Shown piece by piece: positions 1 through 64,000 of a DNA stretch of 64,000 nt (the first letter of the stretch is position 1; each line of letters opens with the position of its first letter). The position numbers and the translations under genes were made by a program. The stretch is from contig JAGVZE010000007.1 in NCBI GenBank assembly GCA_018302815.1, positions 62,001 through 126,000 of the forward strand, given 5' to 3'. Source of the DNA: Candidatus Woesearchaeota archaeon. Its GTDB lineage: Archaea > Nanobdellota > Nanobdellia > Woesearchaeales > ARS49. Below the pieces are notes generated by a model. It was not told the DNA's origin. It did not search any database and saw nothing but the letters and a program-made list of their open reading frames with translations.

Positions 1-885
1 TCAGTAGGAAAGTCCACACTACTCAACACATTATGCGGAACACAAAGCAAAACCGCAGCCTACGAATTCACAACATTAACCTGCATTCCAGGAACGCTCT
101 GCCATCGCAACGCCAAAATCCAAATCCTCGACGTCCCCGGAATCCTAGAAGGCGCGGCATCAGGCAGAGGACGCGGAAAAGAAGTACTAGCCATGGCGCG
201 CAACTCAAACCTAGTCCTATTCATAATAGAAGCAATGCACCCAGAACATCTCCCACTGCTAAAAAAAGAAGTGCGCGATGTCGGCATTCGACTCGCAGAA
301 CAAAAACCGGACGTCAAACTCGTAAAGAAATCAAAAGACGGCCTATCAATCCACAGCACTGTGAAGCTGACCAAAGTCAGCAGAGAAACACTAGAAGCAA
401 TCCTCAAGGAATTTCGAATAATGAACGCCGACATCGTGATTAGGAACGACATAGACATCGACCAGTTCATCGACGCCATAGAAGGAAACAGAAGCTACGT
501 CAAACATCTAGTATGCATCAGCAAAGCAGACCTTCTAAACGTACACCAGAAAAAAGATTTACGCGAAAGATTCCCCGGCGCAGTATTCGTCAGCGCAGAG
601 AAAAAAACAGGAGTTGAAGACCTCAAAGACGCAATATTCGACCAGCTCAACTTCCTACGAGTATACCTAAAAGAAATCAACCACAAACCAGACATGGACG
701 AACCCATGATACTCACACGCCCAGCAACACTCAAAACAGTCTGCGAACACATCCACCGAGACTTCACAAAAAAATTCAAATACGCAAGAATCTGGGGCAA
801 ATCAGCCAAATTCGAAGGCCAAGTATTCAAAAACCTCGAAAAAGAATTATTGGATTCGGATGTCGTGGAAATACATTTACGGTAG
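1..885 (+). CDS. DRG/Obg-family GTPase with TGS domain (5' truncated by window edge)
   Basis: Frame open from base 1: SVGKSTLLN (P-loop), DVPGILEGAASGRGRGKEVL (DRG G3), KADLL, C-terminal TGS-like region. Confidence 0.9.
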   Translation, partial: SVGKSTLLNTLCGTQSKTAAYEFTTLTCIPGTLCHRNAKIQILDVPGILEGAASGRGRGKEVLAMARNSNLVLFIIEAMHPEHLPLLKKEVRDVGIRLAEQKPDVKLVKKSKDGLSIHSTVKLTKVSRETLEAILKEFRIMNADIVIRNDIDIDQFIDAIEGNRSYVKHLVCISKADLLNVHQKKDLRERFPGAVFVSAEKKTGVEDLKDAIFDQLNFLRVYLKEINHKPDMDEPMILTRPATLKTVCEHIHRDFTKKFKYARIWGKSAKFEGQVFKNLEKELLDSDVVEIHLR

Positions 886-1055
886 GGCGGAAGACGGCTG
901 GACGGACGATGGCGGGACGGCTTGACGGCACGAAGGTAGGACGGATGACTGCGGGACGGCTGTTTGAATGCCTGCAGCGAGTGTTTTGTCGCGGCTTTTT
1001 CTTTTGACAATACAAGATAGGAATCTTTATAATCCGTTTGAACTTTTTATTTTTC

Positions 1056-1583
1056 ATGGATAAAGACAGCATTGAAGCAGAATTGGCACAAATCGTTCAA
1101 AAACTCATAGAAGCATTCATTCTTTTCAAACCCAGAGAGAAAAAATCGTTTTTGGACCGCGATCCGCAAATGAACTATTTCGACAAGGAGTATCTAACCG
1201 AGCTCGTTAAGAAAAAAGTGCGTGTGGCGGAATACCTTAAAAAAAGAGTTCCTCCCGACAACGAAGAAACACAATTTCGTCAAGTGATGCGGGGAAGAAT
1301 AAACGTCATCGTACTGGATCTTAAGAGTTTATCAAAACAATTCTCTTCTGATGTGGCGCTTCGCGCCGCTGAATTGCTAAAGGACGCGGTCAACACAATG
1401 GAAGAATGCGAATTCGTCATCGACAACGAAGAATTGTTCGAACTTTGCGAAAAATACGAGTTCGCAGACATGCTCGATGGAAGCGCACCAATAGAATACC
1501 ACAATAGACGAAATGAAATCCTGCGCCTGCTTTTGGAAGCGCAAAAAAGCTTCAAACAACTCATGGCAATGACGAGCGCATAA
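1056..1583 (+). CDS. hypothetical alpha-helical protein
   Basis: Long ORF, internal Met (MDKDSIEAEL) is the likely start. Confidence 0.6.
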   Translation: MDKDSIEAELAQIVQKLIEAFILFKPREKKSFLDRDPQMNYFDKEYLTELVKKKVRVAEYLKKRVPPDNEETQFRQVMRGRINVIVLDLKSLSKQFSSDVALRAAELLKDAVNTMEECEFVIDNEELFELCEKYEFADMLDGSAPIEYHNRRNEILRLLLEAQKSFKQLMAMTSA

Positions 1584-1782
1584 ATCTCACGTCAGTTAAT
1601 TCTCATCAAAAGATTTAAATAGCGCGTTTTCAACAGTTTTATCATGCAATTACCGAGTGATTGTTTTTGGCGTTAATGGTCAGTTTCAATTAGATTTCAA
1701 TTTCTCAAAAAATGCATCCGGAATCTGGCGCAGCTGTATTTCTCAACTTTGATTCAACAGCACAACAAACTCGGAGGATATC

Positions 1783-2043
1783 ATGAGAACAGCATTAATC
1801 ATCAACGGAATAGTAATTGAACCAAGCGAAACATATTACGCGCAAGAGCGATACTTTGGCATAGAAGGAAAAGTAATCGGCGTTGAAGGGCAAAACCTAG
1901 TGATGGGGCCAGCTAGCGTCGTTGACTTACGCCAAATGCTTTCAGTCTGCATGCCATACGGATCGTCTGAATTCATAGAAGAAGTTGAAGTCGCGCGCTA
2001 CGAGATTTCACTGCAAAGACTAGAGTACTTCACTAAAAAATAA
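1783..2043 (+). CDS. hypothetical small protein
   Basis: ORF preceded by ggaggatatc Shine-Dalgarno-like sequence. Confidence 0.6.
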   Translation: MRTALIINGIVIEPSETYYAQERYFGIEGKVIGVEGQNLVMGPASVVDLRQMLSVCMPYGSSEFIEEVEVARYEISLQRLEYFTKK

Positions 2044-2106
2044 TATTGAATAGTGCTGCAGAGATGAGGTCAAATAGCGAAAGCTATCCATACTAGAGAC
2101 TTTATT

Positions 2107-2640
2107 TCATATCGTCAAGTATCCTTTCAAAACAAAGCCATTTGCCACATTGCTCAAAAGGTTTTTTCCGACAGTCTTCAAATCAAGTTCCACAATCTGG
2201 ATGCTGCGCTTGAGCAGCGCTTCAAATTTTGAAAGGTCAGGACGCGCCTTTCGCGAAGTCACCACAGCAACGTCAATATCGCTTTTAAGCGTGTCTTCTC
2301 CTCTGCCATAGCTTCCGAACAAAACAATCGCTTCAGGAGCCCCATACGCGTAATCTAGCACTTCAACTAAACCAGAGAGCATAACGCGTCTGACATTCTC
2401 CAACCGCTTCAGACGCGTAAACAACGCATTATCACGATTCGCAGTAACTTCCACCACTGCTTTAGTCCTTTTGACACAAAGAAGCCCCTCTTTTGCCAGC
2501 AGCTTCACATCACGAAGAACGGTATTTGGATGAAGACCTGCCCTGCGGGCAATCTCTCTTATGTGAAATCTTCCCTGCGGGTCGTCGAAAAACAAACCCA
2601 ACACTGAACTAGTGTATATTTTTTTATCCAAGTGTATCAT
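2107..2640 (-). CDS. HTH (ArsR/MarR-like) + MNT-type nucleotidyltransferase
   Basis: FHIREIARRAGLHPNTVLRDVKLLAKEGLL winged HTH; VLFGSYGRGEDTLKSDIDVAV (GSX10DXD). Start chosen from promoter layout. Confidence 0.85.
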   Translation of the reverse strand: MIHLDKKIYTSSVLGLFFDDPQGRFHIREIARRAGLHPNTVLRDVKLLAKEGLLCVKRTKAVVEVTANRDNALFTRLKRLENVRRVMLSGLVEVLDYAYGAPEAIVLFGSYGRGEDTLKSDIDVAVVTSRKARPDLSKFEALLKRSIQIVELDLKTVGKNLLSNVANGFVLKGYLTI

Positions 2641-2642
2641 TA

Positions 2643-2671
2643 TTTGTACAATTGTACAAATTGATATATAA
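2643..2671 (-). promoter_or_regulatory. TATA box plus 18-bp perfect palindrome TTTGTACAATTGTACAAA upstream of MNT gene
   Basis: TTATATATCA (minus) followed by the palindrome at 2643-2660, then ATG at 2640. Confidence 0.75.
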
Positions 2672-2763
2672 GCTTTTCTACAAAGTAACGGATGAATCTG
2701 CGGTGGAAATTCACTCAAGATGACGCGCTAATTCAAAAACACTTATTCTCTGCGAGCGATCGC

Positions 2764-3981
2764 TTAACGAACATATTCGCGCAAAATTTCCTTCGCGATC
2801 GCTGGAGCCGGCGCGAGCTGATTCCATCTGCTGCCAATAAACTTAGAACCTCTCTGCCGATAAGTTTCCCAATTCGCTCCGATCAGTTCTTGAGCGTGAG
2901 ACTGCAATTTATCGATGGATGCACCATATTGACCGATACATCGCGCAACGCTTAAATCCACATCAATATCAGAATCATTCTGCGCGTAAAATCCATAAAT
3001 CGGCATGATTATCCTTACAAGCCTAGATAAATCTTGAGGCGTAATATTGTAAGGCTGACTAAATAAATCCGTTCCAAAATTAATCGCTCCATCACTGCGC
3101 ACCTCTTTTGGTTCAACAAAACGCGCTCCAACTTCAAATATCTGCATTTGCTCGCCGTATGCAGATCCCATCCGTCCAATTCTCAGAATAAAATCATTAC
3201 TTATCTCTTCCAATGTGGCATCGGGCCGTTGAAGAACCTCTATCGCATATGTACGCAAAGTCCGCTCATTAAGCGCAAAAAGATCATCAACCGTATTCTC
3301 GCCAGAATTCATGATAAATCTCCAACAACGCGCATCAGGCCATTCGTTATGCTGAATCTTATGAATTGCTTCATGCGCTAATGTGCATGCTCGCGTCTCA
3401 CGCAAAGCAAGCAATCGGGCCAAATCCGACGCGGGAACAGCGGGAAAAACAATAACTCGATCAAGATTAGCAGAATATATGCCTGCGAAATGACCATGTC
3501 CATCAACCGCCTGCATATCTCCCTCTGTTTGTCGCAAGATTTTTGCGGCGATAGGCTGCGTCGCACTCAATTCCCGAAGCCCTTCAAATGTGATAAACTG
3601 GGCTTCTGAACGCTCAATGATGTGATTGTAGAGAAGACCAATTCTTGTTTCATCAAGAACTCTCTGTTCAATAGCGCTCAGAGCTTCTTTTTGTTGTTCT
3701 TGCGGCAGCCGTAAAAACCCGCCAAAAAGAGCGAGGTCCTCATTTGGAATCAACTGACGCAAGTAATTCCATTGATTGGGAAGTTGTACATCTTTTGTTC
3801 GGCTGCTTTGCAAGTACAATGAAACTGGTCCAATTCCAGTCGCTTCTGCCGCAGCATATGCCCCGCCCAAAGCCAGAATGCGAAGAAATCGCCTTCTATC
3901 AAAAGCAAATCTCTCTTCAGCCTGCACTTGCTGCCCCTGATTTTTCTGCTTAGTCTTCTTTTCGCGGCGTCGTCTGCTCAT
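2764..3981 (-). CDS. putative Tat-exported HExxH metalloprotein
   Basis: N-terminal DRRRFLRILALGGAYAAAEA twin-arginine-like signal; CTLAHEAIHKIQHNEW contains HEAIH. Confidence 0.65.
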   Translation of the reverse strand: MSRRRREKKTKQKNQGQQVQAEERFAFDRRRFLRILALGGAYAAAEATGIGPVSLYLQSSRTKDVQLPNQWNYLRQLIPNEDLALFGGFLRLPQEQQKEALSAIEQRVLDETRIGLLYNHIIERSEAQFITFEGLRELSATQPIAAKILRQTEGDMQAVDGHGHFAGIYSANLDRVIVFPAVPASDLARLLALRETRACTLAHEAIHKIQHNEWPDARCWRFIMNSGENTVDDLFALNERTLRTYAIEVLQRPDATLEEISNDFILRIGRMGSAYGEQMQIFEVGARFVEPKEVRSDGAINFGTDLFSQPYNITPQDLSRLVRIIMPIYGFYAQNDSDIDVDLSVARCIGQYGASIDKLQSHAQELIGANWETYRQRGSKFIGSRWNQLAPAPAIAKEILREYVR

Positions 3982-4155
3982 AAGTTTGATTTTGAGAAAT
4001 ATGGTTTATAAACCTTGCTGTTATGACTACTTTTGAGTGATTAATGTATTTACAAATTCTTCCTTATGAGACTTGATTTCTTGCTCGAAGGTCTGCGCGC
4101 CATTCCTTCGCCGTCTGAAGTTTTTGCGTTCGCGAGCTTTTGAACAGCGAAAGAC

Positions 4156-4188
4156 TTATATATCAATAATGGATAATATTATTCAGTT
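4156..4188 (+). promoter_or_regulatory. TATA box TTATATATCA followed by AT-rich inverted repeat upstream of MNT gene
   Basis: AATAAT-N7-ATTATT and direct ATGGATAAT repeats between TATA and ATG. Confidence 0.6.
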
Positions 4189-4764
4189 ATGGATAATAAA
4201 CTGAAAGTCATCAATTATCTAGGAAAGAACACCGACCAAGCATTCACCATGCACGAGCTTAGCAAGCTCGCAAAAATTCCTTATGCGACATTCCACAGAA
4301 CAATCAAAAAACTGGCAGATCTCATAGTAAGAACAAAGGCAGGAAAAGCAACACTTATCCAAATCAACAAGCAAAATCAAATCGTAAAGCATTATTTAAT
4401 CATCTCCTCAAAAGAAGAGAAAGATGAATATCTCAAAAAACAATCCATTCTCAAGAAAATAACAGAAGAATTACCCGCCGGCGAATACTCGCTGATTTTA
4501 TTCGGAAGCTACTCTAAAAACACTCAAACCGCAAAAAGCGACATAGACCTGCTAATCATCAATAAGACCGGCGAGCGAGAACCCGATTTTTCCAGATATG
4601 AAACACTTTTTCGAATACGAATCAACCCTATCTACGTCACGCGCAAAGAATTCACCGCCATGCTCAAAGATAGTGAAGAAAACATTGGAACGCAAGCATT
4701 AAGAAACCACATACTTCTTCACGACCCTGAACTATTTTGGAACCTCGTCTATGGAATTCGATAA
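4189..4764 (+). CDS. HTH + MNT nucleotidyltransferase (antitoxin-like)
   Basis: ILFGSYSKNTQTAKSDIDLLII; N-terminal winged HTH; overlaps HEPN gene. Confidence 0.85.
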   Translation: MDNKLKVINYLGKNTDQAFTMHELSKLAKIPYATFHRTIKKLADLIVRTKAGKATLIQINKQNQIVKHYLIISSKEEKDEYLKKQSILKKITEELPAGEYSLILFGSYSKNTQTAKSDIDLLIINKTGEREPDFSRYETLFRIRINPIYVTRKEFTAMLKDSEENIGTQALRNHILLHDPELFWNLVYGIR

Positions 4765-5275
4765 GAAAACGTACAAGCAGGAATTTGAAAATGCACTCTT
4801 AGAAGGAAGCATCAGAACATCAGACCAGCAGTTCAAAATCAAACTTTTTCTCAGAAAAGCAGAAAACAGCCTGTTGATAGCCAATCACGTCAAAGACATC
4901 AAGCCAGCAAAAGGACAGCCAGAAAAACTTTATTGGAATTATTGGGCAATCACTATATCGTACTATGCAATGCTGTACGCCGCCAAAGCAGCCATACTCA
5001 CCAAAGGTTATGAAACAAAAAACCACACCGCTGCCCAAACCGCGCTTGGCCACCTACTTGTGCCCAATCAAATACAAAAAGAAGATTTGCTGCTGCTCCA
5101 GCAAGCCCACAAAATCTTCGAAGACGAATACGTCAAATATTTCGAAGACGCACGAAAAGAAGCCCACACCGCACGCTACACTGCAATCAAAACATACACC
5201 GAAAAACGACTCGAAGAAATCCATAACAACGCACAAAAATTCGTCGCAAAAATCGCACTCTTCATCCAAGAATAA
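4751..5275 (+). CDS. HEPN-domain protein (toxin-like)
   Basis: All-helical, ARKEAHTARY motif, overlaps upstream MNT gene by 14 bp. Confidence 0.75.
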   Translation: MEFDKKTYKQEFENALLEGSIRTSDQQFKIKLFLRKAENSLLIANHVKDIKPAKGQPEKLYWNYWAITISYYAMLYAAKAAILTKGYETKNHTAAQTALGHLLVPNQIQKEDLLLLQQAHKIFEDEYVKYFEDARKEAHTARYTAIKTYTEKRLEEIHNNAQKFVAKIALFIQE

Positions 5276-5356
5276 TCATAGATATGACTGCGAAGCCATA
5301 AACAGCACACGCAAAATCATCTCAAAGCATACGCTCTTTGCGGTTTTTCGTCACAG

Positions 5357-6220
5357 TTACCCGCAGAGCGACTTCACAAAATCGCCTTTACTCAAATTCG
5401 CCTTTTTAGCCAATTTCTCAAGCGCCTTGTCAAAACCAGAACCGTACTGCGCAGCCTGTTTTTTTCGCCAAGCAATCTCTTTAGGAACGCCGAGCGCCTC
5501 TGCAATTTTTCTGAACACAACCTTGCGCTCTCCATCAACAATCTTTTCCTCACCCGAAAGACCCATCGCGGTAACGATAACTTTCTCGTCTAAGAACGGA
5601 ACTTTAGCGCTCACCTGCAAGCCTGCCCCAAGCGAACAATCCCTTGCCAAATCAACCTTGGCAAGATTAAGCAAACCTTTCCAGCATTCGGCATTAACGT
5701 CCTTAGCGATAACGTGGCGCTGATAGCCAGCGTACACTTCCTCAGTACCCAAGCCGCCAAATATTACTGTAATACCATCTTCTTTCGCAAGCTCAACACC
5801 CGCGATAACAACCGCGCCAATACCAATCTGCACAGGGTCGTCCCAGCCAATCATTTTAGCGGACTTTTGCAGGAACTGCAAGACACCATCAACTTCAAAC
5901 TCGCGAAGCTTCCACTCGCACCCAAGCGATTTTGCCATTATGGTCGCAGCTTTCACATCAGGACTGCCCCTAAGCCCGACAGTATAGCAGACCATTTCCT
6001 TCGAGAATCTTTTCGCAAGAAGAGCGATAAGACTGCTATCAACACCACCGCTCAAAAGCACGCCGAACTTTCCCTTCGGAACGCGCTTACGCACCGCCTC
6101 AACAATAGCATCACTCGCCTGCTGAACTGTAGATTGCGTGATGTTCGCCTTAAGCGATTGGACATAGCTCTGCCAATCCTGCTCTGAAATTCTCTCGCCA
6201 GCTTCAAAACGCTCAATCAT
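5357..6220 (-). CDS. Asparagine-synthase-like ATP pyrophosphatase, no glutaminase domain
   Basis: FGVLLSGGVDSSLIALLAKRF PP-loop; AsnB C-terminal-domain-like. Confidence 0.8.
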   Translation of the reverse strand: MIERFEAGERISEQDWQSYVQSLKANITQSTVQQASDAIVEAVRKRVPKGKFGVLLSGGVDSSLIALLAKRFSKEMVCYTVGLRGSPDVKAATIMAKSLGCEWKLREFEVDGVLQFLQKSAKMIGWDDPVQIGIGAVVIAGVELAKEDGITVIFGGLGTEEVYAGYQRHVIAKDVNAECWKGLLNLAKVDLARDCSLGAGLQVSAKVPFLDEKVIVTAMGLSGEEKIVDGERKVVFRKIAEALGVPKEIAWRKKQAAQYGSGFDKALEKLAKKANLSKGDFVKSLCG

Positions 6221-6273
6221 ATCCTCTTAAACCAAACGAGCGTTTTAAAAAGCTTACCACAAATCCAACTAAC

Positions 6274-6678
6274 ATGAGATTCAAAGCATACGGACATCAA
6301 AACATACTCGCCACACACAAGAATACACTCGAAATCACCAAAGCAGAACATTTGACCCTAAACGGCGACTGCATACTCGCAGTCAAAGCGGATTTCAATT
6401 TCGAAGAACTCAAGAAATTAGCGCAAAAAGGCGGACAGATGAAAATGACATTCACCTGCGAAGGCATCAGCGATACCGTCGAAGGAACATTAAATTCTGA
6501 GTTCAAAGACGAACACGAAATCGTATTGCGTCTAGGAGAATACGCATCCGAACGCACCCTTGCAACACGATGCGACAAAGCAGCAAAACATATAAAACGA
6601 GAACTAGTAGAACTACTCAAAAAAGGAAAACAATTAGAGGTACACCTTGAAATCTCTGAATTTCAAAGCAAACAATAA
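6274..6678 (+). CDS. DUF371-like archaeal protein
   Basis: GHQNILATHKNTLEITKAEHLTLNGDCILAV. Confidence 0.65.
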   Translation: MRFKAYGHQNILATHKNTLEITKAEHLTLNGDCILAVKADFNFEELKKLAQKGGQMKMTFTCEGISDTVEGTLNSEFKDEHEIVLRLGEYASERTLATRCDKAAKHIKRELVELLKKGKQLEVHLEISEFQSKQ

Positions 6679-6686
6679 GAAAGAGT

Positions 6687-7211
6687 TTGAAATTCCGAAT
6701 ACTTCAAGACGCACTTCAAATAATAAACCAACAGAGGTGTATCTTGAAGCAGCTCAGTAAAAATGATGTAGAAAAAATCAACACAGAAATAAAAAACGCA
6801 TACGGAAAAGAAGACTTCTTCGACAAAAAAGACCAACTCGTCATCAAAGACTTCGAACACGCACTATTCATCCTCAAAGACAAACAACCAATGTTCTTCT
6901 ACAAAGAAGGAAAACCAATACCAACACTAAAATCACTTCTTACAAACCAATTCCTCAAAACAGCAACTGTCGACATGGGCGCGGTGAAGTTCGTAAGCTC
7001 AGGAGCAGACGTGATGCGCCCCGGAATCAAAGAACTCGACCACACGATAAACAAAGGAGACATCATCGCAATCGTCGATGAAAAACACAAAAAACCACTG
7101 TGCGTAGCAGAAGCGCTCTTTAGCGGAGAAGAAATATTCCAAATGAAAACCGGCAGAGTCTTCAAGAATGTACACCACGTAGGCGATGTGATTTGGAAGA
7201 TAGACTCGTAA
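6687..7211 (+). CDS. PUA-domain RNA-binding protein (MCT-1/Tma20-like)
   Basis: C-terminal VSSGADVMRPGIKELDHTINKGDIIAIVDEKHKKPLCVAEAL PUA pattern; true start may be an internal TTG. Confidence 0.75.
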   Translation: MKFRILQDALQIINQQRCILKQLSKNDVEKINTEIKNAYGKEDFFDKKDQLVIKDFEHALFILKDKQPMFFYKEGKPIPTLKSLLTNQFLKTATVDMGAVKFVSSGADVMRPGIKELDHTINKGDIIAIVDEKHKKPLCVAEALFSGEEIFQMKTGRVFKNVHHVGDVIWKIDS

Positions 7212-7258
7212 CTTCGCTACAATAATCTTTAAATGAGCGATATGACAAAGGCAAGAAC

Positions 7259-7717
7259 ATGACTCTTTCACCAGAAAGCCAAGCAAGCCAATTCGCCAGA
7301 TGGACTACATTTATCAGCCATTCTAACATCAAACTCGCAGATATAATAGATCTTGGCGCGCTAAAGCCAGAAACTGCAGAGTACATCAGCCGTCTTATTC
7401 CTTTATTGCGACTCATGCGTTTTTCAGTCGGAGATTCAAGCGTACCTCCCAAAGAAGCATACGCCCTTGCAGGGTCATACCAAACTGTCGATGATCTTGC
7501 CAGTATCGCCAGACAAGACGCTAAATTAACCGACCAACAAATATCGTCAAAATTACAATCATATGAGACAGCACTTGAAAACATTTGCCGCGATAGGCGA
7601 GCTACCGTTGGACAAAGAGTAACTACTCTGATGGAATTGAATGACTATCTACATAGAATCGTCTATGTTTTTGCAGACATTCGAAGACGATACCAGAATC
7701 AAATAGATGACGACTAG
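7259..7717 (+). CDS. hypothetical helical protein
   Basis: ORF only. Confidence 0.5.
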   Translation: MTLSPESQASQFARWTTFISHSNIKLADIIDLGALKPETAEYISRLIPLLRLMRFSVGDSSVPPKEAYALAGSYQTVDDLASIARQDAKLTDQQISSKLQSYETALENICRDRRATVGQRVTTLMELNDYLHRIVYVFADIRRRYQNQIDDD

Positions 7718-8175
7718 TGCATATCCATAATCCTTCTAGCCTTCGGAACGAAATTGATGATATGGTCATCCTTGAACCTGCCTGAACCGATAAAATCAGA
7801 ATTGCACTTCATTATCACAAAACCATCAAATTTATCGCTGATGACAACATCATTGCCCTTGAACCACTCTCTCATCTGCTCTTGGTTAACTTCGCAGATA
7901 TTCTTCTTCGCGAACGGACCTATAAGCTGAGCTCCCTCGATGCTCAAGCGCAAAGTATCATTCTTCACTTCAGCGATGTAAAGCCCAAGGCTGTTAATGC
8001 GAATATTCTTCACAGAAATATTGTCGATATCGCGCGAAAGAAGACACACACGCTCTTTTCTTCGAACAAACACCGCGTGATCGAACCACTCCGGGTATCC
8101 GCCGAACTGGTCAACTATAAGTTTCAAGAAAACCTTCACTTCCCTAGTCATCATAACACTTTCAATTTCCTTCAT
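7714..8175 (-). CDS. putative PUA-like RNA-associated protein
   Basis: LSIEGAQLIGP...NSDFIGSGRF resembles C-terminal domains of archaeal RNA methylases; downstream of infB. Confidence 0.5.
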   Translation of the reverse strand: MKEIESVMMTREVKVFLKLIVDQFGGYPEWFDHAVFVRRKERVCLLSRDIDNISVKNIRINSLGLYIAEVKNDTLRLSIEGAQLIGPFAKKNICEVNQEQMREWFKGNDVVISDKFDGFVIMKCNSDFIGSGRFKDDHIINFVPKARRIMDMH

Positions 8176-8176
8176 C

Positions 8177-9943
8177 TTAAACTCCCCACATCGGATTCTT
8201 CTGGCGCATAATCTCGGCAATCTCTTTTAGAACCAATTTCACATCGTCGGATAAATGCTCCTTATGATCTTTATACTGGCGGAAATCCTCTTCCGAAACC
8301 ATACTGTAAATAATATCGCCCTCGTTCAACTGCCTTCCAACAGTGACTCCGGGCAAACTAATCGCCACACGCTTGCCCTTTTGCGCCTCATCAACATTCT
8401 CCTGCTCGAGCTGAATGCCCTTGACAACTGTAAGCTCCCTGCCCTCCTTATTCATGAGCGGAGTGTTAGAACGCAAAGTTCCGTTCGCAATCTCAACACC
8501 AACAATAGCAGGATTATTCTGGCGGAAAACATAGCCCTTGAGCAATTCAAGCTTGCAGGGCTTCACCAGCCTATCGAGCTTGGAAAGCTCCAACGCTTTC
8601 TGCTGCTTTTGCTTCCACGCATCATAATCATCAATAAGACGATAAATAACATCGTGCACGAAAACCCCTGCTGACGACTGCAGTTCAGGCTTTTCCAAAT
8701 TGAACGCCAAAACAACACCGTGCAACGGGTCTGAAACCGCAATCGCTTCAGCGTCTGACAAATCCTTCTTTGAAATAGGACCAATGCCTGTCTTTCGAAC
8801 AGTAATTCCGCGCTGCCTTAGAAGAGTCACGAGCGCCTCCAAACTTCCAAGAGAATCAGCCTTTGCGATAATACCATCGCCATCGCTCTCCATAACGACC
8901 TCGCCGACTTCAGACATGACATCTGCCATAACTCTCGCATCATCACCCGTCGATACTATCAGCGGCATTCCTGCGACAGCATTCTCAACATCAAGCGCGA
9001 CAACTCTAACACCAGTCGCGGCGGTCACGCTCTTCACAGGGTCGAACTTCGCCTTCTTTTCACGCATCTCCTGATGCTCAGACGGCTCGAACAAAGCCTT
9101 AACCCTCGTCGAAATAGGCTTGCCAAGCGTGCCAATAATTATTTGGTCATTCACGCTCAACCTGCCATCATAAATTATAACATCAAGAACCTTGCCAAGA
9201 CCTTTCTGCTCTTTCACTTCAAGAATAGTCCCCTTACCCGGGCTATCCTTTGAAGTTTCAAGCTTTTTCTCGAGGAATCTTTGCGCAAGACCTGTCAACA
9301 TCATCAGCAATTCCGGAATCCCTTCTCCGGACTTCGCGCTAACAGGAACAAGCGCAATCTGCTTAGTATAGTCGGAAACCCTATCGAACCTGTCCGCGTT
9401 AAGACCCATCTCGAACAACTGGCCGACCAATTCATAGAGCTTGGTTTCGGCTTTCTGTATGGTCTGAGGCGATTGAGACGCTAGGCTCTGCACCATCGGC
9501 ATCTTCTGAGAACGCCACCCATCAACCAAGTCAATCTTGTTCGCAGCGACGATAAAAGGCGTCTTGTACTGCTTTAGAATCTCGATGCTCTCCTTTGTCT
9601 GAGGCATCAAACCCTCATTGATATCCACGACAAGAATCGCGATATCAGCAAGGTTTCCGCCCCTCTTTCGCAAATTGACAAAAGCCGCGTGGCCCGGAGT
9701 ATCTATGAATAAAAGCCCAGGCAAGGTAATCTTGAACTGAAGTTTCTCCAAAAGATTGCCGCATACAGTCTGAATAGTCGATAACGGGATGATGCTCGCG
9801 CCTATCGCCTGAGTGATGCCTCCTGCCTCTCTTGCAGCTATGGCGCTGCCTCTTATAGTATCAAGAAGGGTCGTCTTCCCATGGTCGACGTGGCCCATAA
9901 TCGTGACAATCGGCTGGCGGATCATATCCTGCATGGAACGCAT
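8177..9943 (-). CDS. infB: translation initiation factor IF-2 (aIF5B)
   Basis: IVTIMGHVDHGKTTLLDTIRG, LLFIDTPGHAAF, NKIDL, archaeal IF2 domains. Confidence 0.95.
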   Translation of the reverse strand: MRSMQDMIRQPIVTIMGHVDHGKTTLLDTIRGSAIAAREAGGITQAIGASIIPLSTIQTVCGNLLEKLQFKITLPGLLFIDTPGHAAFVNLRKRGGNLADIAILVVDINEGLMPQTKESIEILKQYKTPFIVAANKIDLVDGWRSQKMPMVQSLASQSPQTIQKAETKLYELVGQLFEMGLNADRFDRVSDYTKQIALVPVSAKSGEGIPELLMMLTGLAQRFLEKKLETSKDSPGKGTILEVKEQKGLGKVLDVIIYDGRLSVNDQIIIGTLGKPISTRVKALFEPSEHQEMREKKAKFDPVKSVTAATGVRVVALDVENAVAGMPLIVSTGDDARVMADVMSEVGEVVMESDGDGIIAKADSLGSLEALVTLLRQRGITVRKTGIGPISKKDLSDAEAIAVSDPLHGVVLAFNLEKPELQSSAGVFVHDVIYRLIDDYDAWKQKQQKALELSKLDRLVKPCKLELLKGYVFRQNNPAIVGVEIANGTLRSNTPLMNKEGRELTVVKGIQLEQENVDEAQKGKRVAISLPGVTVGRQLNEGDIIYSMVSEEDFRQYKDHKEHLSDDVKLVLKEIAEIMRQKNPMWGV

Positions 9944-10104
9944 ACTGCATAAAAAGGTTTTTATGCCGAAAACTGCCACTTTCACGTTATTGCTCTTTTT
10001 TGTTACTCTCCAATGCTCAAAAGACGAAAGATTTAAATAGGGGTTATAATCTCAGAGTAGTAACAAAATCAATATCTCGATTAAATCGTCGGGGGGTTTA
10101 AAGA

Positions 10105-11064
10105 ATGAACAAATATATCGCAGCGTTGTTTTTCGTTATGCTCGCAGTCTTTGCGGGCACAGCAGCGGCACAAAACGTGCCAAGTTTCATAGTCGACTCA
10201 GAAGTTGACGGAACCGAGCTCATCGATTTCGCAGGAGCAGGCTCAATCAACAAGCTTAACATCGACCGAAACCAAGAATTCGAACTTCGATTGGAAGTCA
10301 CTTCCTTGGTCAACGCAGACAACCTTTTGGTTCGCGCAAGCATCGATGGCTACGAATTCAGCTCTGATGAAGACATCAGCGCAAAATACGGCCCATTCAA
10401 ACTCGGCGCAAACAACACCAAGATAATCAAGCTCACCATGCACCTCCCAGACGATGTTGAACTTGACCAATACCTCCTTAGAATCGACCTTAGCGACAGA
10501 AACAACGCAAAGGACACCTATGAATACCTCCTCGCAGTCGACGCACCGCGCCACGCGATGAAAATCATGGATGTAACATTCAACCCGGGAAGCACCGTCA
10601 CAGCAGGCCAAAGCCTGCTTGGCAGAGTACGCCTTGAAAACAAGGGACAAAAAGACGAACAAGACGTCAAAGTCGTCGTCAGCATCCCAGAACTCGGCCT
10701 CTCAGCAACCCAATACATCGAAGAAGTCGAAAACGGAGACGAACAGGAAGAAACTGAAGAGTTCTTCATGCGCCTCCCACGATGCGCGGAACCAGGCGTC
10801 TACGACGTCAAAGTCGCGGCAACGTACAACGACGGACACGACACAGTCGGCACAACCAGCAAGATAACCGTTCTTGAAAACGAAGACTGCAACGAAGCTC
10901 CAGTAGTTATCGTGCAGCCAGTCCAGAACGCGACCCCAGTCGAACCAGCAGTTCCAGCAGGCAACAGCCTTAGAACCGCACTCGAAGTGGTCCTCTTGGT
11001 TCTTGTGGCCCTCCTAGTCGTTGTCGGCCTCATAATCGGCTTCTCCCGCATGCGCGAAGAGTAA
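10105..11064 (+). CDS. secreted, membrane-anchored surface protein (CARDB/S-layer-like)
   Basis: Signal peptide, beta-rich extracellular region, C-terminal TM VLLVLVALLVVVGLIIGF. Confidence 0.7.
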   Translation: MNKYIAALFFVMLAVFAGTAAAQNVPSFIVDSEVDGTELIDFAGAGSINKLNIDRNQEFELRLEVTSLVNADNLLVRASIDGYEFSSDEDISAKYGPFKLGANNTKIIKLTMHLPDDVELDQYLLRIDLSDRNNAKDTYEYLLAVDAPRHAMKIMDVTFNPGSTVTAGQSLLGRVRLENKGQKDEQDVKVVVSIPELGLSATQYIEEVENGDEQEETEEFFMRLPRCAEPGVYDVKVAATYNDGHDTVGTTSKITVLENEDCNEAPVVIVQPVQNATPVEPAVPAGNSLRTALEVVLLVLVALLVVVGLIIGFSRMREE

Positions 11065-11110
11065 GCACATTTTATTTTTTTAAATCTTATTTTTTCTTTG
11101 GTGATTTGAT

Positions 11111-11524
11111 ATGGCAAAGAGAACCAACCTGCTAAATTATGCGCTCACTGAACAGCAGCGTGAAGCGCTTCGTGTTTATCTAACAAACGCTGAAATCAGC
11201 CAAACGACTATTTCAAATAAAGTCGGTCGCAGTCAAAGGGGAATAAGCCGTATACTGCTTGGACAAGGAGGACTCAACCAAGAATTGGCGACAAAAATCT
11301 ATAAATTATTAAGAACGCCTCAAGAGCTTGAATTCCTTTGCAACCTCCAAGAACACGCTGTGAACTTCAAACAACGAGATACAGGCATACAGGACTCCTA
11401 CACCCATCTGCGCGACGCCTACCTCTCAACCATCAAAACAGCCTTCGATAACCAACCCAACGAGCGAAAGCTTGAAATATTGGCTGACTTGGAAAACCTA
11501 GTAAAAAAGTATGAGGCGAAGTGA
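11111..11524 (+). CDS. HTH-domain protein
   Basis: NAEISQTTISNKVGRSQRGISRILLGQGG. Confidence 0.65.
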   Translation: MAKRTNLLNYALTEQQREALRVYLTNAEISQTTISNKVGRSQRGISRILLGQGGLNQELATKIYKLLRTPQELEFLCNLQEHAVNFKQRDTGIQDSYTHLRDAYLSTIKTAFDNQPNERKLEILADLENLVKKYEAK

Positions 11525-12344
11525 TTCAATGCTCGATGAACAAGTGCGATTCCAACTTGAAAGGGAAAAACCTCGGACCAATTTTTATAAGTCATTAGAC
11601 ACCATCCTCTCCTTCGGAGGAGCCATAGGCGGGTGCATAGCAGGATACACCTTAGCTAAATACGAATTCGACCTTGAATTCTGGGGCAAACTCTTCGTAG
11701 GCATACCTGCAGGAATAATCGGACTTGGCATCGGCGGCATAGCAGGCATGTACCTTGGGCACAGCATAGAACTGCCATTCCTGCGACGCTTCCACGAAGA
11801 GCAAAACCGCCTCGATAGCCAGCATAAAAGCCAAGGCGCAGACACAGCACGCTTCACCTACCGCGGAAACCACGTCGACTGCGTCATCAGGCCAGAACAC
11901 CAGCAAACCGGCAACATATTCCTTATGAATATCAATGATGATGTAGTCATGCAACCAACCTTCTCTTATCAGCCCGAACGCAAACGAGCGCTCGCATTCA
12001 AATTCGACATCAAAAAAATACCTGCGCTATCACGCAAAATCGGCGAAACCAAAGAAGGCAAAACTGCCACCGGAGAAACCGTAAAGCTTTTCCTCGCAAC
12101 CAGCATAGCTGATCTTGCGAAAGCATGCCAACAGGATAAAACCTATTGCGAAACGCTCGCGGAACACGTCAAAAAGGAGAAAGACTTCGCGGTCAATTTC
12201 GAATTCGACCTTGCCCATGACGGGCTATCAACCACGCTCTTCTATGAAGGCGAGAACTACCGAACGCTCCTCACCAAATTCACCAGAATAGCATCAGAAC
12301 TAATGAATAAATCATACCATTTCCGCTCGCAATTCGACCAATGA
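11511..12344 (+). CDS. membrane protein with Gly-rich hydrophobic hairpin
   Basis: FGGAIGGCIAGYTLAKY...GIPAGIIGLGIGGIAGMYLGHSI; overlaps upstream gene. Confidence 0.65.
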   Translation: MRRSDSMLDEQVRFQLEREKPRTNFYKSLDTILSFGGAIGGCIAGYTLAKYEFDLEFWGKLFVGIPAGIIGLGIGGIAGMYLGHSIELPFLRRFHEEQNRLDSQHKSQGADTARFTYRGNHVDCVIRPEHQQTGNIFLMNINDDVVMQPTFSYQPERKRALAFKFDIKKIPALSRKIGETKEGKTATGETVKLFLATSIADLAKACQQDKTYCETLAEHVKKEKDFAVNFEFDLAHDGLSTTLFYEGENYRTLLTKFTRIASELMNKSYHFRSQFDQ

Positions 12345-12862
12345 CAACACTACTTCACATCGTCCACCCGTACACCTACAAGCTTGAAAGAATGGGAGGG
12401 CCGCTAATACTTGACGAACGCGCAGAACAGTTCAAAGAGCGAGACAAACGCGTGCACGATTTCATCAAAGCGTCCAAGTACACAGGAATTCAAACCCTAA
12501 TCTACTGGGAAACCCCGATCGACCGCCCTTCATTCTCTCTAGCGGTCATTCTCGAAGATCCCTGTCTTTCAATAATGATGCCTCCAAACCACGCGGTCAG
12601 CACACCTTATTGCGGTCAGCCAAAAGAACAGCCAGGATATACCACTCCAAAAGAATACGCGAAAATCGTTCTTCCATTCAAGCGCCATTATTTCATCGGC
12701 GGAGCTTTAGAAGCGTGCGTCGCGGACGCCGTCTGCCACGTACGAAGCCTTACTGACAAACCAATAATTATCGTAGAAAACCTCTGCGTCACATTCGATT
12801 CTAAACACGCAGAACACCTTAAGAAAACACTATTTCCAGCTAAAGAGATAAAATTCGGGTAA
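12341..12862 (+). CDS. hypothetical protein, paralogue 1 of tandem pair
   Basis: MTTLLHIVHPYTYKLERMGGPLI shared with next gene; ATGA overlap with upstream gene. Confidence 0.75.
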   Translation: MTTLLHIVHPYTYKLERMGGPLILDERAEQFKERDKRVHDFIKASKYTGIQTLIYWETPIDRPSFSLAVILEDPCLSIMMPPNHAVSTPYCGQPKEQPGYTTPKEYAKIVLPFKRHYFIGGALEACVADAVCHVRSLTDKPIIIVENLCVTFDSKHAEHLKKTLFPAKEIKFG

Positions 12863-12868
12863 AATACC

Positions 12869-13402
12869 ATGACGACACTGCTGCACATAATACACCCGTA
12901 CACGTATAAACTTGAAAGAATGGGCGGGCCGTTAATAATCGGCGAACTTGAACAATTCAAAGAACGCGACCAACGCGTGCACGAATTTGTAAAACGGGCG
13001 AAGGGAACAGGCATAGACACGCTTGTCTATTGGGAAGTGCCATCTGAACGAATATTTTTTTCTTTAGGCGCAATCATATTGGATGAGCGTTTAAAAATAA
13101 TGCTGCCATCCACTCACGCAATAAGCACGCCCTATTGCGGCAGGCCAAAAAACTTGCCAGGATACACAAGCCCCAAAGCATATGACGAAATCGTAACTCC
13201 ATATGATCGCCACTTGTTCATAGGCGGACTTTTAGACGCGTGCATACCTGACGCGGCCTGTTACACACGAGGACTTAGCAGCGCACCAATAACAATAATT
13301 GAAGACCTCTGCGTCTCTTTTGAACACGAATACGCCGAACATCTGAAACAAACCTTATTTCCAGCCAAAGAAATCGAGCTCGCCCAGTCGCTATCTTTTT
13401 AA
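12869..13402 (+). CDS. hypothetical protein, paralogue 2 of tandem pair
   Basis: MTTLLHIIHPYTYKLERMGGPLI; end-to-end homology to previous ORF. Confidence 0.75.
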   Translation: MTTLLHIIHPYTYKLERMGGPLIIGELEQFKERDQRVHEFVKRAKGTGIDTLVYWEVPSERIFFSLGAIILDERLKIMLPSTHAISTPYCGRPKNLPGYTSPKAYDEIVTPYDRHLFIGGLLDACIPDAACYTRGLSSAPITIIEDLCVSFEHEYAEHLKQTLFPAKEIELAQSLSF

Positions 13403-13417
13403 ACCAACCCCTGCTCT

Positions 13418-15949
13418 TTGACCACTATGGACGCGAAAGCAATCAAGAAAGAAGTCCTTGCCAACGCAAGCTCGCACCCAGAGAAGTTCTTCCCAGTCAA
13501 AACTCTCAAAAAACACGGATTCCACAGAGGAAAATGCAGCAATCCAGCCTGCGGAAGATACTTTTGGAGCCAGCACACAACACAAACAGTATGCGGAGAC
13601 CCTGCCTGCTCAGGAGGATTCAGATTCATCGGCAATTCGCCAGCTAAAAAGAAGCTCGATTACATCGAAGTTTGGAAAGCATTCTCAGAAATACACAAAA
13701 AACTAGGATACACTCCGATTAAACGATATCCGGTCGTCGCGCGCTGGAACCCAACAGTAGACTTCACAATAGCAGACATAGCAGCCTTCCAGCCATATGT
13801 CGTATCAGGCGAAATAGCGCCGCCAGCAAACCCTCTTGTAATCCCGCAATTCTGCTTAAGATTCGGAGACATCGACAACGTCGGAATCACAGGACACTAC
13901 GTCGGATTCGTAATGATGGGAGAAAAAACATTCGTTCCACCAAGCGAATACGACGTTGAAAAATACCTAAGCGACCATCTAACCTGGCTAACAGAAGGAA
14001 TGGGACTGCCACTAAACGAACTCACCGTACACGAAGACGTCTGGGAAGGAGGAGGAAACCTCGGACCCTGCATGGAATTCTTCAGCAGAGGACTTGAAGT
14101 CTCAAACCAAGTCTACATGCAATACGAAATCGGCCCAACAGGCCTACACGAACTCAAACTAAAAGTCCTCGACATGGGCCAAGGAATGGAAAGAGTCTCC
14201 TGGTTCACACAAGGCGCTGCTAGCATGTACGAAACCACATTCCCACCAATAATGAAAAAATTACGCGAGATAACCGGCGTACAATACGACGAAGCGTTCA
14301 TGAAAAAATTCACCCCTCTCGCGCCAAGACTAAACATCGGAGAAGTAGAAGACATCGACGGAGCGTGGAAATCGATTGCAGGCGAACTCAAAATGGATAT
14401 CAACGCCATAAAAGAAAAAATCCTGCCCCTCGTAGCGCTATACTCCGTCGCAGAACACACCCGCGCGTTACTGGTCGCAATCAACGACGGTGGACTTCCA
14501 AGCAACGTAGGCGGAATGTACAACCTACGAGTCATCCTTAGACGGGCGCTAGGATTCATCGACAAATACAAATGGAATCTATCCCTTCCTGAAATCGCGC
14601 GCTGGCACGCAGACTATCTGAAACCACTCTTCCCCGAACTGCAGGAGAATTTGGCGAATGTCACCGAGATATTGGACGTCGAAAAGAAAAAATACATCGC
14701 GTCCAAACAGAAAACGGCAAGCATGCTTCCAAAACTACTCGACAAAACTCTCACAACTGATGAATTGATAACGCTCTACGACAGCCAAGGAATCTCACCA
14801 GAGCTACTTCGCGACGAAGCCGCCAAAATAGGCAAAACAATCAACGTCCCAGGAAACTTCTACTCACTCGTATCCGAAAGACATTCACAAAAAGAACAAG
14901 AACACGCAACAGAACGAGAAGCAAAACTTCCAATCCCGGCGAGCCTGCCTCACACTAAAGCGTTATACTTCGATGACTATACGAAGGTCGCATTCCAAGG
15001 AACAGCCATTGAAATCATCGGCAACAACGTCATATTAGACCAAAGCGCATTCTACCCAGTATCAGGCGGACAGCTCGCAGACCACGGAACACTCAATGGA
15101 GAGAAAGTGACTGACGTATTCAAACAAGGACCATACATCATCCACGTTCTTGCTGAAACACCAAAATTTCACGCAAAAGATTTGGTACGCGGAGAAATAG
15201 ACTTCAACCGACGAATGCAACTAGCACAACACCACACCTCAACACACATAGTCAACGCCGCCGCAAAACACGTCCTAGGCGCGCACGTCAACCAAGCAGG
15301 CGCCAAAAAAGACGTCGACAAAGCGCACATAGACCTCACCCATTATGAAAGCCTAACTGACGAACAAATGCAAAAAATCGAAGACGAAGCCAACAGGATA
15401 GTGGGCAAATCAATACAGACAACGCTTTCGTTCCTTCCACGCGAAGAAGCAGAAAAACAATTCGGAATGGCAATCTACCAAGGAGGAGCAGTACCCGGCA
15501 AACTTTTACGCATAGTAAACATCCCGGGCATAGACGTTGAAGCCTGCGGAGGAACCCACCTCAAAAATACCTCAGAAGCCGGAAAAATAAAACTCATCAA
15601 GTCAAACAAAGTAAAAGACGGAATAGTACGAATCACATTCGCATCAGGAAGAGCAGCCGAAACTATCATCAAAGCGGAAAAAGAATTGCTCGATAAAGCA
15701 GCCGCGATACTGCAATGCGCCGCCCACGAAGTACCCGGACGAGCACAAGAGCTGTTCGAACTATGGAAAAAAGCGCGAAAAGCAGCACAAAAAGGACAAC
15801 CCATACCAGCGCTAAAACTCGAAACACACCAAAAAGCCAGCGCAGACATACTCGCACAAACAGCAGAAGTCCTACAGACACAACAAGAATCAATAATCAA
15901 AACATTAGAACGCTTCACAAACGATATTCTACAGTTACAAAAGGGTTAA
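13418..15949 (+). CDS. alaS: alanyl-tRNA synthetase (archaeal type)
   Basis: Catalytic and editing-domain motifs (QHHTSTHIVNAAAKHVLG, CGGTH). Confidence 0.96.
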   Translation: MTTMDAKAIKKEVLANASSHPEKFFPVKTLKKHGFHRGKCSNPACGRYFWSQHTTQTVCGDPACSGGFRFIGNSPAKKKLDYIEVWKAFSEIHKKLGYTPIKRYPVVARWNPTVDFTIADIAAFQPYVVSGEIAPPANPLVIPQFCLRFGDIDNVGITGHYVGFVMMGEKTFVPPSEYDVEKYLSDHLTWLTEGMGLPLNELTVHEDVWEGGGNLGPCMEFFSRGLEVSNQVYMQYEIGPTGLHELKLKVLDMGQGMERVSWFTQGAASMYETTFPPIMKKLREITGVQYDEAFMKKFTPLAPRLNIGEVEDIDGAWKSIAGELKMDINAIKEKILPLVALYSVAEHTRALLVAINDGGLPSNVGGMYNLRVILRRALGFIDKYKWNLSLPEIARWHADYLKPLFPELQENLANVTEILDVEKKKYIASKQKTASMLPKLLDKTLTTDELITLYDSQGISPELLRDEAAKIGKTINVPGNFYSLVSERHSQKEQEHATEREAKLPIPASLPHTKALYFDDYTKVAFQGTAIEIIGNNVILDQSAFYPVSGGQLADHGTLNGEKVTDVFKQGPYIIHVLAETPKFHAKDLVRGEIDFNRRMQLAQHHTSTHIVNAAAKHVLGAHVNQAGAKKDVDKAHIDLTHYESLTDEQMQKIEDEANRIVGKSIQTTLSFLPREEAEKQFGMAIYQGGAVPGKLLRIVNIPGIDVEACGGTHLKNTSEAGKIKLIKSNKVKDGIVRITFASGRAAETIIKAEKELLDKAAAILQCAAHEVPGRAQELFELWKKARKAAQKGQPIPALKLETHQKASADILAQTAEVLQTQQESIIKTLERFTNDILQLQKG

Positions 15950-15995
15950 ATAGCCCCCAACTCCACGCTCGACAATAAGACTCGGAGGGGTATAA

Positions 15996-16406
15996 ATGAA
16001 CTATCTATCAATATTTGTCGCAAGCATATTAGGAATGGCAGTCGGAATGGTCTGGTATTCACCAGCAATTTTCGGCAAAGCCTGGCTCAAAGCCCTTGGC
16101 TGGAGCGAAAAAGACCTAAAACAGAAAAAGAAAGGCGCAAAAAGCATGAACGTCCTAATGGGAACATCGTTCGTGTGCACCTTGCTCACAGCGTATGTAT
16201 TGTCAACAATACTAAACTACTGGCAAACGCCAAGCGTAATGCTAGGACTGCAAGTCGGATTTTGGCTTTGGCTCTCATTCACCGCAGCATTCGAACTTCC
16301 AACACATTTGTTCGAACAACGATCACTAAAGGTATTCGCAATAAACGCAAGCCACCAGCTCGTCGTTACGCTCGTGATGGCGGCAGTGCTAGCAATTTGG
16401 ATGTAA
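15996..16406 (+). CDS. DUF1761-like membrane protein
   Basis: Four hydrophobic helices, GMVWYSPAIFGKAWLKALGWS. Confidence 0.7.
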   Translation: MNYLSIFVASILGMAVGMVWYSPAIFGKAWLKALGWSEKDLKQKKKGAKSMNVLMGTSFVCTLLTAYVLSTILNYWQTPSVMLGLQVGFWLWLSFTAAFELPTHLFEQRSLKVFAINASHQLVVTLVMAAVLAIWM

Positions 16407-16770
16407 ATTATTCTTTTATTTTTACTTCTTTTTAGCCGAAGTCTTTGTTTGCTTGTTTTAGTTAACAGTTCTATCTGGGGACAATTTGTCCCTGTGTAGC
16501 TTCCAAGCGATTCATCTATCTTTCGGAGTTTCTTTAGATATTCAGCAGGGTTTTGGCTTTTCTGCGTTGTTAAAAATCACCAGCCGGTAATTGATGGCTT
16601 GAAGTATTGGTGAGATTGCTCTATTGGTTTTTGACGCATTGGCAGTCCACGAGGACTGGTTTGACATCTACTGCAGCGGCAACTTCGGTTACTATTAACC
16701 CGCTGTTGAGTGACGTTCGCACGCAAAAAGTTAAACGATGGACACAAACTAAGTACGAACGTTTTTCATT

Positions 16771-17433
16771 TCACTTAAACAACTTCTCAAGAATATCGAG
16801 CGTGTACAGAACAATCGCTTCAGACTGCATTCTTGACGGAGCGAAAGCCACCTGTTTTGTATGAACGCTAAACACGCGAACCTGATTTATAAGATGAATC
16901 TGATTGCCAAGCCCCGGGTCAATAATAACGCCTTTCTCAGCAAGCTTTGCTATAAGATTGCCAAGACCAATTCCAGGAGCTTTCTCCAACAAATCCTGAC
17001 CAGTAGACTCGAAATATTTACGATGCAAAGCAGTTTCCATCACGCGGCCGCACAAGATAATCGCGCTCCTATAACACCCTGCCTTCATACACGCCTTAAG
17101 CTCACTTAGGTCAGCATTGATGACCTCTTGAACATCCAACGGAAGACGAAAAGAAGGCATACTCTCATACTCAACCGTCTCATCCACTATCTTTCCCGCA
17201 AGCTGTTCAAGCAAAAACATCATATCCTTAGGTTCAGACCTTGCGATACGCTCAGAAAGAGCAGCCAAATCAGACCCTCTTGTGGCCTCGATTAGCCGTT
17301 TCAAAGCGCCAGCAAGCATCATCTTCGCCCCCTGCGCCTTTTGCCCCTTAAAATCAGTCAAAAGAGCAGAATCATCACTAGATATATTACGCAAAGAATC
17401 ACGAATATCATTCACGATACTTCTTAGAGACAT
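16771..17433 (-). CDS. DUF4145/HEPN-like C-terminal protein
   Basis: ACMKAGCYRSAIILCGRVMETAL...NQVRVFSVH pattern. Confidence 0.5.
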   Translation of the reverse strand: MSLRSIVNDIRDSLRNISSDDSALLTDFKGQKAQGAKMMLAGALKRLIEATRGSDLAALSERIARSEPKDMMFLLEQLAGKIVDETVEYESMPSFRLPLDVQEVINADLSELKACMKAGCYRSAIILCGRVMETALHRKYFESTGQDLLEKAPGIGLGNLIAKLAEKGVIIDPGLGNQIHLINQVRVFSVHTKQVAFAPSRMQSEAIVLYTLDILEKLFK

Positions 17434-17486
17434 ACACTCTTTTTCCCACCAAACGTTTAAATACTTATTGATGGCGAAAAATCACT

Positions 17487-18077
17487 ATGAGAAAGATACT
17501 ATTCGTACTCTTGGCGGTCCTCATAGCATGCAGCCCGCCCCAACCAGTAACAACGCCAGCGCCAGAACAACACGAAGCTGTAGTGGAAACGCAAGAAGTC
17601 GTCACACAGCCACCGCAACCAGCGCCGGAAATCGCACCCGCGCCTTCCCAAGAAACAGAACTTGAAATCAACCCATACACAGAACTTGGATGCGAACAAC
17701 TACTCACATCAGAACAGTTCGCAGCAGAATGCGGAAAAACAGCCGACGACTACATAGTAACGTACAAAGTCGGCACGCGAAACTGCTTTGTAAACATCAA
17801 AGACAAACAAAACGACAGACTCACCGCGGGCGTCACTTTGACAGGCTTTGCAAATGAAGAAGTTGCGACAAAAGAATTCGACAGACGACTCGTCGTCCTC
17901 AAAGTCGGAGCCGATAAAAGCGTAGGCGAAAGAGCATACACCATGACCAAAGTTGATCGTGAAACAGTCAACTTCCTACGAGAAGAATTCCTCGTCGAAG
18001 TCGGCGCGGACACAAGACTTTGCGACAAAGAAAGCATAACCAACCTCGCAAGAGCCGTCGATTCACACTTCGATTAA
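17487..18077 (+). CDS. lipoprotein
   Basis: MRKILFVLLAVLIACSPP lipobox, Pro-rich linker. Confidence 0.7.
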   Translation: MRKILFVLLAVLIACSPPQPVTTPAPEQHEAVVETQEVVTQPPQPAPEIAPAPSQETELEINPYTELGCEQLLTSEQFAAECGKTADDYIVTYKVGTRNCFVNIKDKQNDRLTAGVTLTGFANEEVATKEFDRRLVVLKVGADKSVGERAYTMTKVDRETVNFLREEFLVEVGADTRLCDKESITNLARAVDSHFD

Positions 18078-18107
18078 GAAGTTTTATTTTTTAATTCTCT
18101 TCTTTTT

Positions 18108-19274
18108 TTACCAGCCATCCAAAAACGTCTGCCTTTCTTTCAACAGATTACTTCTTTCTAACAACGGATTCAAATCAACACCAAACTTCTTCTTCGCCAA
18201 AGCCTTCGCGTATTTTAGCAGCAAATCTTTATCCGCAAATCCAATTGGCTTTGAACTTAGAGCTTTTCTCGTCGCTTCCCTAGTCACCCAAACACCAAGA
18301 GGAAGAACATACTCATCAGTTATGAACCGCAGAGCGAGAACACCAAACTGGCGCTTCTCTGCAACGCATTTCTCTGCAGCCGCCAAACGCACAGTATAGT
18401 AACCGCCGGCGCAAGCGCGCGAATACTCCTTTCGACCTTCAAACGGCTCATAATCAGTACTGTAATCAAGCCGGTCAGGGTTAACGTACATCTCGAACAA
18501 TTCATAACGCCATTCTTCAGGAAAACACAATATGAGATAATAGTTGCCCAAATATCCGCCAAAATACGCCCTGCAATCACCAACAGCAAGGTCACGCACC
18601 TGCTCTAAAACGTGCTTTCCAACAGTATCATCAACAGCAGTAATGCTCCAACGCGTCGGAACAAGCTTTCTTTGTTTGCCAAACACTCCAACAGAAAGCA
18701 TCCTTGACAAAGCATTCTCGTCCAAATCCCTGTCATAAAGCTCTGTTAGCGCCTCAACAGCCCTAACATCAGTATCGTCAAAATATTTTTGAACTCTTGT
18801 GGGAATATCAGGATTCGAAGAAAGCGCCAACCGTTTAAGCCTTGCCTGCGCGCCCATCGGAGCCACCCATTGGTCAGTTGTAATGTTGACTTTGGGCTTT
18901 TTCTCCAGCAGCACATCAATATCTATGGTAGATTTTGACATCGCAACATCCTGCGCAAGCTCCACCAACTTATCAGGCGATTTAACATCGCTCACAAAAC
19001 GACTGTTAATCATCTGCGAGCGAAAATCCACCACCTGCGCGATAGTAGCGTTATTTTGAGCCCACTCCCTTGGCGCGTCAAAACGCTTCGCCTGCTCATC
19101 GCGGATAGGAGGCGCCATTATCCCAACATCAACCTTCGGATAGCCAAACCTGCCAACAAACGGAGTCACCGAAGAACCCGAAAACTCCTGCGCACACTCA
19201 AGATGCCGAGCTTTCGCTAAAGCAGAAATCAAAATACGCTCCTTCTCCTTATACGAAACAGAACGGACAAACAT
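18108..19274 (-). CDS. nreA: Nre-family archaeal DNA repair protein with C-terminal PIP-like motif
   Basis: GRFGYPKVDVGIMAPP, NYYLILCFPEEWRYE, C-terminus QTFLDGW. Confidence 0.85.
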   Translation of the reverse strand: MFVRSVSYKEKERILISALAKARHLECAQEFSGSSVTPFVGRFGYPKVDVGIMAPPIRDEQAKRFDAPREWAQNNATIAQVVDFRSQMINSRFVSDVKSPDKLVELAQDVAMSKSTIDIDVLLEKKPKVNITTDQWVAPMGAQARLKRLALSSNPDIPTRVQKYFDDTDVRAVEALTELYDRDLDENALSRMLSVGVFGKQRKLVPTRWSITAVDDTVGKHVLEQVRDLAVGDCRAYFGGYLGNYYLILCFPEEWRYELFEMYVNPDRLDYSTDYEPFEGRKEYSRACAGGYYTVRLAAAEKCVAEKRQFGVLALRFITDEYVLPLGVWVTREATRKALSSKPIGFADKDLLLKYAKALAKKKFGVDLNPLLERSNLLKERQTFLDGW

Positions 19275-19276
19275 CG

Positions 19277-19426
19277 TTATTGAATTACAACCAACTCATC
19301 AGTCTCAAAATGAGACTCATCCTCAGGCGAACGCTTGAACTGAGAACACTCCTTCTTATTCTCCCAATAATACCAGCACTTAGCGCCGAACACCTTGAAA
19401 CTAAAGCACTTATCGCAAACAGCCAT
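19277..19426 (-). CDS. 49-aa Cys-rich putative zinc-binding protein
   Basis: Manual translation MAVCDKCFSFKVFGAKCWYYWENKKECSQFKRSPEDESHFETDELVVIQ; stop lies 2 nt before nreA ATG; below ORF-track cutoff. Confidence 0.7.
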   Translation of the reverse strand: MAVCDKCFSFKVFGAKCWYYWENKKECSQFKRSPEDESHFETDELVVIQ

Positions 19427-19499
19427 ACTCTCGGCGTGCCCAATCACTTATAAATACATTTCGGCAACCTTTTTAAAGGCCATCTGAAGCATAGAGGAT

Positions 19500-20534
19500 A
19501 TGCTCACACCAAACGAAGTCTCAAAACTCAAAGAAGAGCTACTAAGCGCCCAAAAACCGCTATTCTACTACCACGACGACCCAGACGGCCTTGCAAGCTT
19601 CCTGCTCTGTTACAGGTATATCAAAGAAGGAAAAGGCCTTCCAGTCAAAGCATACCCACGCATAACCATCGAATACGCAAGACACGTACAAGAATACGGC
19701 GCGGACAAAGTCTTCGTTCTTGATGTCGCAATGGTCGACCAAGAATTCATCGACGCAGTAAAAGTTCCAGTCATCTGGGTCGACCACCACACAGTTTTGC
19801 AACGCGACCGCGTCACATACATGAACCCGCAGACAAGAGGAGTCAACATCCCAACACCTGTGTTGATATGGCAAGTCACAGGCGAAGAAAGACCGCAAGA
19901 CTTATGGATTGCGACCACCGGCTCAATTGGCGATTGGTACTATCCACCATTCGCAGAAACACTAAAAGAAGCATATCCAGCACTACTACCCGCATCAACA
20001 GTCGAAGACGCGATGTACGGAACAGACTTAGGAATACTAGTCAAAGTGTTCTCATTTAGCCTCAAAGGAAAAATGGGCGATGTATTGACTTGCGTCAAGA
20101 TACTCACGCGAATAGACGATCCGTACGAGATTTTACACCAAACATCACCTCGCGGCAAAAAAGTCTGGCAACACCACCTCGACATAGACAAACACTACGT
20201 ATCACTCAAAGAAGACGCGCTCAAACACGAAACAACAGACAGGATTTACGTCTACATATACCACGATGACAAATTAAGCCTGACAAAAGATTTGGCCAAC
20301 GAGCTTCTTGCGCGATACAAAGACAAAGTCATAATCCTCGGCCGAGAAAAATCAGGCGAATATAGGTGCAGTCTGCGCGCGCCAAAAGGAATCAAATTAT
20401 CAGCCGCACTTGAAAAAGCGCTGGTCGGACTGCAAGGCTACGGCGGCGGACACGAACAAGCCTGCGGAGCCGCAATAAAGAAAGAAGAATGGAAAGAATT
20501 CTTGGAAAGGCTCAGAAAAGAATTACAACTTTGA
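19500..20534 (+). CDS. DHH/DHHA1 family phosphoesterase (RecJ-like)
   Basis: HDDPDGLAS, VDHH, GGGHEQACGAA. Confidence 0.85.
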   Translation: MLTPNEVSKLKEELLSAQKPLFYYHDDPDGLASFLLCYRYIKEGKGLPVKAYPRITIEYARHVQEYGADKVFVLDVAMVDQEFIDAVKVPVIWVDHHTVLQRDRVTYMNPQTRGVNIPTPVLIWQVTGEERPQDLWIATTGSIGDWYYPPFAETLKEAYPALLPASTVEDAMYGTDLGILVKVFSFSLKGKMGDVLTCVKILTRIDDPYEILHQTSPRGKKVWQHHLDIDKHYVSLKEDALKHETTDRIYVYIYHDDKLSLTKDLANELLARYKDKVIILGREKSGEYRCSLRAPKGIKLSAALEKALVGLQGYGGGHEQACGAAIKKEEWKEFLERLRKELQL

Positions 20535-20611
20535 GTTTATCCGGTTAGTGTTGGAAATCTTACGATAATTCAGAGCAAAGGCATTTAAACAGTGCCCACC
20601 AAAATAATAGC

Positions 20612-20917
20612 ATGCACGATATCCATTCAATCTGCCCATTGCTCAAAAACTGCTCGATCAGTAAGATAATAATAACGCCATCATTCATACAAAAAGCAGC
20701 AGCAAGAAAATACCACGAAGGATTCATCAAGCAGGTATTTCAAGAGAAAAAATTGGTCGGAATCATCGACCAAGACGACGCGACATTCAAGATTACATAC
20801 GAACATACCGACTCAAGAGACCTTGTGCTCGCCTGCAGAATAGAACAAGACCACATACGGCCCATAACTGTATATCCTACTGAGCGAACAAAAAGAATCA
20901 GGAGAGAAGAACAATGA
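20612..20917 (+). CDS. DUF4258-like protein (possible toxin)
   Basis: Small basic protein, 4-bp overlap with DUF2283 gene. Confidence 0.5.
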   Translation: MHDIHSICPLLKNCSISKIIITPSFIQKAAARKYHEGFIKQVFQEKKLVGIIDQDDATFKITYEHTDSRDLVLACRIEQDHIRPITVYPTERTKRIRREEQ

Positions 20918-21294
20918 AAGCAATTCGCGCCAAAAGCACGTACAACCCAATCGATGACATTTTGTACGTAAAACTCAACAAAAATCATTATCATTCATCG
21001 CTGGAGAGAGATGGACTGATAATAGATTTCAACTCAAAAAAAGAAATTATCGGATTAGAAATTCTCAACGCCAGCGCAGTTTTGCGCAAGAAGCGAGATT
21101 TCCTGTCTAATGTCAAGAAAGGCATCATAGAAATAAAGGTGACATCAACATCAATACTGCTCAAGCTTTTCCTTATCGCTAAAATCAACGAAAAAACATT
21201 CCACCGACAAGCCAGCCAGAACATATCCAATCAGCGAGAGCTTCAACCACAAAGAATAACCTGCGAACTTCTTAGCTTGCCAATAATAGCTTAG
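20914..21294 (+). CDS. DUF2283 family protein (possible antitoxin)
   Basis: YNPIDDILYVKLNK...GLIIDFNSKKEIIGLEILNAS. Confidence 0.75.
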   Translation: MKAIRAKSTYNPIDDILYVKLNKNHYHSSLERDGLIIDFNSKKEIIGLEILNASAVLRKKRDFLSNVKKGIIEIKVTSTSILLKLFLIAKINEKTFHRQASQNISNQRELQPQRITCELLSLPIIA

Positions 21295-21296
21295 AT

Positions 21297-21542
21297 TCAC
21301 TCTCTTTCAGGCCTGCTATAATCAACACTTTGAACAGGCGCCACTGATTCAATTGGCGAAACCTGAGGCGGATTCAAATAAGCATTTGTCAAGTACAAAG
21401 CACCGCCTAACAATCCAGAAAACATCAAAGAACAGCAACAACAGCTAAATTTCGGCTTATTATCAAGCGCGGCCGAAATACCTTCAGACACAACATCCAG
21501 CACGTGCTCAAGACCCTCTGAACGCACTATTTCCTCAGTCAT
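21297..21542 (-). CDS. small membrane protein with CCCC motif
   Basis: FSCCCCSLMFSGLLGGALYLTNAYL. Confidence 0.5.
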   Translation of the reverse strand: MTEEIVRSEGLEHVLDVVSEGISAALDNKPKFSCCCCSLMFSGLLGGALYLTNAYLNPPQVSPIESVAPVQSVDYSRPERE

Positions 21543-21608
21543 AGAATATCTTTCTCACTTGAGGTTTAAAAGGTTTATCCTGATTGATGGGCGATTTATC
21601 CAAAATCA

Positions 21609-21618
21609 CACTGGACAG
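21609..21618 (+). promoter_or_regulatory. CACTGGACAG box upstream of LAGLIDADG gene 1
   Basis: Exact match to boxes upstream of the other two LAGLIDADG genes. Confidence 0.6.
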
Positions 21619-21660
21619 TCAGCCGTAACACTTTTTATCCTCAGAAACCTTGCAACTTGA

Positions 21661-22515
21661 ATGGAATACCTTGTTCTTAAACCCGGAGAATTGCGCGGTT
21701 TTCTTCAAAATTCAAAGAAAAAGTTAACGTTCACATGGGACGAGTTCGCCAGATTTCTTGGCGTGAATCGAAGCATGATTTTCTTCTATTTACAGGAAAA
21801 GTCAAAGTTTCCTCTCAGTCATTATGAGTTTATATGCAAGAAGCTCAACGTTTCACCTATTAAGTTCAATACGGTTAACATAACAAATAAGTTAAAAAAA
21901 GTTCAGTTTCCCGAACAATCCGAACAGCTTGCAGAATTCCTTGGCATCATGGCAGGAGATGGACATCTTGGACGTCCAGCATACGAAATCTCGATTGCTC
22001 TTGACAAAAACTCGGATAAAGACTACGTCTATCATGTTTCTGCGCTTCTTGAAGATATTTTCAAAACAAAGCCCTCAATCTATCATCAGAATAACATAAC
22101 TCGTGTAAAAATCTATTCAAAGGAATTATTCAATTTTCTTCATCTGAGTCTTGGAATGATTTCAGGCAATAAAATGAACAAGTTGCGAATCCCCTCTTTC
22201 ATTTTGAGCAATAGATTATTCTTGGCAGCATTTTTGCGCGGTGTTTTTGATACTGATGGAAGTTTTCATCGACACCGCCCAACAGACGCAGCAGCAGAAA
22301 TAACCAGCGCAGACGCTCGATTTTTACAAGAAGTAACCGCGGCCCTTCTTTTCCTTGGAATCAGAGCAACTTCATCAGGAAGAAATGTGTACATTTACTC
22401 TAAAGAACACATTCATCGCTTTTTTATGAAAATCCGACCGTCAAATCCCAAACACCAAGCAAAATACGCGTACTATTGTACACATGGCAAAGTACCACTT
22501 AAAAATGCAATTTAA
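21661..22515 (+). CDS. LAGLIDADG homing endonuclease-like protein with N-terminal HTH
   Basis: AEFLGIMAGDGHLG and AFLRGVFDTDGSF motifs. Confidence 0.85.
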   Translation: MEYLVLKPGELRGFLQNSKKKLTFTWDEFARFLGVNRSMIFFYLQEKSKFPLSHYEFICKKLNVSPIKFNTVNITNKLKKVQFPEQSEQLAEFLGIMAGDGHLGRPAYEISIALDKNSDKDYVYHVSALLEDIFKTKPSIYHQNNITRVKIYSKELFNFLHLSLGMISGNKMNKLRIPSFILSNRLFLAAFLRGVFDTDGSFHRHRPTDAAAEITSADARFLQEVTAALLFLGIRATSSGRNVYIYSKEHIHRFFMKIRPSNPKHQAKYAYYCTHGKVPLKNAI

Positions 22516-22556
22516 ACGCTAAATTTAAATACCCTATCTGGAGGTTTTTACCTTAC

Positions 22557-22627
22557 GCGCCGATAATATAGTGGTAGTATCTCACCCTTCCAAGGTGATC
22601 GCCTGGGTTCGAATCCCAGTCGGCGCA
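22557..22627 (+). tRNA. tRNA-Gly(TCC)
   Basis: gcgccga/tcggcgc acceptor, tcacc-cttccaa-ggtga anticodon arm, ctggg-ttcgaat-cccag T arm. Confidence 0.95.
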
Positions 22628-22649
22628 TATATTTTAAGTTGCTTCTCTA

Positions 22650-25600
22650 TCAAACCGTCAAATGCTGATACAGTTTCGGCAGAACTTCAGGAAGAAGTTT
22701 AGCGTCCTGAATCTCCCTATACACTGCGACATTTTGTATCTCTCTTAGAGACTCTTCGGGTTTTCCGTAAACTATAACGACCGGCAGGCAGCCGTATTGA
22801 CGCGCCTCAAGACACGCACGCTTGGTATCTTCAATTGCGCGTGCTCCTTCATAACCGAAATCTTGAGGGACTCCCTCCATCAGATAGAACAACAGTTTCA
22901 AACGCTCAGGACAGCTCCTCAACTTAGCCGTCGCGTGGCGAATGCCAGCTCCATCCCTACTCTGCTTCATAGGCATCAAACTGCCGATGCTTGAACGAAT
23001 CGATGCATCGTATGGCGCGTTAAAATCTTTTATCGTATAGAACTCGACACGCTTCTCAGTCTCGCCAGAGACACCGCACAATGCGAACGAATCACCTAAC
23101 GTATCAAGCGCCTCAGAAACGTAAAGCATTGTGTCTCGCACAAGATCTATCAACCTCTTGTCAGGCTTTCTCAAATCGACAAAATTACGCAACGAACCAC
23201 TGAGCTCAGCCGCAACCATCGCGGCAACACTTCGATTATCCTTATATCGTCTAGTGAATAATTTCTCCGAAGGAGTTATGCCAAGCCGCATCTCTGCTTT
23301 AGCTTCAATCCAGCGGTCCATATCAATCTCGCCCGAAAGTTGGCGCTTTCGCACACGATTCTCTTGCGGCCTAAACATCTCAAAGTTGCGCTTCAAACGC
23401 TCCACAACCTCACAATTCTTCGCAAGGAACGCTTCAGCATACGTATTCTTACGCGCAGGAAGAGCAAGTTCGAAAACCTGAACGTGCTGTCTCACATAAT
23501 TCTGCCCATCCCATTCGTCATACAAGAACCTTGAAAGCGCAGCTTGCTGTTTATCCGGCTCTGCCACAAGAAAGTCGACACCGCCATCGCCCACAGCGCT
23601 GATTGCAGGATTAATTGAAAGCACGCTGTCTTGCGCAAACTCCTCTTGCACTTCATCTTTCCAAGTAAGAGCTATCAAATCATACGCCTTGCGGGCAAGC
23701 TTAAAAGAAGATTCTACATCAATGCCGGCGCGCGCTTCATCTATAATTTCGGCAAGAGTATCATCACACGAGCCCCCATAAACCTTTGAACGCATACCCT
23801 GAACCAGTCTCTTAGCCTGAGTGCTACCTTCACATACGCGCTCAAGCAACACCTTATCACAAAACGCCAAATCCTTTCTCAAACCCGCATACTTATTCCT
23901 CAATTGAGCGCCAATACGCGCAAGCTCAACAGTCTCCAAAATACGCAAGGCAAGCTCGCGATTCTCAAATCCATCCAAGAAACCAGACAAATCACCATCA
24001 TATGTTCCGAATTCAACCGCTCCTGCCTGATATGACGCAAGAGCGCGATAAATCTTATAATTCTCATCATTATCTGAAGCCACGCGCACTCTCGATGGAA
24101 GATAAAACGTCTTTCCTTCCAACCTGCACGCGAGCGAATCATCTTCGCTTGCCTGAATCTCTATCTCGCTTCCGGTCAACGCCTGAACGTAAGTCAAAAG
24201 CCTATTCGAGACCTCGCTTAAACGCAAACCGTCAACGAGCGACTCCATTCTTGAAGTGAAATAATCGTCCTTGTCCTGAAGAAAATGCAAAGCATCCTTT
24301 CTATTACCCGCGTGGGCAATTCCTTGCGCTACCCATTCATCAAACTTGTCCGCGTACAACGCAAGAGAACGCTTAGCAGCTTTGACAAACTCTCCTGCAA
24401 GCTCAAGACGCTCCAGATTTTCAGCATCTTTAACTGTTGAAATAATTTTTTGCATACCCGCCAGAATACGCGGTCGGTCAGCCTGACTTACCCCGCATAA
24501 ACCTTCCGCAATATGTTTGAAGGCAGGGAATAACTCATGATAACCGCCCTCTGAAGTTTTCAGCAAATTATTGAGTTCACTAAGCGCAGACCATCCAAGA
24601 GATCTCTCGTACTCGATGCATCCAGCAGCTATAACTGCATACCTGCCCACGTTATCTGTTGATTTTGACGGAAGCTCGCCTAACAATTCATCAAGGTGAG
24701 AAGTAGACTCGAGCGCCGTGCACAAGTTTCTAACAAACGCAAACTTATCACTGCTCTTTTTAGGATCAATAACTGTTTTCGTGCCCTTTTTCTCATCACG
24801 CATACACTGAATAGATTTCCACGCCCTGCTCCACTGCGTTTTAGTCAGCTTATTAGCCAAAACAGGAATCGCGGTCAGAATATCCGCAGAATACTTACCT
24901 TTCGCGTATCCTGCAACGTCAGCAGTCATTATTTTAGACATTTTGTTTCCACCTGACGTGCAAGCCACGCTTCCAACAAGCCGCTCAAGAGATGCGCCTT
25001 CAGACAACTCTTTTCTAGTTAGGTCCGAAACTCCCTCAACCGCAGAATCCATATCTGTTCCGCCAAGACTTCGAATCCTTTCAAGAATCCGCTCATCAAG
25101 AGCCTCATAATGATCACAGTCAACGCTCTTCGCGCGCGCCGCTCTGCGCTCACGATAAATCCCATCAAACGCGGTAACCCACGCCGATCTTTGGTCATCA
25201 CTCAAATTCATGGCTGAAAGTTTCGATAAAAGAAGTATTCTCTGCTTGAAGTCAGGATGAGTCCTATATCTTTTTGCAAGCTTAAGACCATCTGCAGTCG
25301 CTCGTTTAGTCAAAGAAAGCTCTAATACCAAATCGACAAACTCGGGCGATTTGTAGTTCAAGTCTCCAACCACCTCATCGACTGCTGCGGGACCCACTTC
25401 GCACTCGCCATTTGCCTTTGCTTTAGCAATTGTATACAGCTTAGCGCCCAAAGCCTCATCTTTCTTCTTTCTATTGCCGTTTACCTCGAACATGCGTTCC
25501 CATGATCTTAGATCAGAGTTATCAAGCTTGTCCGCAATGGCAAGAAATTCAGCAGACATATCGCCACCAATGTAACTTGCAGCAACCATCGGCGAGAGGA

Positions 25601-26384
25601 GAAGGCGAGGACGCTCTTTTAAAGTCTTCAATACTTTCAAAGCCCGCTTCTTATCCCTATCCAAAGCGAGCTGGTATCCTAACTTGATATACGTTGCAAA
25701 ATCAGCACGACCTTTAAGTTTTTTATCCAGCAATTCAACCCACAAAGGCAAACTTTCACCCATTCCAACAATGTTGCTCCAATGATACATCATATTCAGA
25801 AGAGGATGGTCTGTAAACGAGTGTTCGGGTTTGTGGGGAATCTTCATCAATGAATCCATAGCCTCGTGAAGCAAAACCCTCTGCTTTGGGCTGCTTGAAG
25901 TATAAGCGCTGGTATAATGCCGAATGAACGTGTGATGCAGATATCTCTCTTCACCTAGAAGCTCTCGAACGTATCTATCCGCATATTCTCTTAACGATTT
26001 GAGACCGTCATCAGGACAAGATTTAGCCGCGCGGATAATATGCTCTACGCTCTCGGTTGTATTAACCTCGAATACTTCAACTTTTCGATCCGCCTTTTTT
26101 TCAGACTCTGATTCAGCATCTGCTTCGTTCTCCTCTGATCTAATCTTAGCACATATTTGTATCTTCTTTAGTTTGTGGAAACTCAGAACATACAACGCGA
26201 ATGCGTCCTCAAGCAGTTCAAACGGAACACCCCTTACAAGATCCTCAATATTTTTGTCATCATCAAGAGTTCGGATGTTTGAGTATTGCTCACTAACTTT
26301 TTTGAACGCGTCAAGAACAAAATCCTTCTTATAACTATCATCCTTTGAAAAACATTTAGCGATTCTTTTCTCGAGACTTGTCAT
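22650..26384 (-). CDS. 1244-aa protein with NorD/CbbO-like C-terminal VWA domain
   Basis: LSGSLRNFVDLRKPDKRLIDLVRDTMLYVSEALDTLGDSFALCGVSG...DGAGIRHATAKLRSCPERLKLLFYLMEGVPQDFGYEGARAIEDTKRACLEAR. Confidence 0.7.
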   Translation of the reverse strand: MTSLEKRIAKCFSKDDSYKKDFVLDAFKKVSEQYSNIRTLDDDKNIEDLVRGVPFELLEDAFALYVLSFHKLKKIQICAKIRSEENEADAESESEKKADRKVEVFEVNTTESVEHIIRAAKSCPDDGLKSLREYADRYVRELLGEERYLHHTFIRHYTSAYTSSSPKQRVLLHEAMDSLMKIPHKPEHSFTDHPLLNMMYHWSNIVGMGESLPLWVELLDKKLKGRADFATYIKLGYQLALDRDKKRALKVLKTLKERPRLLLSPMVAASYIGGDMSAEFLAIADKLDNSDLRSWERMFEVNGNRKKKDEALGAKLYTIAKAKANGECEVGPAAVDEVVGDLNYKSPEFVDLVLELSLTKRATADGLKLAKRYRTHPDFKQRILLLSKLSAMNLSDDQRSAWVTAFDGIYRERRAARAKSVDCDHYEALDERILERIRSLGGTDMDSAVEGVSDLTRKELSEGASLERLVGSVACTSGGNKMSKIMTADVAGYAKGKYSADILTAIPVLANKLTKTQWSRAWKSIQCMRDEKKGTKTVIDPKKSSDKFAFVRNLCTALESTSHLDELLGELPSKSTDNVGRYAVIAAGCIEYERSLGWSALSELNNLLKTSEGGYHELFPAFKHIAEGLCGVSQADRPRILAGMQKIISTVKDAENLERLELAGEFVKAAKRSLALYADKFDEWVAQGIAHAGNRKDALHFLQDKDDYFTSRMESLVDGLRLSEVSNRLLTYVQALTGSEIEIQASEDDSLACRLEGKTFYLPSRVRVASDNDENYKIYRALASYQAGAVEFGTYDGDLSGFLDGFENRELALRILETVELARIGAQLRNKYAGLRKDLAFCDKVLLERVCEGSTQAKRLVQGMRSKVYGGSCDDTLAEIIDEARAGIDVESSFKLARKAYDLIALTWKDEVQEEFAQDSVLSINPAISAVGDGGVDFLVAEPDKQQAALSRFLYDEWDGQNYVRQHVQVFELALPARKNTYAEAFLAKNCEVVERLKRNFEMFRPQENRVRKRQLSGEIDMDRWIEAKAEMRLGITPSEKLFTRRYKDNRSVAAMVAAELSGSLRNFVDLRKPDKRLIDLVRDTMLYVSEALDTLGDSFALCGVSGETEKRVEFYTIKDFNAPYDASIRSSIGSLMPMKQSRDGAGIRHATAKLRSCPERLKLLFYLMEGVPQDFGYEGARAIEDTKRACLEARQYGCLPVVIVYGKPEESLREIQNVAVYREIQDAKLLPEVLPKLYQHLTV

Positions 26385-26385
26385 C

Positions 26386-27228
26386 TCACTCAGGGAAGAA
26401 GCTTCTCACCACGTCCGCAAGCCCATCATGGACGGAACGGTACGCCTCAACATCATCGGTTATGGGATTCAAGATAGCGGCCTCACAAGCGACAAGCGGA
26501 GATATTCCTTTGCGGATGAATTTTCCAGCATTGATCAGAAGCCTTGTGCTCGCGCCTTCCTCAAGCCCTTTGCCTTTCGCGTTGCGAATCTTGGCTCCAA
26601 TCTGCGTCAGAGCCTGCGCAGTAGACTGCTCAATACCTGCCTCTTTCATGATAATCTGAGTCTCTATATCCTTAGACGGATAAGAAAAATTGATGGCAAC
26701 AAAACGCTGTTTAGTGCTTTGCTTGAGGTCTTTAGTTTTCTTCTGATATCCGGGGTTGTATGAAACCCAAAGACTGAACGTGTCGGGCGCTTCGAACACT
26801 TTTCCAAGCCGTTCGACAGTCATAATCCTGCGGTCATCGCCAAGAGGGTGAATCACGACAATAGTATCCTGGCGCGCCTCAACAACCTCGTCCAGATAAA
26901 GAAGGCCGCCTTTTTTCACTGCGACAAGCGCCGGACCATCTTCGAACTTGCCGCTAAGCAAATAACGGCCTTTGAGGTCATCAGCAGTCAAATCCTCATG
27001 GCAGTTCACGGTCACAAGAGGAGTCCTCCTGCCATTTTTTTGATTGAACCTGTACGCCATATATTGCACGAAACGAGATTTTCCGCAGCCAGTTGGACCT
27101 TTAAGCATGACAGGAATCTTCTCAGCATACGCTTCCTCTGCAAGCCTAATCTCCCCATTCACTTCCATATAGAACGGCTCGCTATCAGGAGAGTACTCGC
27201 TAATCTTCCACTCAAGCTGCTTTTTCAT
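26386..27228 (-). CDS. MoxR-family AAA+ ATPase (CbbQ/NorQ type)
   Basis: MLKGPTGCGKSRFVQYMAYRF, LLYLDEVVEAR. Confidence 0.85.
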   Translation of the reverse strand: MKKQLEWKISEYSPDSEPFYMEVNGEIRLAEEAYAEKIPVMLKGPTGCGKSRFVQYMAYRFNQKNGRRTPLVTVNCHEDLTADDLKGRYLLSGKFEDGPALVAVKKGGLLYLDEVVEARQDTIVVIHPLGDDRRIMTVERLGKVFEAPDTFSLWVSYNPGYQKKTKDLKQSTKQRFVAINFSYPSKDIETQIIMKEAGIEQSTAQALTQIGAKIRNAKGKGLEEGASTRLLINAGKFIRKGISPLVACEAAILNPITDDVEAYRSVHDGLADVVRSFFPE

Positions 27229-27239
27229 AAAACCCCTTA

Positions 27240-27833
27240 CTAGTAATGTATAGGACCGTACCTTGCGTTCCTTGGAAGCATAGGCAATCCTTCTTGGATG
27301 TTACGCTCCATCAACTGCAAGATGACGTGGTTATTGTTGTTGTCCATCTCAATTTCCCGGCTAAGCTGTTCAAGAGTGCTTTCAAATCTCGAAGAACCCT
27401 CTGTAGCTGAAAGCCAATAGAGAGTCTCGTTAATATCAAGTGAAAGAACCTGATTCGTGATAGAAAAGACTCTTCGAAGGCAGGTAGGCTCAATATTGAT
27501 TCGTCCATCATTAAACTTGTTTGTGCGATAGTCCCATCTGTACAAAGTGCCATCAAGACCTTCGATTTCGATGGTTTGAGTCACAACGTAAGGCGGCAAA
27601 GCAGGGCTTGGCTCGCTCTGAGGAACACCGAGCGCTGAATGCGCAGCTCTGCTTGGCTCTTCTCCGAAATAAACACGCTTTCGTACCGCAGACTGTCTGA
27701 ACGCTTTGTCCATCGGCGTATCCATATTATCTGTTGGAAAAAAATGGCTAATAGGCTCTCCTTCTTCTAATCTCTCATGTAATGGTTTGTCTCCCTTGTT
27801 CATTGTCTTCACCCCGAAGTGGTTATTAATCAC
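27240..27833 (-). CDS. hypothetical protein, first gene of MoxR/VWA operon
   Basis: Same strand, 11-bp gap to ATPase gene. Confidence 0.6.
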   Translation of the reverse strand: MINNHFGVKTMNKGDKPLHERLEEGEPISHFFPTDNMDTPMDKAFRQSAVRKRVYFGEEPSRAAHSALGVPQSEPSPALPPYVVTQTIEIEGLDGTLYRWDYRTNKFNDGRINIEPTCLRRVFSITNQVLSLDINETLYWLSATEGSSRFESTLEQLSREIEMDNNNNHVILQLMERNIQEGLPMLPRNARYGPIHY

Positions 27834-27945
27834 TATTTTTGGTGATTTTCTTTATAAAGCTTTCGCTCAGATACGAATAAAATCGACACTGCGGCAAACC
27901 TTCTGCTGGCAATACTTATCTCGTCTACAACACCTTTTCAAACAT

Positions 27946-28092
27946 CGGAATTCCACCATTCTGATGAATGGTGGTTTGCTCGATCGCAAACCACAATAGG
28001 GTGAAATTCCGAGTGTGCTCAAAAACCACCAGTCACTCGTCATGCCACCGGTGTTGAGCGCCACAGCGCGATCACCGGTGGTTTTTGACACA
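27946..28092. repeat. multi-hairpin intergenic sequence
   Basis: CGGAATT...AATTCCG enclosing CCACCATT/AATGGTGG and GGTTTGC/GCAAACC; then CCACCGGTG...CACCGGTGG. Confidence 0.7.
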
Positions 28093-28094
28093 AT

Positions 28095-28544
28095 ATGACA
28101 CACGAACAAACATTCGAGGAACTGATGTCAAAACCCGCAACGCTATGCCTTTGCGTAATGCGCGAAGGCACGACGCACCTCTCAAACGTTGAATACTGGA
28201 AAGGAAACTCGTTTAGCATCGCAGCGCCAAGCGCCTCAATATCAAAATTCGCCCACAAAAACGGAAAATCAGCCTATGAAAGAATAATCCACTGCGAAGA
28301 CATAATGATAGACGCGCGCGAAATAACAAAACAAGAAAACATCTACCTAATCAAAGGCTCAGCGCAACACCATGAACTTGCGTTAGGCTCAGGCTACAAA
28401 ATTCTTGAGGGAGAATACTTTCTCAAAGTCGAGCAGACACGCGGGAAAAACGGACCACAACAAAGCAACCTTACGCTAATACTGCTCGCGGATGGCGGAC
28501 CAGTATTATCACAGCCAAGCTATGATGATCGCCTGCAAGGTTAA
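28095..28544 (+). CDS. hypothetical protein
   Basis: ORF only. Confidence 0.6.
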   Translation: MTHEQTFEELMSKPATLCLCVMREGTTHLSNVEYWKGNSFSIAAPSASISKFAHKNGKSAYERIIHCEDIMIDAREITKQENIYLIKGSAQHHELALGSGYKILEGEYFLKVEQTRGKNGPQQSNLTLILLADGGPVLSQPSYDDRLQG

Positions 28545-28616
28545 ATAGCGCAACGTATCTACTCGTGAAGACAATGAGTTCTGGCACTTAACCAGTTAAT
28601 GTTAAGCGCATAGTAT

Positions 28617-28967
28617 TCATACTACGTTCACTTTTGTTCTGAAATATTCTTCTGTGGTCCTTTTGCATCCAGTAACATTAGTCTTGAACTCATGCGGATT
28701 TGGAACCATGCCGATATTACCCTGTTCTATAAGCTGCCCATCAAGCCCATATAATTCAATGTTACAGCTATCAATCCCACAAGATGAAACGCTATATACT
28801 CTCATTTCAGTCAAAACATCTTCACATACTGAATATACAATATCACCGAATCCAGGTCTTGGCAGCTCATCATTAATTGGAAAATCATATTGTTTTTCCT
28901 GCGAAACACAACCTAGCAATATCATCATTCCTGCTAACGCCACAATAATACTAACTTTTGCTCTCAT
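28617..28967 (-). CDS. small lipoprotein
   Basis: MILLGCVSQE lipobox. Confidence 0.6.
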   Translation of the reverse strand: MRAKVSIIVALAGMMILLGCVSQEKQYDFPINDELPRPGFGDIVYSVCEDVLTEMRVYSVSSCGIDSCNIELYGLDGQLIEQGNIGMVPNPHEFKTNVTGCKRTTEEYFRTKVNVV

Positions 28968-29053
28968 CTAAGTCATTGAAATGGTCGTAGTATTAAATGC
29001 AGCGAAATTGTTAGGCTTTCACCTAATCAACAGATAATAGATTCTGATACGAT

Positions 29054-29473
29054 TTGTACGGCAATATCATTTTATACCATTTGGCCGACCTCGTGAATGT
29101 CAAACGCTTTCCTCGCATCTCGGACTATGAAAACAAAACAGTAAACGGCACACTAATCTGTAGAAACTGCGACAACGCCGTAAGCAAAGGCAGACGGCAC
29201 TATTGCTCGGCTTCGTGCATGAACACTTTCGTTCGCGACCATCTTTGGCGTTTTGTACGCGAAGACATCCTGCGCAGAGACAATTACCATTGTTCAATAT
29301 GCGAAAAGTGCTACCGCAAAAGCAAACTAGACGTAGACCACATAATACCTGTAAGAACAGGAATAGACCCGTTCAATAAAAACAACCTGCGCAGCCTTTG
29401 CAAAGAATGCCATCTAGCAAAAACAAATCTAGACAACGAAGCGCAAATCTTTAAAAAGCCAAAGAGCGCATAG
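29054..29473 (+). CDS. HNH endonuclease
   Basis: CSICEKCYRKSKLDVDHIIPV...NLRSLCKECHLAKT. Confidence 0.85.
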   Translation: MYGNIILYHLADLVNVKRFPRISDYENKTVNGTLICRNCDNAVSKGRRHYCSASCMNTFVRDHLWRFVREDILRRDNYHCSICEKCYRKSKLDVDHIIPVRTGIDPFNKNNLRSLCKECHLAKTNLDNEAQIFKKPKSA

Positions 29474-29479
29474 CACACT

Positions 29480-30112
29480 ATGACAATCCTTGCAATCGCG
29501 GCGCACAACGACGACCACATCATCGGCTGCGGAGGAACGCTCGCACACTACGCCAAACAAGGGGAAAGAATAGTCACGATCATCTGCTCGCACGCAGAGA
29601 ACAGCCATTTACATCTCAAAAAAAGAACCACGCTCAAAAAACGCATCGCAGAAGCGCTCAAAGCAAACAAACTATTCGGCGGACAAGAAGTCATATTCCT
29701 TGGAATACGCGACGGACATTTCCAACACGACCTCAAAGCAAGAACAATATTGATAAAAAACATCATCACAAAAGAAAAACCCGAAAAAATATTCACTCAT
29801 TCAGACAAAGACTGGAACAAAGACCACAAAGAACTCAGCAAATACCTCCTCTCGCTCGCAGACAAAGGCAGCATCACCTGCCCGATCTTTAGTTTCTCAA
29901 TATGGAGCGCACTAAACATAGTAAAACAAAGCTATCCTGTGCTTGTAGTGGACACGGCCGCGACATTCCAAACAAAACTCAAAGCATTCCTCGTCCACGA
30001 AAGCCAAACACTCATCAGCTGGGCAATAATATGGAAACTCATGATAAAAGACAGAATATGCGGAATCTCAAACAAACACCGCTACGCGGAAGCATTCTAC
30101 AAACTACGCTAG
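29480..30112 (+). CDS. PIG-L/LmbE family deacetylase
   Basis: AAHNDDHIIGCGGTL, THSDKDWNKDHKEL. Confidence 0.85.
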   Translation: MTILAIAAHNDDHIIGCGGTLAHYAKQGERIVTIICSHAENSHLHLKKRTTLKKRIAEALKANKLFGGQEVIFLGIRDGHFQHDLKARTILIKNIITKEKPEKIFTHSDKDWNKDHKELSKYLLSLADKGSITCPIFSFSIWSALNIVKQSYPVLVVDTAATFQTKLKAFLVHESQTLISWAIIWKLMIKDRICGISNKHRYAEAFYKLR

Positions 30113-33100
30113 CTACATCCTTAAGCTGACAACAGAACTCAAACCGGCATCAGGATTCATACTGACACCATACAAAACATCCCCCTCTGAAATCACAGCA
30201 TCATTATGCGAAATGACAAGATACTGCGCCTTCGAACAATAACTTCTGATAAGCTTTGCCAATTTTTCGCTATTGTGCTTATCAAGCGCGGCATCAACTT
30301 CATCCAACACATAGAAGCTCGCAGGCTCGTGCTCCTGCAAAGCGAACAGGAACGCAAGCGCAGTCATAGTCTTCTCACCGCCGCTCAATCCACGAATGTC
30401 CAAGAATTTGTTCCCTACAAGTTTGACATTGATAGACAAACCACCCGCGAACGGATCCTGCAGGTTCTCCAAATCAAGATACGCTTCGCCCTTAGTCATC
30501 AACTGCTTGAAAATACGCACAAACTCCTCATTGATAATATTGAGAGTCTTCACGAACAAATCCTTCTTGCTAGTCTCAATCTCATTCATCATCTTCACAA
30601 CATCATCGCGCTCGCCCAACAAAACTTTCTTTTTCTCAGTAAGACCAGAGTATTCCTTTTCAACAGCATCATAAATGTCGAGCGCGCGCAGGTTCACACT
30701 GCCGATATTTGCCATCATACGCTCGAAATCATTAATCTCCTTCTTGAGCTGCTCTTCGGCTTTTTCCATATCAAGCTCGATGCCAGCGTAATGCTCGAAC
30801 TCCGCCTGCAATCCGGCGAACTCAGCCTTGATTCGAGCCTCTTCAATAGAGAATCCATTGAGCGTGAGTTCCTCCTTGCGCGACTGCTCCTCAACGTGAA
30901 GAACTTTAGACTCATGAGCATTCACTTCATCAGAAAGCTTATTGCGCCCTGCGAACAACTCCTTGAACTTACTGAAAAACACTTCCTGCTCGGTTTCTTT
31001 TTTCTTCAGCTCAACATCCTGGCCCGCCACAATAGCTTCCAAACTCTCAATCTCGCCACCGAAAGCTTCGGCTTCCTTCTCCATATCCTTAAGCAATTTT
31101 TGCGAATTCTCCTTATCCCTTCCAAGAATATCAGAAACTTGCATGTCAATGCTCTTATGCTCTGATTCGATTCGAACAGCGTCCTGCTCAAGCTCGCGCT
31201 TTTTCTGCTCAAAAGCATTAAGCTCGGCAAGCACACGAGGATTCCTTAGTTCAGACATCTTCGCGCGCAATTGCTCTTTGCGTATTTTCACATCAGTTAA
31301 CGCCTTAGTCTGTTCGCCAATAGTATCCTCGAGCTCAAGAAGACCCCTTGCGATATCCTTCGCCGTCTTGTGCAACTCTTCCTTGTAACTTCGCGTCGCC
31401 TCAAGATCGCCAGTATCAATATGCAAACTCTTCTCCTGCTTGATAATCTCTCCTTCAAGATTCGCTTTAAGCTCACGAATATTCGAAATCCTCTCCTCAT
31501 TACGCTTTCTAGCAGATTCTATAGTCGAGAATGAACCTTCCAATTCAGCTATCTTGCTCCTAACTTCCTCAAGCTTCAAGCCAACTTCCTTCTCCTTGAA
31601 CGCTCCAGCCTTCTTCTGCCTAAATCCACCCGTCATCGCGCCTGAACTCTCGCAAAGGTCTCCATCAAGCGTGACCATCCTCGCATTCCCAACACCAAGA
31701 CGCCTTGCGGTCTCAATATCATCAACCACAAGAGTGCTTCCGAAAACGTGAGCGAAAACATTCTTAAACTGAAGATCGAACTCGATAAGGTCGATAGCAA
31801 GACCATGCACGCCCTTCTCTTTCAGAAGCGGCTTCAAATCATCCTTAACAGAAGCAGGCTTCATCTTATTGATAGGAAGGAAAGTCGCAGAACCAAGCCT
31901 CTCCTGTTTAAGATATCTAATGGCAGCGGCTGCGGTTTTATCGGAATCAACAACAACACTATGAATCTTCTGCGCGGCAGTGACTTCAAGCGCAAGCGCA
32001 TACTTGCTATCAGAACTTCCAAGCTCAGCCACAGTCCCATAAATCTCACCAAGCTTTTGACGGTTTTCAAGAACTTTTTTCACAGCGATGTTTGCCGAGA
32101 TGTGGTCTTGAACAGACGCCTGCTTGATGCTAAGCTTACTCTCCTCTTCTCTAAACGTGTGAAGGTCAAGACGGGCCTTAGCCAAACTATTCGCATCCCT
32201 GCTATCCTGATTCAGAAGATCGTTAAGCTCAAGCACAAGCTTCTTGAATTGGTCCTTCTTCTTTTTAAGCAGTTCAAGCTCGTCCTTATGCGCATCCTCA
32301 AGCTCCTTAACTTTAGCAATCTTCTCATCAATAGTGGCTATCTGGAACTTCGCTTTATCCTCTTCACGAACGAGAGACTGCTGTTTTTCTCTTAGAAGCT
32401 GAAGTTCACGCTGTTTTTCTTCCGCAGACTTATCAAGGTCTGAAAACTGCTTATCTATCTCACCCTCATCAGCAAGATTATGCTTTTGCTTGAACGCCCT
32501 GATTTTAGAATCAAGCTCGCCAATAGTTTTTCGAAGCGCATCCAACTGAGCCCCACCCTGCTTTTTCTGCTCACTCAACTCGGCAATCTTCAGTTCTACT
32601 TTCTCCAAACTAGCCGTCAACTGCTCTTTTCGCTGACCTATGCGCTCAATCTCGGTTTTACACGCGCTAATCCTAGTCTTATGCGTCGCCACCTGCACGC
32701 GAAGCTCCTCAACCTGCTTTTGCAGCTTCACCTGCTCAACTTCGCCCCTTTGCTCAATCTCCTGATTAATCTGCTGAATCTTAGCCTTGCGCTCCTGCAT
32801 CTCCTCGCGCAACTTCTTAACCTGATCATTGAGCTTTCCTAACTTCTCACGCTGAGCATCACTTCGCTCAACAAATTTCTCACGCTCGCCATCCTTACGG
32901 TCAATTTGCCGCTTAAGATAACTCGCCTTATTCTGCTTAATCTTATCGCTGAGCTCCTTGTACTTCAACGCCTGATCACGGTCCTTCTTTAAATCCTTAA
33001 GATAACCCTCGCGCTCCTTGAGAATAATCTCCGCTTCGTTAAGCCTCTCGCCAACCTTTTGAAGCTCGCCCAAAGCCTGCTTCTTCTTATCCTCATACAT

Positions 33101-33658
33101 CCCGATCCCGGCAATCTCCTCAATAATCTGCCTGCGCTCAATCGGGCTCATCTCAACTAAACGCACGATGTCACCCTGCAAAATAATGTTGTACCCATCA
33201 GGGTCAATCTTCGCCGAGCCCAAAAGCTCAATCAATTCCTGCCTAGTCTTAGTCTGGCCGTTAATCTTGTATTTCGACACGCCATCCTGACGAACTATTC
33301 GGGTGATTTTGATTTCATTCTCAGGCAAAGGGAACACTTTGCTCGCATTGTCAAACACCAAACTAACTTCAGCAGCCTTACCCGGCTGCTTGGTCTTTCC
33401 GCCATTGTAAATAAGATTCGAGCTTTTTTCCGCGCGCAACTGCTTGCTAGACGATTTACCAAGAACAAAACACAAAGCGTCCATAACATTAGACTTGCCA
33501 GAACCATTAGGACCCAAGATGACATTGAAATCATCACCCATCACAAGCTCAGTGTATTTACCAAAACTCTTGAACCCATCAAGAATAAGCCTAGAAATAC
33601 GCGTACCCTTCTTCTCCACCTTTTTCGCTTCCTCTTTTGGAGCGGCAGCTGCTTCCAT
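30113..33658 (-). CDS. smc: chromosome segregation protein SMC
   Basis: GPNGSGKSNVMDAL Walker A, coiled coils, hinge, LSGGEKTMTALAFLFA, LDEVDAALD. Confidence 0.97.
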   Translation of the reverse strand: MEAAAAPKEEAKKVEKKGTRISRLILDGFKSFGKYTELVMGDDFNVILGPNGSGKSNVMDALCFVLGKSSSKQLRAEKSSNLIYNGGKTKQPGKAAEVSLVFDNASKVFPLPENEIKITRIVRQDGVSKYKINGQTKTRQELIELLGSAKIDPDGYNIILQGDIVRLVEMSPIERRQIIEEIAGIGMYEDKKKQALGELQKVGERLNEAEIILKEREGYLKDLKKDRDQALKYKELSDKIKQNKASYLKRQIDRKDGEREKFVERSDAQREKLGKLNDQVKKLREEMQERKAKIQQINQEIEQRGEVEQVKLQKQVEELRVQVATHKTRISACKTEIERIGQRKEQLTASLEKVELKIAELSEQKKQGGAQLDALRKTIGELDSKIRAFKQKHNLADEGEIDKQFSDLDKSAEEKQRELQLLREKQQSLVREEDKAKFQIATIDEKIAKVKELEDAHKDELELLKKKKDQFKKLVLELNDLLNQDSRDANSLAKARLDLHTFREEESKLSIKQASVQDHISANIAVKKVLENRQKLGEIYGTVAELGSSDSKYALALEVTAAQKIHSVVVDSDKTAAAAIRYLKQERLGSATFLPINKMKPASVKDDLKPLLKEKGVHGLAIDLIEFDLQFKNVFAHVFGSTLVVDDIETARRLGVGNARMVTLDGDLCESSGAMTGGFRQKKAGAFKEKEVGLKLEEVRSKIAELEGSFSTIESARKRNEERISNIRELKANLEGEIIKQEKSLHIDTGDLEATRSYKEELHKTAKDIARGLLELEDTIGEQTKALTDVKIRKEQLRAKMSELRNPRVLAELNAFEQKKRELEQDAVRIESEHKSIDMQVSDILGRDKENSQKLLKDMEKEAEAFGGEIESLEAIVAGQDVELKKKETEQEVFFSKFKELFAGRNKLSDEVNAHESKVLHVEEQSRKEELTLNGFSIEEARIKAEFAGLQAEFEHYAGIELDMEKAEEQLKKEINDFERMMANIGSVNLRALDIYDAVEKEYSGLTEKKKVLLGERDDVVKMMNEIETSKKDLFVKTLNIINEEFVRIFKQLMTKGEAYLDLENLQDPFAGGLSINVKLVGNKFLDIRGLSGGEKTMTALAFLFALQEHEPASFYVLDEVDAALDKHNSEKLAKLIRSYCSKAQYLVISHNDAVISEGDVLYGVSMNPDAGLSSVVSLRM

Positions 33659-33832
33659 ACACTAAACCCTGCTTCGCGCCTTTATAAATATTATCGCGCT
33701 TCAGGTTCAGGAGAACTTCTTGCTTGTGACACTTAGCATGATAACCGTATCCGCGCTCATCGAGCTTTTGAGGCACAAGCGGCAAATACGCAATCTAAAA
33801 ATAGAACGCTGATTTGATGCATATCTTGTCAT

Positions 33833-36790
33833 TTAACGGCTTTTGCAATTGGAAACACCGCCTTTTTTGTGCGGTTGTGAAACTATCTTTGTAACAATAT
33901 GCGGTATTGCCGGTTTTTGCCTGTGAACCCGATAGATGAAGTACAATATTAACGCGAGCGCAGCCATCGCCAGCGAAACAAAAAGAATCAAAAGATCGTT
34001 CTTACCCGCAATTTCTGTATTTGCATTGCTTGGGCGTTGCAGCGCGGGTGAAGGATATGTTATTGGTGCTTGTTTTTGAATTACTTGGAGCGAGGGATAG
34101 GCTATTGCGGTGTTTTGATGCGGTGGTTGTTGAACATTAGTATTGATCGGAGGGGTTTTTTCAATAGGACGTTCGGTGATCGTTGTATTTTTCGGCCTCA
34201 CAACGCTGCTAACTCCACTGCTGCCTCCTCCTCCACTTCCAGTTGCCGCTGAACTTGCAGTCTCTTTTGCGCCTGAATTGGACAGGTTGGAAATGTTGTA
34301 AACCGTCCCGTTGAATGACACAGTTATTCCATTCTTAGTCAAGTTCGCCTGCGCTTCAGTAAACGTCCAAGTGATAACGTTTTCGCATGTCGGTGTTGTT
34401 TGCGCAACGCTTGTAGCATTAGGACACACAGTCACTCCGTTGCTTAGCGTGTTTGGGAGGAGAAGATTTTTCTTTCCGATGTTTGTTGATCCTATGTGGT
34501 TTACTGCGATGCTTGTTGAGGTTTGCGTTATGGTGAAATTGGTCAAGTTAACATCGCCAACTTCGAAGAACGCTTCAAGCTCGATACGCAAGTCACCAGA
34601 TGAATCGAAAAAACTCAAGGTCTGATTAACTAATGCCACCGAATTATTCGAGAGATTGCCATTAACACTCCCAACAATTGTAAAACTAGCGCTAGCTGGA
34701 TCCGTCGGGGTTAGGAGAATTTGACCCGAGGAGTACGAAGTGAAACTTGACACGTTGTAGACAAGAGTTTCGTTAATGAAGCTGATGACTGTACATTGAG
34801 GCTCTGTGCAAATAACAAACAAACCAGTATCGTTGAAATCAACTATCGGTCTTGTAGTTGACACAGTTAAATCACGAAGCGTGATTCGTGCAGACGTGTT
34901 GAGCGCCGAGATGTTCGTGCTATTGAGGAAAGCGTTGTTGAATGAGACGTTAAGGTGAGTTTTGTTCACATCAAGCATCCCATTAATACTGAAGTTTGCC
35001 GGAATGTTAATGCTGCCATCTGAATTGTCAAACGTAGTGTTGGCGAAATTATTGAGCGTATTTGTGCTGGTGATTATCCATTGTACTGGATTGTTAAGGA
35101 ACGTGCCATTGAAAGTTGAATCGCTCGAACTCACAATACTAATCGCATAGCTTGTCGTCCCAAGAGTCGTGATGTTGTTCGAGTAAAAACTATTATTATG
35201 GGCAGAAGTTTCAAGTCTGATGCCGTGATTGTTGTTTGTCCCGTTAGTCTGAACGTAGTTATTGCTGATAGTGTTGTTTGAAACCGTGCTGAAAAGATAG
35301 ATACCGTAATTGTCGGTTGAGCTTCCTTGAGCGTGGATAGTGTTATTTAGGATGGAGTTATCATTTACCGTGCTTGATAGGCTGATACCTTGATTAGTGG
35401 CTGTTCCGTTTGTTCGTATGGTATTTCCCCTAACAACGTTTCCGGATGCAGTGCTGATAAGGTCTATTCCTACATTGCTTGTTCCCGTGCCTTGTGTTTG
35501 AATAGTATTGTCGGTTATGGTGTTGTTATTCGAAGAGCTTTGTACTCTTATGCCTCTGTTACCGCTTGTTCCGTTTGTGTTTATGTTATTTTGATCGATC
35601 GTGTTTTCAGAAGAACCAGCAAGCGCAATTCCATGGTTAAGGGTTGTTACTCCTTGTGTTTGGATGGTGTTGTTAGTGATAGTATTATTGGCCGATAAGC
35701 TCAGTAAACCGATGCCTTGGTTGCCATTAGCTCCGTTTGTGCGTATGTTATTTTGGTTAATTGTGTTCGTAGAAGAAGCGGAAAGAAGGATTCCCGCATT
35801 GCTTGTTCCCGTGCCTTGTGTTTGAATAGTATTGTTGGTTATGGTGTTGTTATTCGATGATACTGATAAACTAATTCCGTGGTTGGTGCTTGTTCCATTG
35901 GTCTGAATAGTGTTGTTTATGATAGTATTATTTGAGGATGTGTCGAGGCGGATGCCGAAGTTGCTGCTTGTTCCGTTGGTTCGGATGGTGTTGTCAGTCA
36001 CTATGTTTCCAGAGGCAGTATCGAGACGGATGCCGATATTGCTGGCTGCTGTTCCTCGTGTTTGGATGGTGTTGTTTAGGACCGTATTGTTATTTGCGGA
36101 TGTAATGAGACGAATGCCGTAGTTGTCACTGGTTCCATTGGTCGAAATGGTGTTTTGAGCGATCTCATTTCCAGAGACGGCACTGAAGAGCATGATGCCA
36201 ACGCTAAATCCTGTGCTTCCTTGCGTTCTGACAGTGTTGTTAGTTACTGTGTTATTATTCGCAGAAGACTCTAAGCGGATTCCGTGATTGTTGCTTGTTC
36301 CATTGGTCTGAACAGTATTGTTAAAAATTGAGCTGTTAGTAGTGCCGCGCAGTAAAATAGCATAGCCATTGGCTCCCAATGCGTTGCTGTCCTGAATGTT
36401 ACAGTTATTCACAGTGACGTTATTCCTGCCCGTAATATTTATTCCCACATTAGGCGTCCCGCTTGTAGAAGTTCCAGAGGTGTCATATGTGACAGTTGAT
36501 CCTGCGCAGTCTAAGTCTACATCATTTGATTCAACACGAATGCAGGTTGTTGTTGAAGAGATATTGTTTGCAAGGGCGTACGCTCCAGAACTTGTTATTT
36601 CGCAGCAGGCAGTGATGCTAGTTGGGCAGGCGGCAAGAATGGTATAAGGAAGTGTGCTGCGGGATGATTGGGACTGCGCTGATTCGGCTGTCTGAAGACC
36701 TGTCGGGCTTTCCAATCGAATGCTAAGAAACAAGAACGTCAAACCCGCAATTCCTAGAATGATAAATAATGGAAACGCCTCTTTTTTCAT
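33833..36790 (-). CDS. large surface-anchored right-handed beta-helix protein
   Basis: Repeated NNTIQTNGTS-N-GI units, N- and C-terminal hydrophobic segments. Confidence 0.85.
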   Translation of the reverse strand: MKKEAFPLFIILGIAGLTFLFLSIRLESPTGLQTAESAQSQSSRSTLPYTILAACPTSITACCEITSSGAYALANNISSTTTCIRVESNDVDLDCAGSTVTYDTSGTSTSGTPNVGINITGRNNVTVNNCNIQDSNALGANGYAILLRGTTNSSIFNNTVQTNGTSNNHGIRLESSANNNTVTNNTVRTQGSTGFSVGIMLFSAVSGNEIAQNTISTNGTSDNYGIRLITSANNNTVLNNTIQTRGTAASNIGIRLDTASGNIVTDNTIRTNGTSSNFGIRLDTSSNNTIINNTIQTNGTSTNHGISLSVSSNNNTITNNTIQTQGTGTSNAGILLSASSTNTINQNNIRTNGANGNQGIGLLSLSANNTITNNTIQTQGVTTLNHGIALAGSSENTIDQNNINTNGTSGNRGIRVQSSSNNNTITDNTIQTQGTGTSNVGIDLISTASGNVVRGNTIRTNGTATNQGISLSSTVNDNSILNNTIHAQGSSTDNYGIYLFSTVSNNTISNNYVQTNGTNNNHGIRLETSAHNNSFYSNNITTLGTTSYAISIVSSSDSTFNGTFLNNPVQWIITSTNTLNNFANTTFDNSDGSINIPANFSINGMLDVNKTHLNVSFNNAFLNSTNISALNTSARITLRDLTVSTTRPIVDFNDTGLFVICTEPQCTVISFINETLVYNVSSFTSYSSGQILLTPTDPASASFTIVGSVNGNLSNNSVALVNQTLSFFDSSGDLRIELEAFFEVGDVNLTNFTITQTSTSIAVNHIGSTNIGKKNLLLPNTLSNGVTVCPNATSVAQTTPTCENVITWTFTEAQANLTKNGITVSFNGTVYNISNLSNSGAKETASSAATGSGGGGSSGVSSVVRPKNTTITERPIEKTPPINTNVQQPPHQNTAIAYPSLQVIQKQAPITYPSPALQRPSNANTEIAGKNDLLILFVSLAMAALALILYFIYRVHRQKPAIPHIVTKIVSQPHKKGGVSNCKSR
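35150..36340 (-). repeat. coding tandem repeats (~34-35 aa beta-helix coils)
   Basis: NTIxTNGTSxNxGIxLxxSSNNNTIxN recurring. Confidence 0.8.
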
Positions 36791-36850
36791 ATCTTTTCGT
36801 ACATGCACTTATACGTTTTTAAACATTTGTCTTTCACTAGAACCCGCGCT

Positions 36851-37336
36851 TCAAGACATTATTTGGCGCATAGTACGATACCCTTCAAGAAGACCCCTCA
36901 TAGTACGCTCAGGAGTCCTATCGCGCCTAAAGCTCGTATCCATTCGTCCCATAATCATCTGAGGCTGAATAATAGAATGAACGCACGAATACACAGATTC
37001 ATACCTTTCTACTGAAATGACCTCGTCCTCTCTGGGAGCATAGCCCAAAACTTCCTTAGCTATCTCAAAAATCAAGTCCTCAGCCATCAAATGATCATAC
37101 TTCTTGAACTCACGATCCCACACATCCTGCAACACGCGAGGAATCTCAGGACAAGACTCCTCAATGAACGTTCCAGTAATCGTCCAATAACTGCCAACAA
37201 CCGCAAGCGCCCTTAGGCCCTTACCTTCAAGCGCTCTTGCCGCAATAAGACGATCCTGATCAGGATGAGCAAACTGAAGAGGGCTCTCTTTCGTGTCTAA
37301 AAGAATACCTTCCAATGACTTGATTATTTCATTCAC
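36851..37336 (-). CDS. hypothetical protein
   Basis: ORF only. Confidence 0.5.
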
Positions 37337-37371
37337 AAATCAAGCAATCATTCAAAAGAAATATAAAGCTT

Positions 37372-37671
37372 ATGACAAAATCCACGCGCATGACGACCAA
37401 AGTACACGCGGCTCATATATTGGTTAAAACAGAACAAGAAGCACTAGGCATACTTTTCGATGTCAAACACGGAAAAGACTTCGGCGTTGTTGCGAAAGAA
37501 AAAAGCATGTGCCCATCCGCCAAATCAGGAGGAGACCTTGGCTGGTTTAGCAGAGGACAAATGGTCAAAGAATTCGAAACCGCAGCATTCGCGCTAAAAA
37601 CGGGCGAATTATCAAAGCCAGTAAAGACACAGTTCGGATGGCACGTGATAAAAGTCATAGAAGCGAAGTGA
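37372..37671 (+). CDS. parvulin-type peptidyl-prolyl isomerase
   Basis: [12 protein letters not shown]...[21 protein letters not shown]...[10 protein letters not shown]. Confidence 0.9.
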
Positions 37672-37678
37672 GTTTTTT

Positions 37679-38416
37679 ATGAATCAACACCCCTCATTAG
37701 ACGAACCTGAGAGAACACTATTTGAGGGCTTAACAACCCGCGCAAACGCCTTCATCGAAGGAATACTCACCAATGAAATAGACTTCGCATTCCTTGACTA
37801 CGCCCGCAACTGCAATGCAACTCCCCTTATTGCTGAATTTCGCTACGTCACGCGCGCCAAAAAACACGATGCGTACTTCTGCGAAGGACACCACCACGGG
37901 CGAAACTGGAGCCCTCACGCGAAAACACGCATCAACCATCTCACAAAAACAATCGAGCAGACACTCATCGAACAAGGACACACCCTCCTTGAAGGCAGCT
38001 ACTACCTTGACGATGAAACAGGCCTTGCCAGCAACATAACCTTTTGCACATCTGAAAACTACACCTGCAACCAACCCGAACGGACAAAAACCTGCTTCGA
38101 ACACTGGATGAACCGCGTCAAACATTCACCAACAGGAAACCTGCGCATAAGCTTAGAACTCCTTAACTACGTAGACCCTCCCGGAACCGACCGCGGCGAC
38201 GCCAAACCATTCCAAGGACTCTACAGCATCAGGTACGAAAACCCCGCGCAGCAAACCCTGAAATTCTTTAGCACAACTCTTCCAACCGCCATCTGGCTCC
38301 TCAACAAATCTGTGCGGCTGCCACTCAATTCCTATGACGAAGCGGAGCTGCGCTGCGAGATTTTAAGACTCGTGCAACCGCTTGTAACAGACGGCCACAG
38401 TCTAATTGAAGATTAA
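37679..38416 (+). CDS. hypothetical protein
   Basis: ORF only. Confidence 0.55.
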   Translation: MNQHPSLDEPERTLFEGLTTRANAFIEGILTNEIDFAFLDYARNCNATPLIAEFRYVTRAKKHDAYFCEGHHHGRNWSPHAKTRINHLTKTIEQTLIEQGHTLLEGSYYLDDETGLASNITFCTSENYTCNQPERTKTCFEHWMNRVKHSPTGNLRISLELLNYVDPPGTDRGDAKPFQGLYSIRYENPAQQTLKFFSTTLPTAIWLLNKSVRLPLNSYDEAELRCEILRLVQPLVTDGHSLIED

Positions 38417-38493
38417 AACTCGCCCAAACTCTTCTGTTTCTTCAATCTATCAAAATCACAGCAGGAGTTGATACTTAGCACATAAAGCAATCA

Positions 38494-38775
38494 TTATCGT
38501 TTTGCTTGCTGTAAAAGCTCCATAACTCGCAGAATCGCTTGCCGCACGGCATGCTCTGCACCCAAAGGTGCGGAAATCGCATTCACATTAGCCAACTCGG
38601 CATAAGCATCAGTCCACTGCTCAGCCACCATGTCTTTCAAAACCTTTTTCAAGCCATTCGAAAGCCCTGATTGCAAATCATAGTCGCCCTTAGCTTCATC
38701 ATGCGCCCAATTTTCTCCATTAATTTCGTTAAGGCACCATTCCACAAGCGTCTTCGCATCTTCTCTTGAACCCAT
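38494..38775 (-). CDS. hypothetical small protein
   Basis: ORF only. Confidence 0.5.
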   Translation of the reverse strand: MGSREDAKTLVEWCLNEINGENWAHDEAKGDYDLQSGLSNGLKKVLKDMVAEQWTDAYAELANVNAISAPLGAEHAVRQAILRVMELLQQAKR

Positions 38776-38872
38776 TCAATTCACCTCTTTCATGCACATC
38801 TCAGTCATTGCTTGAGTATATAAAAATTATGGTTATCAAAAATAAAGATAAACAAAGATGGCTTCTTGTTTA

Positions 38873-39526
38873 TCAAAATTCACCCAAACTCTTCTGCTTT
38901 TTCTTGCCTGAAATCACTTGATAAGGCGTCCAAGACTTCCTGAATATTTCAGCGTGCTTGCTCCAATTCTTTTTCAGAAACTCAATAGTTCGCGGGTCAG
39001 CCATATAGCCAGAACCAAAATCCTCACCAACATGCTGTTTAATCTTCTCAATCTCTGCATCCCTTGTGACTTTCGCAATAATACTTGCCGCGCCAACGAT
39101 AAGATATTTGAAATCAGCCTTATGCTCGCACTTGAGCTCGACCTTCTTGTGAAGCAAACGCTCCTGAATATACTCGCTGTACGCCTTTATGTTAGGACTT
39201 GGACAATCTATGATTGCTTTTTGCGGACTCATCATGTTCACCAATTCAACAGCCTTGTCAGCCTCAAGCCAGTTAAGATTCTTTCCAGCCGCGTCAAGAA
39301 CATACTCATCAATTTGAGAAGGAGGAACTAGGATTATCTGAAACGTCACATACTTCGGAAGTTCCTTGAAAATACGCTCCCTTGCCTGAGGAGAAAGAAG
39401 CTTGCTGTCTTTTACGCCAAGCGCTCTTAACTCTTCCTCTTTTTCAGAATCAATCATCGCAGCGCACAGAACCATTGGACCTACAATACAGCCACGTCCC
39501 GCTTCATCAATACCGCATAGCTCCAT
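38873..39526 (-). CDS. rnhB: ribonuclease HII
   Basis: MELCGIDEAGRGCIVGPMV, DSKLLS, GAASIIAKVTRD. Confidence 0.95.
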   Translation of the reverse strand: MELCGIDEAGRGCIVGPMVLCAAMIDSEKEEELRALGVKDSKLLSPQARERIFKELPKYVTFQIILVPPSQIDEYVLDAAGKNLNWLEADKAVELVNMMSPQKAIIDCPSPNIKAYSEYIQERLLHKKVELKCEHKADFKYLIVGAASIIAKVTRDAEIEKIKQHVGEDFGSGYMADPRTIEFLKKNWSKHAEIFRKSWTPYQVISGKKKQKSLGEF

Positions 39527-39602
39527 AAGATGAACCAACAACCTCCTCTATAAAAAATGTACTCCAGAAATCTTTAAATACCCCGCCACTTCAGCAAAGG
39601 AC

Positions 39603-39956
39603 ATGTCCGGCGGAACACCAAAAACAAAACCAGAACACATCCAGTTCGTAGGCGTATCAGAGCTCTCACCAGAAGACCAAGAATCCGTCTCGAAAATAAC
39701 AACAGAGCACTACGACAAGATAAAACGATCAGTGCACAATCTAACCAACCTCACAGTACACGTCAAAACATACCAACAAGACGGCAATCGAAAGAAATAC
39801 TCAATGCATGTACGCGTAGACACGCCAACAAAGCAGCAATTCGTGTCGACAAACTCAGATGACTGGGAACTGCCAAAAGCGCTGCACAAAGCATTCGAAG
39901 ACATCATGAACCAGATACATCATAAGCTACACACCGATGTCTCTCGACCGAGCTAA
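39603..39956 (+). CDS. small protein, possibly HPF/ribosome-modulation-like
   Basis: TVHVKTYQQDGNRKKYSMHVRVDTPTKQ...LPKALHKAFEDIMNQI. Confidence 0.4.
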   Translation: MSGGTPKTKPEHIQFVGVSELSPEDQESVSKITTEHYDKIKRSVHNLTNLTVHVKTYQQDGNRKKYSMHVRVDTPTKQQFVSTNSDDWELPKALHKAFEDIMNQIHHKLHTDVSRPS

Positions 39957-39968
39957 TCTCTATATTAC

Positions 39969-41258
39969 TTACTCGTTTTGAAGAACACGAATCCTTTCTC
40001 TAAGAGAATCACGCATATTCGTGTACGCGCGTTCATTCAAACGACCCGCGCTGTGCTGCGATTCTGTGTATTCCAACCGCCTATTCAAATCAGCAAGCTC
40101 ACGCTGAACTCTAGGAGAATACGTACGCTGCAAAGCAGGCTCTTCATGCCGTTCAACAACAGGAGTTGGCACAGGATCAACCGCAGGAGGAACTTGAACT
40201 GCTGGAACTTGCTGAGTGAAAACAACGACATCACCAAGTCCATCATACGATTGGACACGCTCGAGCAACGAATTGAGGCGCGTTTCAATTTGAACATTAA
40301 ACTCCTCACTTTCACCATACTCATCCGCGATCGTCTGAACCTCTCGAGCGATATCAGCGCGTAACTGTCGATATGCCTGAACATCATTTTGACCATACAG
40401 TTCAAGCTGCGTTTCTTGAGGCAGTTGACCTGCCGCCGTTCTATTGGCAGTCGCTCTCTCTTCAAGCCGTGATTCTAAATCAGTTTTAACACGCATCAAA
40501 TGGCCAACGCTTTCCCTGCACAATCTTTGAATGCTATCAACCGACGCATACGCTTCCTCAACTTGTTGCTCGCGCTCGCCAACTCGTTGTACGCGCTCGT
40601 TGAAATCGGCAGGGAGAACTTCTCTTTCAATAGGCACAAGCTCAAGCGCACCCAAACCAGAATACGCTTCGATGAGTGATTGGAATTTCGCTTTTATCTC
40701 CTCAATAAGATTGTGCGCATAAACAGGATCATCCATTGCCTGCGGTAAAACTGTTCTCAACTCGTGAAACATATCATCACGCAATCGGAAATACTCTTTT
40801 GGGTCATTAAGCTCAACTGCCGTCTTCTTATCCTCTGCACTTAACCACTCGAGATTCTTCCTGTTATAGGATACCATATTATCGAGATGCGTTTCAAGCA
40901 CGCGATATGTCCTGAAACAATCCAGAAAAACCTGCTCGTGCCCCTGCCATGTCTCTTGCTCGACCTCTCTTGCCAAATCAGTTATCACTGCAGGAGGGAA
41001 TTCATCCTCAAGAGGGGCAGATACGGTAGGCGCTATTGAAGGGACACTCACACTAACTGGCGCAGGAGCAGCAGCTACAGGAGTTGATGCGCTCAGAAGT
41101 TCATCGTCATCCTTTTTGTAATCAGTAACATCTCCGAACGCCAACCCGCCCATTGTAAGCAATAGAGCGCTGTATCTCATCCTCCGGGATTTCCTTTTCC
41201 TGGCACGTTCGGACACCACAGCAGTGTATTCAGGAGGTATAAGGTTGATCTCAATCAT
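39969..41258 (-). CDS. hypothetical coiled-coil protein
   Basis: Helix-rich, Pro/Ala-rich linkers. Confidence 0.5.
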   Translation of the reverse strand: MIEINLIPPEYTAVVSERARKRKSRRMRYSALLLTMGGLAFGDVTDYKKDDDELLSASTPVAAAPAPVSVSVPSIAPTVSAPLEDEFPPAVITDLAREVEQETWQGHEQVFLDCFRTYRVLETHLDNMVSYNRKNLEWLSAEDKKTAVELNDPKEYFRLRDDMFHELRTVLPQAMDDPVYAHNLIEEIKAKFQSLIEAYSGLGALELVPIEREVLPADFNERVQRVGEREQQVEEAYASVDSIQRLCRESVGHLMRVKTDLESRLEERATANRTAAGQLPQETQLELYGQNDVQAYRQLRADIAREVQTIADEYGESEEFNVQIETRLNSLLERVQSYDGLGDVVVFTQQVPAVQVPPAVDPVPTPVVERHEEPALQRTYSPRVQRELADLNRRLEYTESQHSAGRLNERAYTNMRDSLRERIRVLQNE

Positions 41259-41307
41259 ATACTCAACGCCCAAGAAGCCCCTTTTTAAAGGTTTCGACGG
41301 AAAAGAC

Positions 41308-41850
41308 CTATCGGGCGCTGAACGCTTTCACAACGCCCCACAAGCCTTCTTTCTTTTTTGAGAGCGCGAATGAATCCACATCGAAACACACCCCGTCAAG
41401 CTCGCTTGTTTTTGGCGTTTCGCACTTTCCGTGGCCGATTGTCATATGCGGATTGTAAAACTGAGCAACATAACCCGAGCCATAGACTCGAGCGACGTCT
41501 TGTCTTTTTTCATCAGCGCCTTCATACTTTTTCATAACAGACCAGTCGATGAAATATTTCAAATTTTCAATTGCCAAATAGTGCAAATCAACCAGTCCCT
41601 GTTCTTTGTTCAGACGAACAACAAGAGAGTCCTCATCAAACTTATCAAAGGCTTTGAGCCGAGCGGTGAACGCTTCGAACCTTATCGATTCAAGAACGCG
41701 TACGATAACGTCCTCGTTTTCTTCCTTTGCCCGAAGTGCGTACAGAGTCACGTGCGGAGCGTTAGATTCAATCAAACCAAGCTCTGCGCGCAAATCAACA
41801 ATTCTACTAGAAACATCTATCGGCGGAATAAGGTGGACGAGGTATTTCAT
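41308..41850 (-). CDS. 2H phosphoesterase (2'-5' RNA ligase/ThpR-like)
   Basis: PHVTLY and PHMTIG motifs. Confidence 0.75.
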   Translation of the reverse strand: MKYLVHLIPPIDVSSRIVDLRAELGLIESNAPHVTLYALRAKEENEDVIVRVLESIRFEAFTARLKAFDKFDEDSLVVRLNKEQGLVDLHYLAIENLKYFIDWSVMKKYEGADEKRQDVARVYGSGYVAQFYNPHMTIGHGKCETPKTSELDGVCFDVDSFALSKKKEGLWGVVKAFSAR

Positions 41851-41888
41851 ACCTTTTCGCTTTAGAAACCCTTATAAAAACCCTTCGC

Positions 41889-41898
41889 CACTGGACAG
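41889..41898 (+). promoter_or_regulatory. CACTGGACAG box upstream of LAGLIDADG gene 2
   Basis: Exact 10-mer, 45 nt before ATG. Confidence 0.6.
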
Positions 41899-41942
41899 AT
41901 TCGGACGTGAGGCATTTAAACCGATTTATTTCTTAATTAGTT

Positions 41943-42755
41943 ATGTCTTCTTTTCAGCCAATTCCTATCAGCAAACGAGCGCGATTGAAACAATTGCGTT
42001 TTCCTACCGAACCATCGGAAGATCTCGCTTATTTCTGCGGGTTGATGGCGGGAGATGGTCATATCGCGATGAGAGAAAGCAAAGCGGATTATTACTTGAC
42101 AATCGAAGGCAATCCTGCTGATGAACGAGAGCTCTATTCTCAAATTGTTTGTCCTCTTGTGAAGCGTCTTTTCAATATCGACATTCAACCTCAAATGTTC
42201 CAGCACACATATGGGATAAGAATACGATCAAAGGCATTGATGGAATATTTAACTACGCAGCTTAAACTGCCAAAGAATCGAAAATACTCGCAGCTCACAA
42301 TTCCGCATTGGATAAACTATGATAACCGCTTTCTTATCAACTATGTTCGCGGACTTGCAGATACAGACTTCTGTTTATGCTTCAAAAAACGACATAAATC
42401 AGTCCCTTATTATCCGGTTATAATCGGAGTGTCTGAAAGCAAATCGTATTTAGAAGAAATCGCGAAAACTCTTGAGACTTTTGGTTTCACTGTTTCACGG
42501 CATTACGACTATCGCTATCCTGATTCGAGATTAAAAGCGGGATATTACATTCATCATAGAATTTATCTTTACGGCTACGCTCAACTCAAAAAGTGGATGG
42601 GTACAATAGGGTTTCAAAGCCCTAAACACCTTAACAAGTATGAACATTGGCGAGATGTAACACTCACGACCCTGCCTGCTTTAAAGCCAAATGCTAAAAG
42701 AAAAGAGGCCCGGGGAGTTCCGACCCGGCCTCAAAATAGCGGGGGGTGGATTTGA
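41943..42755 (+). CDS. LAGLIDADG homing endonuclease-like protein
   Basis: AYFCGLMAGDGHIA; NYVRGLADTDFCL. Confidence 0.85.
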   Translation: MSSFQPIPISKRARLKQLRFPTEPSEDLAYFCGLMAGDGHIAMRESKADYYLTIEGNPADERELYSQIVCPLVKRLFNIDIQPQMFQHTYGIRIRSKALMEYLTTQLKLPKNRKYSQLTIPHWINYDNRFLINYVRGLADTDFCLCFKKRHKSVPYYPVIIGVSESKSYLEEIAKTLETFGFTVSRHYDYRYPDSRLKAGYYIHHRIYLYGYAQLKKWMGTIGFQSPKHLNKYEHWRDVTLTTLPALKPNAKRKEARGVPTRPQNSGGWI

Positions 42756-42844
42756 ATTCGGCGCCAAAGAGGGTTGTCCTCCTTGAACTCCACCGAGCTA
42801 TGGGTTATGAGCCCATCGGGAACTCCAGACTTCCCTACCCCGCT
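42737..42844 (-). tRNA. initiator tRNA-Met(CAT) with 33-nt insertion/intron in T arm (42757-42789)
   Basis: AGCGGGG/CCCCGCT acceptor with A1, ATGGG-CTCATAA-CCCAT anticodon arm (GGG/CCC), GGTGG-[33 nt]-TTCAAAT-CCACC. Confidence 0.85.
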
Positions 42845-42929
42845 GTAGTTTAAAGGCGCTTTTTGATGATTTATAAATGTTTGCCCGCGAAACATTTAAA
42901 TAACATCCGCCGAGGGATTTCTCTATCAT

Positions 42930-43015
42930 GCTACCGTGGCACAACCTGGTACTGCGCGGGATTGCTAATCCCGTTTCCCGCAAGGGATTTCCCGGTTCAA
43001 ATCCGGGCGGTAGCG
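42930..43015 (+). tRNA. tRNA-Ser(GCT)
   Basis: gctaccg/cggtagc acceptor, cggga-ttgctaa-tcccg, long variable arm, cccgg-ttcaaat-ccggg. Confidence 0.95.
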
Positions 43016-43114
43016 CTTATTTTTCGTCAATTGCGCCAGAGTTATCTTCTGCTCTACGTACAACCGTACTTCCTCTACCAAACCGCTAAATAAACTTCTG
43101 CGCACATAAATAAT

Positions 43115-43498
43115 ATGGACGCATTCAAGCTAATAACGCTCATCACGGCGGTGCTGATACTTCTAAAAATAGCATTCGGCGTTAGCATGCCAAAACTTCG
43201 AAAGGAACTTGGCGCAAAAGTAATCCGATACCCTCGCGTACTAAAAGCAATATATCTTGCGCTAGCTGCGTTATTAGGCTGGATAATCCTTCCAGCAATA
43301 CCAATGGTGATAATAACTCCAATATTGCTTTTCACATCAATACTGACCGGGTTAGTATTCATTGAATACCCAAAGAGTCTGAGCAGCCTTATCAAGGAAA
43401 TTCCATCAACTCCAATAGGCGTAATAAAGAAACACTGGCTCAACCTAATAATCTGGGCTAGCCTATCAGTTTGGATGCTCGCATCGCTTCCCTACTGA
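43115..43498 (+). CDS. small membrane protein
   Basis: Three hydrophobic segments. Confidence 0.6.
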   Translation: MDAFKLITLITAVLILLKIAFGVSMPKLRKELGAKVIRYPRVLKAIYLALAALLGWIILPAIPMVIITPILLFTSILTGLVFIEYPKSLSSLIKEIPSTPIGVIKKHWLNLIIWASLSVWMLASLPY

Positions 43499-44421
43499 CA
43501 TTTACGCAACTCTGATTCCAACTTGTTCTTATCAAAATCATTACCAATAAACACAATCTTAGTTTTGCGCTCCTCTTTTGGCTCAAACGGACGGCTAAAC
43601 TCCATCTCCCAACGCTTACCGACCTTCTGGAAAACCATACGAAGCTCATCTCCTGCATTAGGCGCGCTTTCCTTCACGCACACAATACCCTTCGCCCTGA
43701 AGATGCCCCGCGGAATAGTTTCAAAAAACTCCTGAATCTTATCAGAATCAACCGGACCCACCTTAATGCTTGCAGATTCAATGGAAGAATCATGAGCGTG
43801 CTTATGTTCAGAACGCTTCCACTCCCTGAACTTTTTAGTATGGCTTAAATCAAGCAATAGGCTAACTTCAACTTTTCCCTTAACAGCTTCAATAACGCCC
43901 GCTTTTGAAAGCTTGGAAATATTACTTTTGATAGTTTCAAGTTTTTTCTTATCAACAATATCGACTTTGCTCAAAACCAGCAAATCAGACGCCTGAATTT
44001 GCTCAAGAGCAGTCTTGTTTCGCGCCAAATTCTCATCAAAATTAATCGTGTCTACAACACACACTATGCCATCAAGCACAAGCTTTTCTGAAAGCTGAGG
44101 GAGTTCAAGAGTGACAGCAGCAGGAACAACCTCAGCAAGACCTGAAGTCTCAATTAGAATAGCATCAACATCCTTCTTCGAAATTTCCCCCAACGCGCCA
44201 ATCAAATCCTCACGAACCTCACAACAAATGCACCCATTCGGAAGCTCGATAAGCTTCTCCTTGCTAGCAAGTATAAGGTCCCCATCGATTCCAAGCTCTC
44301 CAAACTCGTTCACAACAACACCTATCCTTGACCCGTGCTCGGAAGTAAGAATGTGATTCACAAGCGTAGTCTTCCCAGAACCAAGCGCCCCTGTAATAAT
44401 TGTAACCGGTATTTTTTTCAT
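43492..44421 (-). CDS. CobW/COG0523-family metallochaperone GTPase
   Basis: TIITGALGSGKTTLVNHIL, GCICC metal-binding motif. Confidence 0.9.
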   Translation of the reverse strand: MKKIPVTIITGALGSGKTTLVNHILTSEHGSRIGVVVNEFGELGIDGDLILASKEKLIELPNGCICCEVREDLIGALGEISKKDVDAILIETSGLAEVVPAAVTLELPQLSEKLVLDGIVCVVDTINFDENLARNKTALEQIQASDLLVLSKVDIVDKKKLETIKSNISKLSKAGVIEAVKGKVEVSLLLDLSHTKKFREWKRSEHKHAHDSSIESASIKVGPVDSDKIQEFFETIPRGIFRAKGIVCVKESAPNAGDELRMVFQKVGKRWEMEFSRPFEPKEERKTKIVFIGNDFDKNKLESELRKCQ

Positions 44422-44569
44422 ATCAATGCGTGGAAGAACTATCGACTGCCACATTCTCTTGTTCATTACACCCTATAAAAACGTTATGCCAAACACTAAC
44501 GTTCATTACCAGTATGTTTCGTCGCGCACTTGGCTAATAACATTTATAAATCATCCAAGCTCAATCATT

Positions 44570-45223
44570 ATGATGTCAAAAACAGTGGTGATATCGGTCG
44601 GCGGAAGCATCATCAATCCCGGCACAATCAACACTCCATTTCTTGAACGACTAAAAACATTCGTAACAAACTCTCCATTGCGATTCATACTCATCTGCGG
44701 AGGCGGAATCAACGCGCGCACATACATGGCTGCAGCGAAAACATTCGGAGTCAAAGGAGACTCGCTCGATTATATCGGCATACAAGCGACACTTCTCAAC
44801 GCAGAACTTCTTCGGCACATATTCAACGCTCCGCAAGTGCAACAACAACCCAAAACAAGTTCGTTCAAAAAAGTCCTTGTCGCAGGCGGATGGGAACCAG
44901 GATGCAGCACTGATTACGACGCAGTACTATTCGCGCTCAAATACAAAAGCGACACGATAATCAATTTGACAAACGTAGATTACGTTTACACAAAAGACCC
45001 AAAAGAACCAGGAGCAGAACCACTCAAATGCATATCCTGGGCTGATTACCGCTCGATGATATCCTCAAAATGGAGTTCAGGCCTTCACGCACCGTTCGAT
45101 CCAATCGCGTCCAAATCAGCGCAAAAACACAACCTCAGGGTACTTTGCATCAACGGAGAACGCCTGTCAGAGATAGAAAAAGCATTGGCCGGAAAACCAT
45201 TCATCGGAACGGTGATAGGATGA
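44570..45223 (+). CDS. pyrH: UMP kinase (amino-acid kinase family)
   Basis: VVISVGGSIINPG, LICGGGINAR, NLTNVDYVYTKDP. Confidence 0.85.
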   Translation: MMSKTVVISVGGSIINPGTINTPFLERLKTFVTNSPLRFILICGGGINARTYMAAAKTFGVKGDSLDYIGIQATLLNAELLRHIFNAPQVQQQPKTSSFKKVLVAGGWEPGCSTDYDAVLFALKYKSDTIINLTNVDYVYTKDPKEPGAEPLKCISWADYRSMISSKWSSGLHAPFDPIASKSAQKHNLRVLCINGERLSEIEKALAGKPFIGTVIG

Positions 45224-47163
45224 GAACATTACTTCTATTGCTGATTATTTCAACAGCCGTTTTTGCGCAGCCAACAGAATGGTTCAAAGCGCAGACCGTG
45301 CAAACACAGCTCAATGTCAGCAGCACAATAACAATAGTGCCAAAAGGCGCAGATCCTTACGTTGAAAGCCTAAGCGCGGAAGTCGTATTCATACCAATCA
45401 ACACAGAATACAGCGCGCTACGCAAATTCGAAGCAGAACCTCTTGCAGTCGTCACAACCGACAGGGCGACATACACCTGGCGTACACCAACGCAGCCAGA
45501 AATACCATTCAAATACGAAGCTCTTGTAGAAACAGCCAACAGCGCGCCAAGAGTTCGAGCGAAAATACCCTTCCCAACAAAAGCGCCACTCGAACTTACA
45601 AAGTACACAGAACCCACACAACACATAGACAGCAATGACCCTAGCATAATCGGCCAAGCATACGCACTAGCACAAGGAGAAGACGACTATTTCCTCGTCG
45701 TCACCAAACTTGCCACGTGGGTCAAGAGAAACATAGACTACAATCTAAGCACGCTAACCGCCGACGTCAGCCAAGACGCCAGCTGGGTGCTCGAACACAA
45801 AACAGGAGTTTGCGACGAACTCACAAGCCTATTTATCGCGATGCTGCGTTCAATAGGCATACCTGCAAAATTCGTATCAGGCATAGCATTCACAAACAGC
45901 CCCCAATTCCCAACCGGATGGGGAGCGCACGGCTGGGCAGAAGTATACTTTCCCGGCGTAGGCTGGGTTCCGTTCGATCCCACATTCGGCGAATACGGCT
46001 GGGTCGATCCAGGACACATCAAGCTCAAAGAAAGTTTCGATCCGCGCGAACCAACAACAGTCTACCAATGGAAAGCGCGCGATGTCAACATAGAAGTCGA
46101 AGATTTGCACATCAGCGCGGAACAAGTCAGTTCAAAAGGAACAACACCACTTGAACTAAGCCTTAAAGCAAGCCCGCTTCGCCCACGAGTAGGATTTGGG
46201 AGCCATAACGGCATAATGCTTGAAGCTGCCAACAGGGCAGACCATTACGTCGCGATGGACGTCACGCTATCACGCGTCACAGATATGGAAATCACCTCCG
46301 ATGAAACACAGACAATAATTGTTCCTCCCAGAGCCAAAGGATACGCATTCTGGACAGTCAAAGTGCGCGATAGCCTAAATCCAAAATTCCAATACGAAAT
46401 ACCCCTGCACATAGCGACAATACGAAACGACACAGTCGAAAGCTCATTCTTTATCGGACAATGGGACATAGTATTCGCCCAAACAGACATCCAAACATCA
46501 ATCTCGCAATATCAAAAGCCAGAACCATTCGAACTTGCCTGCAGGCTCGAACAAGACAGCATCTGGAACGATGAAGGACAAGTAAGCTGTCTGCTACAAA
46601 ACAGGCAAGCAAAGCCAACAAGTGCGACTGTTTGCTACAAAACCTGCTCAACATATGAACTTCCCGCGGCAACAAGCCAAACCGTGAACTTTCCAGTAAT
46701 CGCGCAAGAACCAGGGTTCCACCCAGTTATCATCAATGTAAGCACGCCAACAATTTACAAAACAGCCACGCTAACCCTTGTCAAGAACGACCAGCCGCGA
46801 GTCACGATAAAAGACATCCAAGCTCCAGAAACTGTACAGTATGAAGACACGTTCGAAATCGGATTCACCATCAACCGCGAAAGCATATCCGTGCCAAAAA
46901 ACCTGATAGTAAACATCAAAGGCGCAGGAATAGTATCAACAATACCGCTCGGAGACCTACTATCAGAACAGCACGTAAGCTTCACAATAAACTCAAAAGA
47001 CCTTTATCAAGCCAAGCCGACATTCGACATATCATTAAATTACGAATCAACCAAAGGAGATGCGCACACCGTGGACGCCACAGCAAGCACAACAGTGAAC
47101 GGCCTTCCATTTTACAAACGCCCGCTAGGATGGATTCTTCGCCTGCTCGCGTCAGTTTTATAA
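45220..47163 (+). CDS. secreted transglutaminase-like domain protein, C-terminal anchor
   Basis: GVCDELTSLFIAMLRSIGIPAKFVSG...HGWAEVYFPGVGWVPFDPTFGEYG; ATGA overlap with pyrH. Confidence 0.85.
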   Translation: MRTLLLLLIISTAVFAQPTEWFKAQTVQTQLNVSSTITIVPKGADPYVESLSAEVVFIPINTEYSALRKFEAEPLAVVTTDRATYTWRTPTQPEIPFKYEALVETANSAPRVRAKIPFPTKAPLELTKYTEPTQHIDSNDPSIIGQAYALAQGEDDYFLVVTKLATWVKRNIDYNLSTLTADVSQDASWVLEHKTGVCDELTSLFIAMLRSIGIPAKFVSGIAFTNSPQFPTGWGAHGWAEVYFPGVGWVPFDPTFGEYGWVDPGHIKLKESFDPREPTTVYQWKARDVNIEVEDLHISAEQVSSKGTTPLELSLKASPLRPRVGFGSHNGIMLEAANRADHYVAMDVTLSRVTDMEITSDETQTIIVPPRAKGYAFWTVKVRDSLNPKFQYEIPLHIATIRNDTVESSFFIGQWDIVFAQTDIQTSISQYQKPEPFELACRLEQDSIWNDEGQVSCLLQNRQAKPTSATVCYKTCSTYELPAATSQTVNFPVIAQEPGFHPVIINVSTPTIYKTATLTLVKNDQPRVTIKDIQAPETVQYEDTFEIGFTINRESISVPKNLIVNIKGAGIVSTIPLGDLLSEQHVSFTINSKDLYQAKPTFDISLNYESTKGDAHTVDATASTTVNGLPFYKRPLGWILRLLASVL

Positions 47164-47187
47164 ACCAACACGTTTCAAACACCCAAT

Positions 47188-48468
47188 ATGCTTGATATTA
47201 ACTTCATAAGAGAAAATCAGGACGCGGTCAGAAAAGACCTACAGCGCAGACGGATACCGCAGTACACAGAACTACTTGATACAGTGCTAAAACTTGACGA
47301 CCAATGGCGCGCGCTCAAAGGCAAAATAGACAACGCAAGGGCCCGAAGAAATAAAGTCTCTGCCGAAATAAACGCAGCAAAAAAAGCAGGCAAAGACGCG
47401 GCAACGCTAATAAAGGAAGCTGCAGAAATACCAAAACTAATCACAGAAGCGGAACTTGAACTTGCTAAACTCGCAGAAGACATCAAACAACGACTCTATA
47501 AGATACCAAACATAATGCACGAAACCGTGCCATACGGCAAAGACGACTCGGAAAACGTGACGGTGAAGAGTGTCGGCAAGAAGCCAACTTTCGATTTCAC
47601 GCCTTTATCTCACATCGATTTGATGCAAAAACACGGCTGGGCAGACCTTGAACGAGCGGCCAAGATATCAGGCGCACGATGGTATTTCCTGAAAGGAGAT
47701 TTAGCCGTGCTTGAAATGGCTCTTTCACAATACGCCCTTGAACTGATGAGAGGAAAAGGATACACGCAAGTTATTCCTCCACACATGATATCACGCGAAG
47801 CATACGAGGGCGTGACCTCACTTGGCGATTTCGAAGACTCGCTTTACAAAATAGACGGCGAGGAACTATTCCCAATCGCGACATCAGAAGCTCCGCTCAC
47901 GGCAATTTATCGCGACGAAGTCCTCGATGAGAAAGACCTGCCAATCAAAATGGTCGGATACTCGCCCTGCTATCGCAAAGAAGCAGGAGCGCACGGCAAA
48001 GACCAAAAAGGAATATTCAGAGTACACCAGTTCAACAAAGTCGAACAGATAGTCTTTTGCACGCCAGAAGAAAGCTGGAAATTCCACGAAGAACTCATAG
48101 GCAACGCTATCGAGTTTTTTGAATCACTCGGGCTGCATTTTCGGGTTGTCAATATCTGCACGGGAGACCTTGGAATAGTCGCGGCTAAAAAGTACGATAT
48201 CGAAGCTTGGTATCCAGTTCAAAACGCATACAGAGAAGTAGTCTCAGGCTCAAACTGCACAAGCTACCAATCGGTTCGTTCAAATATACGATACCAGAAA
48301 GGCAAAGATCGAGAGTTTGTCCACACTTTGAACAGCACATGCGTTGCCACAACACGCGCAGTCGTCGCAATCCTTGAAAACTTCCAAGACAAAAACGGAG
48401 CAGTACACATTCCCAAAGTTTTGCAAAAATACACCGGATTCAAGACGATGGGCGCGAAAAGCAAGTAG
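47188..48468 (+). CDS. serS: seryl-tRNA synthetase
   Basis: N-terminal coiled coil; class II motifs (FRVHQFNKVEQ, GSNCTSYQSVR, LNSTCVATTRAVVAILEN). Confidence 0.95.
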   Translation: MLDINFIRENQDAVRKDLQRRRIPQYTELLDTVLKLDDQWRALKGKIDNARARRNKVSAEINAAKKAGKDAATLIKEAAEIPKLITEAELELAKLAEDIKQRLYKIPNIMHETVPYGKDDSENVTVKSVGKKPTFDFTPLSHIDLMQKHGWADLERAAKISGARWYFLKGDLAVLEMALSQYALELMRGKGYTQVIPPHMISREAYEGVTSLGDFEDSLYKIDGEELFPIATSEAPLTAIYRDEVLDEKDLPIKMVGYSPCYRKEAGAHGKDQKGIFRVHQFNKVEQIVFCTPEESWKFHEELIGNAIEFFESLGLHFRVVNICTGDLGIVAAKKYDIEAWYPVQNAYREVVSGSNCTSYQSVRSNIRYQKGKDREFVHTLNSTCVATTRAVVAILENFQDKNGAVHIPKVLQKYTGFKTMGAKSK

Positions 48469-48491
48469 TTTCAATAAAAAAGAGGAAAATA

Positions 48492-48776
48492 ATGGCGGCA
48501 ATTCCCTGGTGGGCATACCTATGCATCGGACTCTTTGTAGCGATAGCTTCCGCACAGATAGGCGGAAGCATAAGCCTCTTTGCATGGGTTGGACTTTTGT
48601 TCGTTCTTGTAGGCATAGCAAAACTCGTAGTCCTGTTCATATTAAGCCCGCGAGAAAAGAAAAAGCCAGTGCAGCAAGCGCACTATCAACCACGAGCCTC
48701 ACTTTGCCCACGATGCAGAATGCAAGTCTCGCACTATGATAACTACTGCAGATTATGCGGTATGCGGTTACGCTGA
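48492..48776 (+). CDS. small membrane protein with C-terminal zinc ribbon
   Basis: Two TMs; CPRCRMQVSHYDNYCRLCG. Confidence 0.7.
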   Translation: MAAIPWWAYLCIGLFVAIASAQIGGSISLFAWVGLLFVLVGIAKLVVLFILSPREKKKPVQQAHYQPRASLCPRCRMQVSHYDNYCRLCGMRLR

Positions 48777-49496
48777 CCTGTCGATGTAGGGAAGGGAGTA
48801 TCTGCTGTGCTGGAACAGAATTTTAAAAGTCTCATCTAACTGATGTTCCATTGATTGCGGTAACACCACAATTTTCTCTATTTTCAACGGAGACTTGAAT
48901 CGTATCAGCTTGAGCTTCTGTCCGGATGTGACGGCGTATGCTTTCCCATACGTTCCCCACTTCACCTGAGTCACCGGGTCTGATAATGCCACTTGCTTAT
49001 TCACGCGCATTGCGGCACCTAAAATAAAAACAGAATTGGCGTATTCGTTATCGCCTACGCCAGTTCCCACGAGCATATTCTCAGTGAAGTGACTTCTTGA
49101 ATCATTTTTTCCAAAATCAGCAGCATTAACCCGTCCAGGAAAATTTCCCAATGCCTGAATAAACAAGGGCACATCTCTTCTCCAAACAACAAACGGCCCG
49201 AGCTCTTTTCTTCCATATCCTCGACACAATAAATATTCCTTTGCTTTTCCCGACTCTCCTTGAAGAACCTCCAAACACTGGGGCAAGATATCAAAATAGC
49301 TTCCTTGGGAGTGCGCGGCGCGAATAGTTCCATAACGAATCTCTTCTTGGTTTGCAGCCCTTAGAGCGGCATTCGCGTACATATTCCATAATTCTGCAGT
49401 ATCCACCTCTGTCGCTTTTCGCTCCAAACCGCGCAATTTTTCGTCCATAAAAGCCATCCGACTGAGGTCAGAATAAAAACGTTTCTGCCACCACAA
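48768..49496 (-). CDS. hypothetical protein
   Basis: ORF only. Confidence 0.5.
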   Translation of the reverse strand: MWWQKRFYSDLSRMAFMDEKLRGLERKATEVDTAELWNMYANAALRAANQEEIRYGTIRAAHSQGSYFDILPQCLEVLQGESGKAKEYLLCRGYGRKELGPFVVWRRDVPLFIQALGNFPGRVNAADFGKNDSRSHFTENMLVGTGVGDNEYANSVFILGAAMRVNKQVALSDPVTQVKWGTYGKAYAVTSGQKLKLIRFKSPLKIEKIVVLPQSMEHQLDETFKILFQHSRYSLPYIDRSA

Positions 49497-49606
49497 ACTT
49501 ATTAAACAAAACCTTTAGCAAAATCTCCATGCTCAAAAAAGGTGGAAAGCTTCAAAAATCGACAGCAAGCATACTTTTCACGATTAGCGGGAGGCAGTAT
49601 TAGTAT

Positions 49607-50683
49607 ATGTCAGACTTCACAACCCGCGACCTGCACGGCTCCTCTTTGTTCAAGAATGAAGACGCTCTTGACACAGAATGGCTGCCAAAGAATCTGACTT
49701 ACCGCGAAGCGCAGCACCACGGCATCGCCAACTGCATAAAGCCGCTTTTGCAGGGAAGAAACGGCCGCAATTGCATAATCTCAGGCGCTCCAGGCATCGG
49801 AAAAACCGCAGCTGTACGCTTAGTTTTAAAAGAGCTTGAAGAAAACCCAGATGTCAACGCGCCAGACGTTCAAGTCCTATACGTCAACTGCTGGCAGAAA
49901 AACACAACGTACAAAATATTCATAGAACTATGCGACCAGCTGGGCTATAAGTTCACACAAAACAAAAACACAGAAGACCTGTTCAAAATAATACAAAACA
50001 TCGTAAACAAAAAATCAGCAGTATTCGCATTCGACGAAATAGACAAAGTAGAAGACGTCGATTTTCTCTACTCAATATTTTCAGACATCTTCAAAAAAAC
50101 AATATTGATGATAACGAACCACCCACAATGGTACCTCACCGTCGATGAACGCATACGTTCAAGGCTTCTGCCGGAAAGAATAGATTTCAAGCCGTACACC
50201 TCTGAAGAAATAGAAGGAATCCTTCGCCAAAGAGCAGAATACGCGTTCCATTCAGGAACATTCGAAGACGACGCGTTCGCACTATTGCTTGAAAAAGCAT
50301 CCTCAAAAGCAGACATCAGAACAGGACTTTACCTGCTTCGCGAAGCGGGCCTATGCGCAGACGAACAAGTAAGCAAGAAAATCACTCTAGCGCACGCAGA
50401 ACGCGCCTTAACTAAACTGGGTGAATTCAGCATCAAACCAGAAGAACTACTTAGTCCGGACGCCAAATCAATACTTGAAATCGTAAAAGTGCAAGGCGGA
50501 AAAATCGGAGATTTGTTCAAACAATACCAAGAAGGAGGCGGCGGAGGAACATACAAAACATTCCAACGTAGAGTAGAAGAACTATCCGCAGGCGGATTCG
50601 TCGAAACCAAAAAAGTAATAGGCGGCAAAGACGGAACGACAACAATCGTTACGGGAAAGCACAAGAGTTTGGATGAATACTGA
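49607..50683 (+). CDS. Orc1/Cdc6 replication initiator-type AAA+ ATPase
   Basis: GAPGIGKTAAVRLVLKEL, AFDEIDKV, sensor and C-terminal winged helix. Confidence 0.9.
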   Translation: MSDFTTRDLHGSSLFKNEDALDTEWLPKNLTYREAQHHGIANCIKPLLQGRNGRNCIISGAPGIGKTAAVRLVLKELEENPDVNAPDVQVLYVNCWQKNTTYKIFIELCDQLGYKFTQNKNTEDLFKIIQNIVNKKSAVFAFDEIDKVEDVDFLYSIFSDIFKKTILMITNHPQWYLTVDERIRSRLLPERIDFKPYTSEEIEGILRQRAEYAFHSGTFEDDAFALLLEKASSKADIRTGLYLLREAGLCADEQVSKKITLAHAERALTKLGEFSIKPEELLSPDAKSILEIVKVQGGKIGDLFKQYQEGGGGGTYKTFQRRVEELSAGGFVETKKVIGGKDGTTTIVTGKHKSLDEY

Positions 50684-50696
50684 TTAGTTCTAATCA
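50679..50696. terminator. perfect palindrome CTGATTAGTTCTAATCAG between convergent genes
   Basis: 8-bp arms, followed by T-rich run; overlaps orc1 stop codon. Confidence 0.5.
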
Positions 50697-50712
50697 GAAT
50701 TCTTTTTGTACG

Positions 50713-51237
50713 TCACAAAATCCTAAGAAGGTCTGCCTTGGTCACAACGCCAACAACGTCAGAACCCTTAGAGATAAGGATGAGCGGGTATTGGCGAAGC
50801 AGAGCTACAAGCACGCTCTTTCTTGTCGATTCGTGAACAATCGGAGGAGGAAGAGTCATAACGTCACTTGCTGTTTTCCCTTCCTTCTCAAGCAGACAGC
50901 CCTCTGAAATAAGACCTATAACCCTGCCGTCCTCAATGACCGGCAATTGAGACACCTGATGCTTTTGAAGCAACTCAATGATAGATTTCACAGACGCGCT
51001 TGCAGAAACGCTGAGCACTTTCTTCGTCATTATTTCCTTTGCCGTAAGCTCATTAGAAGCTGAAAGACGATTAACAGTCTCCTCAAGCTTTTTCACAACG
51101 CTGTAGCTAGGATCAAGCCTGCCTGACTCTATCTTCGCGATAAGGCTCTGGCTAACCCCTGCCTGCTTTGCGAACTTGTTCTGAGTCAAGCCCAACTGTT
51201 TTCTCAACGATTTCACGAGCGATAGGTCGAATAACAT
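50713..51237 (-). CDS. XRE-HTH plus tandem CBS domain regulator
   Basis: LGLTQNKFAKQAGVSQSLIAKIESGRLDPS; two CBS motifs. Confidence 0.85.
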   Translation of the reverse strand: MLFDLSLVKSLRKQLGLTQNKFAKQAGVSQSLIAKIESGRLDPSYSVVKKLEETVNRLSASNELTAKEIMTKKVLSVSASASVKSIIELLQKHQVSQLPVIEDGRVIGLISEGCLLEKEGKTASDVMTLPPPIVHESTRKSVLVALLRQYPLILISKGSDVVGVVTKADLLRIL

Positions 51238-51342
51238 ATCATATGGGAATAATAACTAGTATATAATAATTCCTCCTAGAATATTCTTAAAGGAATTAAA
51301 AAGACAAGGAATTATTTAATCCTGCGCGGATAGAGTCGTAGT

Positions 51343-51954
51343 ATGGTGTTCAAAAAAGAGGCGGACGTAGAATCCATCGCGAGCGAGCTATACGACTTTG
51401 AGCGCATCGGAGCAGTATCAATAACTGATTTTCTTGATGAAGATTTCCGGCTCGCGCTCCTCGAACAACTCAAGACAGGTCCGTTTGTAAAAGCAGAACC
51501 ATTCTACAACAGCACTGTGCAGGACTTCTCACGTTTTAGCAGCGAAAAATTACCGCTTGAACAATTACCTTCATCTTTAAGCCTAATAAAAGAACTTGCG
51601 AACGCACACCAGAGTCTTTACTACGCGCTATCTGAACCAGCGTTATTTAACAGCGCGTCCACTCTCGAATACAGCGCGCATTATTATCCGCAAGAGAGCG
51701 CAGGGCTCGGAAGCCACCTTGATGAAAGCAAGTATAGAAACTTAATTGCAGTATATGTACTCAGCGGCGAACGCAATTTCATTGTCGGCAAACAACGCGA
51801 CCTTGCAAACGGAACTTCAATAGAAAATCCTCCAGGCAGCATCATACTAATGCGCGCGCCGCGCGACAATTTCGAAAAAACTTTCAGGCCCTACCACGCG
51901 CGCTTAGGTCCAAACAACGAATGCTACACGGTGAGTTTCAGGCACACAAAATGA
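51343..51954 (+). CDS. putative 2OG-Fe(II) dioxygenase-like protein
   Basis: GLGSHLDESKYRNLIAVYVLSG...YHARLGPNNECYTVSFRH (HxD...H...R). Confidence 0.6.
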   Translation: MVFKKEADVESIASELYDFERIGAVSITDFLDEDFRLALLEQLKTGPFVKAEPFYNSTVQDFSRFSSEKLPLEQLPSSLSLIKELANAHQSLYYALSEPALFNSASTLEYSAHYYPQESAGLGSHLDESKYRNLIAVYVLSGERNFIVGKQRDLANGTSIENPPGSIILMRAPRDNFEKTFRPYHARLGPNNECYTVSFRHTK

Positions 51955-52298
51955 CAGACAAAATAATAATCCACGAATTAGTCCTTTACACTCATCTTGG
52001 CGTGACTGAAGACGAACGCAAAGAACCACAAGCGCTCTTCGTAGATATCGAACTCATCGCAGACCTGCACAAAAGCGGAGAAAGCGACAGGATAGAAGAC
52101 ACTATAGACTACCGCAATGTTTGCAGAGATGTACGTACAATCGGCTCGCGAACTTTCAACACAGTAGAATCGCTCGCCCACAAAATCGCGACACACCTTC
52201 GCGAAAATTATCCTACACAGAAAGCAAGCGTGCTCATCAAGAAAAGAGGAGCGCTCGCGCGGGCAGCACAGCACGCGGCGGTATACGTCGAACGATGA
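51951..52298 (+). CDS. folB: dihydroneopterin aldolase
   Basis: VLYTHLGVTEDERKEPQALFVDIEL; TIDYRNV; VESLAHKIA. Confidence 0.85.
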   Translation: MTDKIIIHELVLYTHLGVTEDERKEPQALFVDIELIADLHKSGESDRIEDTIDYRNVCRDVRTIGSRTFNTVESLAHKIATHLRENYPTQKASVLIKKRGALARAAQHAAVYVER

Positions 52299-52774
52299 CG
52301 CTAATTTATCTCGGATTAGGATCAAACCTTGGTGATAGAGCGCGCACGCTGGAGAACGTGGTCACACTCCTTGGAACACACCTCTCAAATGCGCGCCTCT
52401 CGTCAATCTACGAAACAGAACCTGTCGGGTATTTAGAGCAAGGAAAATTTCTAAACGCCGCGCTTGAAGGAATAACAGAACTTGAGCCGCGCGAACTCTT
52501 GAACGCCTGCCAAGAACTAGAGAAACAGCTAGGACGCGAACGGATAATAAGGAACGGTCCTAGAACGATAGATATTGACATTTTGTTTTACGGCAATACC
52601 GTACTTAATGAGCCAGACCTTGCAATACCTCATCCAAGACTGCACGATCGAGAATTCGTGCTAAAACCACTTCTTGATTTATGCCCTGAATTAACGCATC
52701 CGATACTCAAAAAGACAGTGAAAGAGCTGTATGAGGGACTTGAAACGCACTTTTCACTGTGCCTGCTTCTTTGA
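52295..52774 (+). CDS. folK: HPPK, 6-hydroxymethyl-7,8-dihydropterin pyrophosphokinase
   Basis: LGLGSNLGDR, SSIYETEPVGY, GPRTIDIDILFYG, PHPRLHDREFVL. Confidence 0.92.
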   Translation: MTLIYLGLGSNLGDRARTLENVVTLLGTHLSNARLSSIYETEPVGYLEQGKFLNAALEGITELEPRELLNACQELEKQLGRERIIRNGPRTIDIDILFYGNTVLNEPDLAIPHPRLHDREFVLKPLLDLCPELTHPILKKTVKELYEGLETHFSLCLLL

Positions 52775-52797
52775 ATTGGTTATCGACGATAAACGCC

Positions 52798-52813
52798 CAC
52801 TGGACACTGGACA
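52798..52813 (+). promoter_or_regulatory. two overlapping CACTGGACA boxes
   Basis: CACTGGACACTGGACA upstream of TATA-like gtataaaaagg. Confidence 0.5.
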
Positions 52814-52879
52814 TTCTCCTTAATGGAGTATAAAAAGGAAACAGCGAATAAGAGTATCAGACGAAAAAGAGGTGACCCA

Positions 52880-52981
52880 ATGGAAACAAAAACCATCCAA
52901 GCATTATTTTTCGAGCAAATCAGGCTCGTGACCCGAGAAACACTCATGAAACCAACAGGACTCAACCTGAGGAGGCACTAA
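52880..52981 (+). CDS. 33-aa small protein
   Basis: gaggtga SD; METKTIQALFFEQIRLVTRETLMKPTGLNLRRH. Confidence 0.55.
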   Translation: METKTIQALFFEQIRLVTRETLMKPTGLNLRRH

Positions 52982-52982
52982 A

Positions 52983-53093
52983 ATGGACTACTACGACGAA
53001 GCGGAAAGACCAGGAGCCATAGATTACTTCGAAGAAGAAGAAGACCTTGACGGAGCAGAAGCCGGCTTTTGGAAAGGATACGTCAGCGCCTAA
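52983..53093 (+). CDS. 36-aa acidic small protein
   Basis: gaggaggcac SD; MDYYDEAERPGAIDYFEEEEDLDGAEAGFWKGYVSA. Confidence 0.6.
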   Translation: MDYYDEAERPGAIDYFEEEEDLDGAEAGFWKGYVSA

Positions 53094-53130
53094 CACTCCT
53101 TCTAGAATCGACTAACCTCTACCACACCAA

Positions 53131-53159
53131 CCGGCCGGCAAAACCCGGCCGGACTTTTT
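53131..53159 (+). terminator. GC-rich hairpin plus T-run
   Basis: CCGGCCGG-caaaac-CCGGCCGG then acTTTTT. Confidence 0.7.
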
Positions 53160-53453
53160 CTAATATGTTGCTAAGTAATCACTGAATGAGACTAACAAAG
53201 AAAGCAGTTCTAGATTTTGCACGTGTGCGCCGATCATTGCTCGAATGATGCTTTAATCAGTCATAGCAACGATTTGGCGTTGGCTGGTTATTTTTGCGCG
53301 TAAAACATGGAATGAACCCCTGTTTTAGGATTGTGCAAGAAGTTCTGACTTCTTAATCAGTTCGAAAAGGTCAAGTAGAAAGTTTCTCGACTGGAGTTCT
53401 AAAAGCGAAAGATTTATATAATGCCTTATATTACCTTGTTATATGGTGATATA

Positions 53454-53651
53454 ATGGTAAAAATTCAAATTGATTTATCGGAAATGGAAGATAAGATTGT
53501 TGAGGTTTACAAGGTAGTGAATGGTCTCAAGACAAAAGAAGAGGCCATCAAAGGCATGATTAGATTTTTCAAAGTCAAGATTGTTCCTCAAAGAATGGAC
53601 AAAGATGAGGAATTTTACAAACAAGCGTTAAAGTTCAACGGAGGCGAATAA
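53454..53651 (+). CDS. DUF2683-like small archaeal protein
   Basis: MVKIQIDLSEMEDKIVEVYKVVNGLKTKEEAIKGMI. Confidence 0.6.
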   Translation: MVKIQIDLSEMEDKIVEVYKVVNGLKTKEEAIKGMIRFFKVKIVPQRMDKDEEFYKQALKFNGGE

Positions 53652-53653
53652 AA

Positions 53654-54184
53654 ATGAATTTGATTTTAGGCATCGGAATTTCTGTAGTAATTGTTATTTT
53701 TGTTTTGTGGTACATCTACCGGACATATAATGAGCTTACTTGGTTTGATACCAAGGTTGATAAGATCGCATCTAATTTGGATGCAGTTCTTCAAAGGAAA
53801 TATGACTCTATTCCGGCGTTGTTGAGTGTGGTCAAGGGGTATGCTGCACATGAGAGTGGCACCTTCAAGGCAGTTACTGAGTTGAGATCTCGGTGGGCAA
53901 CAAGTGCAAATGAACGTGAGAAGATTAAGACCGCGAATCAACTGGAATCAGCGCTTTCAAAGATTATCGCACTTCAGGAGAACTATCCCAAATTGAAAGC
54001 TGATAAGAATTTCAGGGATATTCAAAAGAGCATTGGAAAAACGGAGTCTGCCGTGATGAACGAACGCAAATATTACAATGAGATTGTGCGAAGGTACAAT
54101 GTTCGTGTGCGTTTGTTCCCTCGCAATCTTGTCGCTAGGCTCTTTGGATTCAGTGAACGATCATTCTTTTCAAGAGAAGATTAA
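53654..54184 (+). CDS. LemA-family protein
   Basis: N-terminal TM, YNELTWFDTKVDKIASNLDAVLQRKYDSIPALLSVVKGYAAHE. Confidence 0.85.
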   Translation: MNLILGIGISVVIVIFVLWYIYRTYNELTWFDTKVDKIASNLDAVLQRKYDSIPALLSVVKGYAAHESGTFKAVTELRSRWATSANEREKIKTANQLESALSKIIALQENYPKLKADKNFRDIQKSIGKTESAVMNERKYYNEIVRRYNVRVRLFPRNLVARLFGFSERSFFSRED

Positions 54185-54193
54185 TCAGAGGAA

Positions 54194-54523
54194 ATGAAAA
54201 TGAATAACGGATTATTTGGAATCGGTGCAAAAACCGATATGTGGGGAAGACGAAGATCAACAAAGGAAATCAAGCGTGAAGTACTAGCCCAAAATCGAAG
54301 ACGCGGTAGAGAAGGTGAAGAAGTTGCTAAAATGCAACTCGCTTTACAAGGTTATGAGACTGAAAGAACAGGCAGAGGTAGCGATTTAAGAGCCAGACGA
54401 AGAGATTTTACCGGTCGTGTTATAGAAAGTAAGCTCATAGAAGTAAAGACAGGTAACGCTAAACTCTCAGCTTTGCAAAAGAAAACAAAACCACGAGTGA
54501 TGCGAGTACGAACATTGTTCTGA
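54194..54523 (+). CDS. putative small PD-(D/E)XK nuclease
   Basis: GREGEEVAKMQLALQGYETERTGRGSDLRAR...LIEVKTGNAKLSALQ. Confidence 0.6.
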   Translation: MKMNNGLFGIGAKTDMWGRRRSTKEIKREVLAQNRRRGREGEEVAKMQLALQGYETERTGRGSDLRARRRDFTGRVIESKLIEVKTGNAKLSALQKKTKPRVMRVRTLF

Positions 54524-54605
54524 ACTTACAATCCTCTGAAAATAGGTTCTTTTCGAATAGTCCCAAAAATTAGGGTTTTTCAAAGGTTTGGATTGACAAT
54601 CAAAA

Positions 54606-54863
54606 TTATCCGATAATTTCTCCACCTGGACTAATCAGCGGTCCAGAAAGAATTTTGAAGTCCAGTAATTTAATCAGCGTTATGAACACTATTATGGCCA
54701 GAAGTATGAGTGTTGCTGCGAGTAACGGGCGCAACCATCTGAGCCTGCTATACCTTTCAATAATAGTCTTGAATAAAAATTTCCAAATCGCCAGCGTAAA
54801 AATAATGGTTCCTGCCAGTATAAATAGGAAACGAAAGGGGACTAGTTGAGTTACGGCGATGTT
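54606..54863 (-). pseudogene. remnant of two-TM membrane protein lacking a start codon
   Basis: Open frame FRFLFILAGTIIFTLAIWKFLF...RPLLAATLILLAIIVFITLIKLLDFKILSGPLISPGGEIIG*; no ATG/GTG/TTG before the second TM region. Confidence 0.5.
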
Positions 54864-54944
54864 CTATTGTTTTAAAAGAGAAACTGGTTAAAAAACTTCG
54901 CCTTTTCGATGGGTCTTGGGTTTGCTCTTTTGAATTGTGTTTTG

Positions 54945-55147
54945 ATTTCATCTTTGGGTTCAATACACTGAAGCTCTGCTTCGAAAGCTCAACCCAAAGT
55001 GAAAGACAGAAATTGCCGATCCCACAGGAGAAAACTCGCGTAATACCCCGGAGCTCTACTCCGAGGGATAGCGAGTCCAAGAAAACGCATAGCGTTTTCT
55101 GGGCCCAGAAACTGCAAAGGCAGTTTCTTGGTTTCAGGCAATTTCTT
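54945..55147 (-). repeat. multi-hairpin element, copy 1 (inverted relative to copy 2)
   Basis: Near-identical over most of its length to 58515-58717 in reverse complement. Confidence 0.9.
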
Positions 55148-55200
55148 TATTATTTATTGGACAGGTGATTTCTGGGTTTATCGTCGAGACCGCTACATTT

Positions 55201-55228
55201 ATATATCAGATGAGATACTTATATCTCA
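55201..55228 (+). promoter_or_regulatory. TATA box plus palindrome TGAGATA-ctta-TATCTCA upstream of MNT gene
   Basis: TTATATATCA then palindrome 55211-55228 then ATG 55230. Confidence 0.7.
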
Positions 55229-55229
55229 A

Positions 55230-55754
55230 ATGATACAAAAATATTCCAAATACCGGGTTTTGCAACAGTTCTTTGATTCTCCACGTAAAGCCTTCTTGAT
55301 CCGCGAGCTTTCGAGAAACATGAAGCTCTCGGTGCCTTCCGTTCGCCTCCATATTAAGGCTTTGCTCGCGGAAGGACTTCTCATCAAAGACAAGACCGGC
55401 TTGTATCCTTCTTTTCGGGCTGCGAAGGAGAGCCCGCTCTTCAAGCTCCTTAAAGCTCAGAACATGGTTTTAAGGCTCTATCAGACCGGCGTTCTAAGCA
55501 CAATCGAGAAAGCGACCTACCCATCTTGTATTGTGCTCTTTGGAAGCGCTTCCAGGGGAGAAGACACCGAGGAAAGCGATATTGATTTGTTCGTGCAAGC
55601 AAAGCGAATAAAGCTTGATTTGAACAAGTTCGAAAAGACTTTGATCCGAAAGATTAATCTCTTATTTGAGCCAGACCTGACGACAATCAGTCCAGAGCTG
55701 CTTAACAATCTCGCAAACGGAACTGTGGTATACGGGTATTTGAAGGTGGTATGA
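55230..55754 (+). CDS. HTH + MNT nucleotidyltransferase (antitoxin-like)
   Basis: VLFGSASRGEDTEESDIDLFV; wHTH FLIRELSRNMKLSVPSVRLHIKALLAEGLL. Confidence 0.85.
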   Translation: MIQKYSKYRVLQQFFDSPRKAFLIRELSRNMKLSVPSVRLHIKALLAEGLLIKDKTGLYPSFRAAKESPLFKLLKAQNMVLRLYQTGVLSTIEKATYPSCIVLFGSASRGEDTEESDIDLFVQAKRIKLDLNKFEKTLIRKINLLFEPDLTTISPELLNNLANGTVVYGYLKVV

Positions 55755-55755
55755 A

Positions 55756-56187
55756 TTGGAACCATGGAATGAACATTCGGAAAAAGTTAGCAAACAACGA
55801 TCTGACACTGAAAAAGCCAAAGCGCTCCTTAAAATGATCGCTCTTCGAGAACAACGCATTCCATTAATGCCATTGCCCGTATTTACGACCCTTGTAGCAG
55901 AAGAGCTCTACGAAATCGTCAAAGAACTCATCACGGGAATCATGAGCGTTGATGGATGGAAAACCACCAGCCATGAACTACTCATAGGATACCTTGCCAA
56001 ATTCTATCCTGAATTTAACACCGCAGAAGTCATGCTCTTGGATCAACTTCGAGAGATGAGAAACGACATCGCATACCGAGGCGTCATGATTAATCCAGAA
56101 TACCTTGACCGAAACAAACAAGCTATTCACGAAGCAATCCACAAACTCAAAGACACTCTCAACAAAAGGATCACCAAACAACGCTAA
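55756..56187 (+). CDS. HEPN-domain protein (toxin-like; RNDIAY in place of RNxxxH)
   Basis: QLREMRNDIAYRGVMI, adjacent to MNT gene. Confidence 0.7.
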   Translation: MEPWNEHSEKVSKQRSDTEKAKALLKMIALREQRIPLMPLPVFTTLVAEELYEIVKELITGIMSVDGWKTTSHELLIGYLAKFYPEFNTAEVMLLDQLREMRNDIAYRGVMINPEYLDRNKQAIHEAIHKLKDTLNKRITKQR

Positions 56188-56369
56188 AGCTCACAAATAC
56201 AGAAAACTTCAAGCAAGCATTTAACCACCAACACATTCCAGCTTACCATGCAAAGCTCAATACCACAGAAATTGGTGTTGAGCCAACCGGTTTTCAACAC
56301 AACTGTGCGCAATCTTTTACTTTCTTCACCACTTTCTTCGGATTCAAGTGATTTTTGCACTGTTTAGTG

Positions 56370-56573
56370 TCAGACGTTAAAATATAACCTGCTCTTGCGA
56401 TACGCATCTTTTACCTGCTCATAATTGCCATTAATTTCGACACCTCTGAACGCCAACTGCGCCATCAGTTTTCCATCAAGCACGTACAAATCCTGCACTG
56501 CAATCCTTTTGCCATCAACTTCTTTCACAATCTCGGACAAACATGCAAACATCTTAACATTCTTGTACATCAT
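56370..56573 (-). CDS. hypothetical small protein
   Basis: ORF with upstream aggtga. Confidence 0.5.
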   Translation of the reverse strand: MMYKNVKMFACLSEIVKEVDGKRIAVQDLYVLDGKLMAQLAFRGVEINGNYEQVKDAYRKSRLYFNV

Positions 56574-56737
56574 TTCACCTCGCCCAATCGGGCAGAGAAA
56601 ACGCTCGCGCGACCCTTAAAGGACTCTTCGCAGAAAACAACAGAACTCTTACCAACCAGTTCAGAAACATTCCTAAAATGAAACATTATTCTGAAAACCC
56701 CAAAACCTTTTTAAACCAACTCCAATAGGTCAAACCA

Positions 56738-58219
56738 ATGGCAACATACGAAGAAGTAGTCAATCTAGCAGTACGAAGGTCACTATTCTACCCTGCAAGC
56801 GAAATATACGCAAACGCGCCAGCAGGAATGTACGATTATGGACCATACGGCTCTGCCATCAGACGCAAGATTGTAGAGACTTGGCGAAAACACCTAGTCC
56901 AAAAAGAAGACTTCCTTGAAATAGACGGCGCGCTAATCATGCCAGAAGACGTGTTCAAAGCAAGCGGACACTTGACTAATTTCAACGATCCAGTAACACA
57001 ATGCAAAAAGTGCAATGTGATACACAGAGCCGACAAATTATTAGAAGAAAAAACAAAAGAACAATACCGCGAAGCGATGCCTGCAGCTGAACTCACTGCT
57101 GCCTTACGCAAACACAAACTAACTTGCCCTAACTGCAAAGGCGAACTTTCAGACGTTCGACAATTCAACATGATGGTAAAAGCCGACGTTGGAGTATCAG
57201 CCAAAGCCTCCTGCTATCTTAGACCTGAAACCTGCCAGAGCATATTCGCAGACTGGGCGCGAATGGTCAAAACAATGAGAGTCAAACTGCCAAAAGGAGT
57301 CTCACAGTACGGAAAAGTATTCAGAAACGAAATATCGCCGCGTCAAACACTCCTTCGACAGGTCGAATTCAGCCAAATAGAATCAGAAGTATTCTTCGAC
57401 CCCAGCAAAATAGATGAAATAGCCAGATGGGCTGAAGTCAAAAACTACAAAATACACGTACAGCTGGCGAATAAAACAACAGTTGAACCAATGACTGCTG
57501 AAAAACTAGCAAGCGCAAAAATAGTCTCAGGCAAACTAATCGCATATTACCTAGCACGCACGCAACAATTGTTCGAGCGCTTCGGAATCCCCGTCTCAAA
57601 AATGCGATTCAGACAACTCGATGACACTGAAAGAGCATTCTACGCAAAAGAAGGATGGGACTTTGAAATACAAACATCACTTGGCTGGGTAGAACTCGCA
57701 GCAAACAACTATAGAACAGACTACGATTTGAAAGGACACCAAGAAGGAAGCAAGAAAGACCTATCTTTTGTAATGGAAGACGGCAGACGATTCATCCCGC
57801 ACATATGGGAAATATCAATAGGACTAGATAGAACATTTTATGCCGCACTCGAACTTGCGTATCACGATGATAAGGATAAAGAACGAACCTGGCTCTCGCT
57901 TGCGCCAGCGCTTGCGCCATTGCACGCAGGAGTATTCCCGCTTCTCTCAAACAAGCCAGAGCTTGTTAAAAAAGCAGAAGAAGTGTATGAATCACTACGG
58001 GAATCATTTGAAGTAACATACGATCAGAGCGGAAGCATCGGAAAACGATACGCGCGACTTGATGAAATAGGAGTTCCGTTCTGCATCACAATAGACTTCG
58101 ACTCGCTAACAAACAACGATGTGACATTACGTGAACGCGATACCGGAGCTCAGAAACGCGTAAAAATAAGCGAGCTTAACAATGTACTCGCACAATCACT
58201 GTACGGGAAAAAAGCCTGA
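56738..58219 (+). CDS. glyS: glycyl-tRNA synthetase
   Basis: FYPASEIYANAPAGMYDYGPYGSAIRRKI; GQVFRNEISPR-like GKVFRNEISPRQTLLRQVEFSQIE. Confidence 0.95.
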   Translation: MATYEEVVNLAVRRSLFYPASEIYANAPAGMYDYGPYGSAIRRKIVETWRKHLVQKEDFLEIDGALIMPEDVFKASGHLTNFNDPVTQCKKCNVIHRADKLLEEKTKEQYREAMPAAELTAALRKHKLTCPNCKGELSDVRQFNMMVKADVGVSAKASCYLRPETCQSIFADWARMVKTMRVKLPKGVSQYGKVFRNEISPRQTLLRQVEFSQIESEVFFDPSKIDEIARWAEVKNYKIHVQLANKTTVEPMTAEKLASAKIVSGKLIAYYLARTQQLFERFGIPVSKMRFRQLDDTERAFYAKEGWDFEIQTSLGWVELAANNYRTDYDLKGHQEGSKKDLSFVMEDGRRFIPHIWEISIGLDRTFYAALELAYHDDKDKERTWLSLAPALAPLHAGVFPLLSNKPELVKKAEEVYESLRESFEVTYDQSGSIGKRYARLDEIGVPFCITIDFDSLTNNDVTLRERDTGAQKRVKISELNNVLAQSLYGKKA

Positions 58220-58228
58220 GGTGGAAAA

Positions 58229-58516
58229 ATGGAAATAAAAGATTTGCAAGCAGGACAAGGAAAAATAGATATCATCGTAGAAATAGCAGAATTGCAAGAG
58301 CCGCGCACTTTCGATAAGTTCGGCAAATCAGGAAAAGTCGCGAACGCCAAAGCCAAAGACGCCAGCGGTGAAATAACGCTAAGCCTTTGGAACGAGCAGT
58401 GCGACCTTGTAAAACAAGGCGATAAAGTCCACATCATCAACGGCTGGGTCTCAGAATTCAAAGGAGAAAAACAACTCAGCACCGGAAAGTTCGGACAGCT
58501 CGAAGTGGTCAAATAA
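58229..58516 (+). CDS. OB-fold single-stranded nucleic-acid-binding protein
   Basis: RPA/SOSS-B-like: AKAKDASGEITLSLWNEQCDLVKQGDKVHIINGWVSEFKGEKQLSTGKFGQLEVV. Confidence 0.85.
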   Translation: MEIKDLQAGQGKIDIIVEIAELQEPRTFDKFGKSGKVANAKAKDASGEITLSLWNEQCDLVKQGDKVHIINGWVSEFKGEKQLSTGKFGQLEVVK

Positions 58517-58717
58517 AGAAATTGCCTGAAACCAAGAAACTGCCTTTGCAGTTTCTGGGCCCAGAAAACGCAAAGCGTTTTCTTGGACTCGCTATCCCTC
58601 GGAGTAGAGCTCCGGGGTATTACGCGAGTTTTCTCCTGCGGGATCGGCAATTTCTGTCTTTCATTTTGGGAACGTCCAACCGCAGCAAGCTGCGGGGTAT
58701 TGGACTCAAAATGAAAT
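58515..58717 (+). repeat. multi-hairpin element, copy 2
   Basis: Contains AGAAACTGC/GCAGTTTCT, AGAAAACGC/GCGTTTTCT, CTCGC..GCGAG and CCGCAGC/GCTGCGG hairpins. Confidence 0.9.
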
Positions 58718-59293
58718 AAGGACGTTTAACTCTTTTAGTTCTTTTTCAACCTGTTCTTTCTCTTTGCAGAGTATCGTGTACATTCCAAGCTCTCTTGCGG
58801 TCTTCAGATTGACGTCCATATCATCGATGAATAAGCAACGCTCAGCAGGTCTTTTGACCAAACCAAGAGTGTATTCGAAAATCTCCCTGTCAGGCTTTTT
58901 CATACGAACTTCCTCGCTTATGACAATAGGCTCGAATAATTTGTCCAATCCTAATGCTGCAAGCGCAGGCCTTGCCCAAATAGCCACGTGGTCGCTAATG
59001 ATGGCAAGATCATATCCTGCGGCTTTAACTTTAAATGCAGTCTCGTAAGCCGGACCCTTATTTGGATTTTGAAAAAGCGTTCTTGTTTCCAACATCATCC
59101 GCTCAGCTTGGTCTTCGCAACCAGTGCCTTGAACGACCTTTTGCCAGTATTCGAATTCTGAACACCTGCCGACCTTGAATTCCTTCCAAGCAAGACGCTC
59201 ATTCTCCCTAAACGCAGGATCTTTTTTTATCTTATCACGATGCCCTGCGCCAAGCAAAACTCCACCAATGTCAAAGATTATTGTTTCAATCAT
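58706..59293 (-). CDS. HAD-family hydrolase
   Basis: IIFDIGGVLLG, KKPDREIFEY, CLFIDDMDVNL. Confidence 0.85.
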   Translation of the reverse strand: MIETIIFDIGGVLLGAGHRDKIKKDPAFRENERLAWKEFKVGRCSEFEYWQKVVQGTGCEDQAERMMLETRTLFQNPNKGPAYETAFKVKAAGYDLAIISDHVAIWARPALAALGLDKLFEPIVISEEVRMKKPDREIFEYTLGLVKRPAERCLFIDDMDVNLKTARELGMYTILCKEKEQVEKELKELNVLISF

Positions 59294-59294
59294 T

Positions 59295-59891
59295 TTAAAC
59301 CTCCAAGCCAAGCGCTCGTAACTCTTTGTAAACCGTCTCTTTATCTTTGCAAAGAACCGCTTTCATCCCGACTTCTCTTGCAGAATCGACGTTTCGCTGC
59401 TTATCATCGATGAAGACACAGTTTTCTGCTGGTTTTTTGAGGCGCTCAAGAGCAAGCTCGTAGATCCTCCTGTCAGGCTTTGCAAGGCCCACCTCATCAG
59501 AAATGAGGATTGGGAACCCTTCGAACACTTTGTCCACGCCTACCGCTTTAAGAGAACCGTACGCCCAAGGCGCCACGTGATTGCTGATTATACCGCGGTG
59601 CATTCCACGCTCTTGAACTTTACACGCGAGCTCGTAAGCAGGACCTTTAGCCGCGCTCTGAATATATTTTCGCAAATCATTCTTTGCAGTTTCCACCAAC
59701 GACTCATCTTTGAGCAGAGCCCTGAAAAATTCATCTTCAGTTATCTCGCCTACCTTCACCTGAAGCCAATATCTGCGCTCGTTCTCTCCATACTGTATGC
59801 CTGCCCCATTAAGCATACTTCCTATCGATGCCCCCGTCACAAGGACACCGCCGATGTCAAAAACCACTGTGTCAATGCTCATATCACTCAC
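59295..59891 (-). CDS. HAD-family hydrolase (paralogue of downstream gene)
   Basis: VVFDIGGVLVTG, AKPDRRIYELAL, CVFIDDKQRNV. Confidence 0.85.
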   Translation of the reverse strand: MSDMSIDTVVFDIGGVLVTGASIGSMLNGAGIQYGENERRYWLQVKVGEITEDEFFRALLKDESLVETAKNDLRKYIQSAAKGPAYELACKVQERGMHRGIISNHVAPWAYGSLKAVGVDKVFEGFPILISDEVGLAKPDRRIYELALERLKKPAENCVFIDDKQRNVDSAREVGMKAVLCKDKETVYKELRALGLEV

Positions 59892-59984
59892 CTCAAGAAG
59901 CGCTAAATTGAAGATAGGTATATTCTTTTTCCCAATAGAATATATTCAGGAATATTTTTATACTCAGAACGTGTTCTTTGTCGT

Positions 59985-60884
59985 ATGGCTCGAAGAAAAA
60001 TAATCAAACAGGGAAAAGGAACGCTCACGATGAGTTTGCCATCGTCTTGGGTCAAGCAGGCAAAACTTGCCGCAGGCGATGAGATAGAAGTCGAACAGAA
60101 CGGCTACACTCTTCTTGTATCGCCTCCACTTCGAATGAGCAAACAAGAGCCGCTGCGCTTCGACCTTGACTGCTACAGCAGAGGAATGACTTTTGGCATA
60201 CTAAATAACCTTTATACTCGAGGAGAACAAGAGATTATATTCACATACCACACTACTGAACAACTACAAGCGCTTCTAACCGGAACACGCGACCTCATAG
60301 GATTCCACGTCATCGAACAGACCAAGAACACCTGCACGGTCAAGGAACTCGCGCAGGGAACATCCGAAGATTTCGACGCGCTCCTTCGCAGGATATTATT
60401 GCTTTTACTCAGCGTCGCAGAAGAAGGCGCGCAAGCTTACAAAGAAAAAAACGAAGAGCAACTCAAGATTCTTCGCACGCGAGACATCACAATCAACACA
60501 CTTTGCGCGTACTGCATGCGCCAGCTCAACAAAAGAGCAGGAACAAGCATACAACACGCGCTACACTTACACACACTACTAACTCTATTAGAAGAACTGG
60601 GCGATGCGTATTCACGCTTCTATTATGATGTGATAAGACTGGGGGCAAAAACAACCGAACTATGCGAGAAAACCGCGCGCTTCCTTCGAGACTACTACGA
60701 ACTCTTCTACTCATTTTCACCTAAAAAAGCGAACGACCTTCGAACCAAAAGAGACGCGCTTAGAAGCAAAACAGAATCACTTAACGTCACGAGCAAACAA
60801 GACATAGTCGCCTTGCAGCACCTTAGAAGAATACTTGATCTAACAATGGATATAGCAAAGTTCAATCTAGCGATGCAGATTTAA
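59985..60884 (+). CDS. AbrB-like DNA-binding + PhoU domain protein
   Basis: IIKQGKGTLTMSLPSSWVKQAKLAAGDEIEVEQ; PhoU-like helices. Confidence 0.8.
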   Translation: MARRKIIKQGKGTLTMSLPSSWVKQAKLAAGDEIEVEQNGYTLLVSPPLRMSKQEPLRFDLDCYSRGMTFGILNNLYTRGEQEIIFTYHTTEQLQALLTGTRDLIGFHVIEQTKNTCTVKELAQGTSEDFDALLRRILLLLLSVAEEGAQAYKEKNEEQLKILRTRDITINTLCAYCMRQLNKRAGTSIQHALHLHTLLTLLEELGDAYSRFYYDVIRLGAKTTELCEKTARFLRDYYELFYSFSPKKANDLRTKRDALRSKTESLNVTSKQDIVALQHLRRILDLTMDIAKFNLAMQI

Positions 60885-61636
60885 TTCATTGAAAGGAATA
60901 AAACTCCATCGTATATGAACTTCAAAGCGACCAAGCCGATCGCAGCAAGAACCACCCGCCTAAACGAATCCTGCGGCAGTTTATCAACAAGCAATTTTCC
61001 AACATACGAACCTATTATTGCTATGATAAAAAGCAAAGGCAAAGACCAATAAAGCCCTGAATTGAGAAAACCGCTTCCAACATAAATCGGAATCCGTGTC
61101 AAATCCACTGCAAACGCTATTCCCGCAGCAGTCGCGATATACACATCTTTTTTCAATTTAAAAGAGGTTAGAAACGCTCCTCTTAACGCGCCACCTGTAC
61201 CTATAAGCCCTGCCAGAAAACCAGACAGACCGCCCCCTAAAAGAGAATTTTCCACTGACTGCTTAATTGAGAGACTTGGCATTAACAGCGAGATAAAAGA
61301 AAATGACAGCAAAAAGAGACCTAAAATCAATTTCAAAACTTCCTGCGGCGTGTAATTCACCAACAATGCGCCAATAACAGCCAGCGCAACGCTCGGCAAG
61401 CCAAAAACCAACAGCAGTCTCTTATCCAACCAGTGACTGAAAAAAATTATTCTGCCAATATTTCCAAACAGGTGAAAAACAGCGACAAGAACCAACGCAG
61501 ACTTAAAATCAAAGAAAAACAACGCCAGAGGCATCAAAAGAGTAGAAGAACCAAAACCCACAACAGTCCCTATAACTTCCGCCAAGAATGCCAGGATGAA
61601 GAAAAGCACGTCCATAACAAGACGCAACGCAACCAT
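60881..61636 (-). CDS. TauE/SafE-family permease
   Basis: Multi-TM, EVIGTVVGFGSSTLLMPLAL, GLSGFLAGLIGTGGALRG. Confidence 0.85.
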   Translation of the reverse strand: MVALRLVMDVLFFILAFLAEVIGTVVGFGSSTLLMPLALFFFDFKSALVLVAVFHLFGNIGRIIFFSHWLDKRLLLVFGLPSVALAVIGALLVNYTPQEVLKLILGLFLLSFSFISLLMPSLSIKQSVENSLLGGGLSGFLAGLIGTGGALRGAFLTSFKLKKDVYIATAAGIAFAVDLTRIPIYVGSGFLNSGLYWSLPLLFIIAIIGSYVGKLLVDKLPQDSFRRVVLAAIGLVALKFIYDGVLFLSMN

Positions 61637-61664
61637 GTTTAAAAAAGTTTGCCAGAATAGAATA

Positions 61665-62307
61665 TCAAGAAATCTTTCGAGCATCAAGAATGGAATTGGC
61701 TTTTTTCTTTTTTGAGGGATTCGAGAATCCAATCTCGCTCATCCATTTCTCGACATTTTTGTATCCGTTCAATGGAACTTTGTAGCAGGGCAATGTGCTC
61801 AGTTTTCCCGGAGGGTCGCACCAAACATTCGCAACGTGAAATCCATTGTTCTCAAGAATCAATTTCAACTGTCTTGCCAGTTTAATGCTACACGTAGTAA
61901 TTTCAATCGAGGGATATTGCGGACTCCCTCTTTTGTTTGCCGTAAATATCGAACCATCAGTATCAACAATCCCTCGAACAGTATGACGCGCAAAATTCCA
62001 GTCATCAAAAATAATCAGGGGAATGACAACTTTCCCGCACTTTCCTTCACCCACAGGAAGACCATACTTTTGAGACAATTCCAAAAATATCGGTTTTGAA
62101 TTCACCACTATCCGAATCCCTCGACCTCCAACGAATATCCTTGACTATTTATTCCAAACTTTCCTGATTAACAGTTGTATATGTTCAAAATACTCCTTGT
62201 CTTTCTTTGGATCGCCAACAAAACCTATCCGATAGTGATTCTGAGTATTGCTCAGATTACCATCACCGATGATGATTCCAATTAATTCAGCAAGATATTC
62301 GTCCATA
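61665..62307 (-). pseudogene. LAGLIDADG endonuclease gene 3, interrupted by one in-frame TAG (62145-62147)
   Basis: AELIGIIIGDGNLS...RKVWNK*SRIFVGGRGIRIVVNSKP...TVRGIVDTDGSIF, same frame either side of the stop. Confidence 0.85.
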
Positions 62308-62350
62308 CAGTTGAATAAAAATAATCGTCTTAAATACTCCACGTCCATGG

Positions 62351-62360
62351 CTGTCCAGTG
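62351..62360 (-). promoter_or_regulatory. CACTGGACAG box upstream of LAGLIDADG gene 3
   Basis: Exact 10-mer on minus strand, 44 nt before ATG at 62307. Confidence 0.6.
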
Positions 62361-62413
62361 GTTCAAAAACCGAAAGCATTTTAAATCGACTCCTTGAAAG
62401 TGACCTTGTCAAC

Positions 62414-62511
62414 GGGGGTATAGTTCAGCCCGGGAGAACACATGCGCCTAATAAGCGCAGTTTAGACCGCTGAAGCCGGTGACGTCGCCGGTTCAAATCC
62501 GGCTACCCCCA
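62414..62511 (+). tRNA. tRNA-like gene, Ile-type anticodon loop (AAT) with ~27-nt variable region or non-canonical intron
   Basis: gggggta/taccccc acceptor; gttc/gaac D stem; tgcgc-ctaataa-gcgca; gccgg-ttcaaat-ccggc. Confidence 0.65.
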
Positions 62512-62628
62512 TTCATTTTCATAAATACTACGGTTTAGCTGGTTACGGATTTGAAAATCCAGAAGTCTGAGGACTTCTGTCCATCCTCGCACGCTGATGC
62601 GAGCTTCGGATGTCCGGCTACCCCCATT
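62498..62628. repeat. direct repeat of tRNA 3' end TCCGGCTACCCCCATT (62498-62513, 62613-62628) flanking hairpin-rich DNA
   Basis: 16-nt exact repeat, 115-bp spacing. Confidence 0.8.
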
Positions 62629-62650
62629 TTATTTTTATGAGGTAATCATT

Positions 62651-63187
62651 ATGAACTGGGTTTATGTTAAATTTCGTGAATTGGGTTACAGTAGGTTGGC
62701 AGCATTTGGAAGGACGATCGAGTCCTATTTCACCGCAAATGTGGCAGCTTTATTTGACTTTTATCATGAAGTTCCTGAATTTGAAATAGAAAAAGACTTA
62801 CAAACACTTGAGAAAATTTTCGATCCCGAATATACTCCGACCTTTTCGTCCAATCTAAAAAGGCCCACTCGCTTGTATGAACAAAAGCTGATGATAGCGC
62901 ATCCATTAGAATCGTTATTGGGCTCAATCCATCTTGCTTATTGCCGTAACCGTGAAGATTTCGCGCCAAAACAAATAGAACGCTATCAGGCTGCACTTCA
63001 ACAGGCTGAACATGTGGACTTAAAACCCTGCGAGTGGTTTGACAAGGCAGAATTCCTAGACTTTATGAAAAAAATGGAACTTCTCGACTCGAAAGACGAC
63101 GGCGCATTCACAAAATGTCTTGAAGAAAGATACGAACAACGAAGAGCGCGATGGCAACTCCATTTGGAAAAAGAAAGGCTGGTTTGA
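62651..63187 (+). CDS. hypothetical protein
   Basis: ORF from ATG 62651. Confidence 0.55.
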   Translation: MNWVYVKFRELGYSRLAAFGRTIESYFTANVAALFDFYHEVPEFEIEKDLQTLEKIFDPEYTPTFSSNLKRPTRLYEQKLMIAHPLESLLGSIHLAYCRNREDFAPKQIERYQAALQQAEHVDLKPCEWFDKAEFLDFMKKMELLDSKDDGAFTKCLEERYEQRRARWQLHLEKERLV

Positions 63188-63206
63188 CAATTTCGGCAGT
63201 ATTCGT

Positions 63207-63740
63207 TTATTTTTTCTCTAAATCTATCATATAAACAAACGCAGGCGGGGCGTTCCGCAAAACATATTCTCGTTCGAACGAACCGAAGCGTTCGAGCAAA
63301 TATTTCTCGCCCAACGAAGAATAGTGGAATTGGATGTAGCGGTGCCTTGTGATTTTGGCTATCTCGTTCAATACTTCACGATGCGCCTCTTCGTCGAATG
63401 CGACCAGCGGAAGGCCTGAAACGACATAATCTGCATGTTTCACCAACGATGAAAGCCTTCTTGCATCCTCGTTCAAAATCAGCATTCTCTTGTCCTCGAA
63501 TCGCCTCAAATCGTAACAAAACTCGGCATTTATCTCAAAAGCGACAAGCTTCGATTCAGCAGACATCCTAGCGAGCAGCTCTCTTGTTATAGCGCCTGTA
63601 CCGGCACCAAGCTCCACAATAGTTTGAGCTTTTGAGAAGTCAATGTATGAACACATCCTTTTCGCAAGCGATTTGCTACTAGGAAGAACCGCTCCTGTCT
63701 TACCCGGAGACTCCAAGAATTGCTGAACAAACTTCCACAT
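63207..63740 (-). CDS. class I SAM-dependent methyltransferase (PmtA/KsgA-like)
   Basis: TIVELGAGTGAITRELL; FVQQFLESPGKTGAVLPSSKSLAKRM. Confidence 0.8.
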   Translation of the reverse strand: MWKFVQQFLESPGKTGAVLPSSKSLAKRMCSYIDFSKAQTIVELGAGTGAITRELLARMSAESKLVAFEINAEFCYDLRRFEDKRMLILNEDARRLSSLVKHADYVVSGLPLVAFDEEAHREVLNEIAKITRHRYIQFHYSSLGEKYLLERFGSFEREYVLRNAPPAFVYMIDLEKK

Positions 63741-63819
63741 ACCATTGTGACGATAATGCCCATTTAAAAAGGATGCGTTTGCAACAGCGCGTTCAATGTG
63801 TCATATCTGCGGAATAAAT

Positions 63820-63999
63820 TCAGTCCAGCTCAAATTTTGCGCCATAATTGTCTCGGGTATATTCGTTCAACCAAGGTTCATCTAAAAAAGAAAACGCGAA
63901 CTTTTCAGCAGAATTCCATTCAAGAATGCCGATGCAGTTCTTGTTCAATTCACGGCGTCGCCTGAAATTTACTTCGTTCAAAATGTATCCTCTTGTTTG
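63820..63999 (-). CDS. hypothetical protein C-terminus (truncated by window edge)
   Basis: Manual translation QTRGYILNEVNFRRRRELNKNCIGILEWNSAEKFAFSFLDEPWLNEYTRDNYGAKFELD*. Confidence 0.6.
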   Translation of the reverse strand, partial: QTRGYILNEVNFRRRRELNKNCIGILEWNSAEKFAFSFLDEPWLNEYTRDNYGAKFELD

Positions 64000-64000
64000 A

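Follow-up and report, generated by a model that had tools for sequence, protein, structure and literature searches.

The 64-kb stretch of woesearchaeal DNA analyzed here (the window) carries three LAGLIDADG genes, each near a tRNA gene and each preceded by the same short word. Gene 1 (21661..22515, + strand) encodes 284 aa with an N-terminal HTH-like stretch and lies 42 bp from a tRNA-Gly gene (22557-22627); gene 2 (41943..42755, +) encodes 270 aa and lies 175 bp from a tRNA-Ser gene (42930-43016); gene 3 (61665..62306, - strand) lies 54 bp from a tRNA-Ile gene (62414-62511). A sequence-only reading had described all three as LAGLIDADG genes sharing an upstream box. The box is present on each, but the genes differ in standing: the ATG frame of gene 3 (62306-62145) stops after 53 aa and the rest lies in another frame (62108-61665), so that the gene is no longer intact, and gene 2 matches the LAGLIDADG_3 profile of Pfam below threshold (18.6 bits against a curated cut-off of 22.5), although its length, context and motif nevertheless fit. 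Genes 1 and 3 score above the cut-off.

The box, CACTGGACA, lies at 21609..21617 (+), 41889..41897 (+) and 62352..62360 (-), in each case within an exact 10-mer, CACTGGACAG (21609-21618, +; 41889-41898, +; 62351-62360, -). The expected count of this 10-mer in the window is 0.04 (mean of shuffles), and none of 100 shuffles reached three copies. As had been reported, 43-45 nt separate the end of the box from the ATG (52, 54 and 54 nt when measured from its start), and the box stands upstream of the TATA region, with TATA-like hexamers 23-25 nt past the box start: TTTTTAT for gene 1 (21632..21638, +; 23 nt), ATTTAAA for gene 2 (41914..41920, +; 25 nt) and TATTTAA for gene 3 (62330..62336, -; 24 nt). 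The longer likeness claimed for the promoters of genes 2 and 3 is also real and equally spaced in both (CCACTGGACAG-N4-GGACGTG-N4-ATTTAA-N2-CGATT).

A fourth occurrence precedes a microprotein operon. Here two copies of the box (52798-52806 and 52805-52813) overlap by two bases to form a tandem with a 7-nt period, CACTGGACACTGGACA (52798..52813, +), followed 24 nt past the second box start by the TATA element TATAAAA (52829..52835, +). The operon encodes a 33-aa protein of a conserved, box-driven 'LFFxQIKxLT' family (52880..52981, +) and a 36-aa protein of a conserved acidic 'GF(M/W)xGYL' family (52983..53093, +).

Position of the box in the genome and across the order

The genome that holds the window (26 contigs, 1.55 Mb; 1,551,594 bases) was scanned in full. 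Random occurrence of the word, with no positional preference upstream of genes, had been named in advance as the outcome that would count against the box; this is not what the genome shows. Ranked by the presence of a TATA-like hexamer 22-26 nt downstream, CACTGGAC stands first of the 63,540 octamers that occur eight times or more: the spacing is found at 18 of 33 sites, compared to a background of 1.4% (P = 4e-25 before correction). The requirement for an exact word is strict. Sites with one mismatch to CACTGGACA show the spacing in 5 of 185 cases, no more than shuffled words give, and three of these five carry T at the last position. We accordingly rejected a relaxed version of the box, save for T at position 9. 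The element is thus the asymmetric word CACTGGACW, found 22-26 nt upstream of TATA in one orientation only, toward the gene. Doubling is common, both as CACTGGACACTGGACA with its 7-nt period and more generally as direct repeats spaced by 7 or 9 nt.

Approximately 20 promoters in this genome bear the box. For most, the box lies 52-55 nt from the start codon, a distance which, together with a TATA element near -26, implies leaderless messages; in the remainder a short leader carries a Shine-Dalgarno-like GGTG or GAGG. Box promoters are also unusual at the BRE. Ordinary promoters (n=719) have an A-rich BRE, with A at -5 in 60% and at -6 in 53%, whereas A occupies -5 in 7% of box promoters (n=134); a GTGA-like stretch takes the BRE position in 26% of box promoters, as against 2.5% of ordinary ones.

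The same word is over-represented among relatives. In 57 related genomes CACTGGACA occurs 758 times and its reversed form 174 times, with an excess in 54 of the 57. Fixed TATA spacing separates box from reversed word by 30 to 1 in 24 genomes of the order, and by 7 to 2 in 117 genomes from elsewhere in the class; at single-box loci taken one per genome, the spacing is present at 11 of 34 sites, and the reversed word does not occur. Throughout the order the box exceeds expectation, whereas outside it the class shows a frequency close to chance. A scan of all GTDB contigs for a doubled box with TATA returned at least 105 stretches; among the 80 matches listed, 69 are labelled Woesearchaeota, 9 other or unspecified archaea and 2 bacteria. 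A search for tandem box plus TATA in viral contigs found none. The suggestion that the box marks a wider regulon is supported by the promoters of this genome and by an excess that runs to hundreds of sites over the order as a whole.

Three further observations concern short words and promoters. At four loci from two genomes (L310, L311, L319 and L320) two boxes stand 38-40 nt apart, and a conserved stretch, CGGAAGA...TTCCGGAAGATTT, surrounds the distal copy, possibly as a second regulatory site. The word TCTGTCCCACACCC has 25 copies in the genome of the window, none more than 200 nt from a contig end (e.g., C16, C17, C22); they resemble the termini of a multi-copy insertion element at which the assembly was interrupted. 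A TATA box lies 22-26 nt downstream of GTCCCACA at 13 of 37 sites in the same genome, suggesting that the element inserts just upstream of promoters.

Genes behind the box

The genes that follow the box give the finding a meaning that the sequence-only reading could not see: the content of the regulon is DNA repair plus mobile elements. In the genome of the window, Pfam and NCBIfam name as targets UvrB, DinB (IMS), the resolvase Hjc, a Cas4/PD-(D/E)XK (RecB-like) protein, an RNase H-like exonuclease (RNase_H_2) and three Bro-N proteins, one of which is a DNA damage-inducible protein D (DinD) equivalog (360 bits; cut-off, 242). An N6 DNA methylase is also box-driven, as are six LAGLIDADG genes, an SSB-like small protein, an HTH protein, the microproteins and one uncharacterized gene. 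Among the matches listed for 91 box-driven ORFs of relatives are Rad51/RadA, ERCC4/Hef (two), a 3-methyladenine glycosylase (Adenine_glyco), Cas4 (three) and Bro-N (nine), together with TnpB (four), tyrosine recombinases (three integrases), LAGLIDADG (three) and DNA methylases; further targets are RadC, Hjc, IMS (DinB) and, from single-box sites, DNA primase and VRR-NUC. Ninety-one control ORFs, taken from these contigs at a distance from any box, are housekeeping genes. For the N6 methylase, an RtcB-like ligase and a DUF4258 toxin-like gene, a theme of mobile elements and defence fits as well as repair.

Individual targets turn over between genomes. The box precedes uvrB in just 1 of 18 uvrB-bearing genomes (that of the window) and dinB in 2 of 6 genomes, and neither these genes nor the free-standing LAGLIDADG genes are fixed members. 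In the genome of the window, six of seven free-standing LAGLIDADG genes carry the box, the seventh being degenerate, and six of seven lie 0-175 bp from a tRNA gene (in the window and on contigs C18 and C26); an intein-type LAGLIDADG domain in a 1263-aa frame (C21) was left out of this count. Across the order an exact upstream box is found on 17 of 59 free-standing LAGLIDADG genes (14 of 31 genomes) and the reversed word on none, while a tRNA gene is present in 32 of the 59 regions. From these counts we conclude that many, though not all, tRNA-linked endonuclease genes belong to the regulon.

Several conserved small families recur at the tandem-box loci. Of the 105 loci matched, at least 14 encode 'LFFxQIKxLT' microproteins and at least 11 'GFMxGYL' microproteins, sometimes accompanied by a zinc-finger-like microprotein; it is possible that the box-driven microproteins are small effectors of SOS type. 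At least 14 of the 105 loci encode the SSB-like 'KFxxGAIxATVWKN' family (~90 aa; C20:41752 in the genome of the window, L231:3825-4097 elsewhere), which corresponds to no Pfam or NCBIfam family. The predicted fold, four strands and a helix, is a confident model (pLDDT 83); Foldseek matches of the model to Pur-alpha and SsbA are weak (E above 0.07).

Mode of action and alternative readings

What, then, does the box do? The sequence-only reading had proposed the site of an activator or repressor, and the data support a site of this general kind. A non-consensus BRE is expected if an activator recruits TFB/TBP, and we infer such a recruiting activator because the position of the box (about -51 to -43) and the non-consensus BRE resemble arrangements in Sulfolobus and haloarchaea. 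In the mechanism that we propose, a putative factor would occupy this asymmetric word of 8-9 bp, which spans about -51 to -43 relative to the transcription start, and recruit TBP/TFB to promoters with a non-consensus BRE. The genes would then be transcribed only while the factor is in its active state, which most likely follows damage to the DNA or accompanies recombination. Its targets would comprise repair, recombination and single-strand-DNA genes, the conserved microproteins and the nucleases of mobile elements. Transfer RNA-linked LAGLIDADG endonucleases, TnpB and tyrosine recombinases would have acquired the same promoter and, by sharing it, would time their cutting or movement to periods of homologous recombination, to the presumed benefit of homing and other mobile elements.

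Candidates for the factor were sought. Two HTH families drawn from the box-driven genes themselves were judged by phylogenetic profile and rejected: a wHTH gene (C22:70980), box-driven in 5 of 24 sampled genomes that bear it, occurs in only ~30% of the order and is absent from box-rich genomes; the 'LGLLQPGDSRD' family, present in 67 of 79 genomes of the order, extends across the remainder of the class as well, which lacks the box. A dedicated TFB paralogue was likewise set aside, a crude pattern search of the genome of the window having shown one TFB-like and one Orc1/Cdc6-like frame and no second of either. Two separate observations were made on HTH genes. At six loci of relatives (L298, L300, L302, L303, L306 and L307) the wHTH gene lacks the box and has a different, palindrome-like motif (around CGACAnnTGTCGG) before TATA. 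A conserved HTH-like protein of ~155 aa, 'LGLLQPGDSRDVVVDVL' (C17:16942-17370 in the genome of the window; L176, L201), is found in 109 of 141 genomes of the class and matches no Pfam or NCBIfam family above the cut-off.

The target list itself invites comparison with bacteria, and could suggest a different mode of control: dinB, uvrB, dinD and the recA-type RadA resemble the bacterial SOS regulon, which is repressor-based, and the box could be the operator of a LexA-like repressor removed on DNA damage. We consider this unlikely. The box lies ~15 nt upstream of the TATA/BRE, the place of archaeal activators and not of repressors; with a non-consensus BRE, derepression alone would leave expression weak; the site is asymmetric, without a palindrome; and a phmmer search of all frames of the genome with a single query, E. 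coli LexA, gave no match at E 10. The signal, too, may be other than damage. Integrases, TnpB, methylases, Bro-N and SSB-like genes turn up among the targets as often as classical repair genes, and RadC and SSB are under competence regulation in some bacteria. Repair genes might thus be one part of a 'DNA-processing' regulon that answers to natural competence, the entry of plasmids or viruses or a stage of the cell cycle, or that simply uses an ordinary alternative promoter class; uvrB, dinB, dinD, 3-methyladenine glycosylase and Hef, however, point to lesions rather than uptake, and we give this reading a rather low probability.

Two other readings turn on the mobile genes. Many carriers are mobile and the promoters of genes 2 and 3 are alike beyond the box, as they would be had promoter and gene spread together in a mobile cassette, their likeness reflecting common descent without regulatory function. 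We regard this as very improbable, for the promoters of unrelated genes have diverged outside the 9-mer but kept box and spacing unchanged, the box is present on chromosomal repair genes from many families, and single mismatches are not tolerated. The suggestion that the box is the endonuclease's own recognition or autoregulatory site, in favor of which stands its presence before each LAGLIDADG gene of the window, we consider most improbable. The same box at the same distance serves uvrB, dinB, dinD, Hjc, RadA and Hef, none of them an endonuclease of this kind; 42 of the 59 other free-standing LAGLIDADG genes in the order lack it; and LAGLIDADG recognition sites normally span 14-40 bp, whereas the box is a single asymmetric word of 8-9 bp tied to TATA.

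Taken together, these data make CACTGGAC(A/T) a probable upstream activating element: it would control an SOS-like regulon of Woesearchaeales for DNA damage and recombination, mobile nucleases included. Counting against this reading are the turnover of individual targets, the rejection of both HTH candidates and the genes that suit a mobile-element or defence theme equally well. We also lean, if only somewhat, toward a broader proposal: that the box marks an order-wide, LexA-independent equivalent of SOS in DPANN, operated by a putative activator through the invariant CACTGGACA word, into which homing endonucleases at tRNA genes, TnpB and integrases have plugged themselves, synchronizing their cutting with the recombination state of the host. 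If true, homing endonucleases and TnpB elements would here clearly share a repair promoter with their host. An exact short box allows the regulon to be predicted from sequence, and hence tested in uncultured genomes; it also provides a means of tracing the regulator and points to likely functions for conserved families such as the SSB-like protein, the microproteins and the HTH proteins.

Comparison with known systems

A literature search found nothing relevant on the box motif or on damage regulons in DPANN or Woesearchaeota, and no paper describing a link between LAGLIDADG genes and a host DNA-repair promoter element. Genes 1 and 3 of the window resemble known free-standing LAGLIDADG homing endonucleases in their match to LAGLIDADG_3 and in their linkage to tRNA genes; they differ in their tie to such an element. 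In halophilic archaea a coordinated repair regulon of SOS type is thought to be absent (PMC5626843).

The closest parallels are archaeal. In Sulfolobales the DNA-damage element ANTTTC (DDRE) acts with Orc1-2 and TFB3 (PMC5817253, PMC9738581), and the UV-inducible ups promoters of Sulfolobus acidocaldarius have a non-palindromic hexanucleotide at -44 to -39 beside a weak BRE, established by experiment, with TFB recruitment proposed (PMC5817253). Common to both lineages are a short non-palindromic word on the near upstream side of a weak BRE, a fixed distance to TATA and a damage-response regulon, damage being the probable signal in our case. The position is analogous, but the words are unrelated; DDRE targets are for the most part genes of pili, of DNA transfer and of the cell cycle, as opposed to the classical repair genes and mobile nucleases behind the woesearchaeal box; and with regard to Orc1-2 and TFB3, the crude pattern search gave one Orc1/Cdc6-like and one TFB-like frame here. 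A haloarchaeal UV-B motif, TTTCACTTTCA, found ~50 nt upstream of start codons (PMC2556686), shares with the box this distance, a place upstream of TATA and an internal direct repeat, and includes radA1 and a transposase promoter. It is nonetheless another word, with a repeat period of 6 nt rather than 7, and serves four genes compared to ~20 promoters per genome.

With the LexA SOS system of bacteria the likeness lies in content: dinB, dinD, uvrB and a RecA-family gene are targets and mobile elements are tied in, with DinB, UvrB and DinD represented in the genome of the window and Rad51 and IMS in relatives, although single genes vary. The differences lie in control. The bacterial operator is palindromic and overlaps the promoter, whereas the woesearchaeal box is asymmetric and upstream of TATA; the promoter is archaeal, the one LexA query found no counterpart, and regulation is probably by activation. 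On these comparisons the box is best read as, by function, an archaeal promoter element of the DNA-damage type, set apart from those already described by its unrelated word, its lineage, its far more SOS-like list of targets and its unusual load of mobile nucleases.
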